64,000 nt of DNA from Tardiphaga robiniae. GTDB taxonomy: Bacteria; Pseudomonadota; Alphaproteobacteria; Rhizobiales; Xanthobacteraceae. The stretch spans positions 441,501 to 505,500 of the forward strand of contig NZ_LVYV01000001.1 in the NCBI RefSeq assembly GCF_001618955.1. The letters run 5' to 3'. Below are positions 1 through 64,000 of this stretch, piece after piece; positions within the stretch are counted from its first letter, which is position 1; each line of letters begins with the position of its first letter. A model generated the notes under the pieces. The model searched no databases. It had not been told where the DNA came from and saw only the letters and a program-made list of their open reading frames with translations. A program made the position numbers and the translations under genes.

Positions 1-1823
1 CGGCGGAACGCCTACTGGCGGCGATCGGCGAGCCTCAAATGATAGATACGGCCAAGGATCCACGCCTTGGCCGTATTTTTTTGAATCGTACCATCCGTAG
101 CTATCCAGCCTTTGCCGGCTTTCACGGCATGGAAGATACGATCGAACGCATCGTCGCCTTCTTCCGCCATGCGGCGCAGGGCCTCGAAGAGCGCAAGCAG
201 ATTCTCTATCTGCTCGGCCCGGTCGGCGGCGGCAAATCATCGCTTGCCGAGCGCCTCAAGGCCTTGATGGAAGTCCATCCAATCTATGTGCTGAAAGCTG
301 GCGACGAGCTCAGCCCGGTCTATGAAAGCCCGCTCAGCCTGTTCGATCCCGACACGCTCGGCCCAATGATCGAAGAGAAATACGGCATTCCGCGCCGGCG
401 GCTTACGGGTCTCATGAGTCCGTGGTGCTATAAGCGGCTCGAAGCTTTCGGCGGCGACATCTCGCAATTCCGCGTCGCCCGCATCCAGCCGTCGCGATTG
501 CGCCAGATCGCCATCGCCAAAACCGAACCCGGCGACGAGAACAACCAGGACATCTCCTCGCTGGTCGGCAAGGTGGATATCCGCAAGCTCGAAATCTTCG
601 CCCAGAACGATCCCGACGCCTACAGCTATTCCGGCGGCCTCAACCGCGCCAATCAGGGCGTGCTCGAATTCGTCGAAATGTTCAAGGCGCCGATCAAGAT
701 GCTGCATCCGCTGCTGACGGCGACGCAGGAAGGCAACTATATCGGCACCGAAAATATCGGCGCAATTCCGTTCACTGGCGTTATTCTCGCTCACTCCAAC
801 GAGTCCGAGTGGCAGAGTTTCAAGGCCAACAAGAACAACGAAGCCTTCATCGATCGTATCTGCGTCATCAAGGTGCCCTACTGTCTGCGCGTCACCGAAG
901 AACAGAAGATCTACGAGAAGCTCATTCAGGGCTCCGAACTCGCCACCGCACCTTGCGCACCGGCGACGCTGGAAACCCTGGCGCGCTTCTCCGTGATGTC
1001 GCGGCTGCGCAAGCACGAGAACTCGACGACCTTCGCCAAGATGCGGGTCTATGACGGCGAAAGCCTGAAAGAGTCGGATCCGAAGGCCCGCAGCGTTCAG
1101 GAATACAAGGACGCCGCCGGTGTTGATGAAGGCATGGACGGTGCCTCGACGCGCTTCGCGTTCAAAGTCCTGGCCGCGACCTACAATCACGACACGTCGG
1201 AGATTGGCGCAGATCCCGTACACCTGATGTATACGCTGGAGCAGGCGATCCGCAGGGAGCAGATGCCTGATGAAGTCGAAAAACGTTATCTCGAATTCAT
1301 CAAGGCCGAGCTGGTACCGCGTTATGCGGAGTTCATCGGTCACGAAATCCAGAAAGCTTATCTGGAATCCTATTCGGACTACGGCCAGAACCTGTTCGAT
1401 CGTTACGTCGACTATGCCGATGCCTGGATCGAGGATCAGGACTTCAAGGATCCTGACACCGGACAATTGCTCGATCGCGAATTGCTCAATCAGGAACTGA
1501 GCAAGATCGAAAAGCCGGCCGGAATCGCCAACCCCAAGGACTTCCGCAACGAAGTCGTGAAGTTCTCGCTTCGCTCGCGGGCACAGAACGGTGGAAAGAA
1601 TCCGACCTGGACGAGTTATGAGAAGATCAGGGAAGTCATCGAAAAGCGCATCTTCTCTCAAGTTGAAGATCTGCTTCCAGTGATCTCCTTCGGATCGAAG
1701 AAGGACGGCGAGACCGAGAAAAAGCATGACGACTTCGTCGCGCGGATGGTCGTTCGCGGCTACACCGAGCGCCAGGTTCGCCGTCTCGTCGAATGGTACA
1801 TGCGCGTGAAACAGGCCGGCTGA
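1..1823 (+). CDS. prkA: PrkA family serine protein kinase, 5' end outside the window
   Basis: PrkA/YeaG kinases act in stress and stationary-phase signalling. The reading frame is open to the left edge. The residues before the Met at 39 (AERLLAAIGEP) match the internal E. coli YeaG segment ending GEPVMVDT, so the true start lies about 50 codons upstream and the Met at 39 is internal. An AAA-like domain with Walker A GPVGGGKSS lies near residue 60 counted from that Met, followed by TEPGDENNQDIS and the C-terminal kinase region. From memory the match to YeaG is close along the whole length. The gene is followed 19 bp later by the yeaH homologue and then by spoVR, the usual operon order. The partner-gene order makes the call secure. 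Confidence 0.97.
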   Translation, partial: AERLLAAIGEPQMIDTAKDPRLGRIFLNRTIRSYPAFAGFHGMEDTIERIVAFFRHAAQGLEERKQILYLLGPVGGGKSSLAERLKALMEVHPIYVLKAGDELSPVYESPLSLFDPDTLGPMIEEKYGIPRRRLTGLMSPWCYKRLEAFGGDISQFRVARIQPSRLRQIAIAKTEPGDENNQDISSLVGKVDIRKLEIFAQNDPDAYSYSGGLNRANQGVLEFVEMFKAPIKMLHPLLTATQEGNYIGTENIGAIPFTGVILAHSNESEWQSFKANKNNEAFIDRICVIKVPYCLRVTEEQKIYEKLIQGSELATAPCAPATLETLARFSVMSRLRKHENSTTFAKMRVYDGESLKESDPKARSVQEYKDAAGVDEGMDGASTRFAFKVLAATYNHDTSEIGADPVHLMYTLEQAIRREQMPDEVEKRYLEFIKAELVPRYAEFIGHEIQKAYLESYSDYGQNLFDRYVDYADAWIEDQDFKDPDTGQLLDRELLNQELSKIEKPAGIANPKDFRNEVVKFSLRSRAQNGGKNPTWTSYEKIREVIEKRIFSQVEDLLPVISFGSKKDGETEKKHDDFVARMVVRGYTERQVRRLVEWYMRVKQAG

Positions 1824-1842
1824 CGCAAGGAGCCAACATAAC

Positions 1843-3120
1843 GTGGCCATGCATATCGTCGATAGACGCCTGAACCCGAGCAGCAAGAGTCTTGAGAACC
1901 GCCAGCGGTTCTTGCGACGCGCGAAAGCTCTGGTTCAGGGAGCCGTCAAGAAAGCCTCCCAGGACCGCGACATCAAAGACGTCCTGGAAGGTGGCGAAGT
2001 GTCCATCCCGCTCGACGGGATGAACGAGCCCCGGTTTTATCGCGAAGGCGGGATTCGCGACCGGGTGTTGCCCGGCAACGTGAAATTTGTGGAAGGTGAT
2101 TACCTTCAGCGACCGCAATCGAAGAGCGGCAGATCGAATGATGCCGGTGAAGGCGACGGCGAGGATGCGTTCCGGTTTGTGCTCAGTCGGGATGAATTCG
2201 TCGACATGTTCCTCGACGACCTGGAACTGCCGGATCTTTCCAAGCGCAAGCTGGCCGAAGTCGAGAACGAAGGCCTGCGCCGTGCCGGATATACGACGTC
2301 GGGCTCGCCTGCCAATATCTCGGTCAGCCGCACCGTGCGCTTGGCCATGGCGCGACGGGTTGCACTGCAGCGACCACGACCGGAAGCCATTGCACAGCTG
2401 GAAACTGAACTGGAGCATTGCAGTGACGAGCGCCGCCCCGAATTGTTGGCAGAAATCGAACGACTGAAATCCAAGATGCGGCGGATTCCCTTCATCGATC
2501 CCATCGATATCCGCTATCGCCGCTTCGAGAACGTGCCGAAGCCGGTGGCGCAGGCGGTGATGTTTTGCCTGATGGACGTCTCCGGCTCGATGTCCGAGCA
2601 CATGAAGGATCTCGCCAAGCGGTTCTACATGCTGCTCTACGTCTTCCTGACGCGTCGCTATCGCAAGGTCGAGATCGTCTTCATCCGTCATACCGACCGC
2701 GCCGAGGAAGTCGACGAGCAGACCTTTTTCCACGGCCCCGCATCGGGCGGCACGCTGGTTTCCAGCGCGCTGCAGGCCATGCATGAGATTGTGCAGTCAC
2801 GCTATCGCCCCGCCGACTGGAACATCTATGCCGCACAGGCCTCGGACGGCGACAACTCCTATGCCGACGGCGATCTCTCCGGCCGCCTGCTCAAGGACAT
2901 GATTCTGCCGGTGACGCAGTTCTTCGCCTATCTGGAAGTAGGCGAGTCCGGCAGCCATCCGTTCGAAATGTCGGAATCCTCGCTATGGACACTGTATCAG
3001 CGACTGCGCGCGGAAGGAGCGCCGCTGTCGATGCGCAAGGTCAATGACCGCAGCGAAATCTTCCCGGTGTTCCATGACCTATTTCAGCGTCGCCAGGCCA
3101 AAGAGAGGGTGGCTCCATGA
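1843..3120 (+). CDS. yeaH: YeaH/YhbH family protein (DUF444)
   Basis: This is a 425-residue DUF444 protein, the usual partner of PrkA. Its biochemical role is unknown; the family is tied to stress and sporulation-like responses. The C-terminal half carries a von Willebrand A-type fold with the metal-site motif MDVSGSMS near residue 244. The start is GTG at 1843, because AAGGAG at 1827-1832 sits 10 nt upstream; an in-frame ATG at 1849 is the alternative. The 3' end overlaps the next start by 4 nt (ATGA at 3117), which suggests translational coupling with the SpoVR gene. The central part (around residues 85-105) is charged and probably flexible. Confidence 0.95.
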   Translation: MAMHIVDRRLNPSSKSLENRQRFLRRAKALVQGAVKKASQDRDIKDVLEGGEVSIPLDGMNEPRFYREGGIRDRVLPGNVKFVEGDYLQRPQSKSGRSNDAGEGDGEDAFRFVLSRDEFVDMFLDDLELPDLSKRKLAEVENEGLRRAGYTTSGSPANISVSRTVRLAMARRVALQRPRPEAIAQLETELEHCSDERRPELLAEIERLKSKMRRIPFIDPIDIRYRRFENVPKPVAQAVMFCLMDVSGSMSEHMKDLAKRFYMLLYVFLTRRYRKVEIVFIRHTDRAEEVDEQTFFHGPASGGTLVSSALQAMHEIVQSRYRPADWNIYAAQASDGDNSYADGDLSGRLLKDMILPVTQFFAYLEVGESGSHPFEMSESSLWTLYQRLRAEGAPLSMRKVNDRSEIFPVFHDLFQRRQAKERVAP

Positions 3121-4652
3121 CAGACCGTCTCTACGAAGGCGCGGACTGGGACTTCGCTACATTGCAGCGCATCCACGATGCCTGCGAGGAGATTGCCGAA
3201 AAGGAGCTCGGCCTCAGCGTCTACCCGAACCAGATCGAAGTCATCACCGCCGAACAGATGCTGGACGCTTACTCGTCCGTAGGCATGCCGCTGTATTACA
3301 AGCACTGGTCGTTCGGCAAACAATTCGCCCATCAGGAAGCGTCCTATCGCAAGGGCCTGATGGGCCTGGCCTATGAGATCGTCATCAACTCGTCGCCGTG
3401 CATTTCCTACCTGATGGAGGAAAACACGGCGACCATGCAGACGCTGGTGATCGCCCACGCCGCCTTCGGCCACAACCATTTCTTCAAGAACAACTACCTC
3501 TTCAAGCAGTGGACCGATGCCGACGGGATTCTCGACTATCTCGATTTCGCCAAGGGCTATGTGGCGCAGTGCGAGGAAAAGCATGGCCGCGCAGCGGTGG
3601 AGCAGACGCTCGACGCCGCTCACGCGCTGATGTCGCACGGCGTCGATCGCTATCCCGGCAAGAAATCGCTGGATTTGCGGGCCGAGGAAAAACGCGCCAA
3701 GGAACGCCGCAACCACGAAGAAACCTCGTTCAACGATCTGTGGCGCACGGTGCCGACGGGGCGGACGAAGAGTGCCTCACTGCTCAGCGCGGAGCGACGA
3801 CGCGCCCTGCTCGGCCTGCCGCAGGAAAACCTGCTATATTTTCTGGAGAAAGCCGCACCGCGGCTACAAACCTGGCAGCGTGAACTGCTGCGCATCGTCC
3901 GGCACATCTCGCAATATTTCTACCCGCAAGGTCAGACCAAGGTGATGAACGAAGGCACGGCCACTTACGTGCACTATCGCATCATGACCCGGCTGCATCA
4001 GACCGGGCAGATCTCGGACGGCAACTTCCTGGAATTCCTGCAATCGCACACCAATGTCGTGTTCCAGCCGAATTACGATGACCGGCGCTTCTCGGGCTTC
4101 AACCCCTATGCGCTCGGCTTCGCAATGATGCAGGACATCGAAAAAATCGTCACCGATCCGACCGACGAAGACCGCGCGTGGTTTCCCGATATCGCCGGCA
4201 AAGGCGACGCCATGGCGGTGCTGCGAGATATCTGGGCGAACTACCGCGACGAGAGCTTCGTCAGCCAGTTCCTTAGCCCACGACTGATGCGCCACATGCG
4301 GATGTTCCACCTGCATGACGATCCGGCGGTGTCGGAAGGCATCCGCGTCGATGCCATCCATGACGAGCGTGGCTATCGTCGCGTCCGACGTGTGCTGGCG
4401 CGTCAGTACGACGTCGGCCTGATCGACGCGAATGTCGAAGTGGTGGACGTCGACCTCGCCGGCGATCGCCGGCTGATGCTGAAGCATTCGGTGCTCAATG
4501 GCGCCCTGCTGAACGAGGCCGACGCCAAACGGGTGCTGCAGCATCTCGCCGATCTCTGGAGCTACGACGTCTCGCTTGCCGAGGTCGATGCCTCCGGCCT
4601 GGTGCTCAAGGAACACGTCGCCCATCCTCGCGTGATGGCCGCGGCCGCTTGA
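3117..4652 (+). CDS. spoVR: SpoVR family protein
   Basis: A 511-residue SpoVR/YcgB family protein of typical length. In Bacillus SpoVR affects spore cortex; in non-spore-formers it is a stress protein of unknown biochemistry, transcribed with prkA and yeaH. The N-terminal segment starting TDRLYEGADWDF and the motifs YEIVINSSPCISYLMEEN and FFKNNYLFKQWTDAD are family hallmarks. Its ATG overlaps the stop of the preceding gene. A GC-rich hairpin follows at 4683-4710. Third and last gene of the operon. Confidence 0.96.
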   Translation: MTDRLYEGADWDFATLQRIHDACEEIAEKELGLSVYPNQIEVITAEQMLDAYSSVGMPLYYKHWSFGKQFAHQEASYRKGLMGLAYEIVINSSPCISYLMEENTATMQTLVIAHAAFGHNHFFKNNYLFKQWTDADGILDYLDFAKGYVAQCEEKHGRAAVEQTLDAAHALMSHGVDRYPGKKSLDLRAEEKRAKERRNHEETSFNDLWRTVPTGRTKSASLLSAERRRALLGLPQENLLYFLEKAAPRLQTWQRELLRIVRHISQYFYPQGQTKVMNEGTATYVHYRIMTRLHQTGQISDGNFLEFLQSHTNVVFQPNYDDRRFSGFNPYALGFAMMQDIEKIVTDPTDEDRAWFPDIAGKGDAMAVLRDIWANYRDESFVSQFLSPRLMRHMRMFHLHDDPAVSEGIRVDAIHDERGYRRVRRVLARQYDVGLIDANVEVVDVDLAGDRRLMLKHSVLNGALLNEADAKRVLQHLADLWSYDVSLAEVDASGLVLKEHVAHPRVMAAAA

Positions 4653-4682
4653 TCAATCCCCTTACGTTCCCTCCCGCAAACT

Positions 4683-4710
4683 CCCCTGCCCGGCTTGTCG
4701 CCGGGCGGGG
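4683..4710 (+). terminator. Probable terminator after spoVR
   Basis: A GC-rich hairpin with left arm CCCC-t-GCCCGGC (4683-4694), loop TTGTC and right arm GCCGGGCGGGG (4700-4710); one bulged T. It is followed only by ACTTTC, so the U-tract is weak. Its place just after the spoVR stop and before dmeR supports a terminator role. Confidence 0.6.
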
Positions 4711-4730
4711 ACTTTCGCTCGGAAGGAATA

Positions 4731-4750
4731 TAGGGTAGGGGACTATCCTA
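4731..4750 (+). promoter_or_regulatory. Palindromic operator, probable DmeR site
   Basis: An inverted repeat TAGGGTAG-GGGA-CTATCCTA (one mismatch between arms) ends on the first base of the dmeR start codon and covers the only well-placed ribosome-binding sequence (AGGGG, 4737-4741). RcnR/DmeR-type repressors bind G/C-tract palindromes with A/T-rich flanks; the fit to that pattern is inferred. Binding here would block both transcription and translation initiation. Confidence 0.65.
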
Positions 4751-5025
4751 TGTCACATCTCACCGCTAACAAGACCAAGCTGCTCGCCCGGGTCCGTCGG
4801 CTCGCCGGCCAAATGGTCGCCATCGAGAAGGCCATCACCGAAGACGCCGGCTGCGCCACGATCCTGCATCAAGTCGCAGGCGTGCGCGGCGCCGTGAGCG
4901 GGCTGATGGATGAACTGATCGAGGACCATGTCCGCGAGCATGTCGCCCATCCCGGTCTCAGCGCCGACGACCGTGCGGCCGGCGCCGAAGAACTCATCGC
5001 CGCCATCCGGCGCTACGCAAAATAG
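4750..5025 (+). CDS. dmeR: RcnR/DmeR-type Co/Ni-sensing repressor
   Basis: A 91-residue all-helical CsoR/RcnR family (DUF156) repressor. It keeps His3, Cys35, His60 and His64 at the same positions as the nickel/cobalt ligands of E. coli RcnR, so a metal sensor is favoured over the formaldehyde sensor FrmR. It starts MSH like RcnR. It sits 9 bp upstream of a CDF exporter, the dmeRF arrangement known in rhizobia. A palindrome overlapping the start (4731-4750) suggests autoregulation of the pair, with release of the DNA when cobalt or nickel binds. Confidence 0.88.
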   Translation: MSHLTANKTKLLARVRRLAGQMVAIEKAITEDAGCATILHQVAGVRGAVSGLMDELIEDHVREHVAHPGLSADDRAAGAEELIAAIRRYAK

Positions 5026-5034
5026 GAGACGCGC

Positions 5035-5949
5035 ATGACCGCGCCCGGAGATATCGACGCCCTCGCCCACGACCATGTGTTTCTCGGCGACAGTCACGAC
5101 GACAATACCCGCCGCACCCTATGGGTGGTCGCCCTCACTACTATCATGATGGTCGGCGAAATCGTTGCCGGCACAGTCTTCAACTCGATGGCGCTGCTGG
5201 CTGACGGCTTCCACATGGCGACCCATGCCGTGGCGCTCGCCATTGCTGCGGGCGCCTATGCCTATGCACGCCGCAACGCACATAACCGCCGCTTTACTTT
5301 CGGCACGGGCAAGGTCGGCGATCTCGCCGGCTTTGCCTCCGCGTTGGTGCTGGCGATCATCGCCATCGGCATCGCCGTCGAATCCGTGCAGCGGCTATTC
5401 AATCCGTCCACAGTCGCCTTCGGCGAAGCCACGGTGATCGCCGTCATCGGCTTGATCGTGAATATCGCCAGCGCGTTTTTGCTGAGCGGCGGGCATCATC
5501 ACCACGGCCACGATCATCACGACCATCACCACGGTGCGCATCATCGCGACAATAACATGCGCTCCGCCTTCATGCATGTGCTGGCCGATGCGCTGACCTC
5601 GGTGCTAGCCATCGCCGCGCTGATAGCCGGCCGCTATCTTGGCTGGGTCTGGCTCGATCCTGTGATGGGTATCGTCGGCGGCATCGTCATCGCCGCCTGG
5701 GCGTGGAATTTGCTGCGCGACACGGCGGCCGTGTTGCTCGACACATCAGATCCGCATCTCGAACAGGAAATCCGCGACGAGGTGGAGCGCCCCGGCGACG
5801 CCCGCATCTTCGACCTCCACGTCTGGCGCGTCGGCCCCGGTGCGCATGCTGCGATCGTCGGCTTTGCCGGCGGAGCGAGCACAGAGACGGTGCGGCAGCG
5901 CCTCACGGCCGTGCATGAATTGCAGCACGTGACTGTGGAAGCACGCTAG
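5035..5949 (+). CDS. dmeF: CDF family Co2+/Ni2+ efflux transporter DmeF
   Basis: A 304-residue cation diffusion facilitator of the DmeF type, an inner-membrane metal/proton antiporter. Transmembrane helices begin near residue 28. TM2 holds the ligand set DGFHMATH (Asp57, His60, His64) and TM5 holds HVLAD (His181, Asp185). Between TM4 and TM5 is a histidine-rich cytoplasmic loop (residues 152-170) that likely binds or buffers metal. The cytoplasmic C-terminal domain is short. Cotranscribed with dmeR, hence presumably induced by cobalt or nickel. Confidence 0.92.
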   Translation: MTAPGDIDALAHDHVFLGDSHDDNTRRTLWVVALTTIMMVGEIVAGTVFNSMALLADGFHMATHAVALAIAAGAYAYARRNAHNRRFTFGTGKVGDLAGFASALVLAIIAIGIAVESVQRLFNPSTVAFGEATVIAVIGLIVNIASAFLLSGGHHHHGHDHHDHHHGAHHRDNNMRSAFMHVLADALTSVLAIAALIAGRYLGWVWLDPVMGIVGGIVIAAWAWNLLRDTAAVLLDTSDPHLEQEIRDEVERPGDARIFDLHVWRVGPGAHAAIVGFAGGASTETVRQRLTAVHELQHVTVEAR

Positions 5950-6094
5950 CGCCGGACGCACATCTCCCACGTTACGAGCCATGCGGCGAAGCGGGTTGGC
6001 ATTCGCCGCTTGGCTGATTAACCTGACGTCATCATCGCCAGCCAAATGGCGGGACGTGCCGATTGCGGCGCGCAAAAAAACGTCTGGGACGGAC

Positions 6095-7687
6095 ATGCAA
6101 GGACAGATAGCGCCGGACACCTCAACGCCGGCCACCCGCCATGAAGTTCTCTACCGCGAACGCGTCGTCACCTGTTTCTCCGATCGTCCGCCGACCCTCG
6201 ACGCCATGCTGCGCGCCGCAGTCGCGCGGAAGCCTGATGGCGTCGCGCTGGTGCTCGGCGAAAAACGAGTCACCTATGCGGAGCTCGACCGCGTCGCGGA
6301 GAATGTCGCCCGCAATCTGATCGCCTCCGGTTTCCGGAAAGGCGAGCGCATCGCGATACTGCTCGGCAACTGCCTGGAATTCATCTTCTGCGCGCTCGGC
6401 GCCGTCCGCGCCGGCATGATCGTCGTCCCGCTCAATGCGCGGCAACGCGCCCCCGAGATCGACTATGTGTTGCAGCAGTGTGGGACCTCAGCTCTGGTCT
6501 ATGACGCCGACTGCAAGGCCAACCTGCCCGCACCGCGTGCGGACTTGCGCAATCAGTGGGTGGTCGGCAGCGGACGCGCGGCATCGTTTACGGAGCTGAT
6601 GAATGATGCGCCTGCCGCTGCGCTTCCCGAACTCCATCAGGAAGACACCGCTTTTCTGCTCTATACATCGGGCACCACAGGCAATCCGAAAGGCGCGATG
6701 CTCACCCATGTGAGCATCATCCACTCGGTGCTCAACTTCCAGCACGGCTATGGCCTGCATGACGGTGACGTCACTCTGCTGGCGGTCCCAGTGTCACATG
6801 TCACCGGGCTCGTGGCGCTGATCCTTGCGACCATCCATGTCGCCGGAACAACGGTCATCCTGCCCGCCTTCAAGGCGCCGGAATTTCTCGCTGTCGCGGC
6901 GCGCGAGCGCATGACCTACACGCTGATGGTGCCGGCAATGTATAATCTCTGCCTGCTGCAGCCGGATTTCGATCGTCACGATCTGTCCTCATGGCGCATC
7001 GCCGGCTTCGGCGGGGCGCCGATGCCGGAAGCGACTATCAAGCGGCTCGCCGAGGTGCTGCCGAAGCTCAATCTCTGCAATGCCTATGGCTCGACCGAAA
7101 CCACCTCACCCGCGACAATGTTTCCGCCCGGCTCGCCGGCCGGCAAGATCAATTCGGTCGGGCGCCCCGTAATCGGCGCGCATATCGTGGTCGCCGATGA
7201 CGACGGGCGCGAGGTGCCGGCCGGTCAGAACGGCGAATTGCTGATTGCCGGCGCAATGGTCGTGCCGGGCTATTGGGACAATCCGGATGCGACTCGCACC
7301 GGCTTCGTCGGCGGCTACTGGCGCTCCGGCGATATCGGCCGCATGGATGCGGATGGCTATGTCTATGTGGTCGACCGCAAGAAGGACATGATCAATCGCG
7401 CCGGCTTCAAGATCTACTGCACCGAGGTCGAAAACGTGATGTCACATCATCCGGCCATCCTCGAAAGCGCAGTGGTGGGCAAACCGGATCCAGTGCTGGG
7501 CGAACGCGTACACGCCTTCGTCTACAGCCTCGATGGCGGCAACGAGGCCGACATCCGCAAATACTGCGCGGAGCGACTGTCCGATTATAAGGTGCCGGAC
7601 ACCATCACCTTCCTGAAGGAGCCGCTGCCGCGCAACGCTAACGGCAAGATCCTCAAGACCGAGCTACGCAAGATGATGGCGAGCTGA
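6095..7687 (+). CDS. AMP-forming acyl-CoA synthetase (ANL superfamily)
   Basis: A 530-residue class I adenylate-forming enzyme that activates a carboxylic acid to an acyl-adenylate and then to the CoA thioester. Seen: P-loop LLYTSGTTGNPKG near residue 187, AYGSTET near 328, YWRSGDIG, the hinge DRKKDMI, and a C-terminal NANGKILKTEL carrying the catalytic lysine. The frame is open further upstream to an ATG at 5981, but those residues look non-native and the ATG at 6095 gives the normal N-terminus. The substrate cannot be told; medium- or long-chain fatty or aromatic acids are possible. Its stop abuts the convergent GGT-like gene with no gap. Confidence 0.88.
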   Translation: MQGQIAPDTSTPATRHEVLYRERVVTCFSDRPPTLDAMLRAAVARKPDGVALVLGEKRVTYAELDRVAENVARNLIASGFRKGERIAILLGNCLEFIFCALGAVRAGMIVVPLNARQRAPEIDYVLQQCGTSALVYDADCKANLPAPRADLRNQWVVGSGRAASFTELMNDAPAAALPELHQEDTAFLLYTSGTTGNPKGAMLTHVSIIHSVLNFQHGYGLHDGDVTLLAVPVSHVTGLVALILATIHVAGTTVILPAFKAPEFLAVAARERMTYTLMVPAMYNLCLLQPDFDRHDLSSWRIAGFGGAPMPEATIKRLAEVLPKLNLCNAYGSTETTSPATMFPPGSPAGKINSVGRPVIGAHIVVADDDGREVPAGQNGELLIAGAMVVPGYWDNPDATRTGFVGGYWRSGDIGRMDADGYVYVVDRKKDMINRAGFKIYCTEVENVMSHHPAILESAVVGKPDPVLGERVHAFVYSLDGGNEADIRKYCAERLSDYKVPDTITFLKEPLPRNANGKILKTELRKMMAS

Positions 7688-9277
7688 TCACCAAGCGGCG
7701 ACAGCACCATCCGAGCGTGGGTCCGTCGCGCCTTCGAGCACGCCGTTGGCGTGCAGCACGATGGCCCCGGCATGGCCCATGGTGCCGGTATAGCTGCCGA
7801 GCACTTCAACCACGTGACCAGCATCCCGAAGCTGCTGGATCAACGCGGGATCGAAGCGATCCTCGACCTTCAGCGTGACGCTCTCGTCGCCCCAGGTCTT
7901 GCCGAGCAGCCAGCGCGGCGCCGTCACCGCCTGCTGCAGTGGCATGCCGAACATGCCGTAGCGCGAGAACACCGCCGACTGCGTCTGCGGCTGACCTTCG
8001 CCGCCCATATTGCCATAGACCATACGGCGGCCGTCATCGAAGATCGCCATCGCCGGATTGAGCGTGTGGAACGGCTTGCGACCCGGCTTCAGCGCATTCC
8101 AGCCACTCTCGGCAAGCCGGAACGAGGCGCCGCGATTCTGCCAGCAGATGCCGGTGTCCGGCAGCACCACGCCGGAGCCGAATTCGAAATAGACCGACTG
8201 GATGAACGAGACCGAGCGGCCCTGACCGTCGATGACACCGAGCCAGATGGTGTCGCCGGGCTTGCGGACATGCGGCCACGGCAGCGCAATCTTGCGATCG
8301 ATGTGACGCGCCAGTTCATCAAGCTTCGCGTTCTCAAGGAACGTCGCGGGATCCACCGTCATGTGATCGGGATCGCCGACATGCTCGTCGCGGATGATGA
8401 AGGCCTGCTTGGTGGCCTCGACCAGACCGTGAATGTGATCGAAACCTTCCGCCTGGGTGACGCCGAGCCGATCGAACATCGCGAGGATCATCAGCGACGA
8501 TAGACCCTGCGTCGGCGGCGCCATGTTGAACAGCTGCGCGCCGCGCACCGTGGTCGACAGCGGCGGACGCTCGGTGGCTTGATGGTTCTGCAGATCGGCC
8601 CCGGTGACGGGCGATGCGACCTTGGCGAGGTCAGCGGCGATCGTGTCGGCCAGCTTGCCGTTGTAGAAACTCTCGAAGCCCTCGGCGGCCAGACGCTTCA
8701 GCGTCGCGCCGAGCGCCGGCAGCTTCATGATATCGCCTTCGGCCGGCGCCTGCCCGTTCGGCATGAAAGTCCCGGCGAAATTCGGCTGGTCCTTCAGCTC
8801 CGCGAATTTCTCAGACGTCAGTTCGGATTGGCTGCGCGTAACGACGATGCCATTTTCGGCATAATAGATCGCACTTTCCAGCAGCCGCTCGCGCGCCATC
8901 GGCTGCTGCCAATGCTGCGAGATATCCAGCGCTTTCTGCCAGCCGGACACGGTCCCGGCGACGGTGTTGGCAGCGAGCGGTCCGCGGAACGGAATCGCCG
9001 AAGCGCCCTTCGACGCATAATAAGCAAGATCCACCGCTGCGCCGGCGCGGCCGCAGGCATCCACCGTGATCGGCGCCTTGCCGGGCTCGGCGATCAGCCA
9101 GAAGCCGTCGCCGCCGATGCCGGTCATGTGCGGATAGACCACTGCGAGCGCCGCCGCTACGGCGATCGCCGCTTCCACGGCGGTCCCGCCGTCCTTGAGC
9201 ACATAGAGACCGGCCTGCGACGCCAGGTGATGCGGAGAGGTCACCATGCCCCGTCGCGCGCGCGGTGTTTCAAGCAT
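7688..9277 (-). CDS. Gamma-glutamyltransferase family protein
   Basis: A 529-residue Ntn-hydrolase of the gamma-glutamyltranspeptidase family. The conserved start of the fold (HHLASQAGLYVLKDGGTAVEA), the predicted autocleavage threonine in GDTIWLGVID, GNMGGEGQPQTQ and the C-terminal TDPRSDGAVA are all present. No signal peptide is evident, unlike classical periplasmic GGT, so it may be a cytoplasmic acylase or peptidase-like member. The start is ATG 9277; the frame stays open about 120 codons further upstream but that stretch is arginine-rich and not protein-like. Last gene of the MoxR-VWA-amidohydrolase run, 68 bp after the amidohydrolase. Confidence 0.85.
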   Translation of the reverse strand: MLETPRARRGMVTSPHHLASQAGLYVLKDGGTAVEAAIAVAAALAVVYPHMTGIGGDGFWLIAEPGKAPITVDACGRAGAAVDLAYYASKGASAIPFRGPLAANTVAGTVSGWQKALDISQHWQQPMARERLLESAIYYAENGIVVTRSQSELTSEKFAELKDQPNFAGTFMPNGQAPAEGDIMKLPALGATLKRLAAEGFESFYNGKLADTIAADLAKVASPVTGADLQNHQATERPPLSTTVRGAQLFNMAPPTQGLSSLMILAMFDRLGVTQAEGFDHIHGLVEATKQAFIIRDEHVGDPDHMTVDPATFLENAKLDELARHIDRKIALPWPHVRKPGDTIWLGVIDGQGRSVSFIQSVYFEFGSGVVLPDTGICWQNRGASFRLAESGWNALKPGRKPFHTLNPAMAIFDDGRRMVYGNMGGEGQPQTQSAVFSRYGMFGMPLQQAVTAPRWLLGKTWGDESVTLKVEDRFDPALIQQLRDAGHVVEVLGSYTGTMGHAGAIVLHANGVLEGATDPRSDGAVAAW

Positions 9278-9345
9278 TCGTCGTCTCCAGAACTCGTGGC
9301 ATGCCAGCTTTGTTTGGCGCAGTCGTAACGGGTCTGGCCGATGAT

Positions 9346-10554
9346 TCAAGCCTTTCGGACGACCTTGCCGTCCCGCGCGACCAGCCGGCCATTCTTGTAG
9401 ACCGCGCGGCGCTCTGGCAGAGCGACCACGGCCTGCGGCACGTGCGGTGCATCGATGGCGACGAGGTCGGCCTTGGCGCCGACGCGGAGGCCGTGATCCT
9501 CCAGCCGCAATGCCTTGGCGCCACCGGCGGTGACAATGTCGAAGGCCAGCGTCAGGTCTTCGTCGGTGTTGAAGCCGGAGCGGTAGCCGATCATCATGGC
9601 GCGGCCGAGCATGTCGCCGTCGCCATAGGGCCACCACGAGTCTCGAATATTATCGCAGCCGCCGAACACCGTGACGCCGGCAGCGCGCAACAGCTTCACC
9701 GGCGGAAACGGCCGCGCGCCCGGCGCATTGGTCATGATGGCCACGCCGCTCGAAGCCAGTGCCTCCGCCGTGCGCTGAACCACGTCAGCCGCGACATCGC
9801 CAAGCGAATAAGCGTGGCTGATGGCGACATGGCCCTGCATGCCCAATGCCCGCGTGCGCGCGCAGATCTGTTCGATCTCGAAAATGCCGAGCATCGAGGG
9901 ATCATGCAGATGGATGTCGACATCGACGCCGCGTCGCTCGGCAATGCCGAACACCACGTCGAGATGCTTCTCGACATCGCGATCGAATCCGCCGGGATCG
10001 AGGCCGCCGATCACGTTTGCACCGAGATCGAAGGCGGCATCAAGCAGATCCGGCGTACCGGGGCTGCGCAGGATACCGCTCTGCGGGAACGCAACGAGCT
10101 GGATGTCGATGACATCGTGATGCGCTTCGCGCACCGCGAGGATCGTCTCCAGTGATTTGAGACCGACCGAGCCGTCGACCATCACATGGCTGCGCATCCG
10201 CGTGCTGCCGTGGCCGAGGCAAAGCTCGAGCTGGCTCTGCGCGCGCTCGGCCATCGGCGCGGCCTGGGCCATGTTGTCGGCCTGGATAGCGACGCGCTCC
10301 TGCACGTTGAAGCCGTTCGAATACGGCACATGCGGCCGCCAGACGTCGCCGTAGAAACTGGTGTCAAGATGGATGTGACCTTCGACGAAAGACGGGATCA
10401 CCAGCAAGCCGCTGAGATCGACGGTGTCGGCTGCCCGCGGCGCCGGATCGCTGGCCGGTGCGATCGACGCGACGCGACCGCCGCTGACGGCAATCGCGTT
10501 GAGGCTACCGTCGGCGAATTTCGCCGACGTAAACACGGTGTCGATATCAGCCAT
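9346..10554 (-). CDS. Cytosine-deaminase-like amidohydrolase
   Basis: A 402-residue metal-dependent amidohydrolase. The metal-ligand motif GHIHLD (His60, His62) is followed by a DIHLHD histidine segment, ISHAYSLGD, and CDNIRDSWWPYGDGDML, which parallels HDDVFDPWYPLG of CodA. It is therefore closest to the cytosine deaminase / isopropylammelide-type subgroup that deaminates or hydrolyses ring amidines. The substrate is unknown. GGAGG lies 7 nt before the ATG at 10554. Only 12 bp separate it from the CoxE-like gene, so it belongs to the coxD-coxE-like transcription unit, which is an unusual partner set. Confidence 0.85.
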   Translation of the reverse strand: MADIDTVFTSAKFADGSLNAIAVSGGRVASIAPASDPAPRAADTVDLSGLLVIPSFVEGHIHLDTSFYGDVWRPHVPYSNGFNVQERVAIQADNMAQAAPMAERAQSQLELCLGHGSTRMRSHVMVDGSVGLKSLETILAVREAHHDVIDIQLVAFPQSGILRSPGTPDLLDAAFDLGANVIGGLDPGGFDRDVEKHLDVVFGIAERRGVDVDIHLHDPSMLGIFEIEQICARTRALGMQGHVAISHAYSLGDVAADVVQRTAEALASSGVAIMTNAPGARPFPPVKLLRAAGVTVFGGCDNIRDSWWPYGDGDMLGRAMMIGYRSGFNTDEDLTLAFDIVTAGGAKALRLEDHGLRVGAKADLVAIDAPHVPQAVVALPERRAVYKNGRLVARDGKVVRKA

Positions 10555-10566
10555 CCCCAGCCTCCG

Positions 10567-11931
10567 CTATTGATACGTCGCCACGATATCGGCGACGGCG
10601 CGCTCGAGTTGCTGCGCCGTCGCGCATTGGCGCACGACATTGCAGAAGGTCGCATAGCGCGGCATTTCGGAATCGCCGAAGCCCCAGCCCATGCGGCCCT
10701 CGGGATTGAGCCAGACCAGCCGCTTCGAGCGCTCGCCGATGCGGCGCAGGATGTCGGCGCGCGGATCCAGATTATTGCTGCGGGCATCGCCGAGCACAAT
10801 GACCGTGGTCTGAGCCGTGATCGCACTCATGAAACCCTTCTCGAAATCGACGAAGGAGCGACCATAGTCGGACGAGCCATAGCCAACCGACGACATGATC
10901 TGCTTCATCGCCTCTTCAGGCTTGTTCTTCTCCAGGACTTCACTGACTTCGATCAGGTTGCCGGAAAAAGCGAAGGAGCGCACATCGGACACCACTTCAT
11001 GCAGGCTGTGGATCAGCAGCAGGAAGAAGTCGGAGACCTGTGCAACCGAGCCCGAGACATCGCAAATAGCGACAATCTTCGGTTTGTCACGATGACGGCG
11101 CTTCCATGCCGTCATGAACGGCACGCCGCCCCAAGCAGCATTGCGGCGGATGGTGCGGCGGACGTCGAGATGGCCACGGCGCTGCCGTTTGCGTGGCTTG
11201 CTGAAGCGCTCGCGCAGCCGCCGCGCGATCTGCCGAATCAGAACACGCATCTGCGCGATCTGCCGCTGTTCCAGTCGCGCCATCGGCGCATTGCGCAGGA
11301 TCTCATTGCGCAACGCTTCCTTCTCCTCGCGGCCATAGAGCAGCAGCGCCTGCGCGACCATCTCGCTAACGGTCTCGCGCAGACTACCGAGCGCCGTTGC
11401 AAGCCGTTCTGCATCTGCTGGATTGCGGATCGTGAGCGCGTCGATGTCGTCGCGCAGTTGCGCGATCCCGAGCTGCTCGAGCACCCGGCTGGCAAACAGC
11501 CCCCGCTGGGTGAAGACACGGATGTCGGTCAGGCCGGCGGCATTCGATGCGTTTGAAAGCGCAGCGGCAATGGCGGCGCGATCCTGCGCCAACAGCATCT
11601 GCGCCAGCGAACCGAGTTCGGTCGAAGCCTGTGCCGACGCGGTGCCCGCCGCGGCTTCGGTCTCGCTTCCCCCCTCGCCAGTCTCGTCGTCATTTGCCCC
11701 GGGCGGCGCTTCGAAATCAGGATGGGTGAAGAACGTGTCGAAACAGGCAGCGAGCGCCGCCTTCTCGTCGCCGGATTTCGCCAGCGTCAGCAGCAGCGCA
11801 TCGCGCAGGATGCCGCGATCGGAGGGACCGACCTCGGCGACCGCGCGCATCGCATCGATACTTTCGGCGGGCGAGATTCTCACCCCGGCGCCGCGCGCCG
11901 CCCGAAAGAACCGATGCAGGGTGTCACGCAT
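10567..11931 (-). CDS. coxE: CoxE-like VWA domain protein
   Basis: A 454-residue CoxE-type protein. The C-terminal von Willebrand A domain carries the MIDAS-like CDVSGSVAQVSDF. An acidic Glu/Gly/Ala-rich linker (residues 75-95) follows an N-terminal helical region. CoxE works with the AAA ATPase CoxD in assembling the Mo-Cu site of CO dehydrogenase; many relatives act on other client enzymes. The start codon is 3 nt after the stop of the MoxR-like gene, so the two are coupled. No CO dehydrogenase structural genes occur in the window, so the client is unknown. Confidence 0.86.
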   Translation of the reverse strand: MRDTLHRFFRAARGAGVRISPAESIDAMRAVAEVGPSDRGILRDALLLTLAKSGDEKAALAACFDTFFTHPDFEAPPGANDDETGEGGSETEAAAGTASAQASTELGSLAQMLLAQDRAAIAAALSNASNAAGLTDIRVFTQRGLFASRVLEQLGIAQLRDDIDALTIRNPADAERLATALGSLRETVSEMVAQALLLYGREEKEALRNEILRNAPMARLEQRQIAQMRVLIRQIARRLRERFSKPRKRQRRGHLDVRRTIRRNAAWGGVPFMTAWKRRHRDKPKIVAICDVSGSVAQVSDFFLLLIHSLHEVVSDVRSFAFSGNLIEVSEVLEKNKPEEAMKQIMSSVGYGSSDYGRSFVDFEKGFMSAITAQTTVIVLGDARSNNLDPRADILRRIGERSKRLVWLNPEGRMGWGFGDSEMPRYATFCNVVRQCATAQQLERAVADIVATYQ

Positions 11932-11934
11932 CGA

Positions 11935-12882
11935 CTAACCGAACACGCCTTGCCGGCCGGACTTGGCGACAAAACCCGAGACCTGCGGCAGCGTGGCTTC
12001 GATATCTCCCTCATACTTTAAAAGTACATTGAGCGTGTCCTTGACCATCTCATGGCCGAGTTCGGATGCCCCGAGCAGCACCAGCACCTTGGCCCAGTCG
12101 ATGGTCTCGCTGACCGACGGTAGTTTCTTCAGGTCCAGCGTGCGGACCTGATTGACGAAACCGACAAGCTGCTTGCGCAGTGTCGCGGAAACACCGGGCA
12201 CGCGGGTTTCGACGATGCGCTCTTCGAGCTTTGGTTCGGGGAAGCCGATATGCAGATGCAGACAGCGGCGCTTCAGCGCGTCGCCAAGATCGCGCTCGCC
12301 GTTCGAGGTCAGGATCACGGTCGGTGGTACGATGGCTACGACAGTGCCAAGCTCGGGGATCGTGACCTGGAAGTCGGATAGAATTTCGAGCAATAGCGAT
12401 TCGAATTCGGCGTCGGACTTGTCGATCTCGTCGATCAGGAGCACGCAGCCCATCGGCTGTTCCAGCGCACGCAGCAACGGGCGCGGCTCGACGAATTCCT
12501 TGGAGAAGAACACGTCACCAAAATCATGCAGCTGCTCCAGCGCCTTGTCGAGCGTATCGGCGCCGCCCAGCACTTCGCCGAGCTTGTCTTTCAGGATCTG
12601 GGTGTAGAGCAGCTGCTTGGCGTATTTCCACTCATACAGTGCCTTGGCCTCATCGAGGCCCTCATAGCACTGCATGCGGATCATCTCGAGGCCGCGCGAC
12701 GCCGCAATCGCCTTGGCGAGTTCGGTCTTGCCGACGCCGGCCGGGCCTTCGACGAGGATCGGCTTCTCGATCTTCTCGGCGAGATAGACAGCGGTAGCGA
12801 TCTGCCGGCTGGCGATATAGCCGGCGGAGGCCAGACTGCGCTCAACGGCTTCGATCGATGCTGAACTGGTGTTCTCGGCCAC
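11935..12882 (-). CDS. coxD: MoxR/CoxD-like AAA+ ATPase
   Basis: A 315-residue MoxR-family AAA+ ATPase. Walker A EGPAGVGKTEL lies near residue 40, Walker B LLIDEIDKSD near 147, and the sensor segment is LTSNGERDLGDALKRRCL. Such ATPases act as chaperones with a VWA partner, here the next gene. The start is GTG at 12882 with GGAG 9 nt upstream. First gene of a four-gene run with CoxE-like, CodA-like and GGT-like proteins. The CoxD name is by analogy to the MoxR+VWA pair. Confidence 0.87.
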   Translation of the reverse strand: MAENTSSASIEAVERSLASAGYIASRQIATAVYLAEKIEKPILVEGPAGVGKTELAKAIAASRGLEMIRMQCYEGLDEAKALYEWKYAKQLLYTQILKDKLGEVLGGADTLDKALEQLHDFGDVFFSKEFVEPRPLLRALEQPMGCVLLIDEIDKSDAEFESLLLEILSDFQVTIPELGTVVAIVPPTVILTSNGERDLGDALKRRCLHLHIGFPEPKLEERIVETRVPGVSATLRKQLVGFVNQVRTLDLKKLPSVSETIDWAKVLVLLGASELGHEMVKDTLNVLLKYEGDIEATLPQVSGFVAKSGRQGVFG

Positions 12883-13001
12883 GCGCTTTACTCCGGATTT
12901 CGTATACTGGAATAAGCCACCGCGCCTGCGCCCGGCTCATTCCGGCGTCCTGATTTGCTACGTGGTTCAGTCGACGGCGTCCAGCGCCAGCGGCTCATCG
13001 C

Positions 13002-13766
13002 TCAGTTGCGGCGACTGGGGGCCTGACAATTGAGCGCCTTGCGGTAACCTGCGGCGCGGGCGTCATCCTCGCTGCAGAACCAGCGGTCCGGCTTCGGCTG
13101 GGTCGCGTAATTCTGGCATTGGGGAATGAGATAGACGCCAACATGGCCGGTAAACTTGGCGCGGCGGACCTGTTTCGCCCGGATATTGCAGCCCGCCGGC
13201 ATCGCGAGATCGGCGGGAAACAGCGCCGCGCGTAGCTCCTTGTCCTTGTCGCTCCGACAGGCCGAGCCGAGCAATGGGCTGTCGCTCGCCTTGCGGCGGA
13301 ACTCCGCGGGCGTCACGAAACACCCGCGCCACAGCCCTTGGCGCTTGTCCTTGGCAGCCGTCTCATCGGGCTTGAAGCTGGTCTTGGCGCTTACCTTGTC
13401 CGACGGTTCGATACTCACCGCATAGCCCGATTGGGTCACCGCCTGATTGAGGCTACCCGTCTCGCCAACGACGCTACAGAGACCGGCGCGACGATTCTTG
13501 TAGATCTTGTCCTCGCCAAGGTCCTCGCAGCGAACCTCGCGCTTGCCGATCAGTTTCACCAGCTGGTCTCTTGCCTCGACACCGCAGGCCCAGTTGTCGG
13601 CATGCTCGTCGACACAGGGCTGATCCACCTCCGGCGCGTCCAGGCCGGCAAGCTTGTAGGCGACATTGCCGATCTGGATGGTGTCGCCGTCCTTGACGAT
13701 GGCTTCGACCGCCGAGGCCGGGTTGGCGACAAGCAGCAGGAAGAACAGGGACAGGATGCGCATCAA
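13002..13766 (-). CDS. Secreted thermonuclease-like (SNase) protein
   Basis: A 254-residue protein with an N-terminal signal peptide (MMRILSLFFLLLVANPASA, then VEA). The following domain has staphylococcal nuclease-fold features: VKDGDTIQIG, LAGLDAPE, and QGLWRGCF. About 100 C-terminal residues are cysteine-containing and not typical of the minimal SNase fold. Several catalytic Arg/Glu positions of true SNase cannot be confirmed by eye, so nuclease activity is uncertain. The product is probably periplasmic. It stands alone, 119 bp from the MoxR gene. Confidence 0.75.
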   Translation of the reverse strand: MMRILSLFFLLLVANPASAVEAIVKDGDTIQIGNVAYKLAGLDAPEVDQPCVDEHADNWACGVEARDQLVKLIGKREVRCEDLGEDKIYKNRRAGLCSVVGETGSLNQAVTQSGYAVSIEPSDKVSAKTSFKPDETAAKDKRQGLWRGCFVTPAEFRRKASDSPLLGSACRSDKDKELRAALFPADLAMPAGCNIRAKQVRRAKFTGHVGVYLIPQCQNYATQPKPDRWFCSEDDARAAGYRKALNCQAPSRRN

Positions 13767-13855
13767 TCTGGTCTCGGGATCGGCACGGGGAGGGCTGCGA
13801 TCAGTCCTATCGCAGCAGACGCCCCCACGAAAGAGACATCACGCGCACTGCGCCG

Positions 13856-14755
13856 TCACACCGCAACCAGCATCGCCACGCCGACGACAATCAGCGCGAT
13901 CCCCGACAATTCGCGTGCCGAAAGGGGCTGCTTGAACGAATAATAGGCGACAGCCTGCGCGAACAGCACCTCGACCAGCGCCAGCGTCCGCACGTTGGCG
14001 GCGGCTGTAAGTGCAAAGGCCAGGAACCAGAATTGCGAGGCTACCGCACCCATGAAGCCGGCCAGCATCGATGGCTTCCACAAGCCGAGGATGTCGCTCA
14101 GAACCTTGGGTGCACGGGTCAGCAGATAGATGGTCAAGATCGAGGTCTGCGCGAACAGTGCCCAGACCAGCGCATAGGATGCCGCCGTGACGAAGCTGAC
14201 GTCGGGCACAGCGATGATGGCGCCGCGAAAACCAACGGCCGACAGTGCGAAAGCCGCCGCCGCAACCAGCCCGAGGACGGTCGGCCGGACGCTGGCGATG
14301 TTGCGCGTGGTACCGGGCCGTAGTGCCGTGACGACGACTCCGATAGTGGCAATCAGGATCGCCGCGACCTTCAGCACCGTCAAATGATCGCCGAGAAAGA
14401 CAAAACCGAAAATCGCGGTCTGGATCGCCTCGGTCTTGAGATAGGCCGTGGTCACCACAAAGGAGCGATCATTCATCGCTGCCAGCATGAGCCCCGTCGC
14501 AAATATCTGGCTCAGCGCGCCGAGTAGCAGCCACGGCCAGAATTCGGCTGATGGCCACGGCACCTTGTCGCCCGTCGCCAGGATGATTACCACGAAAAAG
14601 ACGATCGAAAACGGGAAGCCGAACAGAAAGCGGATATTGGTCGCCCCCCAGGTGCCGAGCGGTCCGGTCAGCGAGCGCTGCATGGCGTTGCGCGCCACCT
14701 GCCCCAGCGAGGCAATGATGGTGAAGGGAATCCAGAGCGAGACGATGGTAAGCAT
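13856..14755 (-). CDS. EamA/DMT family transporter
   Basis: A 299-residue inner-membrane protein with about ten hydrophobic helices and the two-repeat layout of the drug/metabolite transporter superfamily (EamA). Typical segments are NIRFLFGFPFSIVFF in the first half and VEVLFAQAVAYYSF in the second. The substrate is unknown. It lies 109 bp downstream of the autotransporter gene on the same strand but no link in function is evident. Confidence 0.82.
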   Translation of the reverse strand: MLTIVSLWIPFTIIASLGQVARNAMQRSLTGPLGTWGATNIRFLFGFPFSIVFFVVIILATGDKVPWPSAEFWPWLLLGALSQIFATGLMLAAMNDRSFVVTTAYLKTEAIQTAIFGFVFLGDHLTVLKVAAILIATIGVVVTALRPGTTRNIASVRPTVLGLVAAAAFALSAVGFRGAIIAVPDVSFVTAASYALVWALFAQTSILTIYLLTRAPKVLSDILGLWKPSMLAGFMGAVASQFWFLAFALTAAANVRTLALVEVLFAQAVAYYSFKQPLSARELSGIALIVVGVAMLVAV

Positions 14756-14864
14756 GAGGCAGGATGGATCCGCGTGCGATGGCGCGGAACCTGACTGCGC
14801 CGCGACGCAGGGTCAAGCTGCCTATGCCCATGCCTGCGATGCGATCGTGTCGCCTCCGACGCCT

Positions 14865-17800
14865 CTACCAGACGAACCGAACGACGCCCTTGCCGGCATG
14901 GCTGCGGGTGAGGTTGGAGAACTCGCCCTCGTAGGTCGCAGCGAGCGACAGCCCGATGCCGAGCATGACCTCCGCACTCGCGCTGGTCAGCGCAGCATCG
15001 GGTGCCATCGCCGCGCCGTTCACGATGAAGCTAGCGCCGGGCAGCGACTGGAACGACGCCTGCGCGACGCGGTCGCGGTTGATATCATGCGCCCAAGCGG
15101 CGCGGCCACGCAGCGTGAGCAGCGTGCCATCAAGCGCAAAGGACTTGTCGGTGCGGAGGCCAAGTTCGCTACGCATGGCAGTGACGTTGCGTCCGGTGTA
15201 ACTGAGCGCGAAATCATTACCGCCGGAGACAAGCGCCTCTGCATAGGCCGGCAGGTCGATATTCGTGACCTGCCCCGCGGCATAGGGCGTCAAACCCACG
15301 CCGCCAAGCCACGGCAGCACGCTCCGATGGCCAGCTTCGGCGCGCGCCGAGAAAGCGTGCGCGGTGAAGTTCGCGCGCAGCCGGTCGGCATCGACGATGG
15401 TCACCAGCCGTTCCGTAGTGACGTTTTGCCATCCGTAGGCGAGCGCAGTTGTGATATAAGCGCGGCCTTGGTGATGGCGGATGAAGCCACCGATCTGGAA
15501 CAGGTCCGAATGACCTGAACCGAGATTATCCGACAAGCCGAAGCTGGTGCCACCGCCAGCCACGGCGAAGCCGGCAAGCGTCTGCGGCGACAGCCAGGTA
15601 TCGGCACCGACGGCAATGCCGCCGATCCGGCTACTGCTATTGTGCGAACCAACGACCGTATTGCCGTCGGTCGCCTGACCACCACCGAAGCCCGCAGCCC
15701 AGACGTTCCAGCGCGATTCGAAGCTCACCGCCACAGGTGGCGCTCTGGTGATCGCACCGTAGGCGTCGCGCCAGGACGTCGGTGAACGATCGGTCGATAC
15801 GAAGGCATTTGACGCTGTGCCCGTCGCTGCAAGGCCGCGATTGGCTGCGAAGGGATCGGTCAGCACGCCCATGAACTGCGTCATGGCCTGCACGGTGTTC
15901 TGTTGCACGCCGGTCGAGAGTTCGCCTGACGACTGCGTCAGATCTTCCGGCGCCATCGCGCCGAGCGCATAGGGGATGCCGCCATGGCTGCCGAAATAGG
16001 CATTCAGCGACGAAGCGATGTTGTTCTGATTGATGTTGAGACCGGTCAGCTTCAGATCGACATTGAGATAGACGTTTTGAGCATCGTAGCTCAGCGTCGT
16101 GATGAACGAGGACGGCTCGTCGCTGACGATATTTGGGCTGAACCTGCCTGCAATGCCGCCAGCGGCGTTCAAAATGGTGTAGCGTTCACGCACATAGGCC
16201 GCGGGATCGAAGCTGATGCGAACGCCTGCATTATTGAGCGACGCGGTGCCTGTGACATTGGTCCGGTCTGCCGCCAAACCAGATACTTCGACCATGTAGC
16301 TCGAAGCCGCGGCAAACGTCAGATTGCCTTGTACTGACAGCTGCCCGACCGAATTGCCGGGCGACAGCATGCCGCCATCTTGGATCTGTGTGGTGCCGAC
16401 GATGCCGTTGCCGCCGAGCGTCGCGCCGCGTTCGACGCTCACCAGCGACGACGCGGCGATCGAGCCGTTGACGCTCAGCGTGCCCGCCTTGACGTCGGTG
16501 GCGCCAGTATAGCTGTTGAGGCCGTCGAGGCGCGTGATGCCCAAGCCGCTCTGCGTGAACGAGCCCGCGCCGGAAATCGCGCCCGCCAATGTCAGCAGCC
16601 CGTCGCGTTTCGCGACAAGTTCACCATTGTTGATGACATTGCCGATGATCGATCCTGTGAAACCACCATCACCGATCTGCAGAATACCCTGCGCGATCTC
16701 CGTGCCACCGCTGTAAGTATTGTCTGCCGTCAGGACCGTCGTGCCGGTGCCGACATGCCGAAACATACCGGTTCCCGTGATCGTCCCACCGAATGTGTAG
16801 ACATCGGAGCGAAAAATCTGGAACGTGCCATTATTGATGACATCGCCAATGATAGAGCCCGCCGTGCCGCCGATGCCGAGCTGCAGCGTACCAGCAGAGA
16901 CCAACGTGCCACCACCGTAGGTGTTGTCATTGCCAAATGCCGTAACGCCTGCGCCGGCCTGAATGAAAGCGCCGGGACCGGAGATGACGTCATTATAGGA
17001 GAAATTATCGGATCGGTTGAATGCCAGGATGCCATTGTTCGTGACGTTGCCGGACAGTGTGCCGGTGGTGCCGCCATTGCCTATCTGCAACGTGCCGGCA
17101 TTGATCGTCGTGCCGCCGCTAAAAGAGTTGGCGCCTGCCAGGACCAACGTGCCCCAGCCATCCTTGGTCAATGCGCCGGCGCCCGAGACATCTCCCATAG
17201 TCGAGAATGTCGTTCCGAACAGCGTCTCGATTGTGCCGTTGCCGGAAAGCACGATACTTCGCGCGGATGCGATATCGGCGAGCGTCAGCAGCGTGCCCTC
17301 TGAGAGCGTCAGCGTGCCCGTGCCGAGATTGGCGTCCGCGAGAACTGCAACAGCGCCGCCCGAGACTGTCGTGCCACCCGTATATGTATTCGTGCCGGAT
17401 AGCAGCAACGTGCCGCTGCCGGATTTCACGAGGCTGCCGCCTACACCCGTGATTGTACTTGCGATGACCGTATCGCTCGCCTGATCGAGCGTCAGTTGCG
17501 CACTGGCGAGCGCGATCTCGCCGCCGAATCCGATCAGCGAATGCGTCGTGGTATTGTAACCGTTGAGATCGAGCTTACCGCCATAGACGATCACGTCACT
17601 GCCATTGGGCAGTGCACCGGAAGCGCCAAGCTGCAGCGTGCCGGCTTCGAGCAGCATGCCGCCAGTCCAGCTGTTGGTATTTGCCAATATCAGAGTGCCG
17701 TCGCCGGCCTTGATCAAGCTGCCGGTGCCGGACACCGTGCCGGTGAGTACCAGCGCCGTTGCGGCGTCGGTATCGATCTCGCCGATCCCGAGCAACGATA

Positions 17801-20800
17801 CGTTCCGCGCCGAGGCGATGTTTGCAGTCGTATGCAAGATGCCGTTGTCGAAGGTGAGACCGCCGGTTGCAGCGCCGAGATTTACATTCGACGAAATCTG
17901 CAGCGTGCCGCCGCTGATTGTTGTGCCGCCAGCATAGGTGCTGGTGCCGGCGAGCACGAGCGTGCCGCCACCCGTCTTGTTCACACCACCAGCGCCTACA
18001 ATCGGAGCCGAAATCGTCGCCGTCTCGCCCGACAGAACACGCAGTTCACCAATGCCGTCCGAGCCGTTCAGCGCGGTTGGCCGCAGCTCGCCAGTACCTT
18101 GAACAAGGTTGTAGAGGCCACCAACGAATTGCAGCCCATAGAATTTCTGCGATCCATCGATCGTGACCGTGCCGCCCGGGCCGTTGAAGACGCCATAAAT
18201 GGATCCCCACTGAGTGTTGGCAACGCCGCCCAGATCAAACCAGTTGTTGTTAAGCGTATTCCAGGTTCCGCTGCCACCCGCGGCACCGCTCGACGCATCA
18301 TCCCAACGTTGAAGAACGTCGGTGCCGTTGGGCGAAGCAATGAGATCGACCACATGGAGCCGCGAGCTGTCGATCGAATAGGTGACGGGGAACAGTCCCG
18401 AGATCGGGGGCGTCGTGCCGATGGTCAGTCCGGAGATTGACGAACCGCCGGTGTAGTTGATCATGCGATAGTAACCGACCGCAGGCTCGCCCGTACTGCT
18501 GATGTTGAACGTCACGTCGTGGAGCGAAACATCACCATTGACGAAGACACTCGCTGACGTCGTCGAGGTTGCTCCATTCGAGAAATGACCGAGATTGAAA
18601 TCGAAGGCGCTGCCGGCGAGCATCGACAGGTTGCCGCTCAGCGTCAGACGACCCGTGCCATCAGGCGCGAGGGTGCCACCATTGAGCACCGTGGTGGCAC
18701 CAACGGCGCCGTTGCCGGTGAGGCGCCCGCCCGCATCGACATTGACCGTGCCACCGAGTTGTCCGGTCACGCCAAGCGTTGCGCTTAAGATTTCCGTGGT
18801 GCCCGTGAAAGCCACACTGCGGCCGGACAGGATCGTGGTGCCTGACAGCACATTGATCGCACCATTGCCGGTGATAAGATTGTTGAAGAGATAATCGCCG
18901 CTCGTATGGTTGAAATTGAGCGTGCCGCTTTGTGCGATTTCAACCGGGCCTGTCACGACACCAGGCGCCAGAGCCGCCGCCCCGGGCTCGGATCCGATAC
19001 TCAACGCACCACTGATACCAGAGGCGCCTACCTGAATCGTGCGCGCTTTCGCCATGCCACCGTTGCTCACCGTGAGTGAGCCGACCGATGCCGCACCGAC
19101 CTTTAGTGTCTGGGCGTCGAGCACCGAACCCGCGCCATCGACCCGCACACGACCGCTCGCGACATAGGACGCGTCATTGCCGACCGATGCCGTCACCGCA
19201 GTCACGCGACCGCCGCCGGCGACCGATAGTGAACCATTGCTGCGATAGCCGATGAACAGACTGGTGTTGAACCAGGACGTGCCGACGCCCGAGACCGTGA
19301 CGTTGCCGTTCGCGCCGCTGTCATAGCCGACATAGCCATTGACCGTCGTCAGGTTCGCGCCGCCGGCAAAGGCCAGCGTGCCGCTATTGGCGCGCAGATC
19401 GCCGGTGAAGGATGTCGGCGTGCCGGACAGCGTCCAGGTGCTGCTGCCGCTTTTCTCCAGAGCGGTGAAGCCCGCATATTGCCCTCCCAGTGCGGCGAGG
19501 CCGAAGCTGGCGGCCTGATCGCCGCCGAGAGCCAGCACGTTGGCATTCGCGGTATCAACGGCAACCCTGATATTGCCAATGATCTCGGCGCCGGCATGAA
19601 GTTCGAGTCGGTTGCCGCCGCCCGTGAACAGAACGGGAGCCCCGCGCGTGCCGTTCCCGTTGAGGCCGCCAATGACCGTGCCTCCGATGATGACCGATGC
19701 ACCGGCATCGCGGGCAAAGATGCCGGCTCCGCCATGGCCGGCCGTGCCGTCAGCACCAACATCGCCGCCCTGGACAATGCCACCGGGTGCCACCTGCACC
19801 ATACCGTTTCGGATCGCGATGGCGGCGCCGCCATTGCCGTCGGAACCGCTGGCACCAGTAGCGCCACCGACCAAACCGCCTCCGCCAGCGCCTCCGGCGC
19901 CACCAGCTCCGCCTTTGCCGCCCGAGATGATGGCCCCGCCACCCACGATGAGCGGCGCCGCTGAATCGACCACGATCCCGTAGCCGCCATTGCCGCCATT
20001 GCCGCCGCTGCCGCCATTACCGCCGAGGCCGCCATCCTCGCCATAGGTGACGCATGGTGGCATGCCTCCAGGGCAGTAGGTACCAATCGCACTGTTCGCT
20101 CCGTCGCCACCGCCACCGCCTGCGCCACCATCACCACCATTGCCGCCGACCACCCGCGCGCCGGGCTGCAACGTCAGCGGCACGCCGCCCGCGTAGTAAA
20201 GGCCGATGCCGCCGCCACCGCCACCGCCACCGCCGCCACCGCCGCCGCCCTCTCCGGGCACCGGGATCACGTCGAAGGCGAGGACACCGTTGCCGCCTGT
20301 CGCACCGCTGCCACCGGCGCCGCCCGATCCGCCCCTGATGAACTGATTGGAGGGCACCGACGTGCCGCTGAAGATAGCACCATTCCCACCGCCGCCGCCC
20401 CCGCCGCCGCTGCCGCCATCGTGACCGCTGCCGGCGAACCATGGCGTACCATCCCCGCCATCGTGAGCTGGGCGATAGCCGGCGGTGCCGTTTCCTCCGA
20501 AGATTTCGCCTCCAAGCAGCGACGCCCCCTGGAAGCCGGGGGCACCGCCATAGCCACCGTCGCCCCCGCCGCTGGCGTGCTTTCCACTTCCACCCTTGCC
20601 GCCATCGCCAATATAAGCGTTCTTCAGCGACTCGTTCTTGGCATTCCTGCCGCCACCGCCACCGCCTCCGCCTCCATTGGCGGGGTCGATCACACCGCCT
20701 ATTCCGCCCGCTTTCGGATTGCTGGATGCATGCGCTCCGCCATTTCCGCCGACGCCCGAGGCCTGCGCATGCACCACTTGCGACAAGGCAATCGCCGCGA

Positions 20801-20984
20801 CCACCAGCACCGGGCCGGCAAGCGACAGCGTCATGGCTGTCGACGACATCAATGTGTTAGCACGGCGCACGCCGGTGCCGCTGCTCCTGTCCGAACCGCT
20901 GCGGCACGCTGCGCTGACGACTAAAAATACTGGGAGCTTCACGAATCGACTCCAGCTCGCAGATCCACGCGAGTGACGTTTCAT
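14865..20984 (-). CDS. Giant autotransporter with glycine-rich head and PATR repeats
   Basis: A type Va autotransporter of about 2039 residues. The N-terminus is a long signal region ending VVHAQA near residue 75. A glycine-rich passenger segment (about 76-450) holds GGxGG repeats and a run of 14 or more glycines. A central beta-helical part follows, with about seven autotransporter-associated repeats of the type GTLVLAGTxTYxGGTTI (about 1000-1500). The last 300 residues form the outer-membrane barrel, ending GKGVVRFVW. The start is uncertain: ATG 20984 gives a long basic N-region, ATG 20849 gives a plain signal peptide, and neither has a good ribosome-binding site. Probably an adhesin or biofilm protein. 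The LytTR gene upstream is a likely regulator. Confidence 0.88.
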   Translation of the reverse strand: MKRHSRGSASWSRFVKLPVFLVVSAACRSGSDRSSGTGVRRANTLMSSTAMTLSLAGPVLVVAAIALSQVVHAQASGVGGNGGAHASSNPKAGGIGGVIDPANGGGGGGGGGRNAKNESLKNAYIGDGGKGGSGKHASGGGDGGYGGAPGFQGASLLGGEIFGGNGTAGYRPAHDGGDGTPWFAGSGHDGGSGGGGGGGGNGAIFSGTSVPSNQFIRGGSGGAGGSGATGGNGVLAFDVIPVPGEGGGGGGGGGGGGGGIGLYYAGGVPLTLQPGARVVGGNGGDGGAGGGGGDGANSAIGTYCPGGMPPCVTYGEDGGLGGNGGSGGNGGNGGYGIVVDSAAPLIVGGGAIISGGKGGAGGAGGAGGGGLVGGATGASGSDGNGGAAIAIRNGMVQVAPGGIVQGGDVGADGTAGHGGAGIFARDAGASVIIGGTVIGGLNGNGTRGAPVLFTGGGNRLELHAGAEIIGNIRVAVDTANANVLALGGDQAASFGLAALGGQYAGFTALEKSGSSTWTLSGTPTSFTGDLRANSGTLAFAGGANLTTVNGYVGYDSGANGNVTVSGVGTSWFNTSLFIGYRSNGSLSVAGGGRVTAVTASVGNDASYVASGRVRVDGAGSVLDAQTLKVGAASVGSLTVSNGGMAKARTIQVGASGISGALSIGSEPGAAALAPGVVTGPVEIAQSGTLNFNHTSGDYLFNNLITGNGAINVLSGTTILSGRSVAFTGTTEILSATLGVTGQLGGTVNVDAGGRLTGNGAVGATTVLNGGTLAPDGTGRLTLSGNLSMLAGSAFDFNLGHFSNGATSTTSASVFVNGDVSLHDVTFNISSTGEPAVGYYRMINYTGGSSISGLTIGTTPPISGLFPVTYSIDSSRLHVVDLIASPNGTDVLQRWDDASSGAAGGSGTWNTLNNNWFDLGGVANTQWGSIYGVFNGPGGTVTIDGSQKFYGLQFVGGLYNLVQGTGELRPTALNGSDGIGELRVLSGETATISAPIVGAGGVNKTGGGTLVLAGTSTYAGGTTISGGTLQISSNVNLGAATGGLTFDNGILHTTANIASARNVSLLGIGEIDTDAATALVLTGTVSGTGSLIKAGDGTLILANTNSWTGGMLLEAGTLQLGASGALPNGSDVIVYGGKLDLNGYNTTTHSLIGFGGEIALASAQLTLDQASDTVIASTITGVGGSLVKSGSGTLLLSGTNTYTGGTTVSGGAVAVLADANLGTGTLTLSEGTLLTLADIASARSIVLSGNGTIETLFGTTFSTMGDVSGAGALTKDGWGTLVLAGANSFSGGTTINAGTLQIGNGGTTGTLSGNVTNNGILAFNRSDNFSYNDVISGPGAFIQAGAGVTAFGNDNTYGGGTLVSAGTLQLGIGGTAGSIIGDVINNGTFQIFRSDVYTFGGTITGTGMFRHVGTGTTVLTADNTYSGGTEIAQGILQIGDGGFTGSIIGNVINNGELVAKRDGLLTLAGAISGAGSFTQSGLGITRLDGLNSYTGATDVKAGTLSVNGSIAASSLVSVERGATLGGNGIVGTTQIQDGGMLSPGNSVGQLSVQGNLTFAAASSYMVEVSGLAADRTNVTGTASLNNAGVRISFDPAAYVRERYTILNAAGGIAGRFSPNIVSDEPSSFITTLSYDAQNVYLNVDLKLTGLNINQNNIASSLNAYFGSHGGIPYALGAMAPEDLTQSSGELSTGVQQNTVQAMTQFMGVLTDPFAANRGLAATGTASNAFVSTDRSPTSWRDAYGAITRAPPVAVSFESRWNVWAAGFGGGQATDGNTVVGSHNSSSRIGGIAVGADTWLSPQTLAGFAVAGGGTSFGLSDNLGSGHSDLFQIGGFIRHHQGRAYITTALAYGWQNVTTERLVTIVDADRLRANFTAHAFSARAEAGHRSVLPWLGGVGLTPYAAGQVTNIDLPAYAEALVSGGNDFALSYTGRNVTAMRSELGLRTDKSFALDGTLLTLRGRAAWAHDINRDRVAQASFQSLPGASFIVNGAAMAPDAALTSASAEVMLGIGLSLAATYEGEFSNLTRSHAGKGVVRFVW

Positions 20985-21020
20985 GAGACACGCGATCGCA
21001 TGACGAGTCGCAATCAAAGA

Positions 21021-21050
21021 TCGACGAATCGACCTATAGGTTCGACGAAC
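21021..21050 (-). promoter_or_regulatory. 9-12-9 direct repeat, candidate LytTR regulator site
   Basis: On the minus strand the sequence reads GTTCGTCGA, 12 bases, then ATTCGTCGA: two 9-mers differing only in the first base with a 21-bp period. LytTR-domain activators such as AgrA bind paired 9-bp direct repeats with about 12 bp between. The site lies between the LytTR gene and the autotransporter coding region. Binding by the neighbouring regulator is inferred. Confidence 0.45.
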
Positions 21051-21061
21051 GCCCTGCAGGC

Positions 21062-21100
21062 TTTTCGCGTGTTGAAATGTAGCAACATACAACGCGAAAA
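21062..21100. repeat. Long imperfect inverted repeat upstream of the autotransporter
   Basis: TTTTCGCG, then TTG and ATGT segments, loop AGCA, then the matching ACAT, CAA and CGCGAAAA. Two small bulges interrupt an arm of about 15 paired bases. No T-run follows on the minus strand, so a simple terminator for the LytTR gene is not supported. It may be an operator or a 5'-leader hairpin. Confidence 0.5.
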
Positions 21101-21220
21101 ACACTCAACACACTGACGTCGCTAACGATTTGTTAAGTCGTGATCAGCACGCGATTGATAGCAATCGGCACGCGGAATGTGAGTCGCCAACGTGCTCGCG
21201 TTCATCTCGCTTGGTGTAGT

Positions 21221-22150
21221 TCAAACGCCAAGATGCGCGCGTAATTCAACTCGGCCGGCGCGCGACACCGGCCAATGGTCTTCATAATCATGCAAGCGCA
21301 ATTGCCATGCCCCGCTCGACCGGCGCACGACCTCGCGCACGAACTGATGATTGACGACGGCCGTGCGATGAATACGAACGAACCAGCCCGGCGGGATCAG
21401 GCCCAGCCACTGGGTCAGCGGCCTCGGATCGAGCACCATCGCGCCATCCACCAGCCACACCTCGGTATAGTCTTTGGACGAGCGCAGGCCGACGATTTCT
21501 GTCAGCGGTGTGCCGAGAATGCCATGCGCGCGACGCAGGTAGATCAGTGCGGGATACGCAGCCTGCGAATCTTCACTACCAGAGGTGATCGGCGACCGAC
21601 CATAGCGCGCCGCCGCGATGAGATCGGCACAACGAAACAGATCAGCGATTTCATCCGACCATCGGCGCGATGCCGCGACCGCATCGAAACCGATGCAAGC
21701 GACGAGCTTACCGTCATGAAATACCGGCACGCTGAGTACGCTTTTGTTGTTCTGCCGGATAAACTCAGCGCGCAACGCACCGGCGCTGCGCGGCAGTGCC
21801 TCGATGTCATTGACCATCACAGCCTGCCCTAGGACCAGCCGTTGATGCAGCCAGCCGATCATAGTCACCGGCACATGCTGCAGATCCTGCACAAAGGATC
21901 CGACCCCACCGCGACTCCACTCGTGGGTGTTACGAAAGCGCAGATGGTCGGCGTCGTATTCGAACATCCATGCGCGATCTGCTTCGGCGTCCACGCCTAT
22001 GACTTGGAGTATCTCGGCAATCGCTGCATCGAGCGGCCGCGTCAGCAGCAGCATCGCCGTGTCAAACACCCAGCCCGATTGCGACGCCGCGACACGATCA
22101 TCGCGACTGACGAATTCCCAAGGCTGGACTAAATCGGATGACAACTGCAA
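21221..22150 (-). CDS. GAF-LytTR transcriptional regulator
   Basis: A 309-residue protein. An N-terminal GAF-like sensor (about residues 35-180, with VMVNDIEALPRSAGALRAEFIRQ and KSVLSVPVFHDGKLVACIGFDA) precedes a C-terminal LytTR DNA-binding domain (about 215-309: GLRSSKDYTEVWLVDG, FVRIHRTAVVNHQFV). It has no receiver domain, so it probably answers to a ligand rather than a kinase. The start given is TTG 22150; ATG 22054 would cut into the N-terminal helix. It lies 236 bp upstream of the giant autotransporter on the same strand, and LytTR proteins often control nearby surface-protein genes. Confidence 0.82.
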   Translation of the reverse strand: MQLSSDLVQPWEFVSRDDRVAASQSGWVFDTAMLLLTRPLDAAIAEILQVIGVDAEADRAWMFEYDADHLRFRNTHEWSRGGVGSFVQDLQHVPVTMIGWLHQRLVLGQAVMVNDIEALPRSAGALRAEFIRQNNKSVLSVPVFHDGKLVACIGFDAVAASRRWSDEIADLFRCADLIAAARYGRSPITSGSEDSQAAYPALIYLRRAHGILGTPLTEIVGLRSSKDYTEVWLVDGAMVLDPRPLTQWLGLIPPGWFVRIHRTAVVNHQFVREVVRRSSGAWQLRLHDYEDHWPVSRAGRVELRAHLGV

Positions 22151-22363
22151 TGCTCGCGGTAGTGATCACAAGACCTACCCAACGATCTTACCTTCGGCAA
22201 CGTGTCAATCCCTGCAGCATGACGACTATTCCATCGCGGCACCCGGGCATCCACATCGTGCGATCCGCCGCGATCTTGGGCAGTGTCCGGCGCCACAACC
22301 AGCATTGCAGCGTCCGCTTTTAGCGATACATTGAAGCAAAGGGCATTCGGAGACTGCCGGATC

Positions 22364-23197
22364 ATGCTGCGATTTCTGCCTGTCGTCCTCGGCACCCTGA
22401 CTTGTTGGGCAATGAGTTGGGTTGTTACCCCAGTACTCGCGCAAAACTCCCCGCGCGGCAGTGAGTGTCTAGCAATGGCCACACGGCCACCACTCGCGGT
22501 TCCGGTCAGCTTGCGCCGGACTGCGGCGAAGGCCGATGAGGTCGCCATCACCTATGCCGGACACTCCACCTACTACATCGACACGCCCGGCGGCGTGACC
22601 ATCGCCACCGACTATAACGGCGTCTACAAGCTCGATCGCATCCCGGATGTGGTGACGATGAACCGGGCGCACAGCACCCACTACACGCTGTACCCCGACC
22701 CGCGCATCAAGACGGTTTTGCATGGGTGGGGCGAGAGTGGACAGCCGGCGCAGATCCATGAGCGCATCGGCGACGTGCTGATCCGCAACGTCACGACGGA
22801 CATCCGCCGATACTATGGCGATGACGCGGGCGGTGAGATGGTGAAGGACGGCAATTCGATCTTCATCTTCGAGGTTGCCGGCCTGTGCATCGGCCATCTC
22901 GGCCATCTGCATCACAAGCTCGACGAAAGCCACTTCGCCGCGATCGGCCGCCTCGACATCGTGATGGTGCCGATCGATGGCAGCTACACAATGTCTCTCG
23001 ACGGCGTATCCGAGATCACCAAGCGGCTACGCGCCTCGGTGGTGCTGCCCATGCATCGCTTCATGACGCCGCTGAGCGACTTCATGGCAATGATCGGGAA
23101 ACAGTTCGAGATCGACCAACGCAGCGCCCAAACGCTGACAATATCACTCAATGCGCTGCCCAAGGCACCGACGGTAATTATTCTCAACGGGGTTTGA
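22364..23197 (+). CDS. Secreted metallo-beta-lactamase-fold protein with a degenerate metal motif
   Basis: A 277-residue protein with a signal peptide (LTCWAMSWVVTPVLA). The body resembles UlaG-type MBL-fold hydrolases: ITYAGHSTYYIDTPGG, IATDYNGVYK, GDVLIRNV, VAGLCIGHLGHLHHKL and VVLPMHRFM. The usual HxHxDH metal motif is replaced by NRAHSTHYT, so metal binding and catalysis may be changed or lost. Start ATG 22364 with GGAGA about 11 nt upstream. It is likely periplasmic. Substrate unknown; the neighbours give no clue. Confidence 0.75.
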   Translation: MLRFLPVVLGTLTCWAMSWVVTPVLAQNSPRGSECLAMATRPPLAVPVSLRRTAAKADEVAITYAGHSTYYIDTPGGVTIATDYNGVYKLDRIPDVVTMNRAHSTHYTLYPDPRIKTVLHGWGESGQPAQIHERIGDVLIRNVTTDIRRYYGDDAGGEMVKDGNSIFIFEVAGLCIGHLGHLHHKLDESHFAAIGRLDIVMVPIDGSYTMSLDGVSEITKRLRASVVLPMHRFMTPLSDFMAMIGKQFEIDQRSAQTLTISLNALPKAPTVIILNGV

Positions 23198-23233
23198 CGG
23201 CCGGCCGAGGCAGAGTCAGGCGGAACAGAAACG

Positions 23234-23992
23234 TTACACCTCTTCCGCAACCACCATATAGTTCACGTCCATATCGGACGACAGCGTCCAGCGATCGCCG
23301 AGCGGATTGTAGACCACGCCTGATTGTTCGGTGATTTCCAGCTTGTTGCGCGACAGATGATGCGCGAGTTCGTCCGGGGTGACGAACTTGTCCCACTGAT
23401 GCGTGCCGCGCGGCAGCCAGCGCAGCACATATTCGGCGGCGACGATGCCGAGCGCAAAGCTCTTCCAGTTTCGGTTCAGCGTCGAGACCACCATCACGCC
23501 ACCGGGCTTCAGCATCGACGCGCAGCGATCGAGGAATGCGCCGACATCGACGACGTGTTCGACGACTTCCATCGCCAGCACAATGTCGAAGCGCTCACGC
23601 ACGTCCATCTCCTCGACAGTGGTGCAACGATAATCGATCGACAGATGCCCTTTGTCTGCGTGCAACTTGGCGGCGGCGATATTGGTGGCGGAGGGATCGA
23701 TACCGATCACCTGTGCGCCGAGCCGCGTGAACGGCTCACACAGCAAACCAGCCCCGCAACCGATATCGAGCATGCGCAAGCCACTCAGGCAATTGAGACT
23801 ACGAACATTACGATCGAACTTGCGGCAGGCGGCGTCGCGAATATAGGTCAGGCGCAGCGGGTTGATCTTGTGCAGCGGCGCCATCTTGCCGCGCGGATCC
23901 CACCACTCCTCCGACAGCTTCGAGAATTTCGCGACTTCGCTGGCATCGACAGAGGATGCGGAAGCGTCGGAGAAGTTTGCTTGGATGGCCAT
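23234..23992 (-). CDS. ubiG: Ubiquinone biosynthesis O-methyltransferase UbiG
   Basis: A 252-residue SAM-dependent methyltransferase catalysing both O-methylations of ubiquinone synthesis. Hallmarks: EVAKFSKLSEEWWDPRGKM near the N-terminus, motif I MLDIGCGAGLL, IGIDPSATNIAAAK, and the later VMVVSTLNRNWKSF. Length is normal. It follows a PH-domain membrane protein gene by 15 bp on the same strand and is divergent from lysC, an order I associate with Bradyrhizobiaceae. Confidence 0.96.
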   Translation of the reverse strand: MAIQANFSDASASSVDASEVAKFSKLSEEWWDPRGKMAPLHKINPLRLTYIRDAACRKFDRNVRSLNCLSGLRMLDIGCGAGLLCEPFTRLGAQVIGIDPSATNIAAAKLHADKGHLSIDYRCTTVEEMDVRERFDIVLAMEVVEHVVDVGAFLDRCASMLKPGGVMVVSTLNRNWKSFALGIVAAEYVLRWLPRGTHQWDKFVTPDELAHHLSRNKLEITEQSGVVYNPLGDRWTLSSDMDVNYMVVAEEV

Positions 23993-24007
23993 TGTGGAGC
24001 CGTTGTC

Positions 24008-24475
24008 CTATCGCGCTGTGATGTGGCTGCGAAATGCGAGTGGCGACGCGATCATCTTGATGACTTCTTCATCATCACCCATGTTCTCGATGGCGATGTC
24101 ACCATAATTTAAGATGCGTCCCAGAATGCTCTGATTGACGCTGACGCTCGCGACCTTGTCGATACTGATCTCGAAAGTCTTGCGCGTGATGAAGCCTTCC
24201 TTGTGCACGACCCGCAGCGTGGTGACATCCGTCTCGGTCGTCCAGCGCTGGAACCAGCCCCTCATCGACCAGTACAGCGCCGCGAAGGCCACTACGGCCG
24301 ATGATGCCAGGCAGAGCAGAACAAGGGTTTCGTTGACCGCGTAACGCGTCAGGACCAGCAAAGCCGCTGAGACAATCCAGGCCGCGATGGCCGGGGCATA
24401 GACCACCCAGTGCAAGTTGCTGGAATACAGCACCTTCTCGCCCGGCTGCAGGATATCGTCGATATAGCGCCCCAT
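24008..24475 (-). CDS. PH-domain (bPH2) membrane protein
   Basis: A 155-residue protein with two adjacent hydrophobic helices (VVYAPAIAAWIVSAALLVLT and LVLLCLASSAVVAFAALYW), then a bacterial PH-like domain (DUF304/bPH2) with VHKEGFITRKTFEISIDKVASV and SILGRILNYGDIAIE. Members are membrane-anchored proteins of unknown role. It is 15 bp upstream of ubiG and probably cotranscribed with it. Start ATG 24475. Confidence 0.82.
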   Translation of the reverse strand: MGRYIDDILQPGEKVLYSSNLHWVVYAPAIAAWIVSAALLVLTRYAVNETLVLLCLASSAVVAFAALYWSMRGWFQRWTTETDVTTLRVVHKEGFITRKTFEISIDKVASVSVNQSILGRILNYGDIAIENMGDDEEVIKMIASPLAFRSHITAR

Positions 24476-24630
24476 AAACCGTCCAAAATGCCCTGTCTCG
24501 GTGCGTTCTAAGGAACCGGGAACCCGGGTTGCTTGCCCCCACCCTCGCCGCTATGTATACGCGCGTTTTCGCCCGCGTGCTTAGTGCGCGGTATCTTTAC
24601 CCACTGTCGTCAGGGAATGCACCACTCGTC

Positions 24631-25884
24631 ATGGGCCGGCTCGTAATGAAATTCGGCGGTACGTCCGTCGCCAACATCGACCGCATCCGCAACGTCGCGC
24701 AGCACGTCAAACGCGAGGTCGATGCCGGTCATGAGGTCGCGGTCGTGGTGTCGGCGATGTCGGGCAAAACCAACGAACTGGTGGCCTGGTGCACCGAAGT
24801 GTCGCCGATGCATGACGCCCGGGAATACGACGCCATCGTCGCGTCCGGTGAGCTCGTAACCGCCGGCCTGCTGGCGATCGCGCTGCAAACCATCGGCATC
24901 CAGGCCCGCTCCTGGCAGGGCTGGCAGATCCCGATCAAGACGTCGGACGCCCATGCCTCGGCCCGGATCGACGAGATCGACGGCGACAAGCTCATCAAGC
25001 GCTTCAAGGAGCGCAAGGAAGTGGCCGTCATCGCCGGATTCCAGGGCATCCATGAGCCGACCGGGCGCGTGACCACGCTGGGCCGCGGCGGTTCGGACAC
25101 CTCGGCGGTGGCCATCGCCGCCGCCGTCAAGGCCGACCGCTGCGACATCTATACCGACGTGGACGGCGTCTACACCACCGATCCGCGCGTCGTGCCGAAG
25201 GCACAACGCATGAACAAGGTGGCGTTCGAGGAAATGCTGGAACTGGCGTCGCAGGGCGCCAAGGTGCTGCAGGTCCGCTCCGTGGAACTCGGCATGACCC
25301 ACAACATGCCGATTTTCGTGCGTTCAAGTTTCGACAAACCCGAAGACATCGACCCGCACGGCACCCCGCCGGGCACGCTGATCTGCAGCGAGGAGGAAAT
25401 CATGGAAAGCCACGTCGTCACCGGAATCGCCTTTTCCAAGGACGAGGCCCAGATTTCCGTCCGCCAGATCGAGGACAAGCCGGGCGTCGCTGCCTCGATC
25501 TTCGTGCCGCTTGCCGAAGCCAATATCAACGTCGACATGATCGTTCAGAACGTCTCGGAAGACGGCAAGACCACCGACCTGACCTTCACGGTTCCGGCCA
25601 CGGACTATGCCCGCGCCAAGGAGACCATCACGGCGGCCAAAGCGAAGATCGGCTATGCCCGCATCGACAGCGCAACCGATGTCGCCAAGGTCTCGGTGAT
25701 TGGATCGGGCATGCGCAGCCATGCCGGCGTCGCCGCGCAGGCCTTCGCCGCCCTTTCCGAGCGCCAGATCAATATTCGGGCAATCACCACGTCCGAGATC
25801 AAGTTCTCGGTCCTGATCGATACAGCCTATACGGAACTGGCGGTTCGCACCCTGCACACGCTGTATGGCCTCGACAAAGCGTAG
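24631..25884 (+). CDS. lysC: Aspartate kinase
   Basis: A 417-residue aspartokinase, the first step toward lysine, threonine and methionine. The N-terminal kinase has [17 protein letters not shown], the [16 protein letters not shown] substrate loop and [16 protein letters not shown]. Two C-terminal ACT domains (about residues 270-335 and 350-415) are the allosteric lysine/threonine sites; [17 protein letters not shown] and [16 protein letters not shown] are visible. The frame is open upstream to 24529, but ATG 24631 ([10 protein letters not shown]) gives the family N-terminus; ATG 24646 is also possible. Confidence 0.96.
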
Positions 25885-25944
25885 AAAATTTTTCCTGAAA
25901 CATCCGTTATTTTGATGTGAACGGTGTGTTTCTTGTCTGGCAGG

Positions 25945-25962
25945 TGTTTTGCTTGGCAAAAC
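25945..25962. other. Small hairpin between lysC and ptsP
   Basis: GTTTTGC - TTG - GCAAAAC (7-bp perfect stem, 25946-25962) in the 266-bp gap between lysC and ptsP. No T-run follows, so it may be a processing or pause structure. No gene is seen in this gap. Confidence 0.35.
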
Positions 25963-26150
25963 AAGCCTCAATTCGCTATACGGCCTGCATGGGCAGCCGT
26001 TGCGGCTGAGGGCGCCGTTTCGGACAATCTGATACGGTTCTGTCGCTGTGCCTCTTGTTGCGCGGCGGTGCAAATTCTATTGTTTTCTGAGGCTTAGCGT
26101 CGGCGCACGGCTTTTGTCAGGTGTCGGCCTCGTGGGGAGGGTGTCGGCAC

Positions 26151-28418
26151 ATGCGGAGCGCGTCGGGTGGCCCCCGAGTCTTGCTGAGACGGCTCCGCGA
26201 AGTGATGGCGGAGCAGGTCAGCGCTCAGGAACGCCTCGACAAGATCGTGGTGCTGATCGCCGCCAATATGGTGGCGGAAGTTTGCTCGACATACGTGCTG
26301 CGCATCGACAATACACTCGAGCTCTACGCCACCGAAGGCCTCAACCGCGACGCCGTCCACCAGACCGTGCTGAGCTCCCATGAGGGCCTGGTCGGTCTGG
26401 TCGCCTCTGAAGCCACACCGCTCAATCTCAACGACGCCCAGAGCCATCCGGCCTTCTCGTTCCGCCCGGAGACCGGCGAAGAAATCTATCACTCGTTCCT
26501 CGGCGTGCCGATCCTGCGCGCCGGCAATACGCTTGGCGTGCTGGTGGTGCAGAACCGCGCCAAGCGCACTTATGTCGAGGAAGAAGTCGAGGCGCTGCAA
26601 ACCACCGCCATGGTGCTCGCCGAGATGATCGCCTCCGGCGAGCTATCGGCGCTGGCGCAGCCGGGCGCCGAGCCCGCTGCGCGGCATTCCCTGCACAAGA
26701 CCGGCGCTATCCTTTCCGATGGTATCGCGCTCGGACATGTAGTGCTGCACGAGCCGCGCGTCGTCATCACCAATTACATCGCCGAAGACTTGCCGAAGGA
26801 AATCAAACGGCTGGACACCGCGCTGACCAAGCTGCGCTCGGACCTCGACCGCATGCTGGAACGCGGCGACGTCGCCGACGGCGGCGAGCATCGCGATGTG
26901 CTCGAAGCCTATCGCATGTTCGCCAATGACCACGGCTGGTCGCACAAGCTGCACGAAGCCGTTGCCACCGGCCTCACCGCCGAAGCCGCCGTCGAACGCG
27001 TGCAGTCAGATACACGTGCGCGGATGCTGCGTTCCACCGATCCCTATCTGCGCGACCGGTTGCACGATCTTGAAGATCTCGGCCACCGCCTGATGCGGCA
27101 GCTGGTCGGCCAGGATCACGCGCCGTCGCGCGAGCAGATGCCGGACAATGCGATCCTGATCGCACGCGCGATGGGCCCGGCTGCACTGCTGGATTACGAC
27201 CGCAAGAAATTGCGCGGGTTGGTGCTCGAAGAAGGTACCGCGAATTCGCACGTCTCCATCGTGGCGCGCGCGCTCGGCATTCCCGCCATCGGGGAAGTCG
27301 CCAACGCGCCGGGCATTGCCGATCCCGGCGACGCCGTCATCGTCGATGGCACCTCGGGCTCGATCTATATTCGGCCCTCCGCCGAGATCGAATCCGCCTA
27401 TGCTGAACGCGTGCGGTTCCGCGCGCGGCGACAGGCGCAGTATTCAGCGTTGCGTGATCGGCCCTGCGTCACCAAGGACGGCCAGAAGGTCGACCTGCTG
27501 ATCAATGCCGGTCTGATCATCGACCTGCCGCATATCGACGATACCGGCTCGGCGGGCATCGGCCTGTTCCGCACCGAACTGCAATTCATGGTCGGGGAAA
27601 GCCTGCCCCGCTCCAGCGATCAGCTGGCGCTGTATCGTGCGGTGCTCGATGCTGCCGGCCCCAAGCCGGTGACGTTCCGCACCCTCGATATCGGCGGAGA
27701 CAAGGCGCTCCCTTACATGGAGACCATCGTCGAGGAGAACCCGGCGCTGGGCTGGCGCGCGATCCGTCTTGGCCTCGATCGGCCTGGCCTGCTACGCGGC
27801 CAGATCCGCGCACTACTGCGTGCAGGCGGTGGGCGTGCGCTGCGCATCATGTTCCCGATGATTTCGGAAGTGGCCGAATTCGATCAGGCCAAGGCGATCA
27901 TCGAGCGTGAGCTGACCTATCTGCGCCAGCATGGCCATGCGCTGCCAGAGCGGATCGATGTTGGCACCATGATCGAGGTGCCTGCGCTGGTCTATCAGCT
28001 CGACGAACTCCTGAAAAAGGTCGACTTCGTCTCGGTCGGCTCCAACGACCTGTTCCAGTTCCTGTTCGCTGTCGACCGCGGCAATGCCAAGGTGTCGGAA
28101 CGCTTCGATACGCTGTCGGCGCCGATCCTGCGCGTACTGCGTGAGATCGTGCAAAAGGGCGACGCCGCCAAACGTCACGTCTCGCTGTGCGGCGAGATGG
28201 CCTCGCAGCCGATCGGCGCGCTGGCACTGATTGGCATGGGCTATCGCTCGCTGTCGCTGTCGGCCACCGCACACGGTCCCGTGAAGGCAATGATTCTCGA
28301 CCTCGATGCCAAAAAGGCCGAGGCGCTGATGACACAACTGCTCGACGCCCCCTCGGGCAGCGTCTCGATCCGGCAGAAGCTCACCGAATTCGCTGAGGCC
28401 GAGGGACTGTCGTTGTAG
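26151..28418 (+). CDS. ptsP: PTS-Ntr enzyme I (phosphoenolpyruvate-protein phosphotransferase)
   Basis: A 755-residue EI-Ntr that moves phosphate from PEP to NPr (PtsO) and on to EIIA-Ntr, a nitrogen and potassium signalling relay. An N-terminal GAF domain (residues about 10-150) precedes the EI core; the phospho-histidine lies in [15 protein letters not shown] near residue 367. The PEP-binding C-terminal barrel shows [39 protein letters not shown] and LCGEMA. Start ATG 26151 with GGGGAGG 11 nt upstream. It lies downstream of lysC and is followed by prfA, a Bradyrhizobium-type order. Confidence 0.96.
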
Positions 28419-28474
28419 CGAGGCTCTGCCCGTACGACGCGCTTTCCCCTTTCCGCGATCTCCGAGATTCCACG

Positions 28475-29560
28475 ATGTCCCTGCTACCCGAAACCAAACT
28501 CGACGTGCTCCTCGCACATCACGCCTCGCTCGAGGCACAGCTGATGGGTCAGGTCAGCGCCGAGAATTATGTGAAGATGACGCGCGAGCTCTCCGAGCTC
28601 AATCCGCTGATCGACGCGGTGAAGACCTATCGCGGTGCGCTTGCAGAGATCAAAGATATCGATGCGATGATCGCCGACACTTCGACCGATGCGGAGATGC
28701 GCGAGATGGCGCAGGCCGAGCGCCCGGCGCTGGAAGAACGCATCGAGGCGCTGGCGCAGGAAATCCGCGTGGCGCTGTTGCCGAAGGATGCGATGGACGA
28801 GCGCAACGTAGTGCTGGAAATCCGTGCCGGCACCGGCGGCGACGAGGCTTCACTCTTTGCCGGCGACCTGTACCGGATGTATGAGCGTTTTGCGGCACTG
28901 GCCGGTTGGAAGGTCGAGGTGATTTCGGCGTCCGAAGGCACCATGGGTGGCTACAAGGAAATCATCGCCGAGGTAAAGGGCCGCGGTGCTTTCGCCAAGT
29001 TGAAATTCGAATCCGGTGTACACCGCGTGCAGCGCGTGCCCGATACGGAAACTCAGGGGCGCATTCACACGTCGGCGGCAACGGTCGCTGTCATGCCCGA
29101 AGTCGAAGAAGTGGATATCGACATCAAGCAGGACGACCTGCGCATCGACACGATGCGCGCCCAGGGCGCCGGCGGCCAGCACGTCAACAAGACCGAATCA
29201 GCGATCCGCATCACGCATATCCCGACCGGCATCGTGGTGATGATGCAGGACAGCCGCTCGCAACATAAGAACCGGGCTTCGGCGATGAACATCCTGCGCT
29301 CGCGCATCTATGACGCCGAGCAGCAGCGTATCGATTCCGCCCGCTCGGCCGAGCGCAAGGAGAAGGTCGGCTCCGGTGACCGCTCGGAGCGCATCCGCAC
29401 CTATAATTTCCCGCAGGGCCGCGTCACCGACCACCGCATCAATCTCACGCTCTACAAGCTGCCGCAGGTGATTGCCGGCGAAGCGTTGGGCGAACTGGTC
29501 GATGCGCTGACGACAGAGCATCAGGCTGCACAACTCGCTGCCCAGGGCGACGCGGCGTGA
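28475..29560 (+). CDS. prfA: Peptide chain release factor 1
   Basis: A 361-residue class I release factor reading UAA and UAG. The peptidyl-hydrolase loop [15 protein letters not shown] lies near residue 232, with the coiled N-terminal domain and a segment around [17 protein letters not shown] before it. Normal length. Its stop overlaps the GTG of prmC (GTGA), so the factor is translated together with the enzyme that methylates its GGQ glutamine. Confidence 0.98.
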
Positions 29561-30447
29561 GCGCCGGCGACATGTTCGCCGGACAGAGCGTCGAGAACGC
29601 ACGACGCTCATTGACCAATCTGCTCCGTACCCACAGCATCGATTCCGCTGAACTCGACGCGCGCTTGTTGACGGGCGCCGCGCTCGGACTCGATCTGACC
29701 GGATTGATCTCGGCTGCGAAGCGCATCTTGACGTCCAATGAAGCGGCCCAACTTGCCCGCTTCGCACAGCGCCGCATCGATGGCGAACCCGTGGCCCGCG
29801 TCCTAGGCATGAAAGAATTCTGGGGCCTGCCGCTGCAGCTATCACCCGATACGCTGGTGCCCCGCCCCGATACCGAAACCATCGTCGAGGCGGCGCTCGA
29901 ATTTCTCGATGCGACTGGTCCGCGCAACCGTCCGCTTGTGATCGCCGATCTCGGCACAGGCTCCGGCGCGATCCTGCTGGCGCTGCTTTCGGAGTTAACC
30001 AATGCCACCGGCATTGCGACTGATATCAATCTCTACGCCCTGCGGACGGCTCGCTCCAACGCTGCGCAACTCGGCTTGATCGAGCGCGCTCATTTCGTCG
30101 CCTGCGACTATGCATCGGCCCTGGCCGGCGGCTTTGACCTGATCGTCTCCAATCCGCCCTATATTCCCTCAGCCGATATCGCCGGCCTCGACGTCGAGGT
30201 GCGTGACCACGACCCGCTCCGCGCCCTGGATGGTGGAAAAGACGGACTAAATGCCTATCGAATCATCACCCCCGAAGCCGCCCGGTTGCTGGTGCCCGGC
30301 GGCCTCCTGGTGGTGGAGGTCGGCCACGACCAAAGCGACGATGTCGCCGGTCTGATGACGGTATCCGGGTTAACCCTCCCGGGACCGGCCAAAGCCGATC
30401 TGGGGGGCATTCGCAGGGCGGTATCAGGACAAAAAAAGCCCCGATAA
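29557..30447 (+). CDS. prmC: Release factor glutamine methyltransferase PrmC
   Basis: A 296-residue N5-glutamine methyltransferase acting on the GGQ motif of release factors. It shows an N-terminal helical domain, motif [16 protein letters not shown] and the catalytic NPPY in [16 protein letters not shown]. Start GTG at 29557 overlaps the prfA stop by 4 nt, so coupling is likely. Confidence 0.97.
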
Positions 30448-30940
30448 AGCCTTCTTGCGACAGAAAAAACCACTTGGAATATCCCCGGGGAGCGACTACC
30501 TTCTGGTTACAACATCGGTTCAGGGTTGGCTCGCCCCGTAGATTTACGGCTGGAGGCCAGAATTCTCGGTAGAGAGCCCGCCGGTTGAAAGGTTCCAACA
30601 GGCAGGTTGAATTGAGCGCGATGGCTGAAAGAGCTGCGCTGCCCGCGACCGCAAAGCGAACGAAAGCCTGATATTGCGCTTTAAACTTCACGCACAGAAA
30701 ACGTCACGCGTAGAAGCTTGGCCTTGTTTCGGCGGGTGAGTTATTTGGTCCGACTGGCACGGTCAGCGGACGGTTGGGGAACGCGTGTTTGTTGAACGCG
30801 AATGACGGCAAGATCGATGCAGCAAAGGTCTGCACGACGATTCGGACGCTTGACGCGTCCGAATCCCGCAATGTGCTGCGGCAATCATCTCTTTGAAACA
30901 TAGCTCTGTGACACTCTGGATCGATAACTGAAGGCGACAC
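30448..30940. other. 493-bp gene-free stretch between prmC and the DUF4167 gene
   Basis: No convincing coding frame on either strand. The only clear structure is a perfect 11-bp hairpin at 30839-30865. The region is less GC-biased than the flanking genes. A long 5' leader or a small RNA is possible but nothing identifies one. Confidence 0.5.
30839..30865 (+). other. Perfect 11-bp stem-loop upstream of the DUF4167 gene
   Basis: GATTCGGACGC - TTGAC - GCGTCCGAATC. It has no following T-run, so it is not a typical intrinsic terminator for + transcription. It lies 75 nt before the DUF4167 start and could be a leader structure or a small-RNA end. Confidence 0.6.
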
Positions 30941-31726
30941 ATGCGAAACGGTCAGAACAACAACAAGCGGATGCGGAATAACAATAACAACCGCAACAAC
31001 AATAATAACAACAATAACAATCGGCGCGGCCAGAACCCGATGACCCGGGTCTTCGAATCGAATGGCCCCGATATCAAGATCCGCGGTACCGCCTCCCACG
31101 TCGCAGAGAAATACGTCCAGCTCGCCCGCGACGCGCGCAGCTCCGGTGATCCCGTTGCCGCCGAGAACTACTATCAGCACGCCGAGCACTATTTCCGCCT
31201 GATCGCCGCCGCGCAGGAGCAGTTCCGGCAGAATCAGCCGCAACCGCGCACCGAAAACGAGATGCCGCCTGAGGACAACGATGACGAGAGCGAGAGCTAC
31301 TCGAACTTCGGCGCCGAGCCTGGTTTCGTGCCAGTACAACAGCAGCCCTTTGCGCAGCGCGAGCAGCCTCCGCAGCGTGAGGGTGGTCAGCCCTATCAGC
31401 AGCGCGGCGAACAGCCCTATCAGCCCCGCGAGAACAATAATCGCGAACACCGCCAGCAGAATCAGCCGCAGGGCCAGCCGCAATATCAGCCGCAACCGCA
31501 GCCGATGATGCCGGTCGGCGATGGTGTCGATCGTCTGCCTTCTTTCATCACGGGTGGTGCGCAGCCTCAGCCGGGTGCTGCTCCAGGTGGCTTCGAACAG
31601 AATGCTGGTGGAGAGCGCTTCCCGCCGCGTCGTCGCCGCCGTCCGCACGGTCCTCGCCCCGACGTTGCTGCGGCTGGCGCGCCGGCAGAAGCACCAAGCG
31701 ACGATTTCAATCCGGGCAACTCATAA
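30941..31726 (+). CDS. DUF4167 domain protein with Asn-rich N-terminus
   Basis: A 261-residue protein. Residues 1-30 are almost all Asn and Arg, followed by the conserved DUF4167 core (about 32-95: TRVFESNGPDIKIRGTASHVAEKYVQLARDA is the diagnostic region). The remainder is a disordered Gln/Pro/Gly-rich tail with a basic RRRRRPHGPRP patch. DUF4167 is an alphaproteobacterial family of unknown function; the basic and Asn/Gln-rich ends suggest RNA or nucleic-acid binding, which is inference. It often follows prfA-prmC. A terminator follows at 31768. Confidence 0.9.
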   Translation: MRNGQNNNKRMRNNNNNRNNNNNNNNNRRGQNPMTRVFESNGPDIKIRGTASHVAEKYVQLARDARSSGDPVAAENYYQHAEHYFRLIAAAQEQFRQNQPQPRTENEMPPEDNDDESESYSNFGAEPGFVPVQQQPFAQREQPPQREGGQPYQQRGEQPYQPRENNNREHRQQNQPQGQPQYQPQPQPMMPVGDGVDRLPSFITGGAQPQPGAAPGGFEQNAGGERFPPRRRRRPHGPRPDVAAAGAPAEAPSDDFNPGNS

Positions 31727-31767
31727 GCCCAGCCGCTCTCCGCGAGAGCGTACATCACGAGGCATAG

Positions 31768-31804
31768 ATTGGCCGTGGCTCAAAAAGCCGCGGCCAATTC
31801 TTTT
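31768..31804 (+). terminator. Intrinsic terminator of the DUF4167 gene
   Basis: A 13-bp stem ATTGGCCGTGGCT / AGCCGCGGCCAAT with one G-U pair, loop CAAAA, then TCTTTT. The convergent gene on the other strand has its TGA stop at 31780-31782, inside this hairpin, so the same DNA ends both genes. Confidence 0.85.
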
Positions 31805-32973
31805 GCGCCCGGCAGATTGCTGTTGCTGTCCATCCGCGCGTTGGTGACTGCGAGCAGCTTGGCTACCGTGTTGTGACGGATCGCCACCGGATTACGCTCA
31901 TAGCCGCCGCGTTGGAAGAAATTCGCCGTCGGCACCTGTTCGCGCATAGCCAGCGGCATGGTCACCATATCGAAGCCGTTGCCATCGCCAGTGAGATTCA
32001 TCATCTCAAGCTCGGCTGCACTCAGCGGGCGATCGAAACCGCGGGCACGCGCGAAATTCACCGAGGTCAGCAGCTTGTGGACCTGCAATTGCGGGCCGAT
32101 ATCCATATCCAGAACCAGCGCATGCATGGCCCAGCCCTGTGGGGTCGTGCCAAGCTTTTCGAGCGCGCTCCAGTTTTGTGGGACAGTGCGCACCACGGCC
32201 TGCATGCGCTTGAATACCGCGATCTTGTGATCCATCGCTTTGCGCGGCGGGCCCGAGAGCGGCGATGCCTTCTCGGTCAGCACTCTCAAAATCTGAGGCC
32301 CCTGTTCGGCAACGAGCGTCGTCGTATTGGCTGTGAGCAGCTGATTGTAGCCGATGGCGGTGGAGATCGCGCGCGATCCCGGACGCGACGGGCTGAGACC
32401 TGACTGCATGTCATGGCCGCCGTTGCCGCCGGTCTCGAACGAATAGACGCGTACCGCAATGTCGCGTGTCAGCCCGGCCTGCATGGCGGCACGGGCATAA
32501 GCGCGCTTGAACTCCATCTCATTGGCAGGCCGCTGCGGCACGAACTGGAATTGCTCCCTCGCCGCCGCGAGGAAATCCGCTACCACCGGAAGATCCTTGC
32601 GAACGCGCGGACCGGTATCTTCAGGCTCCGGATTCACAGGACGTTTTGGTCCTTCATAAAGCGGCGCCTGTTCCAGCACGTAGTCATTAAGCGTGATCTG
32701 CTGGCGGTCGCGGCGCTTGGCATTGCGAATTTTTCGTTTCTCAGAGATTGCATCCCAATAGGCACCGGCCTCCTGATCGAAGGCCGCACGCGCTTCCTGA
32801 TATTCCGCAAGCTTGCGTCGGTATTCAGCGATGGCTTGCGGCGAAGCGCCCTGCGCCATCGCATTGGCAACGCTCACGGGCAGTGCGTTCGGGTCAAACG
32901 TATGCGCAGGTGATGACGCCGATAGCAGGACGACCGAAGCGAAGACGGCCAATGAGCGAATCGAATGAGACAT
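31780..32973 (-). CDS. Secreted protein with a possible lysozyme-like fold
   Basis: A 397-residue protein with a signal peptide (SLAVFASVVLLSASSPAHT). A charged helical segment (about 45-90) follows. The central part has YSFETGGNGGHDM with Glu180 and then ISTAIGYNQLL, which resembles the Glu and AxGxxQ layout of lytic transglycosylases. This similarity is by eye and not proven. Probably periplasmic. Start ATG 32973; an upstream in-frame ATG at 33012 would displace the signal peptide. No operon partner. Confidence 0.65.
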   Translation of the reverse strand: MSHSIRSLAVFASVVLLSASSPAHTFDPNALPVSVANAMAQGASPQAIAEYRRKLAEYQEARAAFDQEAGAYWDAISEKRKIRNAKRRDRQQITLNDYVLEQAPLYEGPKRPVNPEPEDTGPRVRKDLPVVADFLAAAREQFQFVPQRPANEMEFKRAYARAAMQAGLTRDIAVRVYSFETGGNGGHDMQSGLSPSRPGSRAISTAIGYNQLLTANTTTLVAEQGPQILRVLTEKASPLSGPPRKAMDHKIAVFKRMQAVVRTVPQNWSALEKLGTTPQGWAMHALVLDMDIGPQLQVHKLLTSVNFARARGFDRPLSAAELEMMNLTGDGNGFDMVTMPLAMREQVPTANFFQRGGYERNPVAIRHNTVAKLLAVTNARMDSNSNLPGAKELAAAF

Positions 32974-33187
32974 GAGACCTGTTGAGTAGTTGCAGGCCCT
33001 CGCCTGCATCAATGCAAATGGCCGAGACCGAACGCCGCCCCGCGCTGGCCCCGACGTGAGTCAATGGTGTTCCCGTCCGAATGACGTTGGAGCAGTTTGG
33101 TGAAGATTGTCTTTCCAATACTGTCACAACCCTGACCGCAACGGCAATTTCCCGCCGCCCCTGCGCTCGTCAACCAATTGGAATGCT

Positions 33188-34168
33188 TCACTCTTCCTTG
33201 GCGCCGCTGGTCTTGACGATCCGCGACCATTTGGTCTCGTCCTGATCGATGAAGACTGCATAATCTTCCGGCGTGCCCGGCGTCGGTTCCGTGCCATCCT
33301 GCTGCAGGCGTTTTCGGACCTCGTCGGAGGCCAGCGCCGCGCGAAGTTCCTTGTTGAGCCTGTCGATGATCGGCCGCGGCGTCCCGGCCGGCGCGATCAG
33401 GCCGTAGTACAGCGACGCATCGAACCCCTGTAGTCCAGATTCGGCAATGGTCGGCACATCCGGAAGCAGGCTCGTGCGCGTGAGGCTGGTCACTGCCAGC
33501 CCACGCAATTGTCCGCCAGCAATATTGGCATGTGTTGCGGGGATTGGCGCGAAGGCCATCGGAATATGCCCGCCGATAAGGTCGACCAGCGCCGGCCCGG
33601 TTCCCTTGTACGGCACATGCACCAAGGTGATACCTGCGGCATGTCCGAAATATTCGCCGGTAATATGGCTTGCGGTACCTGCCCCCGCTGAACCGAAATT
33701 GAGCTTGCCGGGATTCGCTTTGGCATAGGCTATAAGTTCGGCAACCGTCTTTGCCGGGAATGACGGGTGCACCACCAGAGAGTTCGGTGAATTGCCAATC
33801 ATTCCGATCGGCGCGAAATCCTTGCGCGGATCGTAGCCGCCCTTGCCGTAGAGCGTAGGGCCGATCGCCAGCGTTCCGGTATAGCCGAGGCCGATGGTGT
33901 AACCGTCCGGCGCACTCTTGGCGACGGCGCGCGTCCCCACGGTGCCGCCAGCTCCCACCCGATTGTCAACAATGATCTTCTCGCCGAGCGTCTCGCTCAT
34001 CTTGTCGGCGATGACGCGCCCGACGATCGACGTGCTGCCACCAGGCGCGAACGGGATAATCAATGTGACGGGGCGTGCCGGATAGGTCTGCGCTCGCGCA
34101 AGTCCTGTCGAACCGTGCCACGCACATACTGCCACCGCAGCGCATAGCCATCCCTTCCATGTCACCAT
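33188..34168 (-). CDS. TctC/Bug-type tricarboxylate-transporter binding protein
   Basis: A 326-residue periplasmic solute-binding protein of the Bug/TctC family (tripartite tricarboxylate transport). Hallmarks: signal peptide, YPARPVTLIIPFAPGGSTSIVGR, VDNRVGAGGTVGTRAVAKSAPDGYTIG and the C-terminal TGTPEDYAVFIDQDETKW. GGGAGG is directly before ATG 34177, but 9 nt before ATG 34168, so the latter is chosen. No TctA or TctB gene is near, so it is an orphan. The ligand, probably a small carboxylate or aromatic acid, is not evident. Confidence 0.88.
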   Translation of the reverse strand: MVTWKGWLCAAVAVCAWHGSTGLARAQTYPARPVTLIIPFAPGGSTSIVGRVIADKMSETLGEKIIVDNRVGAGGTVGTRAVAKSAPDGYTIGLGYTGTLAIGPTLYGKGGYDPRKDFAPIGMIGNSPNSLVVHPSFPAKTVAELIAYAKANPGKLNFGSAGAGTASHITGEYFGHAAGITLVHVPYKGTGPALVDLIGGHIPMAFAPIPATHANIAGGQLRGLAVTSLTRTSLLPDVPTIAESGLQGFDASLYYGLIAPAGTPRPIIDRLNKELRAALASDEVRKRLQQDGTEPTPGTPEDYAVFIDQDETKWSRIVKTSGAKEE

Positions 34169-34242
34169 GGCGTACATCCTCCCGGAAACGCATTCTTGTT
34201 GTGGCATCGTTGCCGAAACGACGCCGCTTCGCAACGGTGACG

Positions 34243-34872
34243 CTACTTCCAGGCGAAGACCGGCTGCTCCAGCTCGGCCACACGGGTGGTGCGCCCCGCA
34301 AGAACTTCGCTGAACTGATAGATCAGCGCTGCGGTCGGCGCGTGAATAAAGTGGCCGAAATGACTGTAGCGGATCAGGCGTCGGTCGCTCTCGGGAATGG
34401 CAACGAAATCGAACGCCTGCGGTCGCGCGAGCTGCGACAGCGCAATGCGATGAACCGAGGCGACCTCATCGGGGTTCGGCATCAATTGAACGCTGTCTTG
34501 CGCCCACATGACGACAGGCGTGATCAGATAGCCGGAGCGGGTCGGGTAATCGTCGAGGACACCGACGACATCGTCCCGCGTGAGCTGCAGACCGAGCTCT
34601 TCATGCAACTCGCGGATTGCCGCCTGCACGGGTGTCTCGCCGGGATCGCAGCGACCGCCAGGAAGTGCCCATTGATTACTGTGAGCGCGCAGACCGGACG
34701 CGCGTAACGTCAGCAACAGCGAGGTCTCCAATTCGGTCGCCGCTTCAACCATCACGAGGGCCACCGCCGCACGCTTCAGCCCCGAAGCGCACTGGCCCTC
34801 GTCGATCCGCGTGAATACGGCCAGGCGCGTCTCGATCATTGTTCGGGTGGCGGCATTGAACGGCAGGATCAT
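34243..34872 (-). CDS. Nudix hydrolase (CoA pyrophosphatase-like)
   Basis: A 209-residue Nudix hydrolase. The Nudix box GGRCDPGETPVQAAIRELHE continues EELGL and matches GX5EX7REUXEEXGU. Layout and length resemble CoA or NADH pyrophosphatases of the NUDT7 type (motif LRxxGLRAHSNQWALPGGR). The start is uncertain: ATG 34872 is used here, and TTG 34908 would add 12 residues. The role is inferred to be nucleotide pool cleaning or CoA turnover. Confidence 0.82.
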   Translation of the reverse strand: MILPFNAATRTMIETRLAVFTRIDEGQCASGLKRAAVALVMVEAATELETSLLLTLRASGLRAHSNQWALPGGRCDPGETPVQAAIRELHEELGLQLTRDDVVGVLDDYPTRSGYLITPVVMWAQDSVQLMPNPDEVASVHRIALSQLARPQAFDFVAIPESDRRLIRYSHFGHFIHAPTAALIYQFSEVLAGRTTRVAELEQPVFAWK

Positions 34873-34928
34873 CCGCAATTGATAGCACAATCGCGGATGA
34901 TCCAACAAAGCCGTCCGAATTCAGCGCA

Positions 34929-36596
34929 TCAGGCCAGTTCGGATGCCGCGCGCTGCATGTTGTCCGACATATCACTGGTCACAGTGCTCTGCTCTTCGAC
35001 TGCCGCCGCCGTCGAGGTCACGAACTCGTTGACATGTTCGATGGCCTGCTTGATCGAGACCAGCGCGCCGACCACGTCACCGGAGATGCCGTTCAGGGCC
35101 TCGATCTCGCTGCTGATCTTGTCGGTCGCCTGTTTGGCCTGGTTGGCCAAATTCTTGACCTCCGCCGCCACCACCGCAAAGCCCCGCCCCGCCTCACCAG
35201 CGCGAGCCGATTCGATCGTCGCGTTGAGCGCGAGCAGGTTGATCTGGCCGGTAATGTCGCCGATGAGCCCAACGATGCCCCCCATCGCATGAGCCGCCGA
35301 GGTAAGCCGCTGCGCCTGGATGTCCGCCGTCTCCACCTGTTGCACCGCGGACTCCGCCGTCTGCCGGGACTTCACCATCGTCTCGGAGATTTCGCGGATC
35401 GATGCATTCATCTCTTCGCTGCCAGCTGCGACCGACTCGATCAAGGAACGAGCGCGCTCCGCTTTCAGGCGGGCCATGGCCTGCGCCGTAATATCGGCAG
35501 CGTATTTGACCACTTTGAACGGCTTGCCGTTGAGATCGAGAATCGGATTGTAGGATGCCTGGATCCAGATCTCCCGGCCCCTCTTTCCGATGCGCTTGTA
35601 TTCCGCGGCCTGATAGGTCCCGCGATTGAGGCTCGCCCAGAATTCCACATAGGCCGCGCCAGATCGCTCCATCGGATCGACGAACATGCTGTGATGGCGG
35701 TCGCGGATTTCGTCGATTGTGTAACCGACCGCATCAAGGAAATTCTGGTTTGCCGTCAGGATGGTGCCATCCATGCGAAACTCGATGACCGCCTGAGACT
35801 TGCGAATAGCCGCCATCTGTCCGTTGCTATCAGCGGCAAGCAGCTTTTGTTGGGTCACGTCGGTCGCGAATTTCACAACCTTGAACGGCTTGCCAGCATC
35901 ATTGAGAATGGGATTATAGGTCGCAAGAATCCAGATTTCCTTGCCACCCTTGCCGACGCGCTTGTATTCGGCCGCCTGATACTCACCCCGGCCGAGCCGC
36001 GCCCAGAAGTCCCGGTAGGCTGCGCCATCGCGTTCACCGGCTTCCACAAACATGCTGTGATGCCGCCCCTGTATTTCGTACAGTGCGTAACCAACCGTGT
36101 TCAGGAAATTCTCGTTGGCGACAATGATGGAGCCATCAAGATTGAATTCGATGACCGCCTGTGCGCGACTGATAGCGGCCACTTTTCCGGAGGCCTCAAG
36201 GCTTTCGAGTTTCTGCGCCGTGATATCCGTGGCGAATTTGATGACTTTGAACGGCTTGCCGCTCTTGTCCATGATCGGATTATAGGAGGCCTCGATCCAG
36301 ATCTCTTTGCCACCTTTGGTGACCCGCTTGAACTGCCCTGCCTGAAATTCGCTCCTGTTAAGGTTACCCCAGAACTCCCGATAAGCGACACTCTCGCGCA
36401 CGGCAGGCTCCACAAACATGCCGTGGTGCTTGCCCTTGATCTCATCGAGAGTATAGCCGAGTGCCTTGAGAAAATTTTCATTCGCCTTGATGATCGTGCC
36501 ATCGAGATTGAACTCGATGATGGCCTGGGAGCGACTGATGGCGGTCGCTTGCGCCAATGCATTCTGCAAATCGGTCTTGCTCTGTCGGTTAAACAT
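34929..36596 (-). CDS. Triple-PAS soluble methyl-accepting chemotaxis receptor
   Basis: A 555-residue receptor without any transmembrane segment. Three PAS domains at about residues 18-128, 140-250 and 262-372 repeat with a 122-residue period; each carries a version of [18 protein letters not shown] and [13 protein letters not shown]. The C-terminal signalling hairpin (about 410-555) has [19 protein letters not shown]. Start ATG 36596 with GGAG 8 nt upstream. A cytoplasmic energy or redox sensor of the Aer-like kind is likely; ligand and cofactor unknown. The three units probably arose by duplication. No che genes nearby. Confidence 0.9.
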
Positions 36597-36710
36597 CTGT
36601 CGCTCCGTGGCCAAAACGGCCGTTGTCGTAAAATAGTCGACGAACGACGTCGCGCGGCACTGCGCGTCGTTTCCTCAAATCAAATGAACTGGAAGAATCG
36701 AGCAGCTGAC

Positions 36711-37094
36711 CTAGTCGACCAGCTGCTGATTCTGTGATCCCGCACGGCCCCAATAGGCCGCGACCTTTTCAGTCAGCTGATTGTGATTGTCATGCAGCTT
36801 GGCATTGCTGCTCGCAGCAGGCTGATCGGCGGTACCAGCCGTCAAGCTGCGTGCAGCAATCTGCTGGAAATATTCGAGCACAGCGATACGCAGGTTGGAC
36901 GACAAATTTGGTGTTTCGCGCTTGCGCTCGATCTTCTCGATATAGTGCTCGATAGTGGTATTCTCCATGCGAACGATCGCCTGCAGGCTGGCCCAGAAGC
37001 TGTCTTCCAGGCTGACGCTGGTGCGCTTCTTCGAGACGACAACCGAGCGCTTGCGGTTAACGTTGGGGCGGTTCATTGCGGCTTCGTATCCCAT
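36711..37094 (-). CDS. Ribbon-helix-helix domain protein
   Basis: A 127-residue protein. Residues 15-65 (KRSVVVSKKRTSVSLEDSFWASL then LQAIVR) match the RHH_4 type ribbon-helix-helix DNA-binding fold. The C-terminal half is Ala/Asn/Gln-rich and looks unstructured. AGAGGA stands 9 nt upstream of ATG 37094. Target genes are unknown; it lies between the PAS-MCP gene and the Tad-type genes and could control either. Confidence 0.75.
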   Translation of the reverse strand: MGYEAAMNRPNVNRKRSVVVSKKRTSVSLEDSFWASLQAIVRMENTTIEHYIEKIERKRETPNLSSNLRIAVLEYFQQIAARSLTAGTADQPAASSNAKLHDNHNQLTEKVAAYWGRAGSQNQQLVD

Positions 37095-37146
37095 TTTATC
37101 AGTCCTCTTCTGTTAAAGATGGCATTGAAATTCACGCGTTACTGAT

Positions 37147-38814
37147 TCAGTTCACCAACACTGCGCCGTCACAGCGAATGCCGGATACCCACACATCGGC
37201 CTGTCCAATTCCGACGCCGAGACTTGCCAGCGTTGCCGCCAGCAATTGATCGATTGAACTGGTTGCCCCGCTGATGATGCTGGTGACGAGTCCACCAAGA
37301 CCCGGGATCACCAAACCCAGTCCAAGAACACTGATGTTGAGGTCGCCAAGCAGACTACCCGTCAGGGACGACGTGAAGTTTGTCGTGTTCACGGTCTTCT
37401 TCGTCTGTGACGTGATATCCGAATAGCTGAAATTAACGCTGACCGGCGTGGTGTTGCCCATACCCGCATGGGCCTTTGCCGTCACAATTGGAATGCCCAG
37501 GAGATTCACAAGCGGTGCCGGCCCTGGATTCGGCTTGGTCGTAACATTGTTGAGATCGGCTACAGTGACGTTACCTATCCATGCATCGACAATGCCCGGC
37601 GTGACGCCAAGCGTGACGCTCGATGTATTGACGTTGGGATAGCCGCAACTGACTTTGTTCAGCGTCGCAGTGCCCGACGCGACCTCCACATAAACTGGCA
37701 GATTGACCAGTGACGCCGAACCACTTCCAATCAACTGGATGGATAGCAGCACCCGTGTCTGAGCTGTATGGACGCTGACGCCCTGCGTACCCACGGCAAT
37801 CCAGCCGGATCCTTGTGGCCGTGCGCCAATAGTCGCCGTAAGTGACGCGCTGGCAATACCCGGCAGACCTAAATTGACGGATGTGGCGATCTGGTTGGTG
37901 CCGTTAGCCATTCCAGCCGTTGCCTGTAGCAAATCGTAAAGCGAGATGCTCACACCGTCTTTCGGCTTGACGCCCACAATCAGGTTCGCGTAGGGACCCG
38001 CATCGATCAGCTTGCCAGGCGCAATCTTGGTCGTCACAGATGCCGAAGCCTGCGATATCGTCGAGAGTGCGGTGGTCGCGGTGCCGCTGCCATTGGTAGC
38101 CTGCTGCGCGCTCAGCGCTGCGGCAAGAACGTCCCCGATCTTGATGTTCGATTTCAGCAGCGTGTCATAAGTCACACCGGTCAGACCGACGCGCGTCGCC
38201 AGCGCCGAGAGGAAGGTGAAAGCATCGATGCGCGCGCCAAGAAGCGCATTGTAGTCCATGACTGACAGCGACAGGGTCGTGCCCAGCATCGATCCAAGAA
38301 CGCTATTCAACAAGCCGCCATTTAACGACGCCAATCGCGAACCGATCGAGAACGACGCGATCGCCGTCGTTGTTGCGGTCGCCGTCGTCTTGATGGTGAA
38401 ATTGTTGCTGCCGGTAAAGAAATGGCTGAAGTAAAGCGGCGTCGCCGTCTGAAGACTGACCCGCGCCGCATTGGCTGTTCCAGTCGCTGGGGTGACAAAG
38501 CGGCTTTGCGCAGCGACGGCCGAATTAGCCGTGTAAGTTCCAAGTTCGACACCAACCAGGGCACTGGCCGGATAGTTATTGCTGATGACCGCCGCCTTTG
38601 CTGCGTTTGTCGCATTGCTTAAGTTGCTGGCCGCAACGATCGCGGCGAGATCCGTGGCAGCCTGCGTCTTGCGACGATCGGCAGCAATGGTCCCGATATC
38701 GACACCCAGTGCAGCACAACAAACGGCCAGGATCATGCCGCCCGCAGACATGATGGCAATATTTCCGCGCTGGTCGGTGCGAAACCTCTTAAGAAGTGCG
38801 CGCATCGGCTCCAT
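37147..38814 (-). CDS. TadG-like pilus-assembly protein
   Basis: A 555-residue protein with a basic N-terminus, then a single hydrophobic segment (GNIAIMSAGGMILAVCCAALGVDIGTIAADRRK) typical of TadG/Flp-associated minor pseudopilins, followed by a long Ser/Thr/Ala-rich extracytoplasmic part. The start codon is 3 nt after the TadE-like gene's stop, so the two form one unit. No flp, cpa or tadA genes are in the window, so it is a satellite Tad locus or works with machinery elsewhere. About 16 percent of the sequence is Thr+Ser by eye. Confidence 0.78.
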   Translation of the reverse strand: MEPMRALLKRFRTDQRGNIAIMSAGGMILAVCCAALGVDIGTIAADRRKTQAATDLAAIVAASNLSNATNAAKAAVISNNYPASALVGVELGTYTANSAVAAQSRFVTPATGTANAARVSLQTATPLYFSHFFTGSNNFTIKTTATATTTAIASFSIGSRLASLNGGLLNSVLGSMLGTTLSLSVMDYNALLGARIDAFTFLSALATRVGLTGVTYDTLLKSNIKIGDVLAAALSAQQATNGSGTATTALSTISQASASVTTKIAPGKLIDAGPYANLIVGVKPKDGVSISLYDLLQATAGMANGTNQIATSVNLGLPGIASASLTATIGARPQGSGWIAVGTQGVSVHTAQTRVLLSIQLIGSGSASLVNLPVYVEVASGTATLNKVSCGYPNVNTSSVTLGVTPGIVDAWIGNVTVADLNNVTTKPNPGPAPLVNLLGIPIVTAKAHAGMGNTTPVSVNFSYSDITSQTKKTVNTTNFTSSLTGSLLGDLNISVLGLGLVIPGLGGLVTSIISGATSSIDQLLAATLASLGVGIGQADVWVSGIRCDGAVLVN

Positions 38815-38817
38815 CGC

Positions 38818-39252
38818 TCAAAACCCTCCGTAGGGAATGGCGGCAGATCGGGAGACTTGCGATGGAGGCATCGGCACGAAAGGAAGCGAATAGATGAACA
38901 TGGTCGACGCGTCGTAGTTGACCGTGACCACGAAGACGTTTGCGTTCGACGACGATGTCGCCGCATTGACGCTCAGCTTTGACGCATTGATCAGCGGATA
39001 AGTCGCGGCATTCGACGTGACATAGGTCGATGCGATCGAGCCACGTTCGGTCTCGGTCAGCCCGGCGACAGAGGAACGTGCTGCCTCGGCAGCAAGCTGC
39101 TGAACACCGTGAACGACTGCAAAATATGACCCGAAGACAACGATGCCGAAAACGATCGACAGAAAGACGGGAAGCAGCATCGCGAATTCGACTGCGGAGG
39201 CACCGCGTCGACACGACAGGAGTTTTCTCATGCTGGCATCGAATCTCAACAT
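38818..39252 (-). CDS. TadE-like pilus-assembly protein
   Basis: A 144-residue TadE-family minor pseudopilin. After a basic leader (CRRG) comes ASAVEFAMLLPVFLSIVFGIVVFG, containing the conserved Glu of the TadE domain in the hydrophobic helix. The rest is a small periplasmic domain. Start ATG 39252; ATG 39231 is also possible. Cotranscribed with the TadG-like gene downstream. Confidence 0.82.
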   Translation of the reverse strand: MLRFDASMRKLLSCRRGASAVEFAMLLPVFLSIVFGIVVFGSYFAVVHGVQQLAAEAARSSVAGLTETERGSIASTYVTSNAATYPLINASKLSVNAATSSSNANVFVVTVNYDASTMFIYSLPFVPMPPSQVSRSAAIPYGGF

Positions 39253-39404
39253 GCGCTGAGCTTCGCAAGACCGCGTGAAAACTACCTATACAACTTCTGC
39301 TACCACTTGGTGGGATCGATCATCGCCAATGCCTGCATTGTATTGGATGATGCCATTGGATTTGATGAGGAGATCACATTTTCTGATACGCGCGTCGATG
39401 AGAA

Positions 39405-40268
39405 CTATATACCGAAGAATTTAACGTGCAGTTCCTCTATTAGAATGCTGTGTTTCTTGCGAATACCCTCGCGCGCGCATAGCACGAGTTTGGGTATCGC
39501 CAGCTTTGGAAGATAATACTCATTGGCCGCCAAGAGCGACGCCGGGATCAGAGCCGTTGGCAGCAGGGTTAAACCGATGCCTGCCTTCGCAGCCTCGATC
39601 CGTGCATGATAGTCCGGACTGGAAAATGCGATACGATAGATCATGCCCTTGCGCTCAAGCGCCTGAATCATGACGTTATGCACGATCTGCCCCGGCCAAG
39701 TCAGCAACGGAATGGGCGCGCCAGGACTTAACGTAAAATCCCTGGATCGGACCCAAGTCAATTCATCGTCGCGTTGCGCGACGATATCTATGGCTGTATC
39801 TCCGGGCATATCGGAGATACAGAGGAACACACCGACATCGATGTAGCCGTCGAGCATGCTTTTCGCGATCTCGGCCGAATTATCTGAATAGATGCAGACA
39901 TTACTCATCGCCGCCTTGCTCATCCCTTCCATTGCGCGTTGCGAATAGAAGTTGGCCAGACCAAGCCGGATGGTTTGATCTTCGGGCGAAGCGCCACGCA
40001 GCAAGAGCAACTGGTCGTTCGCCTCCAGAATCTTCCTGGCCTGGATCAGAACGAGCTTTCCGAGCTCTGTCGTCGATGAGCCGTTAGCAGACTTCTGGAA
40101 GATACTGCCGCCGACCGCGTGCTCGATGCGCTTGATCTGCGAGCTGATGGCCGGCTGGCTCAGGCCGAGCAGCTTAGCGGCCTTGGTGATGCTGCCGGCT
40201 TCGGAGATACCGACAACCGATCGCATGATTTCGGTCGGAATGCTCGAATGCTGGTACCGCCGATGCAT
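39405..40268 (-). CDS. LysR family transcriptional regulator
   Basis: A 287-residue LysR-type regulator. The N-terminal winged HTH is clear (GSITKAAKLLGLSQPAISSQIKRIE), with a periplasmic-binding-like effector domain after it. Start ATG 40268 with AAGGA 9 nt upstream. The inducer and target are unknown. There is no divergent gene immediately next to it, the usual LysR target position: the neighbouring VanZ-like gene is 388 bp away and points the same way. Confidence 0.88.
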   Translation of the reverse strand: MHRRYQHSSIPTEIMRSVVGISEAGSITKAAKLLGLSQPAISSQIKRIEHAVGGSIFQKSANGSSTTELGKLVLIQARKILEANDQLLLLRGASPEDQTIRLGLANFYSQRAMEGMSKAAMSNVCIYSDNSAEIAKSMLDGYIDVGVFLCISDMPGDTAIDIVAQRDDELTWVRSRDFTLSPGAPIPLLTWPGQIVHNVMIQALERKGMIYRIAFSSPDYHARIEAAKAGIGLTLLPTALIPASLLAANEYYLPKLAIPKLVLCAREGIRKKHSILIEELHVKFFGI

Positions 40269-40656
40269 AATACGTTGTCCTTTGAGATCGACGTCTTCGC
40301 CACGCAACGGAATTGTCCGCTTTGAGACGTCACACCAAAGTCATCGGCCATCTACATCAATCTGGCCGAAATGTTTCTTAGGCTCGTCGAAATTGTAGGC
40401 GCCACGACATACACCTTCCTTCAAGTTGTATCGGTGTCTTTTTACACATGCCAAGTACTTTCACATGGAGGCGTGAGTGATTTCTGCCATTCGCAATCTC
40501 AAAGAGGGCTCGTGGGTAGAGCGCTACCGTGATTGCACGTACTTTTTCAAGCCGCGAGATGCAAAGCATCCAAGATAGCGCTTCACAGGCTGAACCCCAG
40601 CAAACGTGATTCGCAGAAAGAGCTGACGTACCTCACTGAGGTCGTTCAAGCCATTA
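40269..40656. other. 388-bp gene-free stretch upstream of the LysR gene
   Basis: Lower GC than its flanks and no supported coding frame. A short dyad ACCTCA-c-TGAGGT lies near 40628-40640, just after the VanZ-like gene. The LysR gene's promoter must lie here. Confidence 0.4.
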
Positions 40657-41007
40657 TCAACCTAAGGTGATAAATCGTTTTAGGGCCTGATGGAACGCGA
40701 GCGATATCCCGATGCCGGTGACGCCGCCTGCAAGTTTGACCAGCGCATCCCGCGCCTCGCCGTGCCGGTCCGGCGTCAGATGTTGCAGCACCTCGAGCCC
40801 GACTGCCGCCCCCCCAACGAGCGTCAGGACAAGCCAGAGATGGCGGGGATAAGCGAGACCGAACAAAAGGCCCACGAGTGCGAATGCGCCGAAGCGCTCA
40901 AGACTGACACCGCCAAAATGCGGTCGCAGCCCGATCGGCGACAGAGTCGCAAAAGCAATCAATGCAAGTGTAGTCCACGCAACAACAATGACGGTTTTCC
41001 GATACAT
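40657..41007 (-). CDS. VanZ-like small membrane protein
   Basis: A 116-residue protein with four hydrophobic segments and the VanZ-type pattern (AFATLSPIGLRP near the first helix, ALVGLLFGLAYPRH, EVLQHLTPDRHGEARDALVKLAGG). VanZ proteins contribute to low-level glycopeptide resistance or membrane functions in some bacteria; the role here is unknown. The start is uncertain: ATG 41007 is chosen, with in-frame ATGs at 41025 and 41052 as alternatives. Confidence 0.75.
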   Translation of the reverse strand: MYRKTVIVVAWTTLALIAFATLSPIGLRPHFGGVSLERFGAFALVGLLFGLAYPRHLWLVLTLVGGAAVGLEVLQHLTPDRHGEARDALVKLAGGVTGIGISLAFHQALKRFITLG

Positions 41008-41125
41008 CCAGCAGTCATATCCCATGCAAGCGCAGGAGCGGCAATTTCTCACCTCTGACGGTTAATCGAACACGCAGAGAACTACCACCGGCATTCCGAC
41101 GCACTCCCTGGACAAAAAACCTCCC

Positions 41126-41761
41126 TCAACGGGAGCCGCGGAGTTGCCAGGTGTCGAAGCTGTCGGGTTTGATCTCGAACCGATCTTGCATCCGTGCATA
41201 CATGTTTCCCGCGATGCGTGCGACCGGAAGATAGTGATCATAGTCCGTACGCAAGGTGACGGGGTCGACAACACCATCGCGAACCTGAATGCCCAGGACC
41301 TCTCCGACCAGTAAGTCGCGCTCTGCGCCAAAGTTCATCATTGTCACTTTTCGGCATTCCAGTGCCGCAGGCGCCTTCGCCAAATGCGGCACCGGCACAT
41401 TGATGCCAGCCGTCATTGGAAGCTGCAGAGCATCCAGTTCGCCGGTGTCCGATGGAAAGCTGATCGAACAATCGACCATATCGTTGGCGAGGGCCTCATC
41501 CACCATATTGATAACAAACAACCCATTGGCGCGTACATTGCGGGTCGTGTCCTTGACCGACAGATCGGGCCTGGCCTGCAGGCCGACCACCACCAGCGGC
41601 GGTTTTTCGGAGAACACATTGAAGAACGAGAACGGCGCTGCATTGACGACGCCGGCATCTGAGATGGTGGTAATCAACGCAATCGGACGCGGCACCACCA
41701 GACCACACAACAACTTGTAACGCTCGGGACCACTGAGCTTCGCAAAGTCAAAATGAACCAT
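41126..41761 (-). CDS. Flavin reductase family protein
   Basis: A 211-residue FMN-binding split-barrel protein (flavin reductase-like, DIM6/NTAB type). Typical segments: VVPRPIALITTISDAGVVNAAPFSFFN, KPPLVVVGLQ, KDTTRNVRANGLFVIN. GAGG stands 11 nt before ATG 41761. It is the last gene of the 41126-53457 operon, 49 bp after the ACMSD-like gene. Flavin reductases usually feed reduced flavin to a monooxygenase; no monooxygenase is in this operon, so it may act alone or serve one elsewhere. Confidence 0.85.
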   Translation of the reverse strand: MVHFDFAKLSGPERYKLLCGLVVPRPIALITTISDAGVVNAAPFSFFNVFSEKPPLVVVGLQARPDLSVKDTTRNVRANGLFVINMVDEALANDMVDCSISFPSDTGELDALQLPMTAGINVPVPHLAKAPAALECRKVTMMNFGAERDLLVGEVLGIQVRDGVVDPVTLRTDYDHYLPVARIAGNMYARMQDRFEIKPDSFDTWQLRGSR

Positions 41762-41810
41762 CGCCAATCTTGCCTCATCCGTTGCCGCCTTGCCGCAACG
41801 AGGCAGGAGC

Positions 41811-42800
41811 TTATCCGATCTTGAACAGCCGGCTCGCATTGCCGAACAGGACTTTCCGACGATCAGTGTCCGATAGCTTGGCCTTGTTGACCAGCCCCAC
41901 CGGATCGGGGTCCCCCATGTCGAACGGGTAGTCCGAGCCCATCATGACGCGATCGAGGCCCACCGTCTTGACAAGATTGTCGATCAGCTCCGCAGAGAAC
42001 ACGCAGGTGTCAAACCAGAGCCGCTTAAGATAGGTCGACGGTGCATCTGCCGTGAGCCGGCGTACTTCTGGACGCACCTTCCAGGCGTGATCCAGTCGGG
42101 CTGCGTAGAACGGGTAGAAGCCACCGCCGTGGGCGATAATCACGTCGAGATCCGGATGCCGGTCAAGAATGCCGCCCATGATGAAATGCGAGATCGCAAT
42201 AGTCTCCTCGATAGGCTGACCGACGCTGTTGACCATGAAGAAATCGCCGAGCCGCTGGCCATGGGAGAAGCCGAGGGGATGCACGAACAGCGGTATGCGC
42301 AGTTTGGCAAGCCGCGCATAAAGTGGATCGAACAAGGCATGGGACAGTTCGAGGTTTTCGACGCGGGTGTCGATCTGGAAGCCGCGCAGGCCGAGTTGCT
42401 CGACTGCATGAACCGCCTCGTCCACCGCACGCCCGGGGAACCGCATCGGCAGCGTACCCATCCCGGCGAAATGTGCAGTATCCTGCGCCACGAGCGCGGC
42501 AATGTCTTCGTTCTGCACGCGCGACAGCGCACATTGCAAATCTTCGTCGGCCCAGTAGTTCTGTTGCGCCGGTGCCGGCGCGATCACCTGAAAGTCGACG
42601 CCCATCTTCGCCATCATCTCGCGGCGCTTCGCGATGTCGAGCATCAGGCCCGGGAGCAGCTTGCCTCGCTCTGCATCAGTTTCGCGGCTCGCCGGCGACA
42701 TGTCGCGCCGATAAGGATTGTCCATCGGATCGTAATGTCCGGCCACCAGCGGCTCGACGCGCTTGCTGAGGGCATGGGTGTGCATATCGACGATGCGCAT
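41811..42800 (-). CDS. ACMSD-like amidohydrolase/decarboxylase
   Basis: A 329-residue Amidohydro_2 protein of the aminocarboxymuconate-semialdehyde decarboxylase group. Metal ligands are visible in DMHTH (His7, His9), FVHPLGF, IIAHGGGFYPF and MGSDYPFD. Relatives decarboxylate aromatic or muconate-type acids, or hydrolyse lactones. It is 15 bp downstream of the amidase. In this operon a late decarboxylation or hydrolysis of a ring-opened product is inferred. Confidence 0.85.
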   Translation of the reverse strand: MRIVDMHTHALSKRVEPLVAGHYDPMDNPYRRDMSPASRETDAERGKLLPGLMLDIAKRREMMAKMGVDFQVIAPAPAQQNYWADEDLQCALSRVQNEDIAALVAQDTAHFAGMGTLPMRFPGRAVDEAVHAVEQLGLRGFQIDTRVENLELSHALFDPLYARLAKLRIPLFVHPLGFSHGQRLGDFFMVNSVGQPIEETIAISHFIMGGILDRHPDLDVIIAHGGGFYPFYAARLDHAWKVRPEVRRLTADAPSTYLKRLWFDTCVFSAELIDNLVKTVGLDRVMMGSDYPFDMGDPDPVGLVNKAKLSDTDRRKVLFGNASRLFKIG

Positions 42801-42815
42801 TCGGAATCTCTTTTC

Positions 42816-44201
42816 CTAGTTCAGTTCGGCGGCATCGGGGACGCGATGATGCCAGTCGGTCACACCTTGATAAGCATGAGCCGCGCGCAGGATATCGGCT
42901 TCGGCATAGGGACGGCCGACCAGTTGGAAGGCGACCGGAAGGCCAGCATTGTCGAAGCCGCAGGGAACCGAGGCCCCGGGGAGACCGAGATAGTTGATAC
43001 CGCGACTGCAGTGGGCAAGTTGACCGATGATACGGGCGACCGCCTCGGGGCCGCCTTCAGTTGTCGCCTCGATCGTCGGCACCGGAACTGCGATCGCCGG
43101 CAGCAATGCCAGGTCGGCCGCTCCCATGCAGCAGGCAATCCATTGCTGCGTGATCTGCGTGCGCAGCGCGAGCGCCTCGACGTAACGTGTCGCGGGAAAG
43201 AACAGGCCGGGCTCGATCCGAGCGCGGATCTGGCCGGCATAATCCTGCGGCCGTTCGATCAGCCAGCGGCGGTGAATCGTCGCCGCCTCGACGGTCATGA
43301 CGAGGAGCATCAATGCATTGACAACGGCCATATCCGGCGGTGCGGTCTCGATGATGCTGGCGCCGAGACCGCGCAACTCCGCCACCGCCTGTTCCAGCCG
43401 CACGACGATGATGGGATGCAGCAAATCGCGATAGTAGCCGCCGGGAACGGCGATGGTCATGCCGCCGATACTGGCACCGATTGCTGCCTCGTAATCGCGG
43501 TCGGCAATCACCGACAGCAACCGCGCCGCGTCGCGCGCGGTGCGCGTCAGCGGGCCGGCGCAATCCAGCGAGGCCGACAGCGGCATCACGCCGTCGGTCG
43601 GCACCAGGCCCCAGGTTGGTTTCAAACCAACCAGCCCGCACATCGCACCGGGATGGCGCAGCGAGCCGCCGGTATCGGTACCGAGCGAGCCGGTCACGAG
43701 GCGCGCGGCAACGGCAACACCGGAGCCCGACGAGGACCCGCCGGGCACATAGGCTGGGTTCCACGGATTGAGCGCATGGCCGTAATGTTCGTTGTAGCCG
43801 GTCGGGCTCAAGGCAAATTCAGCAAGTTGCAGCCGGCCGAGATCGAGCGCACCGGCAGCGTCGAGCCGATTGATGACTGTCGCAGTGACATCGGGACGAA
43901 AGTCGGCGCGAATTTTCGATCCGCCGCTGGAGAGATCGCCGGCGCGATAGAACAGATCTTTGTGCGCCAGCGGCACGCCATGCAGCGGCGGCAGGAGCGC
44001 GCCGCTCGCGCGCAACTTGTCGGCCGCTTCGGCCGCTCGCAGCGCGCGGGGCCCATCGAGCCGCACCACGGCATTAAGCTTGCGGCCAATAAGATCGAGA
44101 CGCTCCAGCGCGACCGCCGTCGCTTTCACCGACGAGATCTCCCCGTGGGCGATGGCGTCCGACAGTTCGCAGAGATCGAGGGCGGCGATGGCGTTTTGCA
44201 T
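42816..44201 (-). CDS. Amidase signature enzyme (AtzE/AtzF/GatA-like)
   Basis: A 461-residue amidase-signature hydrolase. The Ser-cis-Ser-Lys triad is visible: Lys81 in LAHKDLF, the GGSSSGSGVAVAA block (Ser156-158), and nucleophile Ser180 in GTDTGGSLRHP. It shares its first base with the stop of the preceding 64-residue AtzG/GatC-like gene (TGATG), so the two are coupled and probably form a complex like AtzE-AtzG. Relatives hydrolyse carboxybiuret, allophanate or aryl amides. Substrate here unknown. Confidence 0.87.
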   Translation of the reverse strand: MQNAIAALDLCELSDAIAHGEISSVKATAVALERLDLIGRKLNAVVRLDGPRALRAAEAADKLRASGALLPPLHGVPLAHKDLFYRAGDLSSGGSKIRADFRPDVTATVINRLDAAGALDLGRLQLAEFALSPTGYNEHYGHALNPWNPAYVPGGSSSGSGVAVAARLVTGSLGTDTGGSLRHPGAMCGLVGLKPTWGLVPTDGVMPLSASLDCAGPLTRTARDAARLLSVIADRDYEAAIGASIGGMTIAVPGGYYRDLLHPIIVVRLEQAVAELRGLGASIIETAPPDMAVVNALMLLVMTVEAATIHRRWLIERPQDYAGQIRARIEPGLFFPATRYVEALALRTQITQQWIACCMGAADLALLPAIAVPVPTIEATTEGGPEAVARIIGQLAHCSRGINYLGLPGASVPCGFDNAGLPVAFQLVGRPYAEADILRAAHAYQGVTDWHHRVPDAAELN

Positions 44202-44395
44202 CAGCGCTTGTCCACGGCAGCAAGCGAGGCCCGATAGGCGTAAGGCGAGGAATCGAACGGCATCACGCGGATGGCTTCCGCAGCGATGCGGGCATTGATA
44301 TCCGCAACCATTCCCGCCATCCGCGGCGTACGCTCGGCGGCCCCAGGCGTATTGTTCAACTCCGCAGCAATTTGGCGCAGCAAATTTTCGCTCAT
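44201..44395 (-). CDS. Small AtzG/GatC-like amidase partner
   Basis: A 64-residue protein: a helical N-terminus, a central helix (RTPRMAGMVADINARIAAEA) and a tail with MPFDSSPYAYRASLAA. This helix-then-acidic-tail plan is that of AtzG-like (DUF4089) and GatC-type subunits, which wrap around amidase-signature enzymes. Start ATG 44395, 7 nt after the LivF stop; the stop overlaps the amidase start. The similarity is from pattern only; the position next to the amidase makes it convincing. Confidence 0.72.
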   Translation of the reverse strand: MSENLLRQIAAELNNTPGAAERTPRMAGMVADINARIAAEAIRVMPFDSSPYAYRASLAAVDKR

Positions 44396-44402
44396 ATCGT
44401 CC

Positions 44403-45107
44403 TCAATGCACGCCGAGGCGCTGGAATAGCACATCAGTCTGCTCATTCATTTCCTGCGACGTGCCGTGATGCACGATCTGCCCGGTCTCCATAATGTAGA
44501 CGCGATCGGCGACGGCCAGCGCGCTATAGAGATTCTGCTCGACCAGCAGGACCGACAGCCCTTCCTTCCTGAGATCGAGAATGATGCTTTCGAGATGCTG
44601 CACCATCACCGGCGCGAGGCCTTCCGACGGCTCGTCCATCAGAATCAATTCGGGATCGATCATCAGCGCACGGCCGACCGCCAGCATGCCACGCTCACCG
44701 CCCGACAACTGGCCGCCGCGGTGATAGCGACGCTCGGCAAGCCGCGGGAAAATGCCGAATATGCGATCGAGCGTCCAGCCATCCTTGGCGCGCGCGCTCT
44801 TCAGCATGGTCAGATGCTCCGTCACCGTCAGCGAGGGAAACAGCCGGCGGCCCTGTGGCACAATCGCAATCTTGCGATTGGCGATATCATGGGGACGCAG
44901 ACCAATAAGACTATCGCTGCGCCAGGTAATCGTGCCCGAGCGCACCTGCGGCGGTGTCAGACCCATGATCGAACGAATGAACGTCGTCTTGCCCATGCCA
45001 TTGCGGCCGAGCAGCGCCACGATCTCGCCAGGACGCACCTCAAGCGAGGCGCCGCGCACCACGATCGCGTCGCCGTAACCGCTGTGCAGATCCTTGACCT
45101 CAAGCAT
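44403..45107 (-). CDS. livF: Branched-chain-type ABC transporter ATPase LivF
   Basis: A 234-residue ABC ATPase of the LivF type. It starts MLEVKDLHSGYGDAIVV, with Walker A LLGRNGMGKTT, QGRRLFPSLTVTEHL, the signature LSGGERGMLAVGRALM and Walker B LILMDEPSEGLAP. Start ATG 45107 overlaps the LivG stop by 8 nt; the frame is open further upstream but that part is not protein-like. Works with LivG, LivM, LivH and the binding protein to import the operon's substrate. Confidence 0.92.
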   Translation of the reverse strand: MLEVKDLHSGYGDAIVVRGASLEVRPGEIVALLGRNGMGKTTFIRSIMGLTPPQVRSGTITWRSDSLIGLRPHDIANRKIAIVPQGRRLFPSLTVTEHLTMLKSARAKDGWTLDRIFGIFPRLAERRYHRGGQLSGGERGMLAVGRALMIDPELILMDEPSEGLAPVMVQHLESIILDLRKEGLSVLLVEQNLYSALAVADRVYIMETGQIVHHGTSQEMNEQTDVLFQRLGVH

Positions 45108-45855
45108 GGCGCGGCTTCCCGAGATAGACTTCCTGGACCTTGGCGTTGCGGCGAATGCCTTCCGGCGGCTCCTCCACCAGCACACGGCCCTCAAACATGC
45201 AGGTGACGTAGTCAACCAGACCGAGCGCCAGATCCATGTCGTGTTCGATCAGGATCACGGTAATTGCCGGATCGAGCGAGCGGATCACCTCGGCAATCAT
45301 CGAGCGCTCCGACGGCGACAGGCCGGCCGCGGGCTCATCCAGTAGCAGCATGGTCGGCGTCGTCACCAGCGCAATCGCAATTTCAAGCTGCCGCTGCTCG
45401 CCATAGGACATTTCCTTGACGATGGTGTCGGCGCGCTCGGCGATCCGCGCAGCCTTTAGCGCATCCACGATACGCGCGGCCTCACCCTCGTCCGCATCTG
45501 GCGAGCCGAACAGCGAAAACTTCTTCGGCTTCAATCCACGCAGCGCCAGCATCATGTTGTCTTGCACGCTCAGCGTGGGGAACAGGTTGGTGATCTGGAA
45601 GGTGCGCGAGATGCCGAGCTGCGCACGCCGGTGTGACGGCAGTCTGGACACGTCATGTCCATTGAACCTGATCTTGCCGGAGGTCGGCGGATGCGCGCCG
45701 GCGATGGCATTGAACAACGTGGTCTTGCCGGCGCCATTGGGGCCGATGATGGCGCGGCGTTGGCCCCGCGGCACAATCAGGCTGACGCCATCGACCGCCC
45801 GCAAGGCATCGAAGGCCACTACCACATCTGTCAGCGTCAGGATCGGTTCGGACAC
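45100..45855 (-). CDS. livG: Branched-chain-type ABC transporter ATPase LivG
   Basis: A 251-residue ABC ATPase of the LivG type: Walker A IGPNGAGKTTLFNAIAG, LGISRTFQITNLFPTLSVQDNMMLAL, signature MSYGEQRQLEIAIAL and Walker B LLLDEPAAGLSPSE. The start is GTG 45855 because GGGAATT lies about 8 nt upstream; GTG 45888 is an alternative. The 3' end overlaps livF. Confidence 0.92.
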   Translation of the reverse strand: MSEPILTLTDVVVAFDALRAVDGVSLIVPRGQRRAIIGPNGAGKTTLFNAIAGAHPPTSGKIRFNGHDVSRLPSHRRAQLGISRTFQITNLFPTLSVQDNMMLALRGLKPKKFSLFGSPDADEGEAARIVDALKAARIAERADTIVKEMSYGEQRQLEIAIALVTTPTMLLLDEPAAGLSPSERSMIAEVIRSLDPAITVILIEHDMDLALGLVDYVTCMFEGRVLVEEPPEGIRRNAKVQEVYLGKPRHA

Positions 45856-45917
45856 GAATAATTCCCAGTGAACGAGACGCGGCGACACGGCCGCGCCTCG
45901 ATGTCAGCAATATTGAA

Positions 45918-47177
45918 TCAGGTCTTCTTGATGCCCTGGAAGGTCCGCGAGTAAGGCGGCTGCTTCAGATAGGTCGCCGGATCGTACTTCCAGAATTGCG
46001 AGACATTCGGATAGGTCTCGATCGGCACGTTCCAGTATTTGCCATCGGCGCGCTTGACGACCTTGCGAATGTAGACGTCGTAGATCGGGTTGCCGTAGTC
46101 GTCGAACTTAACGATCTTGCCGAGTGGCGAATTGTCGAGCTCGGTCTTCAGTACCGTATCGATAAAGGTTTCGCGGTCCTCGACCTTGCCGCCCATCTTC
46201 TTCAGCGCGGCATCGATCCACATCATGCCGGAATACATCGAGAAACCGTAGAGCGACGGGATCTTGCCGTACTTCGCCTCATAATCCTTCTCGAACTTCG
46301 CCGTGGTCGGGACGTCCGAACCTTCGGCGAAATGCGCCGCTGCGATGATGCCTTCGCATTCGGGGCCCATGGTGCGGATCACCGACTGGTCAGTGCCGTT
46401 CATCGCCATCAACAGCGGCGTCTTTTCCTTCAGGCCGAAGGACGCGTATTGCTGGATCAAACGCGTCGAATCAGCACCGGTTTCCATCGCGAAGATGGCA
46501 TCGACCTTGAGATCGGCGAGCTGACCGAGATAGGGGCTGAAGTCGGCGGTGTTCAGCGGATGCCAGAACTGCTGCACGATCTGCCCGCCCCCTTCGGTGA
46601 ACACCTGGGCGAGACCGCCGCACTGTTCGTGGCCGAAGGTGTAATCCTGGCTGATGGTGGCGATCTTCTTGTAACCCTGCTTCAGGGCCCAATCACCGAA
46701 CGGATGGGTGAAGGCGCTGGCTGAATAGCCGGCGACGCGGATTACGTTCTTGATGCGGGCGCGCTGGGTGAGATCGTCAGCCGCGATAATCGGAATGAAG
46801 TAGGGCGTTCCGGTGCCCTTGACGTAGTTGGCGACAGCAAGGCCGGTATTGGCGAGCAGGTTGCCGATCAGCATGTGGCAATTGCCCTGCTCGACCAGAC
46901 GGCGCGCTTTCTGCAAAGCGGTGTCGGGATTCGACGCATCGTCCTCGATCACCAGCTCGACCTTGCGACCGCCCATCTCGTTCTTCACCTGATCGAGATA
47001 GAACTGCACGCCCTCGACCATTTCCTTGCCGCCCGAAGCGACAACGCCGGTCAGCGGCGCCAACAGACCGATCTTGATCGGGCTTGCCTGAGCCTGAGCC
47101 GAGCGCCACGGAGCGGCGCCAACGCCCGCGGCAGCGACTGCTGCCGTCGTGTTCTTGAGAAATTGCCTGCGATCCAT
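45918..47177 (-). CDS. livK: ABC-type substrate-binding protein (LivK-like)
   Basis: A 419-residue periplasmic binding protein of the type I (LivJ/K, Peripla_BP_6) family with a twin-arginine-like leader, MDRRQFLKNTTAAVAAAG, and cleavage likely after AQA. The fold markers IKIGLLAPLTGVVASGGKEMVEG and GTGTPYFIPIIAADD are clear. It supplies specificity for the importer of this operon. The family includes binders of amides, urea and aromatic acids, so a branched-chain amino acid ligand is not implied. Tat export suggests folding before export. Confidence 0.9.
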   Translation of the reverse strand: MDRRQFLKNTTAAVAAAGVGAAPWRSAQAQASPIKIGLLAPLTGVVASGGKEMVEGVQFYLDQVKNEMGGRKVELVIEDDASNPDTALQKARRLVEQGNCHMLIGNLLANTGLAVANYVKGTGTPYFIPIIAADDLTQRARIKNVIRVAGYSASAFTHPFGDWALKQGYKKIATISQDYTFGHEQCGGLAQVFTEGGGQIVQQFWHPLNTADFSPYLGQLADLKVDAIFAMETGADSTRLIQQYASFGLKEKTPLLMAMNGTDQSVIRTMGPECEGIIAAAHFAEGSDVPTTAKFEKDYEAKYGKIPSLYGFSMYSGMMWIDAALKKMGGKVEDRETFIDTVLKTELDNSPLGKIVKFDDYGNPIYDVYIRKVVKRADGKYWNVPIETYPNVSQFWKYDPATYLKQPPYSRTFQGIKKT

Positions 47178-47222
47178 CTCAAAGTCCTTTCGTGAGCAAC
47201 CCGATTGAAACGTGAAACCGAC

Positions 47223-48185
47223 TTATCGCACCTTGCGCGAGGTGATCGCGCGCAGCTTGCCTATGATGCCCTCGGGGGCGAAGATCATGATCAGAACGAA
47301 TGTGATGCCAAGCACCATCAGCCAACGCTCCGTGTAGGAGCTGACGATGTTCTCCAGCACGATGATCGCCGCTGCCCCGACAAAGGCGCCGAACAGCGTG
47401 CCGACACCGCCGGCGATCATCATCAACACACCTTCCACCGATTGCGCGAGCGCGACGGTCGAAGGGCTGACGAAATTGTTGAACATCGCGTAGAGGCCCC
47501 CGGCGATACCGGCGAAGATGCCTGACACCGTGAAACCGATGAACAGATGCAGCGGCACATTGTAGCCGAGGCTACGCATGCGGCTTTCGCTGTCTCGGAT
47601 GCCGCGCAGCGTCAGGCCGAAGGGCGAACGCACGAACCGCCACATGGCAAAGGACACGACAACTGCGCCGGCCAGCACCGCCCAATAGAACGCGCTGTGG
47701 CTCATCAGGGCTGCCGGCCGCACATCGGCGCGCATGCCGTTTTCGCCCCCGGTGACCTGCGTCCAGCGCAAGCAGACGCCCCACACGATCATGCCGAGCG
47801 CCAGCGTCAGCAGCGGGAAGTAGACGCCGGAGGTGCGAACTGCGAGCAGCGCAAATACCGAGGCCACCGCGGTGGCCGCCAGCACACCAAGCGCGAAGCC
47901 CGCCCAGGGCGACAGACCGGCCTGGCCGGTCGCATAAACGACGACATAGGTCGAGACACCGAAGATGGCACCATGCCCGAGGGAAGTCCGGCCGGCAAAA
48001 CCGGCGAGAATGTCGATCGACATGGCAAGGACTCCGAAGATCAACACTTCGGTGGCGAGGCCGACCTGATAGCTCGACAGCACCATCGGCAGGCAGGCAG
48101 CGACGATCACCACCAGCGCGGCGATGACGAGCGCACGGCTGGTCATGCCGGCGAGAACTGACGTTTTGGATACGGGCTGCGTCAT
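47223..48185 (-). CDS. livM: Branched-chain-type ABC permease LivM
   Basis: A 320-residue inner-membrane permease of the LivM type with about nine hydrophobic helices and the typical AGFAGRTSLGHGAIFGVSTYV and VEGVLMMIAGGVGTLFGAFVGAA segments. The N-terminal ATGA overlaps the LivH stop by 4 nt. Forms the channel with LivH. Confidence 0.92.
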   Translation of the reverse strand: MTQPVSKTSVLAGMTSRALVIAALVVIVAACLPMVLSSYQVGLATEVLIFGVLAMSIDILAGFAGRTSLGHGAIFGVSTYVVVYATGQAGLSPWAGFALGVLAATAVASVFALLAVRTSGVYFPLLTLALGMIVWGVCLRWTQVTGGENGMRADVRPAALMSHSAFYWAVLAGAVVVSFAMWRFVRSPFGLTLRGIRDSESRMRSLGYNVPLHLFIGFTVSGIFAGIAGGLYAMFNNFVSPSTVALAQSVEGVLMMIAGGVGTLFGAFVGAAAIIVLENIVSSYTERWLMVLGITFVLIMIFAPEGIIGKLRAITSRKVR

Positions 48186-49033
48186 GTGGCACGTCCGAAC
48201 AGGCCGAGCGGACGGAATGCGAGCAACACCGCCATCGGGCCGAAGATCACGAAATAAGCGAGTTCGGGGAACATCACCTGGCCGAGCGTATTCAGAAGCC
48301 CGACCAGCAGGCTACCGACACCGACGCCGACGAGACTGCCACGCCCGCCAATGATGACGACGGCGAGACTGAAGGTGAGGATTTCCGCGTCCGCCGACGG
48401 ATAGAGCGACAGGAACGCACCTCCCATCAGGCCGCCAAGGCCGGCCAGTGCCGAGCCGAACAGGAAGGTGAAGAGGAAGACGCGGCGGATATTGACGCCG
48501 GACGCTTCGACCATCTCGGCATCGTCCACGCCAGCGCGGATCAGCGCGCCGAGCCTTGTATGATTGAGCAGCACCCACAGGCCGATGAAGACGAAGATGC
48601 CCATCCCCAGCACAAACAACCGGTAGATCGGATAAAAGGTGCCGAACACCCGCGTGCCGCCGCGCAACATCTCCGGGATCGGCACCGTGAAGCTGTCGCC
48701 GCCCCAGATCACCAGCGCGAGATCGTTGAGGAAAAAGGCGACGCCGAGCGTCAGCAGCACCTGCCGCAGCTCGTTGCCGCGCACGAAGCGCAGCAATCCC
48801 TGATCGAGCACGAAGCCGATGGCCGCGATCGCCGCCATGGCGCCGATACCGCCGAGCACAAAGCTGCCGGTCTTCACCGCAACGCTATAGCCGATATAGC
48901 CGCCGAACAGATACAGCGCGCCATGCGCGAGATTGACGATGCGCAGCAGGCCGAAGATCAGCGTGAAGCCGCTTGCCACGACGAACAGCAACGCGGCGAA
49001 AGTCAGGCCGTTGAGGAGTTGAAAGAGACTCAT
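48182..49033 (-). CDS. livH: Branched-chain-type ABC permease LivH
   Basis: A 283-residue permease of the LivH type: LNGLTFAALLFVVASGFTLIFG at the N-terminus, RIVNLAHGALYLFGGYIGY, LGGLMGGAFLSLYP and IIGGRGSLVGVGVGSLLVG. It follows the first PuuE-like gene by 19 bp and overlaps livM. Confidence 0.92.
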   Translation of the reverse strand: MSLFQLLNGLTFAALLFVVASGFTLIFGLLRIVNLAHGALYLFGGYIGYSVAVKTGSFVLGGIGAMAAIAAIGFVLDQGLLRFVRGNELRQVLLTLGVAFFLNDLALVIWGGDSFTVPIPEMLRGGTRVFGTFYPIYRLFVLGMGIFVFIGLWVLLNHTRLGALIRAGVDDAEMVEASGVNIRRVFLFTFLFGSALAGLGGLMGGAFLSLYPSADAEILTFSLAVVIIGGRGSLVGVGVGSLLVGLLNTLGQVMFPELAYFVIFGPMAVLLAFRPLGLFGRAT

Positions 49034-49052
49034 GCCCTGCTGCTTGCCTGAT

Positions 49053-49937
49053 CTATGCTTCTGGCGCTTTCGGTCCGACCGAAAGATACCAATCGAGAAT
49101 CTGTTCGCCGGTCATGAAAGCCACGTCGGATTTCTTCTGGATGGTCTCGAAGATTCGGCGGAAATGCTTGAGGCGATGCGGCGCGCCCATGATGTAGGGA
49201 TGCACAACCAATGCCATGACACGGGCCGAATTCTCGGAATCCTCGTAAATCTGCTCGAACTGGTCGACGGCCCGGTCGCAATATTCCGACGCCTTGTGAT
49301 GCTGGATCAGCATCATCGCGACGTCATTGCATTCCTGCGTATAGGGCACGTTGACGATCGGCATCGTCGTGGTCTTGAGCCACACCGGCTGATCGTCGAG
49401 CACCCAGTCGGCGACGTAGTCATAGCCTTCCTGTTTCAGCAGATCCGGCGTTTCCCAGGTCTCGGTCAGACCGGGCCCGAGCCAGCCGCGCGGCCGCTTG
49501 CCGGTGGCCTTCTCGATCACGTCGGCAGTCTTGCGGATATCCTCGCGTTCGTTCTCAACCTTCTGCATATTGCGCTGGGTGAAACCATGACCCATGAATT
49601 CCCAGTTGCGCGCCTTGGCTGCCTCGACGATGGGCGGGTAAGCAGCGATCGCCGAACCATTGATCGCCAGCGCGGCGGGGAGCTTGTAGTCGTCGAACAC
49701 TTTCAGCATGCGCCAGAAGCCGACGCGATTGCCGTATTCGTGCCAGGCCCAGTTCGGAACGTCTGGCGACGGCGAGCCGCCGGCCGGCGGTGTCAGCACC
49801 GTACGCGGCATCGGCTGCTTGGCGTCCCATTCCTCGACATTGACGATGATCCACACTGCCATGCGCTTGCCATTCGGCAGCTTCAGCGGTGGACGAGCGT
49901 CAATCGGCGAGTAGGAAATGCGTTCGGTCGGCAACAT
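49053..49937 (-). CDS. PuuE-like (allantoinase-type) polysaccharide-deacetylase-fold hydrolase
   Basis: A 294-residue protein of the polysaccharide deacetylase superfamily in the PuuE/allantoinase branch. The segment NWAWHEYGNRVGFWRMLKVFD parallels YEYGSRAGVWRLLKLF of PuuE; GKRPRGWLGPGLTETWETPDLL and ALVVHPYIMGAPHRL follow. The classical TFDDG metal motif is replaced by NVEEWD, as in PuuE-type ring hydrolases. It is a clear paralogue of the gene at 50644-51528. Likely a cyclic amide or ureide hydrolase; the substrate is inferred only. Confidence 0.8.
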   Translation of the reverse strand: MLPTERISYSPIDARPPLKLPNGKRMAVWIIVNVEEWDAKQPMPRTVLTPPAGGSPSPDVPNWAWHEYGNRVGFWRMLKVFDDYKLPAALAINGSAIAAYPPIVEAAKARNWEFMGHGFTQRNMQKVENEREDIRKTADVIEKATGKRPRGWLGPGLTETWETPDLLKQEGYDYVADWVLDDQPVWLKTTTMPIVNVPYTQECNDVAMMLIQHHKASEYCDRAVDQFEQIYEDSENSARVMALVVHPYIMGAPHRLKHFRRIFETIQKKSDVAFMTGEQILDWYLSVGPKAPEA

Positions 49938-49939
49938 GA

Positions 49940-50641
49940 TCAGATCTCCGGCTCAACGATGGTAATGCCGAGCGACGGCAGGCCTTCGATCCGCGCGTCG
50001 ATAACGTCGCCCGGAACGACGGGACCCACGCCGGCAGGCGTGCCCGTATAGATGAGATCGCCCGGCTCGAGCTTCATCTGCTTCGACAGCTGCGCCACGA
50101 TCTCCGGCACGCTCCAGATCATCTGGCCGATATCGCCGCGCTGCTTCTCGACGCCGTTCACCGACAGCGTGATCGCGCAATTGTTGAAATGCCGGGCATC
50201 ACGTGCCGGCGCAATTTCGCCGCAAGGCGCGGACGCGTCGAAGCTTTTGCCCATTTCCCAAGGCAGTCGCATATCGCGGGCATCGCGCTGGCGGTCGCGA
50301 CGGGTGAGATCGATGCCAACGGCATAACCCCAGATGTGATCGAGCGCATCCTCCACCGCGATATCGCGGCCGCCGCGTCCGATGGCCAGCACCAGCTCAA
50401 CCTCGAACTGGAAGTCCTCGGTGAAAGCCGGATAAGGCACGCGCGCGCCGTCCGGCACCACGCTGTCGCGCGGCTTCTGGAAGAAGAACGGCGGATCGCG
50501 CTCGTCGGCTTCCTTCATCTCGCGGATGTGGTCGAGATAGTTGCGCCCCACGCAATAAACGCGGCGTACAGGGAAAAAACCGCCCCCCACGACCGGCACG
50601 CCGGTGACGGGAATTGCTGGCAGCATCTGCTGGGACGTCAC
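49940..50641 (-). CDS. Fumarylacetoacetate hydrolase family protein
   Basis: A 233-residue FAH-family metal-dependent enzyme: YCVGRNYLDHIREM, EDFQFEVELVLAIGRGG (metal-ligand Glu pair), AVGIDLTRRDRQRDARD, LEPGDLIYTGTPAGVGPV. Relatives hydrolyse or decarboxylate beta-dicarbonyl and acylpyruvate compounds. The start is uncertain: GTG 50641 is chosen (AGGTGG 10 nt upstream), GTG 50647 and ATG 50626 are possible. It sits between the two PuuE-like genes, 2 nt before the next start. Confidence 0.83.
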   Translation of the reverse strand: MTSQQMLPAIPVTGVPVVGGGFFPVRRVYCVGRNYLDHIREMKEADERDPPFFFQKPRDSVVPDGARVPYPAFTEDFQFEVELVLAIGRGGRDIAVEDALDHIWGYAVGIDLTRRDRQRDARDMRLPWEMGKSFDASAPCGEIAPARDARHFNNCAITLSVNGVEKQRGDIGQMIWSVPEIVAQLSKQMKLEPGDLIYTGTPAGVGPVVPGDVIDARIEGLPSLGITIVEPEI

Positions 50642-50643
50642 AC

Positions 50644-51528
50644 TCACTTCGCCACCTGGGTATTGTGCCAATCGAGGATCTGGGCGCCATTCCAATGCAC
50701 CACGCCTTCGAACTGGTTCACATAGTCATAGATCGCTTCGAGATATTTGATGCGGAACGGCTGACCCGAAATATACGGATGGATCGCGATCGACATGATC
50801 TTCGGCCGCTCGGCGCTTTCAGCATAGAGGCGATCAAACTGATCCTTGGCACGGTTCAGGAGCTGCGTGCTCTCATGATGTTGCACCATCATCATCGGGA
50901 TGTCGTTCATCTCCACCGTGTAAGGCAGCGTTGTGAGCGGCCCCTTCTCGGTACGGATCACCGTCGGTTCGTCGTCATAGACCCAGTCACCGATATATTT
51001 CACGCCGGCTTCAGCGAGGAATTCCGGGGTCTCCAGCGTCTGCGTAAGACCCGGCCCGAGCCAGCCCACCGGGCGCTTGCCGGTGAAGTTCTCGATCACA
51101 TCCATCGAGCGGTTGATCATCGCTTTCTGGTCGGCCTCCTTGTGGATGGGCCCCTGCTCATAGGCATGGCCCATGAACTCCCAGCCGGCGTCCTTCGCCT
51201 GCTGAGCCACGCGTGGATAATCCTCGCAGACGCGCGCATTGATCGACAGCGTCGGCTTGATGCCGAGCTTCTTGTAGAGATCGAAGAAACGCCAGACACC
51301 GACACGCATGCCGTATTCGTGCCAGCCCCAATTGGCGACATCGGGCAGCAGCGGAATGCCGGTCGGCGCCGGCAGCACCTGACGCGCCATCGGCTTGGCA
51401 ATATCCCAGACCTCGAGATTGACGATGGTCCAGACGATCATGCGGGCATTGCCCGGCAGCTTCAGTTTGGGACGATCGACGATGGCGGAATAATCGCAAC
51501 GCTCGCGCGGCTGCATGGGACCGGTCAT
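50644..51528 (-). CDS. PuuE-like hydrolase, second copy
   Basis: A 294-residue paralogue of the 49053-49937 product. It shares WLGPGLTQTLETPEFLAEAG, WEFMGHAYEQ, VHPY and AISIHPYISGQ-like blocks and the same NLEVWD replacement of the CE4 metal motif. WGWHEYGMRVGVWRFFDLYKK matches the PuuE pattern. Start ATG 51528 with GAAGGG about 9 nt upstream. Two ring-opening hydrolases in one operon may act on successive rings or intermediates, or as a hetero-oligomer. Confidence 0.8.
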   Translation of the reverse strand: MTGPMQPRERCDYSAIVDRPKLKLPGNARMIVWTIVNLEVWDIAKPMARQVLPAPTGIPLLPDVANWGWHEYGMRVGVWRFFDLYKKLGIKPTLSINARVCEDYPRVAQQAKDAGWEFMGHAYEQGPIHKEADQKAMINRSMDVIENFTGKRPVGWLGPGLTQTLETPEFLAEAGVKYIGDWVYDDEPTVIRTEKGPLTTLPYTVEMNDIPMMMVQHHESTQLLNRAKDQFDRLYAESAERPKIMSIAIHPYISGQPFRIKYLEAIYDYVNQFEGVVHWNGAQILDWHNTQVAK

Positions 51529-51565
51529 GGCTGGATGCCCTTCGAAAGTGGGGGATTGTAGGAGA

Positions 51566-52213
51566 TCATGCGGCGCGTCCTGCGCCCTTGAGGCCATCGA
51601 GCTGCATCACCGCATCGGTATCCATCACGAAACCGAAGGCGGTGCGGATGCAGGCGAGGCCTGCGGCATGCAACTCTGGCCCGTCCATGCTGTCGACGCA
51701 GTCCTCGGCGACGATCACCGAATAATCCCGCACATTGGCAGCCGTCGTCGTCGCCAATACGCAGGAGTTAGTGTTCACGCCGGTGATGAGCAGTGTATTG
51801 ACGCCGTGCGAACGCAACACGAAATCGAGATCGGTGCCCAAGAAGCAATCGTAGCGCTTCTTGGTGTTGACGATGAAGTCGCTGGGGTCCAGCAGCTCCG
51901 GCATCACGGTGCAGCCGGGGCCGCCCATGATATTGTGCCGCATCACATTCTTGCGCGTTGCTTTTGGATCCTCGGCGCGGGTCCGCCAGAACGGGTTGGC
52001 GCGGATTTCGGCCTCGTCGCGATAGGACGTGACCTGGTGGATCACGGGAATGCCGACACTACGGCACCAGTCGAACAGCCGCTTATTGGCAGCGATCACC
52101 GTCTTCGCGACATCCGGCGTGGTCGGCATGGTCGCCACCGACATGTCCAGATGGCCGCGATGCAGGTCGATCGCGACAACGGCAGCCTTGATCTGATCGA
52201 CACCAAAATTCAT
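51566..52213 (-). CDS. Isochorismatase-like cysteine hydrolase
   Basis: A 215-residue isochorismatase-fold amidase. The Asp (AIDLHRGHL), Lys (NTKKRYDCF) and Cys (GVNTNSCVLATT) catalytic residues are visible. Relatives include carbamoylsarcosine, ureidoacrylate, maleamate and biuret hydrolases, all releasing ammonia from an acyclic amide. Start ATG 52213; the frame is open upstream but that part overlaps the preceding gene. Second gene of the operon. Confidence 0.85.
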   Translation of the reverse strand: MNFGVDQIKAAVVAIDLHRGHLDMSVATMPTTPDVAKTVIAANKRLFDWCRSVGIPVIHQVTSYRDEAEIRANPFWRTRAEDPKATRKNVMRHNIMGGPGCTVMPELLDPSDFIVNTKKRYDCFLGTDLDFVLRSHGVNTLLITGVNTNSCVLATTTAANVRDYSVIVAEDCVDSMDGPELHAAGLACIRTAFGFVMDTDAVMQLDGLKGAGRAA

Positions 52214-52215
52214 GA

Positions 52216-53457
52216 TCACACCAGCGGGTTGAACGAAGTTTTCAGCAGAGTGCGCTGATCGATCTTGAATTTGTCGGCGAGCCAGTCGGCCAGCACTTCC
52301 TGGCCAATGGTGGGATTGTCGTGCTGGCAATGTTCGGCGCCGGTCTCGTCCGGCTCAAGCACGCGCAATGTCGCATCAACACCATTGGCAATCGCATGGT
52401 CATAGGTCGAGCGCGCCGCGGTGACCGTGAGCACGTCGTGGCCGCCATGCAGCACCAGATAGGGGCATTTCATATGTTCGAGATGGCCCTTCAGCGTAAA
52501 GGGCTTCATCAGCTCATGAGCCTCCTTCATGGTCTTGGCGCCAAATACCCAGCGGATATGCATCGCCAGACCGAAGTCGTCGCCCTTCTGGCCCCACATG
52601 TCATGCACCGACCAGACAGCCCCGTGCGAGATCACCGCCGCGAGGCGATGCTCGTAACAGCCGGCGCGCGCGGCGTAGTAACCGCCCATGCTGGAGCCGC
52701 AGACCGCGATGCGCGAGCTATCGACATCGGCGCGCTTTTCGAGCCAGTCGATACATTTGCCGACCGGCACTTCCGTATCGGCGCGGGTTGCAAGTCCGTG
52801 GCGGCGCAAGGTACCGCCCTGCCCGGGCAGATCGACCATCAGCACCGAGATGCCGCGCTGCAGGCAACCATGGGCCTGCATGAACCACATCTCGTCCTTG
52901 ATGGAGTCGAGACCGCCCATGCAGATCAGCACCGGCAGCTTGTCTCCCGGAAATGGCGCACGGATGAAGTAGCCGCAGATCGGCTTGCCCGTCTCATAGG
53001 GGATCTCAACCACTTCGCCGGGCGGATTGAGATAGGAAATGAACTTATGCGAGCAGGCCTCCATCTTCTCGAAGGTCGGCAGCCGCCGCGGGTCGGTCGG
53101 CTCGAGATGGAATTCTGCCTGGCGGTAGTAGTCGGCGGCCCGCAGGAAGCAGTTCATCGCCGTGCGGATGTGGCCGAGCTTTTCTTCGGAAAGGCCGCGC
53201 TGCCAGTTGGCATCCGCGATCACCATCCACTCTTTATGCCAGCTTTCGAGGTCGCCCGGGATCATCCGCGAACCGGCCAGCATCACCTCGGACACGCTGC
53301 CGCCGCCCTCCTGGGTCTCACCGAGACCGCGGCGGAATTGATAGGCAAGCCAGGGATGCTCGGGCCAGTGATGCCAGCCAAACGGCTCATAATGCGGGGT
53401 GCGATCCGCCGTGATCTCCTCGATGGCGTTTTCGCCGATCAACTTCCCTGCCGCCAT
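52216..53457 (-). CDS. Alpha/beta hydrolase (FrsA / pseudooxynicotine-hydrolase-like)
   Basis: A 413-residue serine hydrolase. An N-terminal helical cap (about 1-130) precedes the alpha/beta core with VLICMGGLDSIKDEMWF, the nucleophile elbow GSSMGGYYAAR, LHGGHDVLT and a C-terminal His in AEHCQHDN. The cap-plus-core layout resembles 2,6-dihydroxypseudooxynicotine hydrolase, a C-C bond hydrolase, and FrsA-type enzymes. Start ATG 53457 with AGGCGG 10 nt upstream. First gene of the operon, divergent from the GntR regulator. Confidence 0.82.
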   Translation of the reverse strand: MAAGKLIGENAIEEITADRTPHYEPFGWHHWPEHPWLAYQFRRGLGETQEGGGSVSEVMLAGSRMIPGDLESWHKEWMVIADANWQRGLSEEKLGHIRTAMNCFLRAADYYRQAEFHLEPTDPRRLPTFEKMEACSHKFISYLNPPGEVVEIPYETGKPICGYFIRAPFPGDKLPVLICMGGLDSIKDEMWFMQAHGCLQRGISVLMVDLPGQGGTLRRHGLATRADTEVPVGKCIDWLEKRADVDSSRIAVCGSSMGGYYAARAGCYEHRLAAVISHGAVWSVHDMWGQKGDDFGLAMHIRWVFGAKTMKEAHELMKPFTLKGHLEHMKCPYLVLHGGHDVLTVTAARSTYDHAIANGVDATLRVLEPDETGAEHCQHDNPTIGQEVLADWLADKFKIDQRTLLKTSFNPLV

Positions 53458-53684
53458 GAGACGCGTACCGCCTGCTTCTTGTGAACGTGACCGCATCATT
53501 GCGGGTTCGGGTCACGAGTCAATCCGAATTACATACACTTTTTCCGATGCTCATCATTTCCGCGAACTGCCTCGCCTTTATGCGCGATATTTATGCAGCT
53601 AAACCGTGTTTTTTGGTATGCTGAGTAGTAAAGACCCGCCACACTCGGATTTAATTGTATTCACTTTGCTGCGGAGCACCACCG
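53458..53684. promoter_or_regulatory. Divergent promoter region with dyads
   Basis: 227 bp between the operon and the GntR gene. A dyad GTGACC...GGTCAC (53487-53515) encloses CCGC-ATCATT-GCGG. FCD-type GntR proteins bind short dyads and commonly act on the divergent operon; this assignment is inferred and the exact operator is not resolved. No coding frame seen. Confidence 0.4.
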
Positions 53685-54434
53685 ATGCCCGACTCATCCC
53701 TCTCGCCGCTGCCTGAAGCTACTGGCCCTGGCCGCGTCGCCAACCGGTCGCTGTCGGTGACGGATCAGATTCGCGACGCGATTCTGGATGGCACGGTCAG
53801 CGCAGGCGAACGGATCAACGAAGTTCGTTTCAGCAAGACGCTGGAGGTCTCGCGGACCCCCGTCCGGGCCGCCTTGCAGGCACTGGCCGGCGAAGGGCTG
53901 CTCGACTACGCCCCCAATCGCGGCTTTACCGTTCGGGAATTCCCGCTCTCCGCCATCGTCGATGCTTATGAAATTCGCGCATCGCTGGAAGGCGTGGCCG
54001 CACGCTTCGCCGCCGAACGTGGACTGAGCGCCGAGGAGCGCGCCATCATCGAGGAAAGCCTTGTCGCCGGCGATAAACTGCTGGCGCGCGGTGAGTTTGC
54101 GGAAGGCGATCTCACCATCTATCGCGGCATCAATGGCGACTTCCACGACACCCTGCTGGGCGCCGCCCGTAACCGCATGCTGGCGGAGATGATCCGGATC
54201 TGCCACCACGTGCCGATGTCATCGAGCCGCAACATCGTCGCCTTCGAGCATCGCGACGTGCGCCGGCGTCATGATGATCACCACCGGATCTACGACGCCA
54301 TTATGGCCCGCGAGCCCTGGCGCGCGGAGGTACTGATGCGCGAACACGTCTCCGGCGTGAAATCCTCGCTGGTCAAATCGCTGATCGAGCGCGGCGAGCA
54401 GGCCGATATCGTCCATGGTTCGGCGGCGGGATAG
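53685..54434 (+). CDS. GntR/FCD family transcriptional regulator
   Basis: A 249-residue FadR-subfamily GntR regulator. The winged HTH (residues 20-90) contains LSVTDQIRDAILDGTVSAGERI and RTPVRAALQALAGEGLL; the C-terminal FCD domain has DAYEIRASLEGVAARFAAERG and a metal-ligand Asp/His set (NGDFHDTLLGAA, EHRDVRRRHDDHH). Start ATG 53685 with GGAG 9 nt upstream. It is divergent from the 14-gene operon and is its likely controller, sensing a small carboxylate-like intermediate. Confidence 0.9.
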   Translation: MPDSSLSPLPEATGPGRVANRSLSVTDQIRDAILDGTVSAGERINEVRFSKTLEVSRTPVRAALQALAGEGLLDYAPNRGFTVREFPLSAIVDAYEIRASLEGVAARFAAERGLSAEERAIIEESLVAGDKLLARGEFAEGDLTIYRGINGDFHDTLLGAARNRMLAEMIRICHHVPMSSSRNIVAFEHRDVRRRHDDHHRIYDAIMAREPWRAEVLMREHVSGVKSSLVKSLIERGEQADIVHGSAAG

Positions 54435-54539
54435 GCCGCCGGCGGCGTGTCGACATCGTCGTGATGGCGCAGCGTCTTAACCTATCGTTCACCGAAGTTC
54501 GTAACGGCGTGTTGGCGGTCCCCCGGTACAAAACTACGC

Positions 54540-57269
54540 ATGGGGCAAAACGACGCAAAGTCGGGGAAACGGTCTGATGGCGCTGGCGGCCTTGCTGGCT
54601 TCGCCGCGCTGCGCCGTTTCCGATTTCAAGGCGGGCCGATCCAGGGCCTCATCCTGTGCGGCTGCCTGCTGATTACCGCCATCGCCATCGGCACGGCCTA
54701 CGTCACCGTCCATTTCAGAGACCGCGCCATCGAGAGCAAGAAGCGCGAACTGGACAACACGGTTCTGCTGGTCGCACGACACTTCGACCAGCAGTTCGGA
54801 GATCTGCAGGGCATCCAGAACGACGTCATCACCTATATGAAGTCGGCCAACATCCAGAACAGCGCCGCCTATCAGCATCTGATGTCGGGGATCGACGTCC
54901 ACCGCATGCTACGCACCAAGCTCAGCAGCCTGCCCTATGTCGGCGGCATCAACCTGTTCGATTCCGAGGGCAAGCTGCTCAACTCATCGGAAACCTGGCC
55001 GGTGCCCGCCATCGACATTGCCGACCGTCGGCATTTCCAGACGCTGCAGGCCGACAACGGGCCCACGGTCGTATTGGCCGAACCCGTCATCAGCAGGGTG
55101 ACCGGTGCATGGACCGCCGTGTTTTCGCGCAAGCTGATCGGACGCCATGGCGAATTCATGGGCATCATCAGCCGCGGCGTCGAGCCGGTTCACTTCGAGA
55201 GCTTCTTCGCATCCCTCGCGCTCGAAAAAGACGCCAAGATCTTGATGATCCACCGCAACGGCACCGTGCTTGCTCGCTATCCGCAGAACGAGACCGTGAT
55301 CGGCCAGAACCTCAGCAACAGCTCAGTCTTCAAGGACCTCTGGTCGACGGGCGGAACCTCGACGGGGCACTATATCAGCCCCATCGACGGGGAAGACGAA
55401 TTGGGCTCCGCAAGGCGCCTCGCGGCGGCTCCCGTGATGATCGTCGCGACCACCAGCATGCCCGCGGCCCTGCATGACTGGCGCGAGCAGACCAAATATC
55501 AAATCATCGGTGCGACACTTGCCGCATTGGTGATCCTGGCGACGCTGTTCCTGATCGTCCGGCAGCTGAACCGCCAGCACCGCTCGGCCGAACGGATGCT
55601 GGCGCAAAAATCGACACATCTCGATACTGCAATCAACAACATGACGCAGGGCCTGCTGTTGTTCGATGCCTATGGCCGGCTGGTCGTCTGCAATCGGCGC
55701 TTCATCGACATGTTCGGACTATCCGACAGGATCGTGAAACCAGGCTGCTATTTCCGCGACCTCATCCAGCATCGCAAGGACAACGGAACCTTCATCGGCG
55801 ATGTCGACGAATACTGCACGTCGTTCTTGCGAAGCGTTGCTGAAGGCCCTGTCCACGATACGCTACTGACCACGCCGGATGGTCGTTCGATCCAGATCCT
55901 CGTTCAGAGATCGGGGGACGGCGGCTGGGCCTCGACGCTCGAGGACATCACCGATCGCAAACGTTCGGAAGAGCGCATCGCCCATCTTGCACATTACGAC
56001 GCTCTGACAGATCTCCCCAATCGGGTAATGTTCCGTGAGCGCCTCGAAGCGGAAATCGCAACGCTGCATGACGGCGCGCGATTTGCGATTCTCTATATCG
56101 ATATCGATGAGTTCAAGAGCGTCAATGACACGCTCGGTCATGCGATCGGCGACGAACTTCTGAAAATCGTGGCCACGCGACTGCGCAGCTGTATCGGTAA
56201 TGCGGGCTTTGTCGCGCGACTTGGCGGCGACGAATTCGCCATCGTGCATACGGGAATTGCCCGCCGCAGCGATGTCACCCATCTGGTGGAGCCGCTCTAT
56301 GACGCCATCCGGCAGCCCTATGAATGCCTTGGTCACCAGATCACGACCGATGCCAGCATCGGAATCGCTGTAGCTCCCGATGACGGCTCCGATCTCGACG
56401 AATTGCTGAGACATGCCGACCTCGCAATGTATAGCGCCAAGGCCGCTGGACGGCGCACCTTTCGCTTCTTCGAGCCTGCCATGGATGAAGACGCAAGGGC
56501 GCGACGCGCGCTGGAGCAGGATCTGCGGAAGGCGCTCGCGGAAGACGGACTCGAGGTTCACTATCAACCCGTCATCGATATCGCCAGCAATGAGATCACT
56601 GGTTGCGAAGCGTTGCTACGCTGGCGACATCCGGTTCGCGGCATGATTTCGCCGGCAGATTTCATTCCGATCGCCGAAGAAACCGGCCTGATTACGGAAC
56701 TCGGCAATTGGGTATTGCGAACGGCATGCGCTGAGGCGGCCTCCTGGCCGGCGCCGATCAAGCTCGCTGTCAATGTATCGCCGATTCAATTCACGACGCA
56801 GACCCTGGCCTTGAATGTCACTCGAGCCCTCGTGGCAGCAAACTTGCCGGCTCACCGGCTCGAACTTGAGGTCACCGAAACAGTGCTGATCCGCGATGAC
56901 GAGATGGCGCTCGCGATCCTCCATCAGCTCCGCGGCATCGGTGTCGGGATCGCGCTGGACGATTTCGGGACCGGCTATTCGTCGCTCAGCTATCTGCAGC
57001 GATTCCCGTTCGACAAGGTCAAGATCGACCGCAGTTTCATCCGTGACATCGTAGCGCCCGGCGGATCGTCATCGATCGTACAGGCGGTTGTAACCATCGC
57101 GGCCGCCCGCAACATGATCACCACGGCGGAGGGCGTTGAGACAGCCGATCAACTCGACGCACTGCGTATGCTCGGCTGTACCCAGATGCAGGGTTTTCTT
57201 TTCAGTGCCGCCAAGCCGTCACGAGAGATTCGCGCCATGCTCCAGAAGCGCGAGATCGCCGTCGCCTGA
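54540..57269 (+). CDS. Membrane GGDEF-EAL cyclic-di-GMP protein
   Basis: A 909-residue sensor. TM1 is at about residues 37-60, then a periplasmic dCache-like domain (61-320), TM2 (about 321-340), a PAS domain (about 358-470), a GGDEF domain with RLGGDEFAIVH near 560 and an EAL domain with CEALLRWRHP near 689 and DDFGTGYSSLSYL near 806. Both active-site motifs are intact, so it may be bifunctional. Start ATG at 54540; the following segment has no signal peptide but a TM helix. Stands alone, 105 bp after the GntR gene. Confidence 0.92.
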   Translation: MGQNDAKSGKRSDGAGGLAGFAALRRFRFQGGPIQGLILCGCLLITAIAIGTAYVTVHFRDRAIESKKRELDNTVLLVARHFDQQFGDLQGIQNDVITYMKSANIQNSAAYQHLMSGIDVHRMLRTKLSSLPYVGGINLFDSEGKLLNSSETWPVPAIDIADRRHFQTLQADNGPTVVLAEPVISRVTGAWTAVFSRKLIGRHGEFMGIISRGVEPVHFESFFASLALEKDAKILMIHRNGTVLARYPQNETVIGQNLSNSSVFKDLWSTGGTSTGHYISPIDGEDELGSARRLAAAPVMIVATTSMPAALHDWREQTKYQIIGATLAALVILATLFLIVRQLNRQHRSAERMLAQKSTHLDTAINNMTQGLLLFDAYGRLVVCNRRFIDMFGLSDRIVKPGCYFRDLIQHRKDNGTFIGDVDEYCTSFLRSVAEGPVHDTLLTTPDGRSIQILVQRSGDGGWASTLEDITDRKRSEERIAHLAHYDALTDLPNRVMFRERLEAEIATLHDGARFAILYIDIDEFKSVNDTLGHAIGDELLKIVATRLRSCIGNAGFVARLGGDEFAIVHTGIARRSDVTHLVEPLYDAIRQPYECLGHQITTDASIGIAVAPDDGSDLDELLRHADLAMYSAKAAGRRTFRFFEPAMDEDARARRALEQDLRKALAEDGLEVHYQPVIDIASNEITGCEALLRWRHPVRGMISPADFIPIAEETGLITELGNWVLRTACAEAASWPAPIKLAVNVSPIQFTTQTLALNVTRALVAANLPAHRLELEVTETVLIRDDEMALAILHQLRGIGVGIALDDFGTGYSSLSYLQRFPFDKVKIDRSFIRDIVAPGGSSSIVQAVVTIAAARNMITTAEGVETADQLDALRMLGCTQMQGFLFSAAKPSREIRAMLQKREIAVA

Positions 57270-57330
57270 CACCGGCAGGTCTGAGGTTGTCGCGAAAATG
57301 GCCTGTTTTGGATTAAACAGGAAGGAAAGC

Positions 57331-57407
57331 TGGCGATCCCGGCATGACTCGAACATGCGACCTACGGTTTAGGAAACCGTCGCTCTATCCGGCTGAGCTA
57401 CGGGACC
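57331..57407 (-). tRNA. tRNA-Arg (anticodon CCU)
   Basis: A complete cloverleaf on the minus strand. The acceptor GGTCCCG pairs with CGGGATC (one G-U), the D stem is GCTC/GAGC, the anticodon stem is ACGGT/ACCGT around loop TTCCTAA (anticodon CCT), and the T arm is GCATG-TTCGAGT-CATGC. Discriminator G is followed by an encoded CCA (57331-57333). It reads AGG arginine codons. No integrase or attachment-site copy is seen nearby. Confidence 0.95.
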
Positions 57408-57603
57408 GCGATCCCGATCAGGAACACCGGGCATGGACAGTTCCATACCAGAGCCGTTCGATCATCGCTACCCGTTGGCAGTTCAAATAGGACGGGGCCG
57501 GAACCGGCGTCACATGCCCTCAAAAGATCGGGACATCTATCGCGGAACGTCTCGGACCGCCCATCGTTGGCTGGTTGTCATAATAACGATGGAGAATCCC
57601 CGC

Positions 57604-57984
57604 ATGACAAAGATGAAACTTCTTGCTGCTGCTGCCGTGGTCTCTGGCTTGATCGCTACGCCAGTGATGGCAAAGGATCCGATGAATCGCCGGGCACAGG
57701 CCACGCAGGAATATCGCGCCAGCACGGTCGATGGCGGGTATCGTGATTCGGGCTTCTGGCCGGGTGACGTTGCGGCAGGCGTGGTTGGCGGTGCCGTCGG
57801 TGTAGCGGGTGCGGCTGTGGGCACCGCCGGGGCCATCGCAACTGCGCCGTTCCGGAACAGCTACAATTCCTATGATGGCTACAATGGCGTCCCGCGCGAT
57901 TCCTACGCACAGCGCATGGGCTTCGTTTGTCAGCCGGGAACCTGGTTCCGCGGCGAGGATGGCCGACGACACATCTGCCAGTAA
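57604..57984 (+). CDS. Small secreted glycine-rich protein
   Basis: A 126-residue protein with a signal peptide (KLLAAAAVVSGLIATPVMA, then KDP). The middle is a Gly/Ala/Val-rich stretch (VAAGVVGGAVGVAGAAVGTAGAIA) that may be a membrane or glycine-zipper segment. The C-terminus has MGFVCQPGTWFRGEDGRRHICQ, with two cysteines that could form a disulfide. Family not recognised. GGAGA is 9 nt before ATG 57604. A terminator follows. Confidence 0.72.
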   Translation: MTKMKLLAAAAVVSGLIATPVMAKDPMNRRAQATQEYRASTVDGGYRDSGFWPGDVAAGVVGGAVGVAGAAVGTAGAIATAPFRNSYNSYDGYNGVPRDSYAQRMGFVCQPGTWFRGEDGRRHICQ

Positions 57985-58382
57985 TACAACTGACATCTGA
58001 GAAAAAGGGCGGCCCAAAGAACCGCCCCTTTTCGTGTCTGTTATCGGATAGAGTCCCGGCGCACAAAACGAAACGACTGCACCGCTCCATCGGACGCGAG
58101 CCATCGCTTTGCGAACTACGTGTGGTCCCGTGTAGGTGATTGCGCGTCGAGTAGCAGCGCGATCCGAAAACTACTGTCAAGAATGACTCAAAACTCTGAG
58201 GTCATCAATTTCAGTGATATGAGAACAGCAACAGATCTCTACCTGAAAACACTTCCACATCAGCACTGTATCGCGAAATAACGCCGGTTTGCTTACCGCA
58301 TGACCACACTGATGCAGTCATGTTGCAGTTGTTCCAAAAGCGGGGAGAAGTAACACATCCGAGGTTGAAAAATGGCCCACAA
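57985..58382. other. 398-bp stretch without a gene
   Basis: Holds the terminator at 58002-58032. The rest shows no coding frame, repeat or RNA that I recognise; it includes the promoter of the 58383 gene. Confidence 0.4.
58002..58032 (+). terminator. Intrinsic terminator
   Basis: A stem AAAAAGGGCGG / CCGCCCCTTTT with one bulged C, loop CCCAAAGAA, ending in TTTT. It lies 17 bp past the stop of the preceding small secreted protein. Confidence 0.85.
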
Positions 58383-59045
58383 ATGGCGAGAATTGGGTTT
58401 GTTATCTACATCGGAACCCACGTGGCTCATTTGTCCGCATACAAGTCACTCATATTTGCGCTACTGACGACCGCATCACTCTCCGGTCTCGCGTTGATGT
58501 CTTCGCCTGCTCGTGCGCAATGGTGGACTGCCGCGCCTGCGGACTATGAAGATTGCGCCGAGCGCATCGAAAAATCGACGGCTTCGAAAGACGCCAAGGC
58601 TGTGGCGCTGTCGGATTGCGAAAGCAAGTTCGCGGGACGGCGCAAGCGCGGTGGCGGCTATACGTATCACGATTTCATGCAGAACCGCAGCTTCGATATC
58701 GCCGGCCCGAACCCAACCACGGCCGAGCAGAAGGCGATCGACGAGCAGTACAAGACCTATCTGGACAATCAGCGCCGCAGCGTCATCGTCGCGGCCTTCG
58801 CTGAAAAGCAGCGCGAGGCGCAAACCCAGGCTGCGCTCGAAACGGACTTTCGGCAGACCGCGGAAACCCCAAGCGACGTGAAACCTGTCGTGCTACCTAG
58901 GCCTCGGCCCAAAGTGCGCGCCAAGGAGCCGGACTGCGCGATCGAGCCGCTTACCTGCGGGTGGTCCAAATTGTCATCGGGGTTGAAAGACATCAAGGAC
59001 GCGCTGTTCGGCACGCCCGCGCCGGCCAAGACCAAGCGCACTTGA
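58383..59045 (+). CDS. Secreted hypothetical protein
   Basis: A 220-residue protein with a signal peptide (LIFALLTTASLSGLALMSSPARA, then QWW). Mature residues are charged and mostly helical, with a Pro/Arg/Lys-rich stretch (LPRPRPKVRAKEP) and a CAIEPLTCGW pair of cysteines near the C-terminus. Family not recognised. The start at ATG 58383 is not strongly supported by a ribosome-binding site. Confidence 0.65.
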   Translation: MARIGFVIYIGTHVAHLSAYKSLIFALLTTASLSGLALMSSPARAQWWTAAPADYEDCAERIEKSTASKDAKAVALSDCESKFAGRRKRGGGYTYHDFMQNRSFDIAGPNPTTAEQKAIDEQYKTYLDNQRRSVIVAAFAEKQREAQTQAALETDFRQTAETPSDVKPVVLPRPRPKVRAKEPDCAIEPLTCGWSKLSSGLKDIKDALFGTPAPAKTKRT

Positions 59046-59066
59046 GCCATAGCAACCCGTCAAGTA

Positions 59067-59504
59067 TCAATCCGTGATGACCATCGCCCAGAACATCCGG
59101 TAGGGCGACTTAGGATTGGTGACGTAAGCGACGCCGACCTTGCGTGCGCCGGACATGAGCAGGTTCTCGCGATGACCTGGGCTCTCTTCCCATTGCTTCA
59201 ACGTTTCGGGAAATGTCAGGAAGCCCGCCGCGATATTCTCTGCTGCTTTGGATTTGCGGAGCTTCCCCACACGTGCGGAGAAAACACCGCCGACATCGTG
59301 GCTGACCTTGCCACTGGATGACATCGCCTGCGCCTGAGCAAGCGCGACCGCGTTCAGTTTACTGTCCAGCGTGACAGAGGAGAGCTTGTGCGCTCGGCGA
59401 AAGGCACTGATCTGGCTCGCATAATCCGCCGCTCTGGTCTCGACAATGGTTGCCGCGATCAACGCACTACAGAGCACAAACAACCTCAGGGGGCGGTAGG
59501 TCAT
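59067..59504 (-). CDS. CAP (SCP-like) domain secreted protein
   Basis: A 145-residue protein with a signal peptide (LRLFVLCSALIAATIVETRA) and a CAP domain: NAVALAQAQAMSSSGKVSHDVGG, ENIAAGFLTFPETLKQWEESPGHRENLL. Periplasmic or extracellular; the role of bacterial CAP proteins is generally unknown. ATG 59504 lies 48 nt after the stop of the small secreted peptide gene, so they may share a transcript. Confidence 0.85.
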   Translation of the reverse strand: MTYRPLRLFVLCSALIAATIVETRAADYASQISAFRRAHKLSSVTLDSKLNAVALAQAQAMSSSGKVSHDVGGVFSARVGKLRKSKAAENIAAGFLTFPETLKQWEESPGHRENLLMSGARKVGVAYVTNPKSPYRMFWAMVITD

Positions 59505-59552
59505 GACAATCGCTTCACGGGCGGCTTGCGGGCATGGGCAGGCGCCTGCACT

Positions 59553-59714
59553 TCAGCCGTGCTCGGCAAGCCGGGCATCATACCCCGGCGACGGGGTGAC
59601 CGTTGGAGGGACCGCAAATGCAGGTGCGATGGCACCGATGCTTAATATAGCCATGGCCACAGCGATAGCGGCGAAGGATCTCCACTCCAAGACCTTCAAA
59701 AGCGGGGTTCGCAT
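59553..59714 (-). CDS. Small secreted peptide, 53 residues
   Basis: A short reading frame on the minus strand. ATG 59714 has GGAG 6 nt upstream (ATG 59726 is the less likely alternative). The product begins MRTPLLKVLEWRSFAA, has a hydrophobic AIAVAMAILSIGAIAPAFA signal core with cleavage likely before VPP, and ends TVTPSPGYDARLAEHG. The mature peptide is thus only about 19 residues. In the +1 frame a sensible-looking tail (starting STAEVQAP, ending VKRLS) runs on to the CAP start, so a frameshift or sequence error could hide a longer protein. Confidence 0.5.
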   Translation of the reverse strand: MRTPLLKVLEWRSFAAIAVAMAILSIGAIAPAFAVPPTVTPSPGYDARLAEHG

Positions 59715-59730
59715 CGATCGCTCCATGCAA

Positions 59731-59764
59731 GAAAACGGCCTGAAGCGCTAACGCGCTTCAGGCC
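59731..59764 (-). terminator. Intrinsic terminator of the lysine-rich protein gene
   Basis: A perfect 12-bp stem GGCCTGAAGCGC / GCGCTTCAGGCC (59737-59764), loop of 4, followed on the minus strand by GTTTTCTTG. It lies after the stop of the 59786-60043 gene. Confidence 0.85.
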
Positions 59765-59785
59765 GGCTTCGTTCAGTACGGAAGC

Positions 59786-60043
59786 TTACTTCTTGGCCTT
59801 CTTGACCTTCGCAGTCTTGCTCACCTTGGCGGCCTTCGTGGCAACTTTCTTCGCCTTGCGGCGGCGATGACCGAGCGGAATGCCGAGCTTGATGGCTTTC
59901 TGACGCAGCGAACCACCGGTGCGCTTCATCTCCTTGGAAATCTTCTCGAGCGGGGTCTGGGCCTTCGAATGCGCCTTCAGGATCTTCACGTCTTCCTTGG
60001 TGTACTCGCGACGGACGAGTTTCTTTTTCGCTTTCTTGGCCAT
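59786..60043 (-). CDS. Small lysine-rich basic protein (nucleoid-like)
   Basis: An 85-residue protein. Residues 10-60 are a mixed helical region (YTKEDVKILKAHSKAQTPLE, KISKEMKRTGGSLRQKAIKLG) that could form an HTH-like unit. The ends are lysine-rich with KKA/KVA repeats like the C-terminal tails of bacterial histone H1-like proteins. Family not recognised; nucleic-acid binding is inferred from charge. GGAGC stands 5 nt before ATG 60043. A clear terminator follows. Confidence 0.78.
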   Translation of the reverse strand: MAKKAKKKLVRREYTKEDVKILKAHSKAQTPLEKISKEMKRTGGSLRQKAIKLGIPLGHRRRKAKKVATKAAKVSKTAKVKKAKK

Positions 60044-60517
60044 TGTAGCTCCGATTGTTAGTTGAATAATTCGACCGGCACACGCTTTGCCGATGATATG
60101 AAAGGATCAAACGCCCGGCCCGGCGCGCGAAGCGCGAACCACCGTCAAATCACGCGGTCTTCTATACTAAAGATGTCGCGAATGACATAGCCCCTGATGT
60201 CACATCATGATGTCTAGTATTGAACCAGCCGTACTCCTGCGAGCCTTCTTCACGACGCGAACTGCTACTCGTCTGCGAATAACGGGCTAAAAGACTCTTT
60301 ACATCTCATTTACTGAGAATTCACCGACGCGTATTCGCAATTGATATTTAACGGATAATCATTGGCTTGATGCGAATGCAACGGATAATGGTACCATCGC
60401 ATTGACCGGCAGACGCAATTGGAGCATTCGGATAGTTGAGTCCGCCGATAGTAGCCAAAACGAATAGTAACATTCTCGTAATGATAGCGCCGAGGGCGGT
60501 CCAACACTCCCTTCGAC
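60044..60517. other. 474-bp gene-free, AT-richer stretch
   Basis: Base composition falls well below the flanking genes. The only open frame (60310-60537, minus, GTG start, 75 codons) has no codon bias or recognised motif and overlaps the PanE gene, so it is not called. Near 60200 the pair CATCATGATGT / TGATGTCACATCA forms overlapping dyads. Nothing else is identified. Confidence 0.4.
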
Positions 60518-61537
60518 TCAATCAATGTCACGTTCACTGCGAATCTGATCTGGCGTGAGTGCGGGCGCCCCCCTGCCTGACGTCTCTGCGTGCTTGATCA
60601 GTGTCATCACGCGCAGCGATAGCGGAGCCGTGATCTGATATTTCGCTGCCAACTCAACGATGACACCCTGCAAATAGTCAATCTCGGTGCGTCGATCGCG
60701 CTGCAGATCCTCCCACATGGACGAGCGCGCATTTGCGTCGATCTTCATCGTCCGCCCGAGCAGCATATTGAACAGGCCGTCAGGCAACCGCAGCAAATGC
60801 GGCGTTAGCCGCGCAGGGATCGGCGTCGCCGAGATGGGCTTGATACCGGCGACTTTCAGAACGGCCAGGCCTTCCGCCATTTGATCGGCGAATAACGAGC
60901 GCCACGCGCGCTGTGCAAGCTGCGACCGCAGCGGTGTATCCGACAGCGCATTGAGCGCGTTGTTCAAATTGACCAGCAGCTTACCCCACTGGACACCGAC
61001 GATATCGTCGCTCGCAAGGACGGCAAGATGCGGCACGGATAGCGCCGAAGCGGTATCGGCCCCATCGCGTTCGACGACGATGTTTCCGGACGTTGCGCGG
61101 TGAACATGACCATCGCCCTTTGCGATGACATTAAATGGCACCATTCCGCCGAGGATGCGGCGCCCGGGCAGAGCTGCGCGGAGGACCCCAACATTGCCGA
61201 CGCCGTTCTGCAGGCTGACGACGATCGCGTCTTTCGCAGCATGATCCGCGATCAGCCTCGCCATCTCCGCCGTATCGCCACTCTTGACCGCGACCAGAAT
61301 GATCTTCGCCTCACTCATGATGGCGGCGGGGTCATCCGACAGCCGCAGCTGACCGGGGGCGAGACATTGATCGAGGCCCTCGAAGCTCGTCAGCCTCAGG
61401 CCGTACGTCTCGATGCTTTTCACGATGCGCTGCCGCGCCAGCATCGCGACGTCGCGGCCGGCTGCGGCCAGGATGCCACCCACGAAACAGCCGATACTGC
61501 CGGCGCCGGCGATACAAATGGGTCGCGTTTCGATCAC
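60518..61537 (-). CDS. panE: 2-dehydropantoate 2-reductase-like protein
   Basis: A 339-residue member of the PanE/ApbA family. It has the Rossmann motif GAGSIGCFVGGILAAAG, VSLQNGVGNVGVL, and a central KLLVNLNNALNAL segment with the catalytic Lys. PanE makes pantoate for CoA synthesis; many paralogues act on other 2-oxo acids, so the substrate is open. The start is GTG 61537 with GGGAG 6-8 nt upstream. Confidence 0.82.
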   Translation of the reverse strand: MIETRPICIAGAGSIGCFVGGILAAAGRDVAMLARQRIVKSIETYGLRLTSFEGLDQCLAPGQLRLSDDPAAIMSEAKIILVAVKSGDTAEMARLIADHAAKDAIVVSLQNGVGNVGVLRAALPGRRILGGMVPFNVIAKGDGHVHRATSGNIVVERDGADTASALSVPHLAVLASDDIVGVQWGKLLVNLNNALNALSDTPLRSQLAQRAWRSLFADQMAEGLAVLKVAGIKPISATPIPARLTPHLLRLPDGLFNMLLGRTMKIDANARSSMWEDLQRDRRTEIDYLQGVIVELAAKYQITAPLSLRVMTLIKHAETSGRGAPALTPDQIRSERDID

Positions 61538-61670
61538 GTCATCTCCCGTTCATCCAGCATCCGTTACTAGCAAAATGCCGCAACGCTGCCTATCGGCGGA
61601 ACCGACACGCCTTGTAGGCGTCATACCGCGCAGCTATGCTTTCGCCGGGCTGGCAGAACAGGAGATGATC

Positions 61671-62300
61671 ATGGGTTTGCTCGACATTCTGAATGGCATG
61701 GCCAACGGGCCGCGTGGCCCCAGCGATCCCAACGACAAGAGCGGCGGCATGTCGCCGATGACGATGGCGATCCTCGCGCTGCTCGCCTACAAGGGCTACA
61801 AGCACTTCACTGGTAGCCAACCGGCGGCACAGGGGCACTCGCAAGAAATCCCGCCGCCGAATACAACACAGGCCAGCGCGCAAGATAGCGGCCTCGGTGG
61901 TATGCTTGGCGGCCTCCTCGGCGGAAATTCTGGCAGTGCAGCAGGCGGCGGTGGCCTGGGGGACCTTCTGAAGGGCCCGCTCGGCGGTCTGTTGGCGGGC
62001 GGTGCCGCCGGCAGCGTGCTCAGCGGTGGCCTCGGCGACCTGCTCAAGCAGTTCCAGCAGAACGGCCATGGCGACGCCGCGGATTCCTGGGTCAGTTCCG
62101 GCCCGAACAAGCAGATCTCGCCTAACGATCTCGGTGCCGCACTTGGCGCCGATCAGATCGCGCAACTGACGTCGCGCACCGGCATGTCACGTGAACAGCT
62201 TCTCTCCGAGCTGAGCAACGAGCTGCCCGATGCCGTTAATCAGTTCACACCGCATGGCCGGCTACCCACGGAAGACGAAGTTAAGTCCAGCTGGGTTTAA
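61671..62300 (+). CDS. yidB: YidB family protein (DUF937)
   Basis: A 209-residue protein. It begins MGLLDILNGMANG and has a Gly-rich middle (GLGGMLGGLLGG, GGLLAGGAAGSVLSGGLG) and a C-terminal helical domain (ISPNDLGAALGADQIAQLTSRTG, LSELSNELPDAVNQFTPHGRLP), which is the YidB/DUF937 pattern. Function unknown. AGGAG lies 6 nt before ATG 61671; the frame is open further upstream without support. Followed 27 bp later by a YeaQ-like gene. Confidence 0.85.
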   Translation: MGLLDILNGMANGPRGPSDPNDKSGGMSPMTMAILALLAYKGYKHFTGSQPAAQGHSQEIPPPNTTQASAQDSGLGGMLGGLLGGNSGSAAGGGGLGDLLKGPLGGLLAGGAAGSVLSGGLGDLLKQFQQNGHGDAADSWVSSGPNKQISPNDLGAALGADQIAQLTSRTGMSREQLLSELSNELPDAVNQFTPHGRLPTEDEVKSSWV

Positions 62301-62327
62301 CGCGCACTTGAAAGAGGGGATATTGCT

Positions 62328-62597
62328 ATGATCTGGATTCTCGTTGTGGGCTTTATCGCTGGCATTATCGCCCGCCTTCTGTCGCCAGGACCTAACAATC
62401 CCAGCGGCTTCATCCTGACCACTATCCTGGGTATTGCCGGCGCATTCCTGGCGACATTCATCGGCCAGCAGATCGGCCATTACGGCCCGAACCAGGGTGC
62501 CGGCTTCATCACTGCCACGATCGGCGCCTTGGTGGTGCTGTTCATCTGGAACAGGCTGGTCGCCCGCAACGTGATTTCGGATCCGGGCAGTCGCTGA
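62328..62597 (+). CDS. GlsB/YeaQ/YmgE family membrane protein
   Basis: An 89-residue protein with three hydrophobic segments and the family motif IVGFIAGIIARLL...G (here VVGFIAGIIARLLSPGPNN), GAFLATFIGQ and ATIGALVVLFIWN. It is a transglycosylase-associated / general stress protein family of unknown biochemistry. AGAGGGG precedes ATG 62328. A strong terminator follows at 62619. Confidence 0.9.
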   Translation: MIWILVVGFIAGIIARLLSPGPNNPSGFILTTILGIAGAFLATFIGQQIGHYGPNQGAGFITATIGALVVLFIWNRLVARNVISDPGSR

Positions 62598-62618
62598 TCT
62601 GCGAGCAATCGAGAATGA

Positions 62619-62649
62619 AAAAGCCTCGGGCATCACCCGAGGCTTTTTT
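62619..62649 (+). terminator. Intrinsic terminator
   Basis: A stem GCCTCGGG / CCCGAGGC (8 bp, extended by A-T pairs), loop CATCA, with AAAAA before and TTTTTT after. It works for the YeaQ-like gene on + and, by symmetry, may also serve the convergent SDR gene. Confidence 0.92.
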
Positions 62650-62671
62650 GCTGTTTGACGCAGGCTTCCGA

Positions 62672-63457
62672 TCAGGCCAGCAGATGCATGCCGGCATCCA
62701 TTCGCACCAATTCGCCCGTCATGTTGCTCGACGGCGGCGTGGCGAGGAAACAGATCAGGGCAGCGACGTCCTCCGCGGTCGAGGCCACCTTCAGCGGAAC
62801 CCGCGCGATCACGGCATCGCGAACTTTGGCAGCGCCTTCCGCACCGCGTCCCTTGGTGAACCATGGCGTATCGATATAGCCAGGGCAGACCGTATTGACG
62901 CGGATCAGCGGAGCCAATGCACGGCCAAGCGACAGCGTCATCGAATTCAGCGCGCCCTTGCTGGCGGCATAGGCGACTGACGAACCGCCGCCTGTGATAC
63001 CGGCCATCGACGAGACATTGACGACGGCCGAGGCGCGACCCGACGCCTTGGCGCCGGCTTCGAGCAAGGTGCGCGCCGCACGCACCATCTGATAGGGCCC
63101 GATCGTGTTGACCGCGTAGATGCGCTGGAAATCTTCCGCTGACAGGCCATCGAGATCGTGATGCGGCACATGCTTGGTCATGCCGGCGTTGTTGATCAGC
63201 GCATCGATCCGCCCCCAGTGCTGGGCAGCCGCGACGATGTTCCTGCAATCGTCGTCCTTCGATACATCGCCTTGAACCACGATGACTTCGGTTGCACCCG
63301 CATCGCGGCACAGCTCGGCAGTGGCTTCAGCTTCCTTCTGACTCGACGAATAGTTGATGACAATACGGGCGCCGTCCTTGGCGAGAATGGCCGCGGTCGC
63401 AGCACCAAGCCCCGATGCCGCCCCTGTAATCACGACGCACAAACCGTCACTTGCCAT
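62672..63457 (-). CDS. SDR family NAD(P)-dependent oxidoreductase
   Basis: A 261-residue classical short-chain dehydrogenase/reductase. It has TGAASGLGAATAA (cofactor loop), NNAGMTK, the Ser in NVSSMAGITGGGSS, YAASK (YxxxK catalytic pair) and VNTVCPGYIDTPW. FabG-like; the substrate is unknown. ATG 63457 has AGAGGA at a good distance; ATG 63463 is too close to it. Divergent from the acyl-CoA dehydrogenase gene, with which it may share a fatty or branched-acid pathway. Confidence 0.9.
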   Translation of the reverse strand: MASDGLCVVITGAASGLGAATAAILAKDGARIVINYSSSQKEAEATAELCRDAGATEVIVVQGDVSKDDDCRNIVAAAQHWGRIDALINNAGMTKHVPHHDLDGLSAEDFQRIYAVNTIGPYQMVRAARTLLEAGAKASGRASAVVNVSSMAGITGGGSSVAYAASKGALNSMTLSLGRALAPLIRVNTVCPGYIDTPWFTKGRGAEGAAKVRDAVIARVPLKVASTAEDVAALICFLATPPSSNMTGELVRMDAGMHLLA

Positions 63458-63713
63458 CTGCATTTCCTCTGCTTGTTCTGATGCTGATGCGATCTACCAT
63501 AATGCGGCCGCGCTGGTATACAACGCGGCACAAGTTCACCTTGCGGAATTAAATTGCGCTGCTCCAACACATCATGCCGCCACCGCAGGCCCCTCTGCGG
63601 CCAGCCCGCTTGTCTTCCTTCCGCCTTTTCCGCATCATGAATGCAAGAAAAGTGGCAGCGCCCATGCCCGGCATTTCCTGCCGAATGAGATGCGCTAGCA
63701 CACGGGGAACGCC

Positions 63714-64000
63714 TTGACGGACGCAGACAATATCGTTGCGGAAACCGCGGAACGTATTTTCGCCGATCTCGCTGACGCACAGACCATCAATCGCGACAAG
63801 AACGGCAGCTGGAAAGCGCCGCTCTGGCAGGCACTGACCGATGCAGGCCTGCCGCTCTCATGGGTGCCTGAAGAGTGCGACGGCTCCGGCACCAGCATGG
63901 CCGAAGGTTTCAGCGTCCTCAGCGTCGCCGGTCGCGCTGGCGTTGCGGTGCCGCTGGCCGAGACCATGCTGGCCGGCTGGCTGCTCGCGCAGGCCCAGAT
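63714..64000 (+). CDS. Acyl-CoA dehydrogenase, N-terminal part (runs off the window)
   Basis: A reading frame starting at TTG 63714 (GGGG 7 nt upstream) and still open at the right edge. The translated N-terminus (LTDADNIVAETAERIFADLA, then GSWKAPLWQALTDAGLPLSW, VPEECDGSGTSMAEGFSVL) is the usual helical start of an acyl-CoA dehydrogenase. The substrate cannot be told from 95 residues. The frame is not shown by ATG-based calling because its start is TTG. Confidence 0.75.
   Translation, partial: MTDADNIVAETAERIFADLADAQTINRDKNGSWKAPLWQALTDAGLPLSWVPEECDGSGTSMAEGFSVLSVAGRAGVAVPLAETMLAGWLLAQAQ

Follow-up and report, generated by a model that had tools for sequence, protein, structure and literature searches.

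The genome of Tardiphaga robiniae, a soil bacterium related to Bradyrhizobium, contains a 14-gene operon that may be a substrate-induced catabolic unit for an N-heterocyclic compound: import, removal of an acyl group, hydrolytic opening of the ring, amide hydrolysis and cleavage to pyruvate. We put the probability of this reading at roughly 45%. From gene content and order, their conservation, protein families and folds, catalytic residues and conserved sites, all established directly, we infer the class of substrate, the order of the steps, repression and every reaction. Most likely, the compound is dismantled almost wholly by hydrolytic enzymes. Literature searches turned up no described pathway with exactly this gene set, in line with the sequence-only reading that first delimited it.

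Organization and regulation of the operon

The operon occupies positions 41126–53457 of the analyzed window, a 64,000-nucleotide stretch of the contig, and all 14 genes lie on the minus strand and follow the order originally claimed, as confirmed by open reading frames and family profiles. Several of the mechanically listed reading frames extend too far at the 5′ end, and likely starts were set by eye from overlaps and alignments. With these starts, intergenic spacing ranges from an overlap of about 8 bp to a gap of 62 bp.

The divergent gene adjoining the operon (53655–54434 as listed, plus strand) encodes a GntR/FCD regulator (PF07729 and PF00392), as also noted before, and its orthologue adjoins the operon in 18 of 19 mapped loci of the family. 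The true start is probably the ATG at 53685, 30 bp downstream of the listed TTG, because the TTG overlaps an operator-like site (53653–53666, AATTGTATTCACTT, 12/14 to the consensus) lying immediately 5′ of the regulator gene. Another such site (53527–53540, AATTACATACACTT, 11/14) is located near the operon promoter and is conserved in place. Paired sites of the TGTATACA type are conserved in the regulator-operon intergenic sequences; the best site matches at least 11 of 14 positions in 25 of 27 sequences, versus 0.3% of shuffles, with a consensus derived after viewing these same sequences, many of them near-identical. The GntR/FCD protein would repress the operon via the two sites.

A promoter-like match (53522–53495) is present upstream of the first gene, and a terminator-like hairpin (41135–41121, minus strand) overlaps the last stop codon. 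Since promoter and terminator predictions in the region are no more numerous than in shuffles (5 vs. 4.0 and 10 vs. 9.1, respectively), it is position that speaks for both candidates.

Conservation and distribution

The synteny search proposed with the sequence-only reading found the operon, whole or partial, in at least 20 of 248 genomes of the family, including this one. It was also present at 15 of 80 named loci of PuE1, one of its two PuuE-fold enzymes (PuE1 and PuE2), reaching Burkholderiales; the two sets overlap. The order of the genes is not due to chance, since it recurs in these genomes and in other families and classes. More widely the operon is rare: PuE2 was found at E 1e-120 in two of 398 genomes of a phylum sample, namely this genome and one congener.

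Pairwise identities of PuE1 correlate with those of the FAH-family enzyme, PuE2, the five Liv genes, the amidase and the regulator at r 0.90–0.94, and more weakly with those of the ACMSD-like enzyme (0.85), the isochorismatase-fold enzyme (0.76), the alpha/beta hydrolase (0.75) and the small protein (0.68), sibling strains contributing non-independent points to all of these values. Judged from sequence, the 14 genes form a real co-conserved catabolic unit.

Some loci are variants. Locus L111 has an HpcH/HpaI aldolase where the isochorismatase-fold enzyme would be, and locus L042 looks alike by eye. At locus L176, an HpaB-type and a RutD-like protein, neither reaching its NCBIfam cut-off (177.6 vs. 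238.5 bits for the RutD-like protein), lie next to homologues of three operon enzymes: the alpha/beta hydrolase, PuE1 and the isochorismatase-fold enzyme.

A putative C-C hydrolase

The first gene (52216–53457), already read as an alpha/beta hydrolase and with a likely start at the same coordinate, 53457, can be assigned more closely. Its product carries an N-terminal helical cap and is similar to the C-C hydrolase 2,6-dihydroxypseudooxynicotine hydrolase (2jbw; phmmer E 1.5e-24 over residues 72–411, cap and core), a relationship absent from the sequence-only reading. Ser270, Asp355 and His390 (numbering of ORF 52216–53499) are invariant in 45/45 homologues, and His393 is present in 43/45. The enzyme shares the cap and core homology and the catalytic Ser-Asp-His with its relative from the Arthrobacter nicotine pathway, but the similarity is distant and no further nicotine-pathway enzyme was recognized among the 14 genes. 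By analogy with the action of that relative on 2,6-dihydroxypseudooxynicotine, it may hydrolyze a C-C bond in a retro-Claisen type of reaction and so remove an acyl side chain, leaving a ring of which one tautomer would be a cyclic imide or lactam.

The same genome has a paralogue of this hydrolase (35% identity) whose neighbors are a different Liv importer, a Rieske protein and molybdenum hydroxylase subunits; molybdenum hydroxylases as a class hydroxylate N-heteroaromatics.

The FAH-family enzyme and the plasmid-borne FAH-PuE2 pair

The FAH-family enzyme (49940–50641, starting at GTG 50641 or ATG 50626; PF01557, 2e-62) is of the acylpyruvase type and fumarylpyruvate hydrolase-like. It matches an FAA hydrolase family protein (6j5y, 8.4e-71) and a putative fumarylpyruvate hydrolase (4maq, 2.6e-68). 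The metal-binding acids Glu98 and Glu100 are present in 24/24 homologues and Asp129 in 23/24, while the score is below every NCBIfam equivalog cut-off (best 132.5 vs. 201).

Orthologues of this enzyme (56–64% identity) and of PuE2 (67–75%) are paired on plasmids of Variovorax, Cupriavidus, Arthrobacter and Streptomyces. In all six regions opened, from eight plasmids carrying PuE2 at 60–80%, the pair is accompanied by MFS and TauE/SafE transporters and an Amidohydro_1 enzyme of the triazine-hydrolase/deaminase type. The nearest solved relatives of the latter are atrazine chlorohydrolase and unnamed amidohydrolases, followed at lower rank by 8-oxoguanine deaminase and triazine hydrolase. Enzymes of these types act on N-heterocycles, and this neighborhood in other bacteria gives weight to a ring substrate.

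Amidases and the possibility of a ureide substrate

The isochorismatase-fold enzyme (51566–52213, likely start 52213) was correctly recognized as amidase-like, with matches to PF00857 (6.7e-33) and biuret hydrolase 6xjm (1e-14) and with Asp, Lys and Cys invariant in 22/22 homologues. Its scores are under the biuret amidohydrolase and RutB equivalog cut-offs (74.4 vs. 370 and 64.4 vs. 377.95). The second amidase (42816–44201; PF01425, 4.7e-87) is an amidase-signature enzyme with Lys-Ser-Ser residues (Lys81, Ser156, Ser157 and Ser180 invariant in 17/17 homologues) and does not reach the AtzE cut-offs (NF006631, 254.6 vs. 461; TIGR02715, 242.7 vs. 425.75).

Of the AtzG-like protein and amidase pair described earlier, the amidase stands, and the 64-residue small protein (44201–44395, likely start 44395) is AtzG/GatC-like by its position only. 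Neither Pfam (up to E 5) nor a fold comparison gave a match for it; its size, its predicted helices (residues 2–13, 18–43 and 52–62) and its place before the amidase, kept by homologues in related loci, fit AtzG. In the Tardiphaga strain both genes represent a replaced allele.

These matches raise the possibility, which we consider rather improbable, of a ureide-type ring (a hydantoin, barbiturate or uracil derivative) opened by the PuuE-like enzymes, with isochorismatase- and biuret-type amidases cutting the ureido product. Biuret amidohydrolase and RutB are the top NCBIfam matches of the isochorismatase-fold enzyme, the amidase matches biuret hydrolase 6c62, and at locus L091 a PuuE-like protein has as neighbors an isochorismatase and a carbamoylase scoring above its cut-off (TIGR01879, 390 vs. 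204 bits). The deaminase-type amidohydrolase of the plasmids also fits pyrimidine- or triazine-like rings, and RutF belongs to the same Pfam family as the flavin reductase of the operon. However, the biuret and RutB scores are all far under the cut-offs, the ten proteins scanned all scored below the carbamoylase and allophanate hydrolase cut-offs (157.5 vs. 511 for the amidase), and a simple ureide pathway offers no evident role for the C-C hydrolase, the acylpyruvase and the ACMSD-like enzyme.

Importer and tail enzymes

The full Liv-type importer previously noted is present: permeases LivH (48182–49033; PF02653, 1.3e-33) and LivM (47223–48185; PF02653, 2.2e-35), binding protein LivK (45918–47177; PF13458, 3.3e-79), and ATPases LivG (45100–45888, start 45888 or 45855; PF00005, 4.7e-34) and LivF (44403–45107, likely start 45107; PF00005, 6.9e-27). 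The LivK-type protein carries a twin-arginine signal (TIGR01409), and its nearest solved chains are 4zpj, 4ey3 and 4evq. The cargo of this system could be a small N-heterocycle, probably one bearing carboxyl or hydroxyl groups.

The last two genes also agree with their first assignments. The ACMSD-like amidohydrolase/decarboxylase (41811–42800; PF04909, 1.8e-46) matches ACMSD 4igm at 2.7e-48 and has its predicted metal-site His and Asp residues invariant in 14/14 homologues; no NCBIfam model matched at E 0.01. The flavin reductase-like protein (41126–41761, likely start 41761; PF01613, 1.1e-20) is NbaA-like, matching 2-nitrobenzoate nitroreductase 4z85 at 2.3e-38.

NbaA and ACMSD take part in one pathway, 2-nitrobenzoate degradation. 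Two modules brought together by chance or convenience are conceivable, if improbable: a core from the alpha/beta hydrolase to LivF for one compound and a tail of amidase, ACMSD-like and NbaA-like enzymes serving another, for example an aromatic amide or nitroaromatic acid. The tail is the most variable part, the flavin reductase occurring in 3/80 and the ACMSD-like gene in 9/80 named loci, the allele of amidase and small protein in this strain is the replaced one, and the plasmid FAH-PuE2 pair occurs without a tail. Against this, amidase identities track those of PuE1 at r 0.94, locus L119 keeps the amidase with a minimal core, and shuffled sequences contain promoter-like matches just as often.

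PuuE-fold enzymes

PuE1 (50644–51528, likely start 51528) and PuE2 (49053–49937; 3cl6, E 4.2e-25) share 45% identity. Both had been described as PuuE-like hydrolases; the fold relationship holds, the predicted structure of PuE1 having the PuuE fold, whereas an allantoinase identity does not. Their scores against TIGR03212 (112.7 and 132.9 bits for PuE1 and PuE2) are far below the cut-off of 424.6, and they lie away from purine genes. The true puuE of the genome, located elsewhere, scores 529.7 bits; next to it is a gene interpreted, by eye, as a fusion of OHCU decarboxylase and HIUase.

The second metal histidine of CE4 enzymes belongs to an H-x3-H motif. Compared with this motif, the histidine of metal-dependent CE4 deacetylases and HpPgdA-type imidases is absent from PuE1 and PuE2. 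The position is occupied by Gln in 97/97 PuE1 and 25/25 PuE2 homologues of at least 45% identity, these two included, by Trp in 3cl6 and the true PuuE of the genome, and by Asn in more distant PuuE-like proteins (30%) of loci L041 and L047. On these sequence features, PuE1 and PuE2 form a group of their own and are not allantoinases. Passages in PMC3084791 and PMC10967932 describe a small cyclic imide as a PuuE substrate and metal-free catalysis.

It is very unlikely that the two enzymes are deacylases of acyclic N-acyl or formyl compounds, with no ring involved, although the wider fold family includes many deacetylases and the partner enzymes could take acyclic amides and keto acids. The PuuE homology also suggests a duplicated allantoinase serving purine (allantoin) salvage, a reading that may be dismissed in view of the scores, the separate true puuE and the lack of any other recognized purine-catabolic enzyme among the 14 genes.

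Proposed pathway and comparison with known systems

In the preferred reading, an acylated N-heterocycle would be imported and deacylated as above. PuE1 and PuE2 would then hydrolyze ring C-N bonds to give half-amides. Ammonia would be released from these by the isochorismatase-fold enzyme and by the amidase, the latter probably partnered by the small protein. The FAH enzyme, the travelling partner of PuE2, could cleave the opened 2,4-dioxo acid to pyruvate and an acid. The role of the ACMSD-like enzyme may be to decarboxylate or hydrolyze an intermediate, and that of the NbaA-like flavoprotein to reduce one or to serve variants of the substrate. A stronger version is more tentative: that this is an undescribed, essentially hydrolytic pathway for an acylated N-heterocycle, in which a C-C hydrolase first removes the side chain and the metal-free-looking H-x3-Q pair then acts as cyclic imidases or lactamases, the PuE2-FAH pair being a mobile ring-opening module common to Proteobacteria and Actinobacteria, and the clade a new family of enzymes that open rings.

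The closest parallel is in Aspergillus nidulans, where, according to the relevant part of PMC9304392, the CE4-fold cyclic imidase HxnM opens the ring and the amidase-signature enzyme HxnN then frees ammonia, recovering nitrogen from a piperidinedione. A passage of PMC8478523 places HxnN in the family of the operon's amidase. However, HxnM was modelled closest to HpPgdA, which is able to bind a metal, whereas the sequences of PuE1 and PuE2, and likewise the model of PuE1, are closer to PuuE; moreover, the HxnM/HxnN system is without importer, C-C hydrolases or ACMSD-like enzyme.

The cyanuric acid operon atzDGEHF, as described in part of PMC6219798, likewise scavenges nitrogen and has a small protein preceding a GatA/AtzE-family amidase. 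It differs in that the amidase studied here is under the AtzE models and its small protein has no recognizable AtzG match, and neither an allophanate hydrolase at cut-off nor an AtzD- or AtzH-type protein was recognized among the 14 genes. The Rut pyrimidine pathway shares an isochorismatase-fold amidase and the flavin reductase family, to which variant locus L176 adds the RutD-like hydrolase, but the RutB score is low (64 vs. 378) and no RutA-type oxygenase family is represented among the 14 genes.

The gene set defines a recurrent catabolic operon of soil and root-associated bacteria and delimits a large PuuE-fold clade. The substrate is directly testable through the dedicated binding protein, the linked regulator and its candidate sites, and the two-enzyme FAH-PuE2 module present also in Actinobacteria; its identity would put a name to a nitrogen source used in soil and to a family of hydrolases that open rings. 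Members of the PuE clade, currently annotated as polysaccharide deacetylases, also adjoin a divergent Liv importer in metagenome-assembled genomes of Rokubacteria.

Operon organization and regulation

The observation of a 14-gene operon in the sequence-only reading proved right. In the order of transcription, the minus-strand genes of the operon (41126..53457) in this 6.36-Mb genome encode an alpha/beta hydrolase similar to 2,6-dihydroxypseudooxynicotine hydrolase (ABH), an isochorismatase-fold amidase, the first PuuE-fold hydrolase (PuE1), a fumarylpyruvate hydrolase-like enzyme (FAH), the second PuuE-fold hydrolase (PuE2), the Liv-type importer LivH, LivM, LivK, LivG and LivF, a small protein of 64 residues, an amidase-signature enzyme, an ACMSD-like enzyme and a flavin reductase-like protein. 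With the likeliest start codons no gap exceeds 62 bp, and there are slight overlaps between several genes. A promoter-like match is located upstream of the first gene, ABH, and a terminator-like hairpin lies on the final stop codon; across the operon region promoter-like and terminator-like matches do not exceed the level of shuffled sequence.

In 18 of the 19 mapped family loci the operon is accompanied by a divergently oriented GntR/FCD regulator gene. Two operator-like sites, at 53527-53540 and 53653-53666, agree with AAGTGTATACACTT at 11 and 12 of 14 positions, respectively. Merging identical intergenic sequences reduced the set from 32 to 27, near-identical siblings being kept; the best site reaches at least 11/14 in 25 of these 27 versus 0.3% of shuffled sequences, a descriptive figure, the consensus having been drawn after viewing the sequences, many of them near siblings. 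Loci L042 (10) and L111 (9) fall below this level, yet the core of their sites is TGTATACA. A regulon search of the same genome returned one stray match and nothing else.

Distribution and conservation

The distribution of the operon is patchy, and it is rare beyond the family. ABH had a match at E 1e-60 in 54 of 248 family genomes, including that of the strain itself. The family search gave about 74 ABH matches, and the operon was mapped in flanked regions of 39 of them besides the strain's own locus. It was found whole or partial, with PuE1, in 19 other genomes, that is, in at least 20 of 248 with the own genome; this is a lower bound because only these 39 matches and the own locus were mapped. 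In the mapped loci L041 and L047 ABH has a different context, while two further family loci (L050 and L058) carry weaker ABH and PuE1 homologues as a pair. The counts in the named-genome, class-wide and plasmid loci are based on tblastn, and the family and named-genome sets overlap.

A PuE1 scan of named genomes yielded 80 loci from 89 relatives, and in 17 of these PuE1 forms a contiguous group with three or more partner families; 15 are left if L121 and L123, where PuE1 is accompanied only by distant Liv genes, are dropped. Among the 15 are Tardiphaga, Bradyrhizobium (e.g., B. ivorense), an Oxalobacteraceae MAG (L119), a Burkholderiales MAG (L115) whose copy of the operon extends from ABH through the amidase, and Acetobacteraceae, Rhodospirillales and Hyphomicrobiales MAGs. 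The remaining 63 loci have fewer than three contiguous partners, in some cases because the contig is short and ends there; they include L117, which shows three operon genes next to such an end. The named genome with the most closely related operon is that of Tardiphaga robiniae LMG 26467 (PuE1 98% identical). Class-wide, PuE1 was detected at E 1e-70 in 10 of 289 genomes, own included; ten loci (L084-L093) in the nine others lack the operon and show a PuuE-like gene whose partners are weak at best, such as the amidases of L085 (45%) and L090 (30%). In the phylum sample PuE2 was found at E 1e-120 in two of 398 genomes, the own and G026.

Pairwise identities of FAH, PuE2, the five Liv proteins, the amidase and the regulator correlate with those of PuE1 at 0.90-0.94. 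Tracking is weaker for the ACMSD-like enzyme (0.85), isochorismatase (0.76), ABH (0.75) and the small protein (0.68).

Small protein and amidase

The small protein, AtzG-like by position, is encoded upstream of the amidase in Tardiphaga- and Bradyrhizobium-type loci, and diverged versions precede the amidase in L042, L044, L045, L046 and L111. No Pfam family matched it up to E 5, apart from one weak, probably spurious match for the L046 version. Foldseek gave no fold match to AtzG; it returned two chains only, and the VIA look was thus empty by construction. Over positions ~43000-44500 this strain shares 74-80% nucleotide identity with its four nearest relatives, versus 83-100% on either side; its amidase shows 82% identity to that of L027, whereas the L027 and L029 amidases share 95%. 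The small protein and amidase genes of this strain are a replaced, foreign allele, as if recombined in. Their replacement together fits a functional pair. The amidase scored below the family cut-offs for AtzE, and the isochorismatase-fold amidase scored below those for biuret hydrolase and RutB.

Variant loci

What stays constant in the operon form is the combination of PuE1 and the Liv importer. Locus L105 contains just PuE1, PuE2 and Liv, and L119 contains PuE1, Liv and an amidase. In L111 the isochorismatase position is occupied by an HpcH/HpaI aldolase, and a similar protein was recognized by eye in L042.

ABH also occurs with other partners. In L040, L041 and L047/L180 it lies near a more distant PuuE-like protein, an FmdA-type acetamidase/formamidase (assigned by a Pfam run on L041) and a NitT-type importer, partly as judged by eye; a cupin gene was identified, also partly by eye, in L047, L180 and L181. 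In L180 (10880-16000) and L181 (1-4993) the PuuE-like protein (38%), FmdA-type amidase, NitT-type importer and cupin adjoin ABH (82-84%), which suggests the same C-C hydrolase working with different partners. Locus L176 (1162-8845) clusters homologues of ABH (67%), isochorismatase (75%) and PuE1 (53%) with a DHDPS-family protein, an HpaB-type protein (274.8 bits, cut-off 480.2) and a RutD-like hydrolase (177.6 bits, cut-off 238.5), and perhaps represents an oxidative form of the pathway. Paired ABH homologues (63-68%) flank a BtrH_N-like protein, a weak match checked in L048, in L048 (9279-15816) and L051 (5218-11689), with a NitT-type importer seen by eye.

Mobile FAH-PuE2 module

FAH and PuE2, adjacent in the window, reappear together outside the operon. 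PuE2 orthologues (67-75%) are present on eight plasmids of Variovorax, Cupriavidus, Streptomyces and Arthrobacter, and in all six of these regions that were opened, FAH (56-64%) is adjacent upstream of PuE2. The six regions (L072, 9271-14422; L073, 3873-8918; L183, L184, L185 and L186) share a five-gene cluster of FAH, PuE2, an MFS transporter, a TauE/SafE protein and an Amidohydro_1 enzyme, with one gene order in Betaproteobacteria and another in Actinobacteria. The presence of a TauE/SafE gene possibly points to a substrate of these clusters that bears sulfur or is sulfonated. Thirteen plasmid neighborhoods were opened in total, four without gene annotation, and the operon was found in none; in the four regions found via ABH, this gene stands alone or beside a second copy of itself.

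Relatives of the L073 amidohydrolase are atrazine chlorohydrolase (3.1e-35), unnamed amidohydrolases and, more distantly, 8-oxoguanine deaminase and triazine hydrolase; its top NCBIfam model is an uncharacterized subfamily, with a score just under the cut-off (351 versus 391). Known members of this superfamily deaminate or dehalogenate N-heterocycles. The presence of this amidohydrolase in the plasmid cluster is the strongest hint that PuE2 could open a heterocycle and FAH work on the product. The plasmid clusters also show that ABH, PuE1 and both amidases are dispensable for the PuE2/FAH step.

Proposed pathway

We assign a probability of about 0.45 to import of an N-heterocycle followed by its largely hydrolytic breakdown. 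The proposed chain would comprise import, deacylation, ring opening, amide hydrolysis and keto-acid cleavage, and it assigns a role to every core gene. Nicotinate breakdown in fungi offers a parallel in its HxnM-HxnN step (PMC9304392). A second locus of the same genome, L062 (10716-19900; G000:C1 near 564-574 kb), carries an ABH paralogue (35%) together with genes for a second Liv importer, a Rieske protein and subunits of a molybdenum hydroxylase, one of them a fusion of 2Fe-2S and CoxG domains; this company of the paralogue points to N-heteroaromatics as a possible wider theme of these clusters.

Uptake and ring opening of an N-heterocycle, as the sequence-only reading had proposed, is plausible. 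Beyond that reading, the analysis assigned a C-C hydrolase identity to the first gene, excluded allantoinase, and brought out a Gln-signature clade, the conservation of both operator-like sites, FAH-PuE2 as a mobile module and an operon distribution that is patchy. Catalytic residues were counted in homologues of at least 45% identity and 0.8-1.3 of query length, and residues 1-25 and 74-88 of the PuE1 structure model are predicted with low confidence. The literature search, mainly of open-access papers, found no pathway matching the gene set; passages of PMC13207237 and PMC4070871 contain nothing attributable to the operon.

The ring could be an imide, a lactam or a ureide. A ureide ring as the substrate would agree with L091 (7373-10432), where a PuuE-like protein, an isochorismatase and a TIGR01879 carbamoylase are encoded side by side; this cluster is possibly of the ureide or hydantoin type. 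That the PuuE-fold enzymes are deacylases, with no ring involved, is improbable; the discovery of the FAH-PuE2 module made this slightly less likely than before and raised the probability of N-heterocycle breakdown from 0.42 to the present value. Allantoin salvage was rejected as the role of the operon.

Other PuuE-like genes were observed elsewhere. In the same genome, L179 (4281-7148; G000:C1 near 370-373 kb) encodes a distant FAH and PuuE-like pair (38% and 27%) adjoining a GntR gene, with a tripartite-transporter binding protein seen by eye. The PuuE-like protein of L178 (4134-6223; G000:C34) scores 398.9, just under the allantoinase cut-off of 424.6, and adjoins an FAD monooxygenase, with a NitT-type importer recognized by eye.
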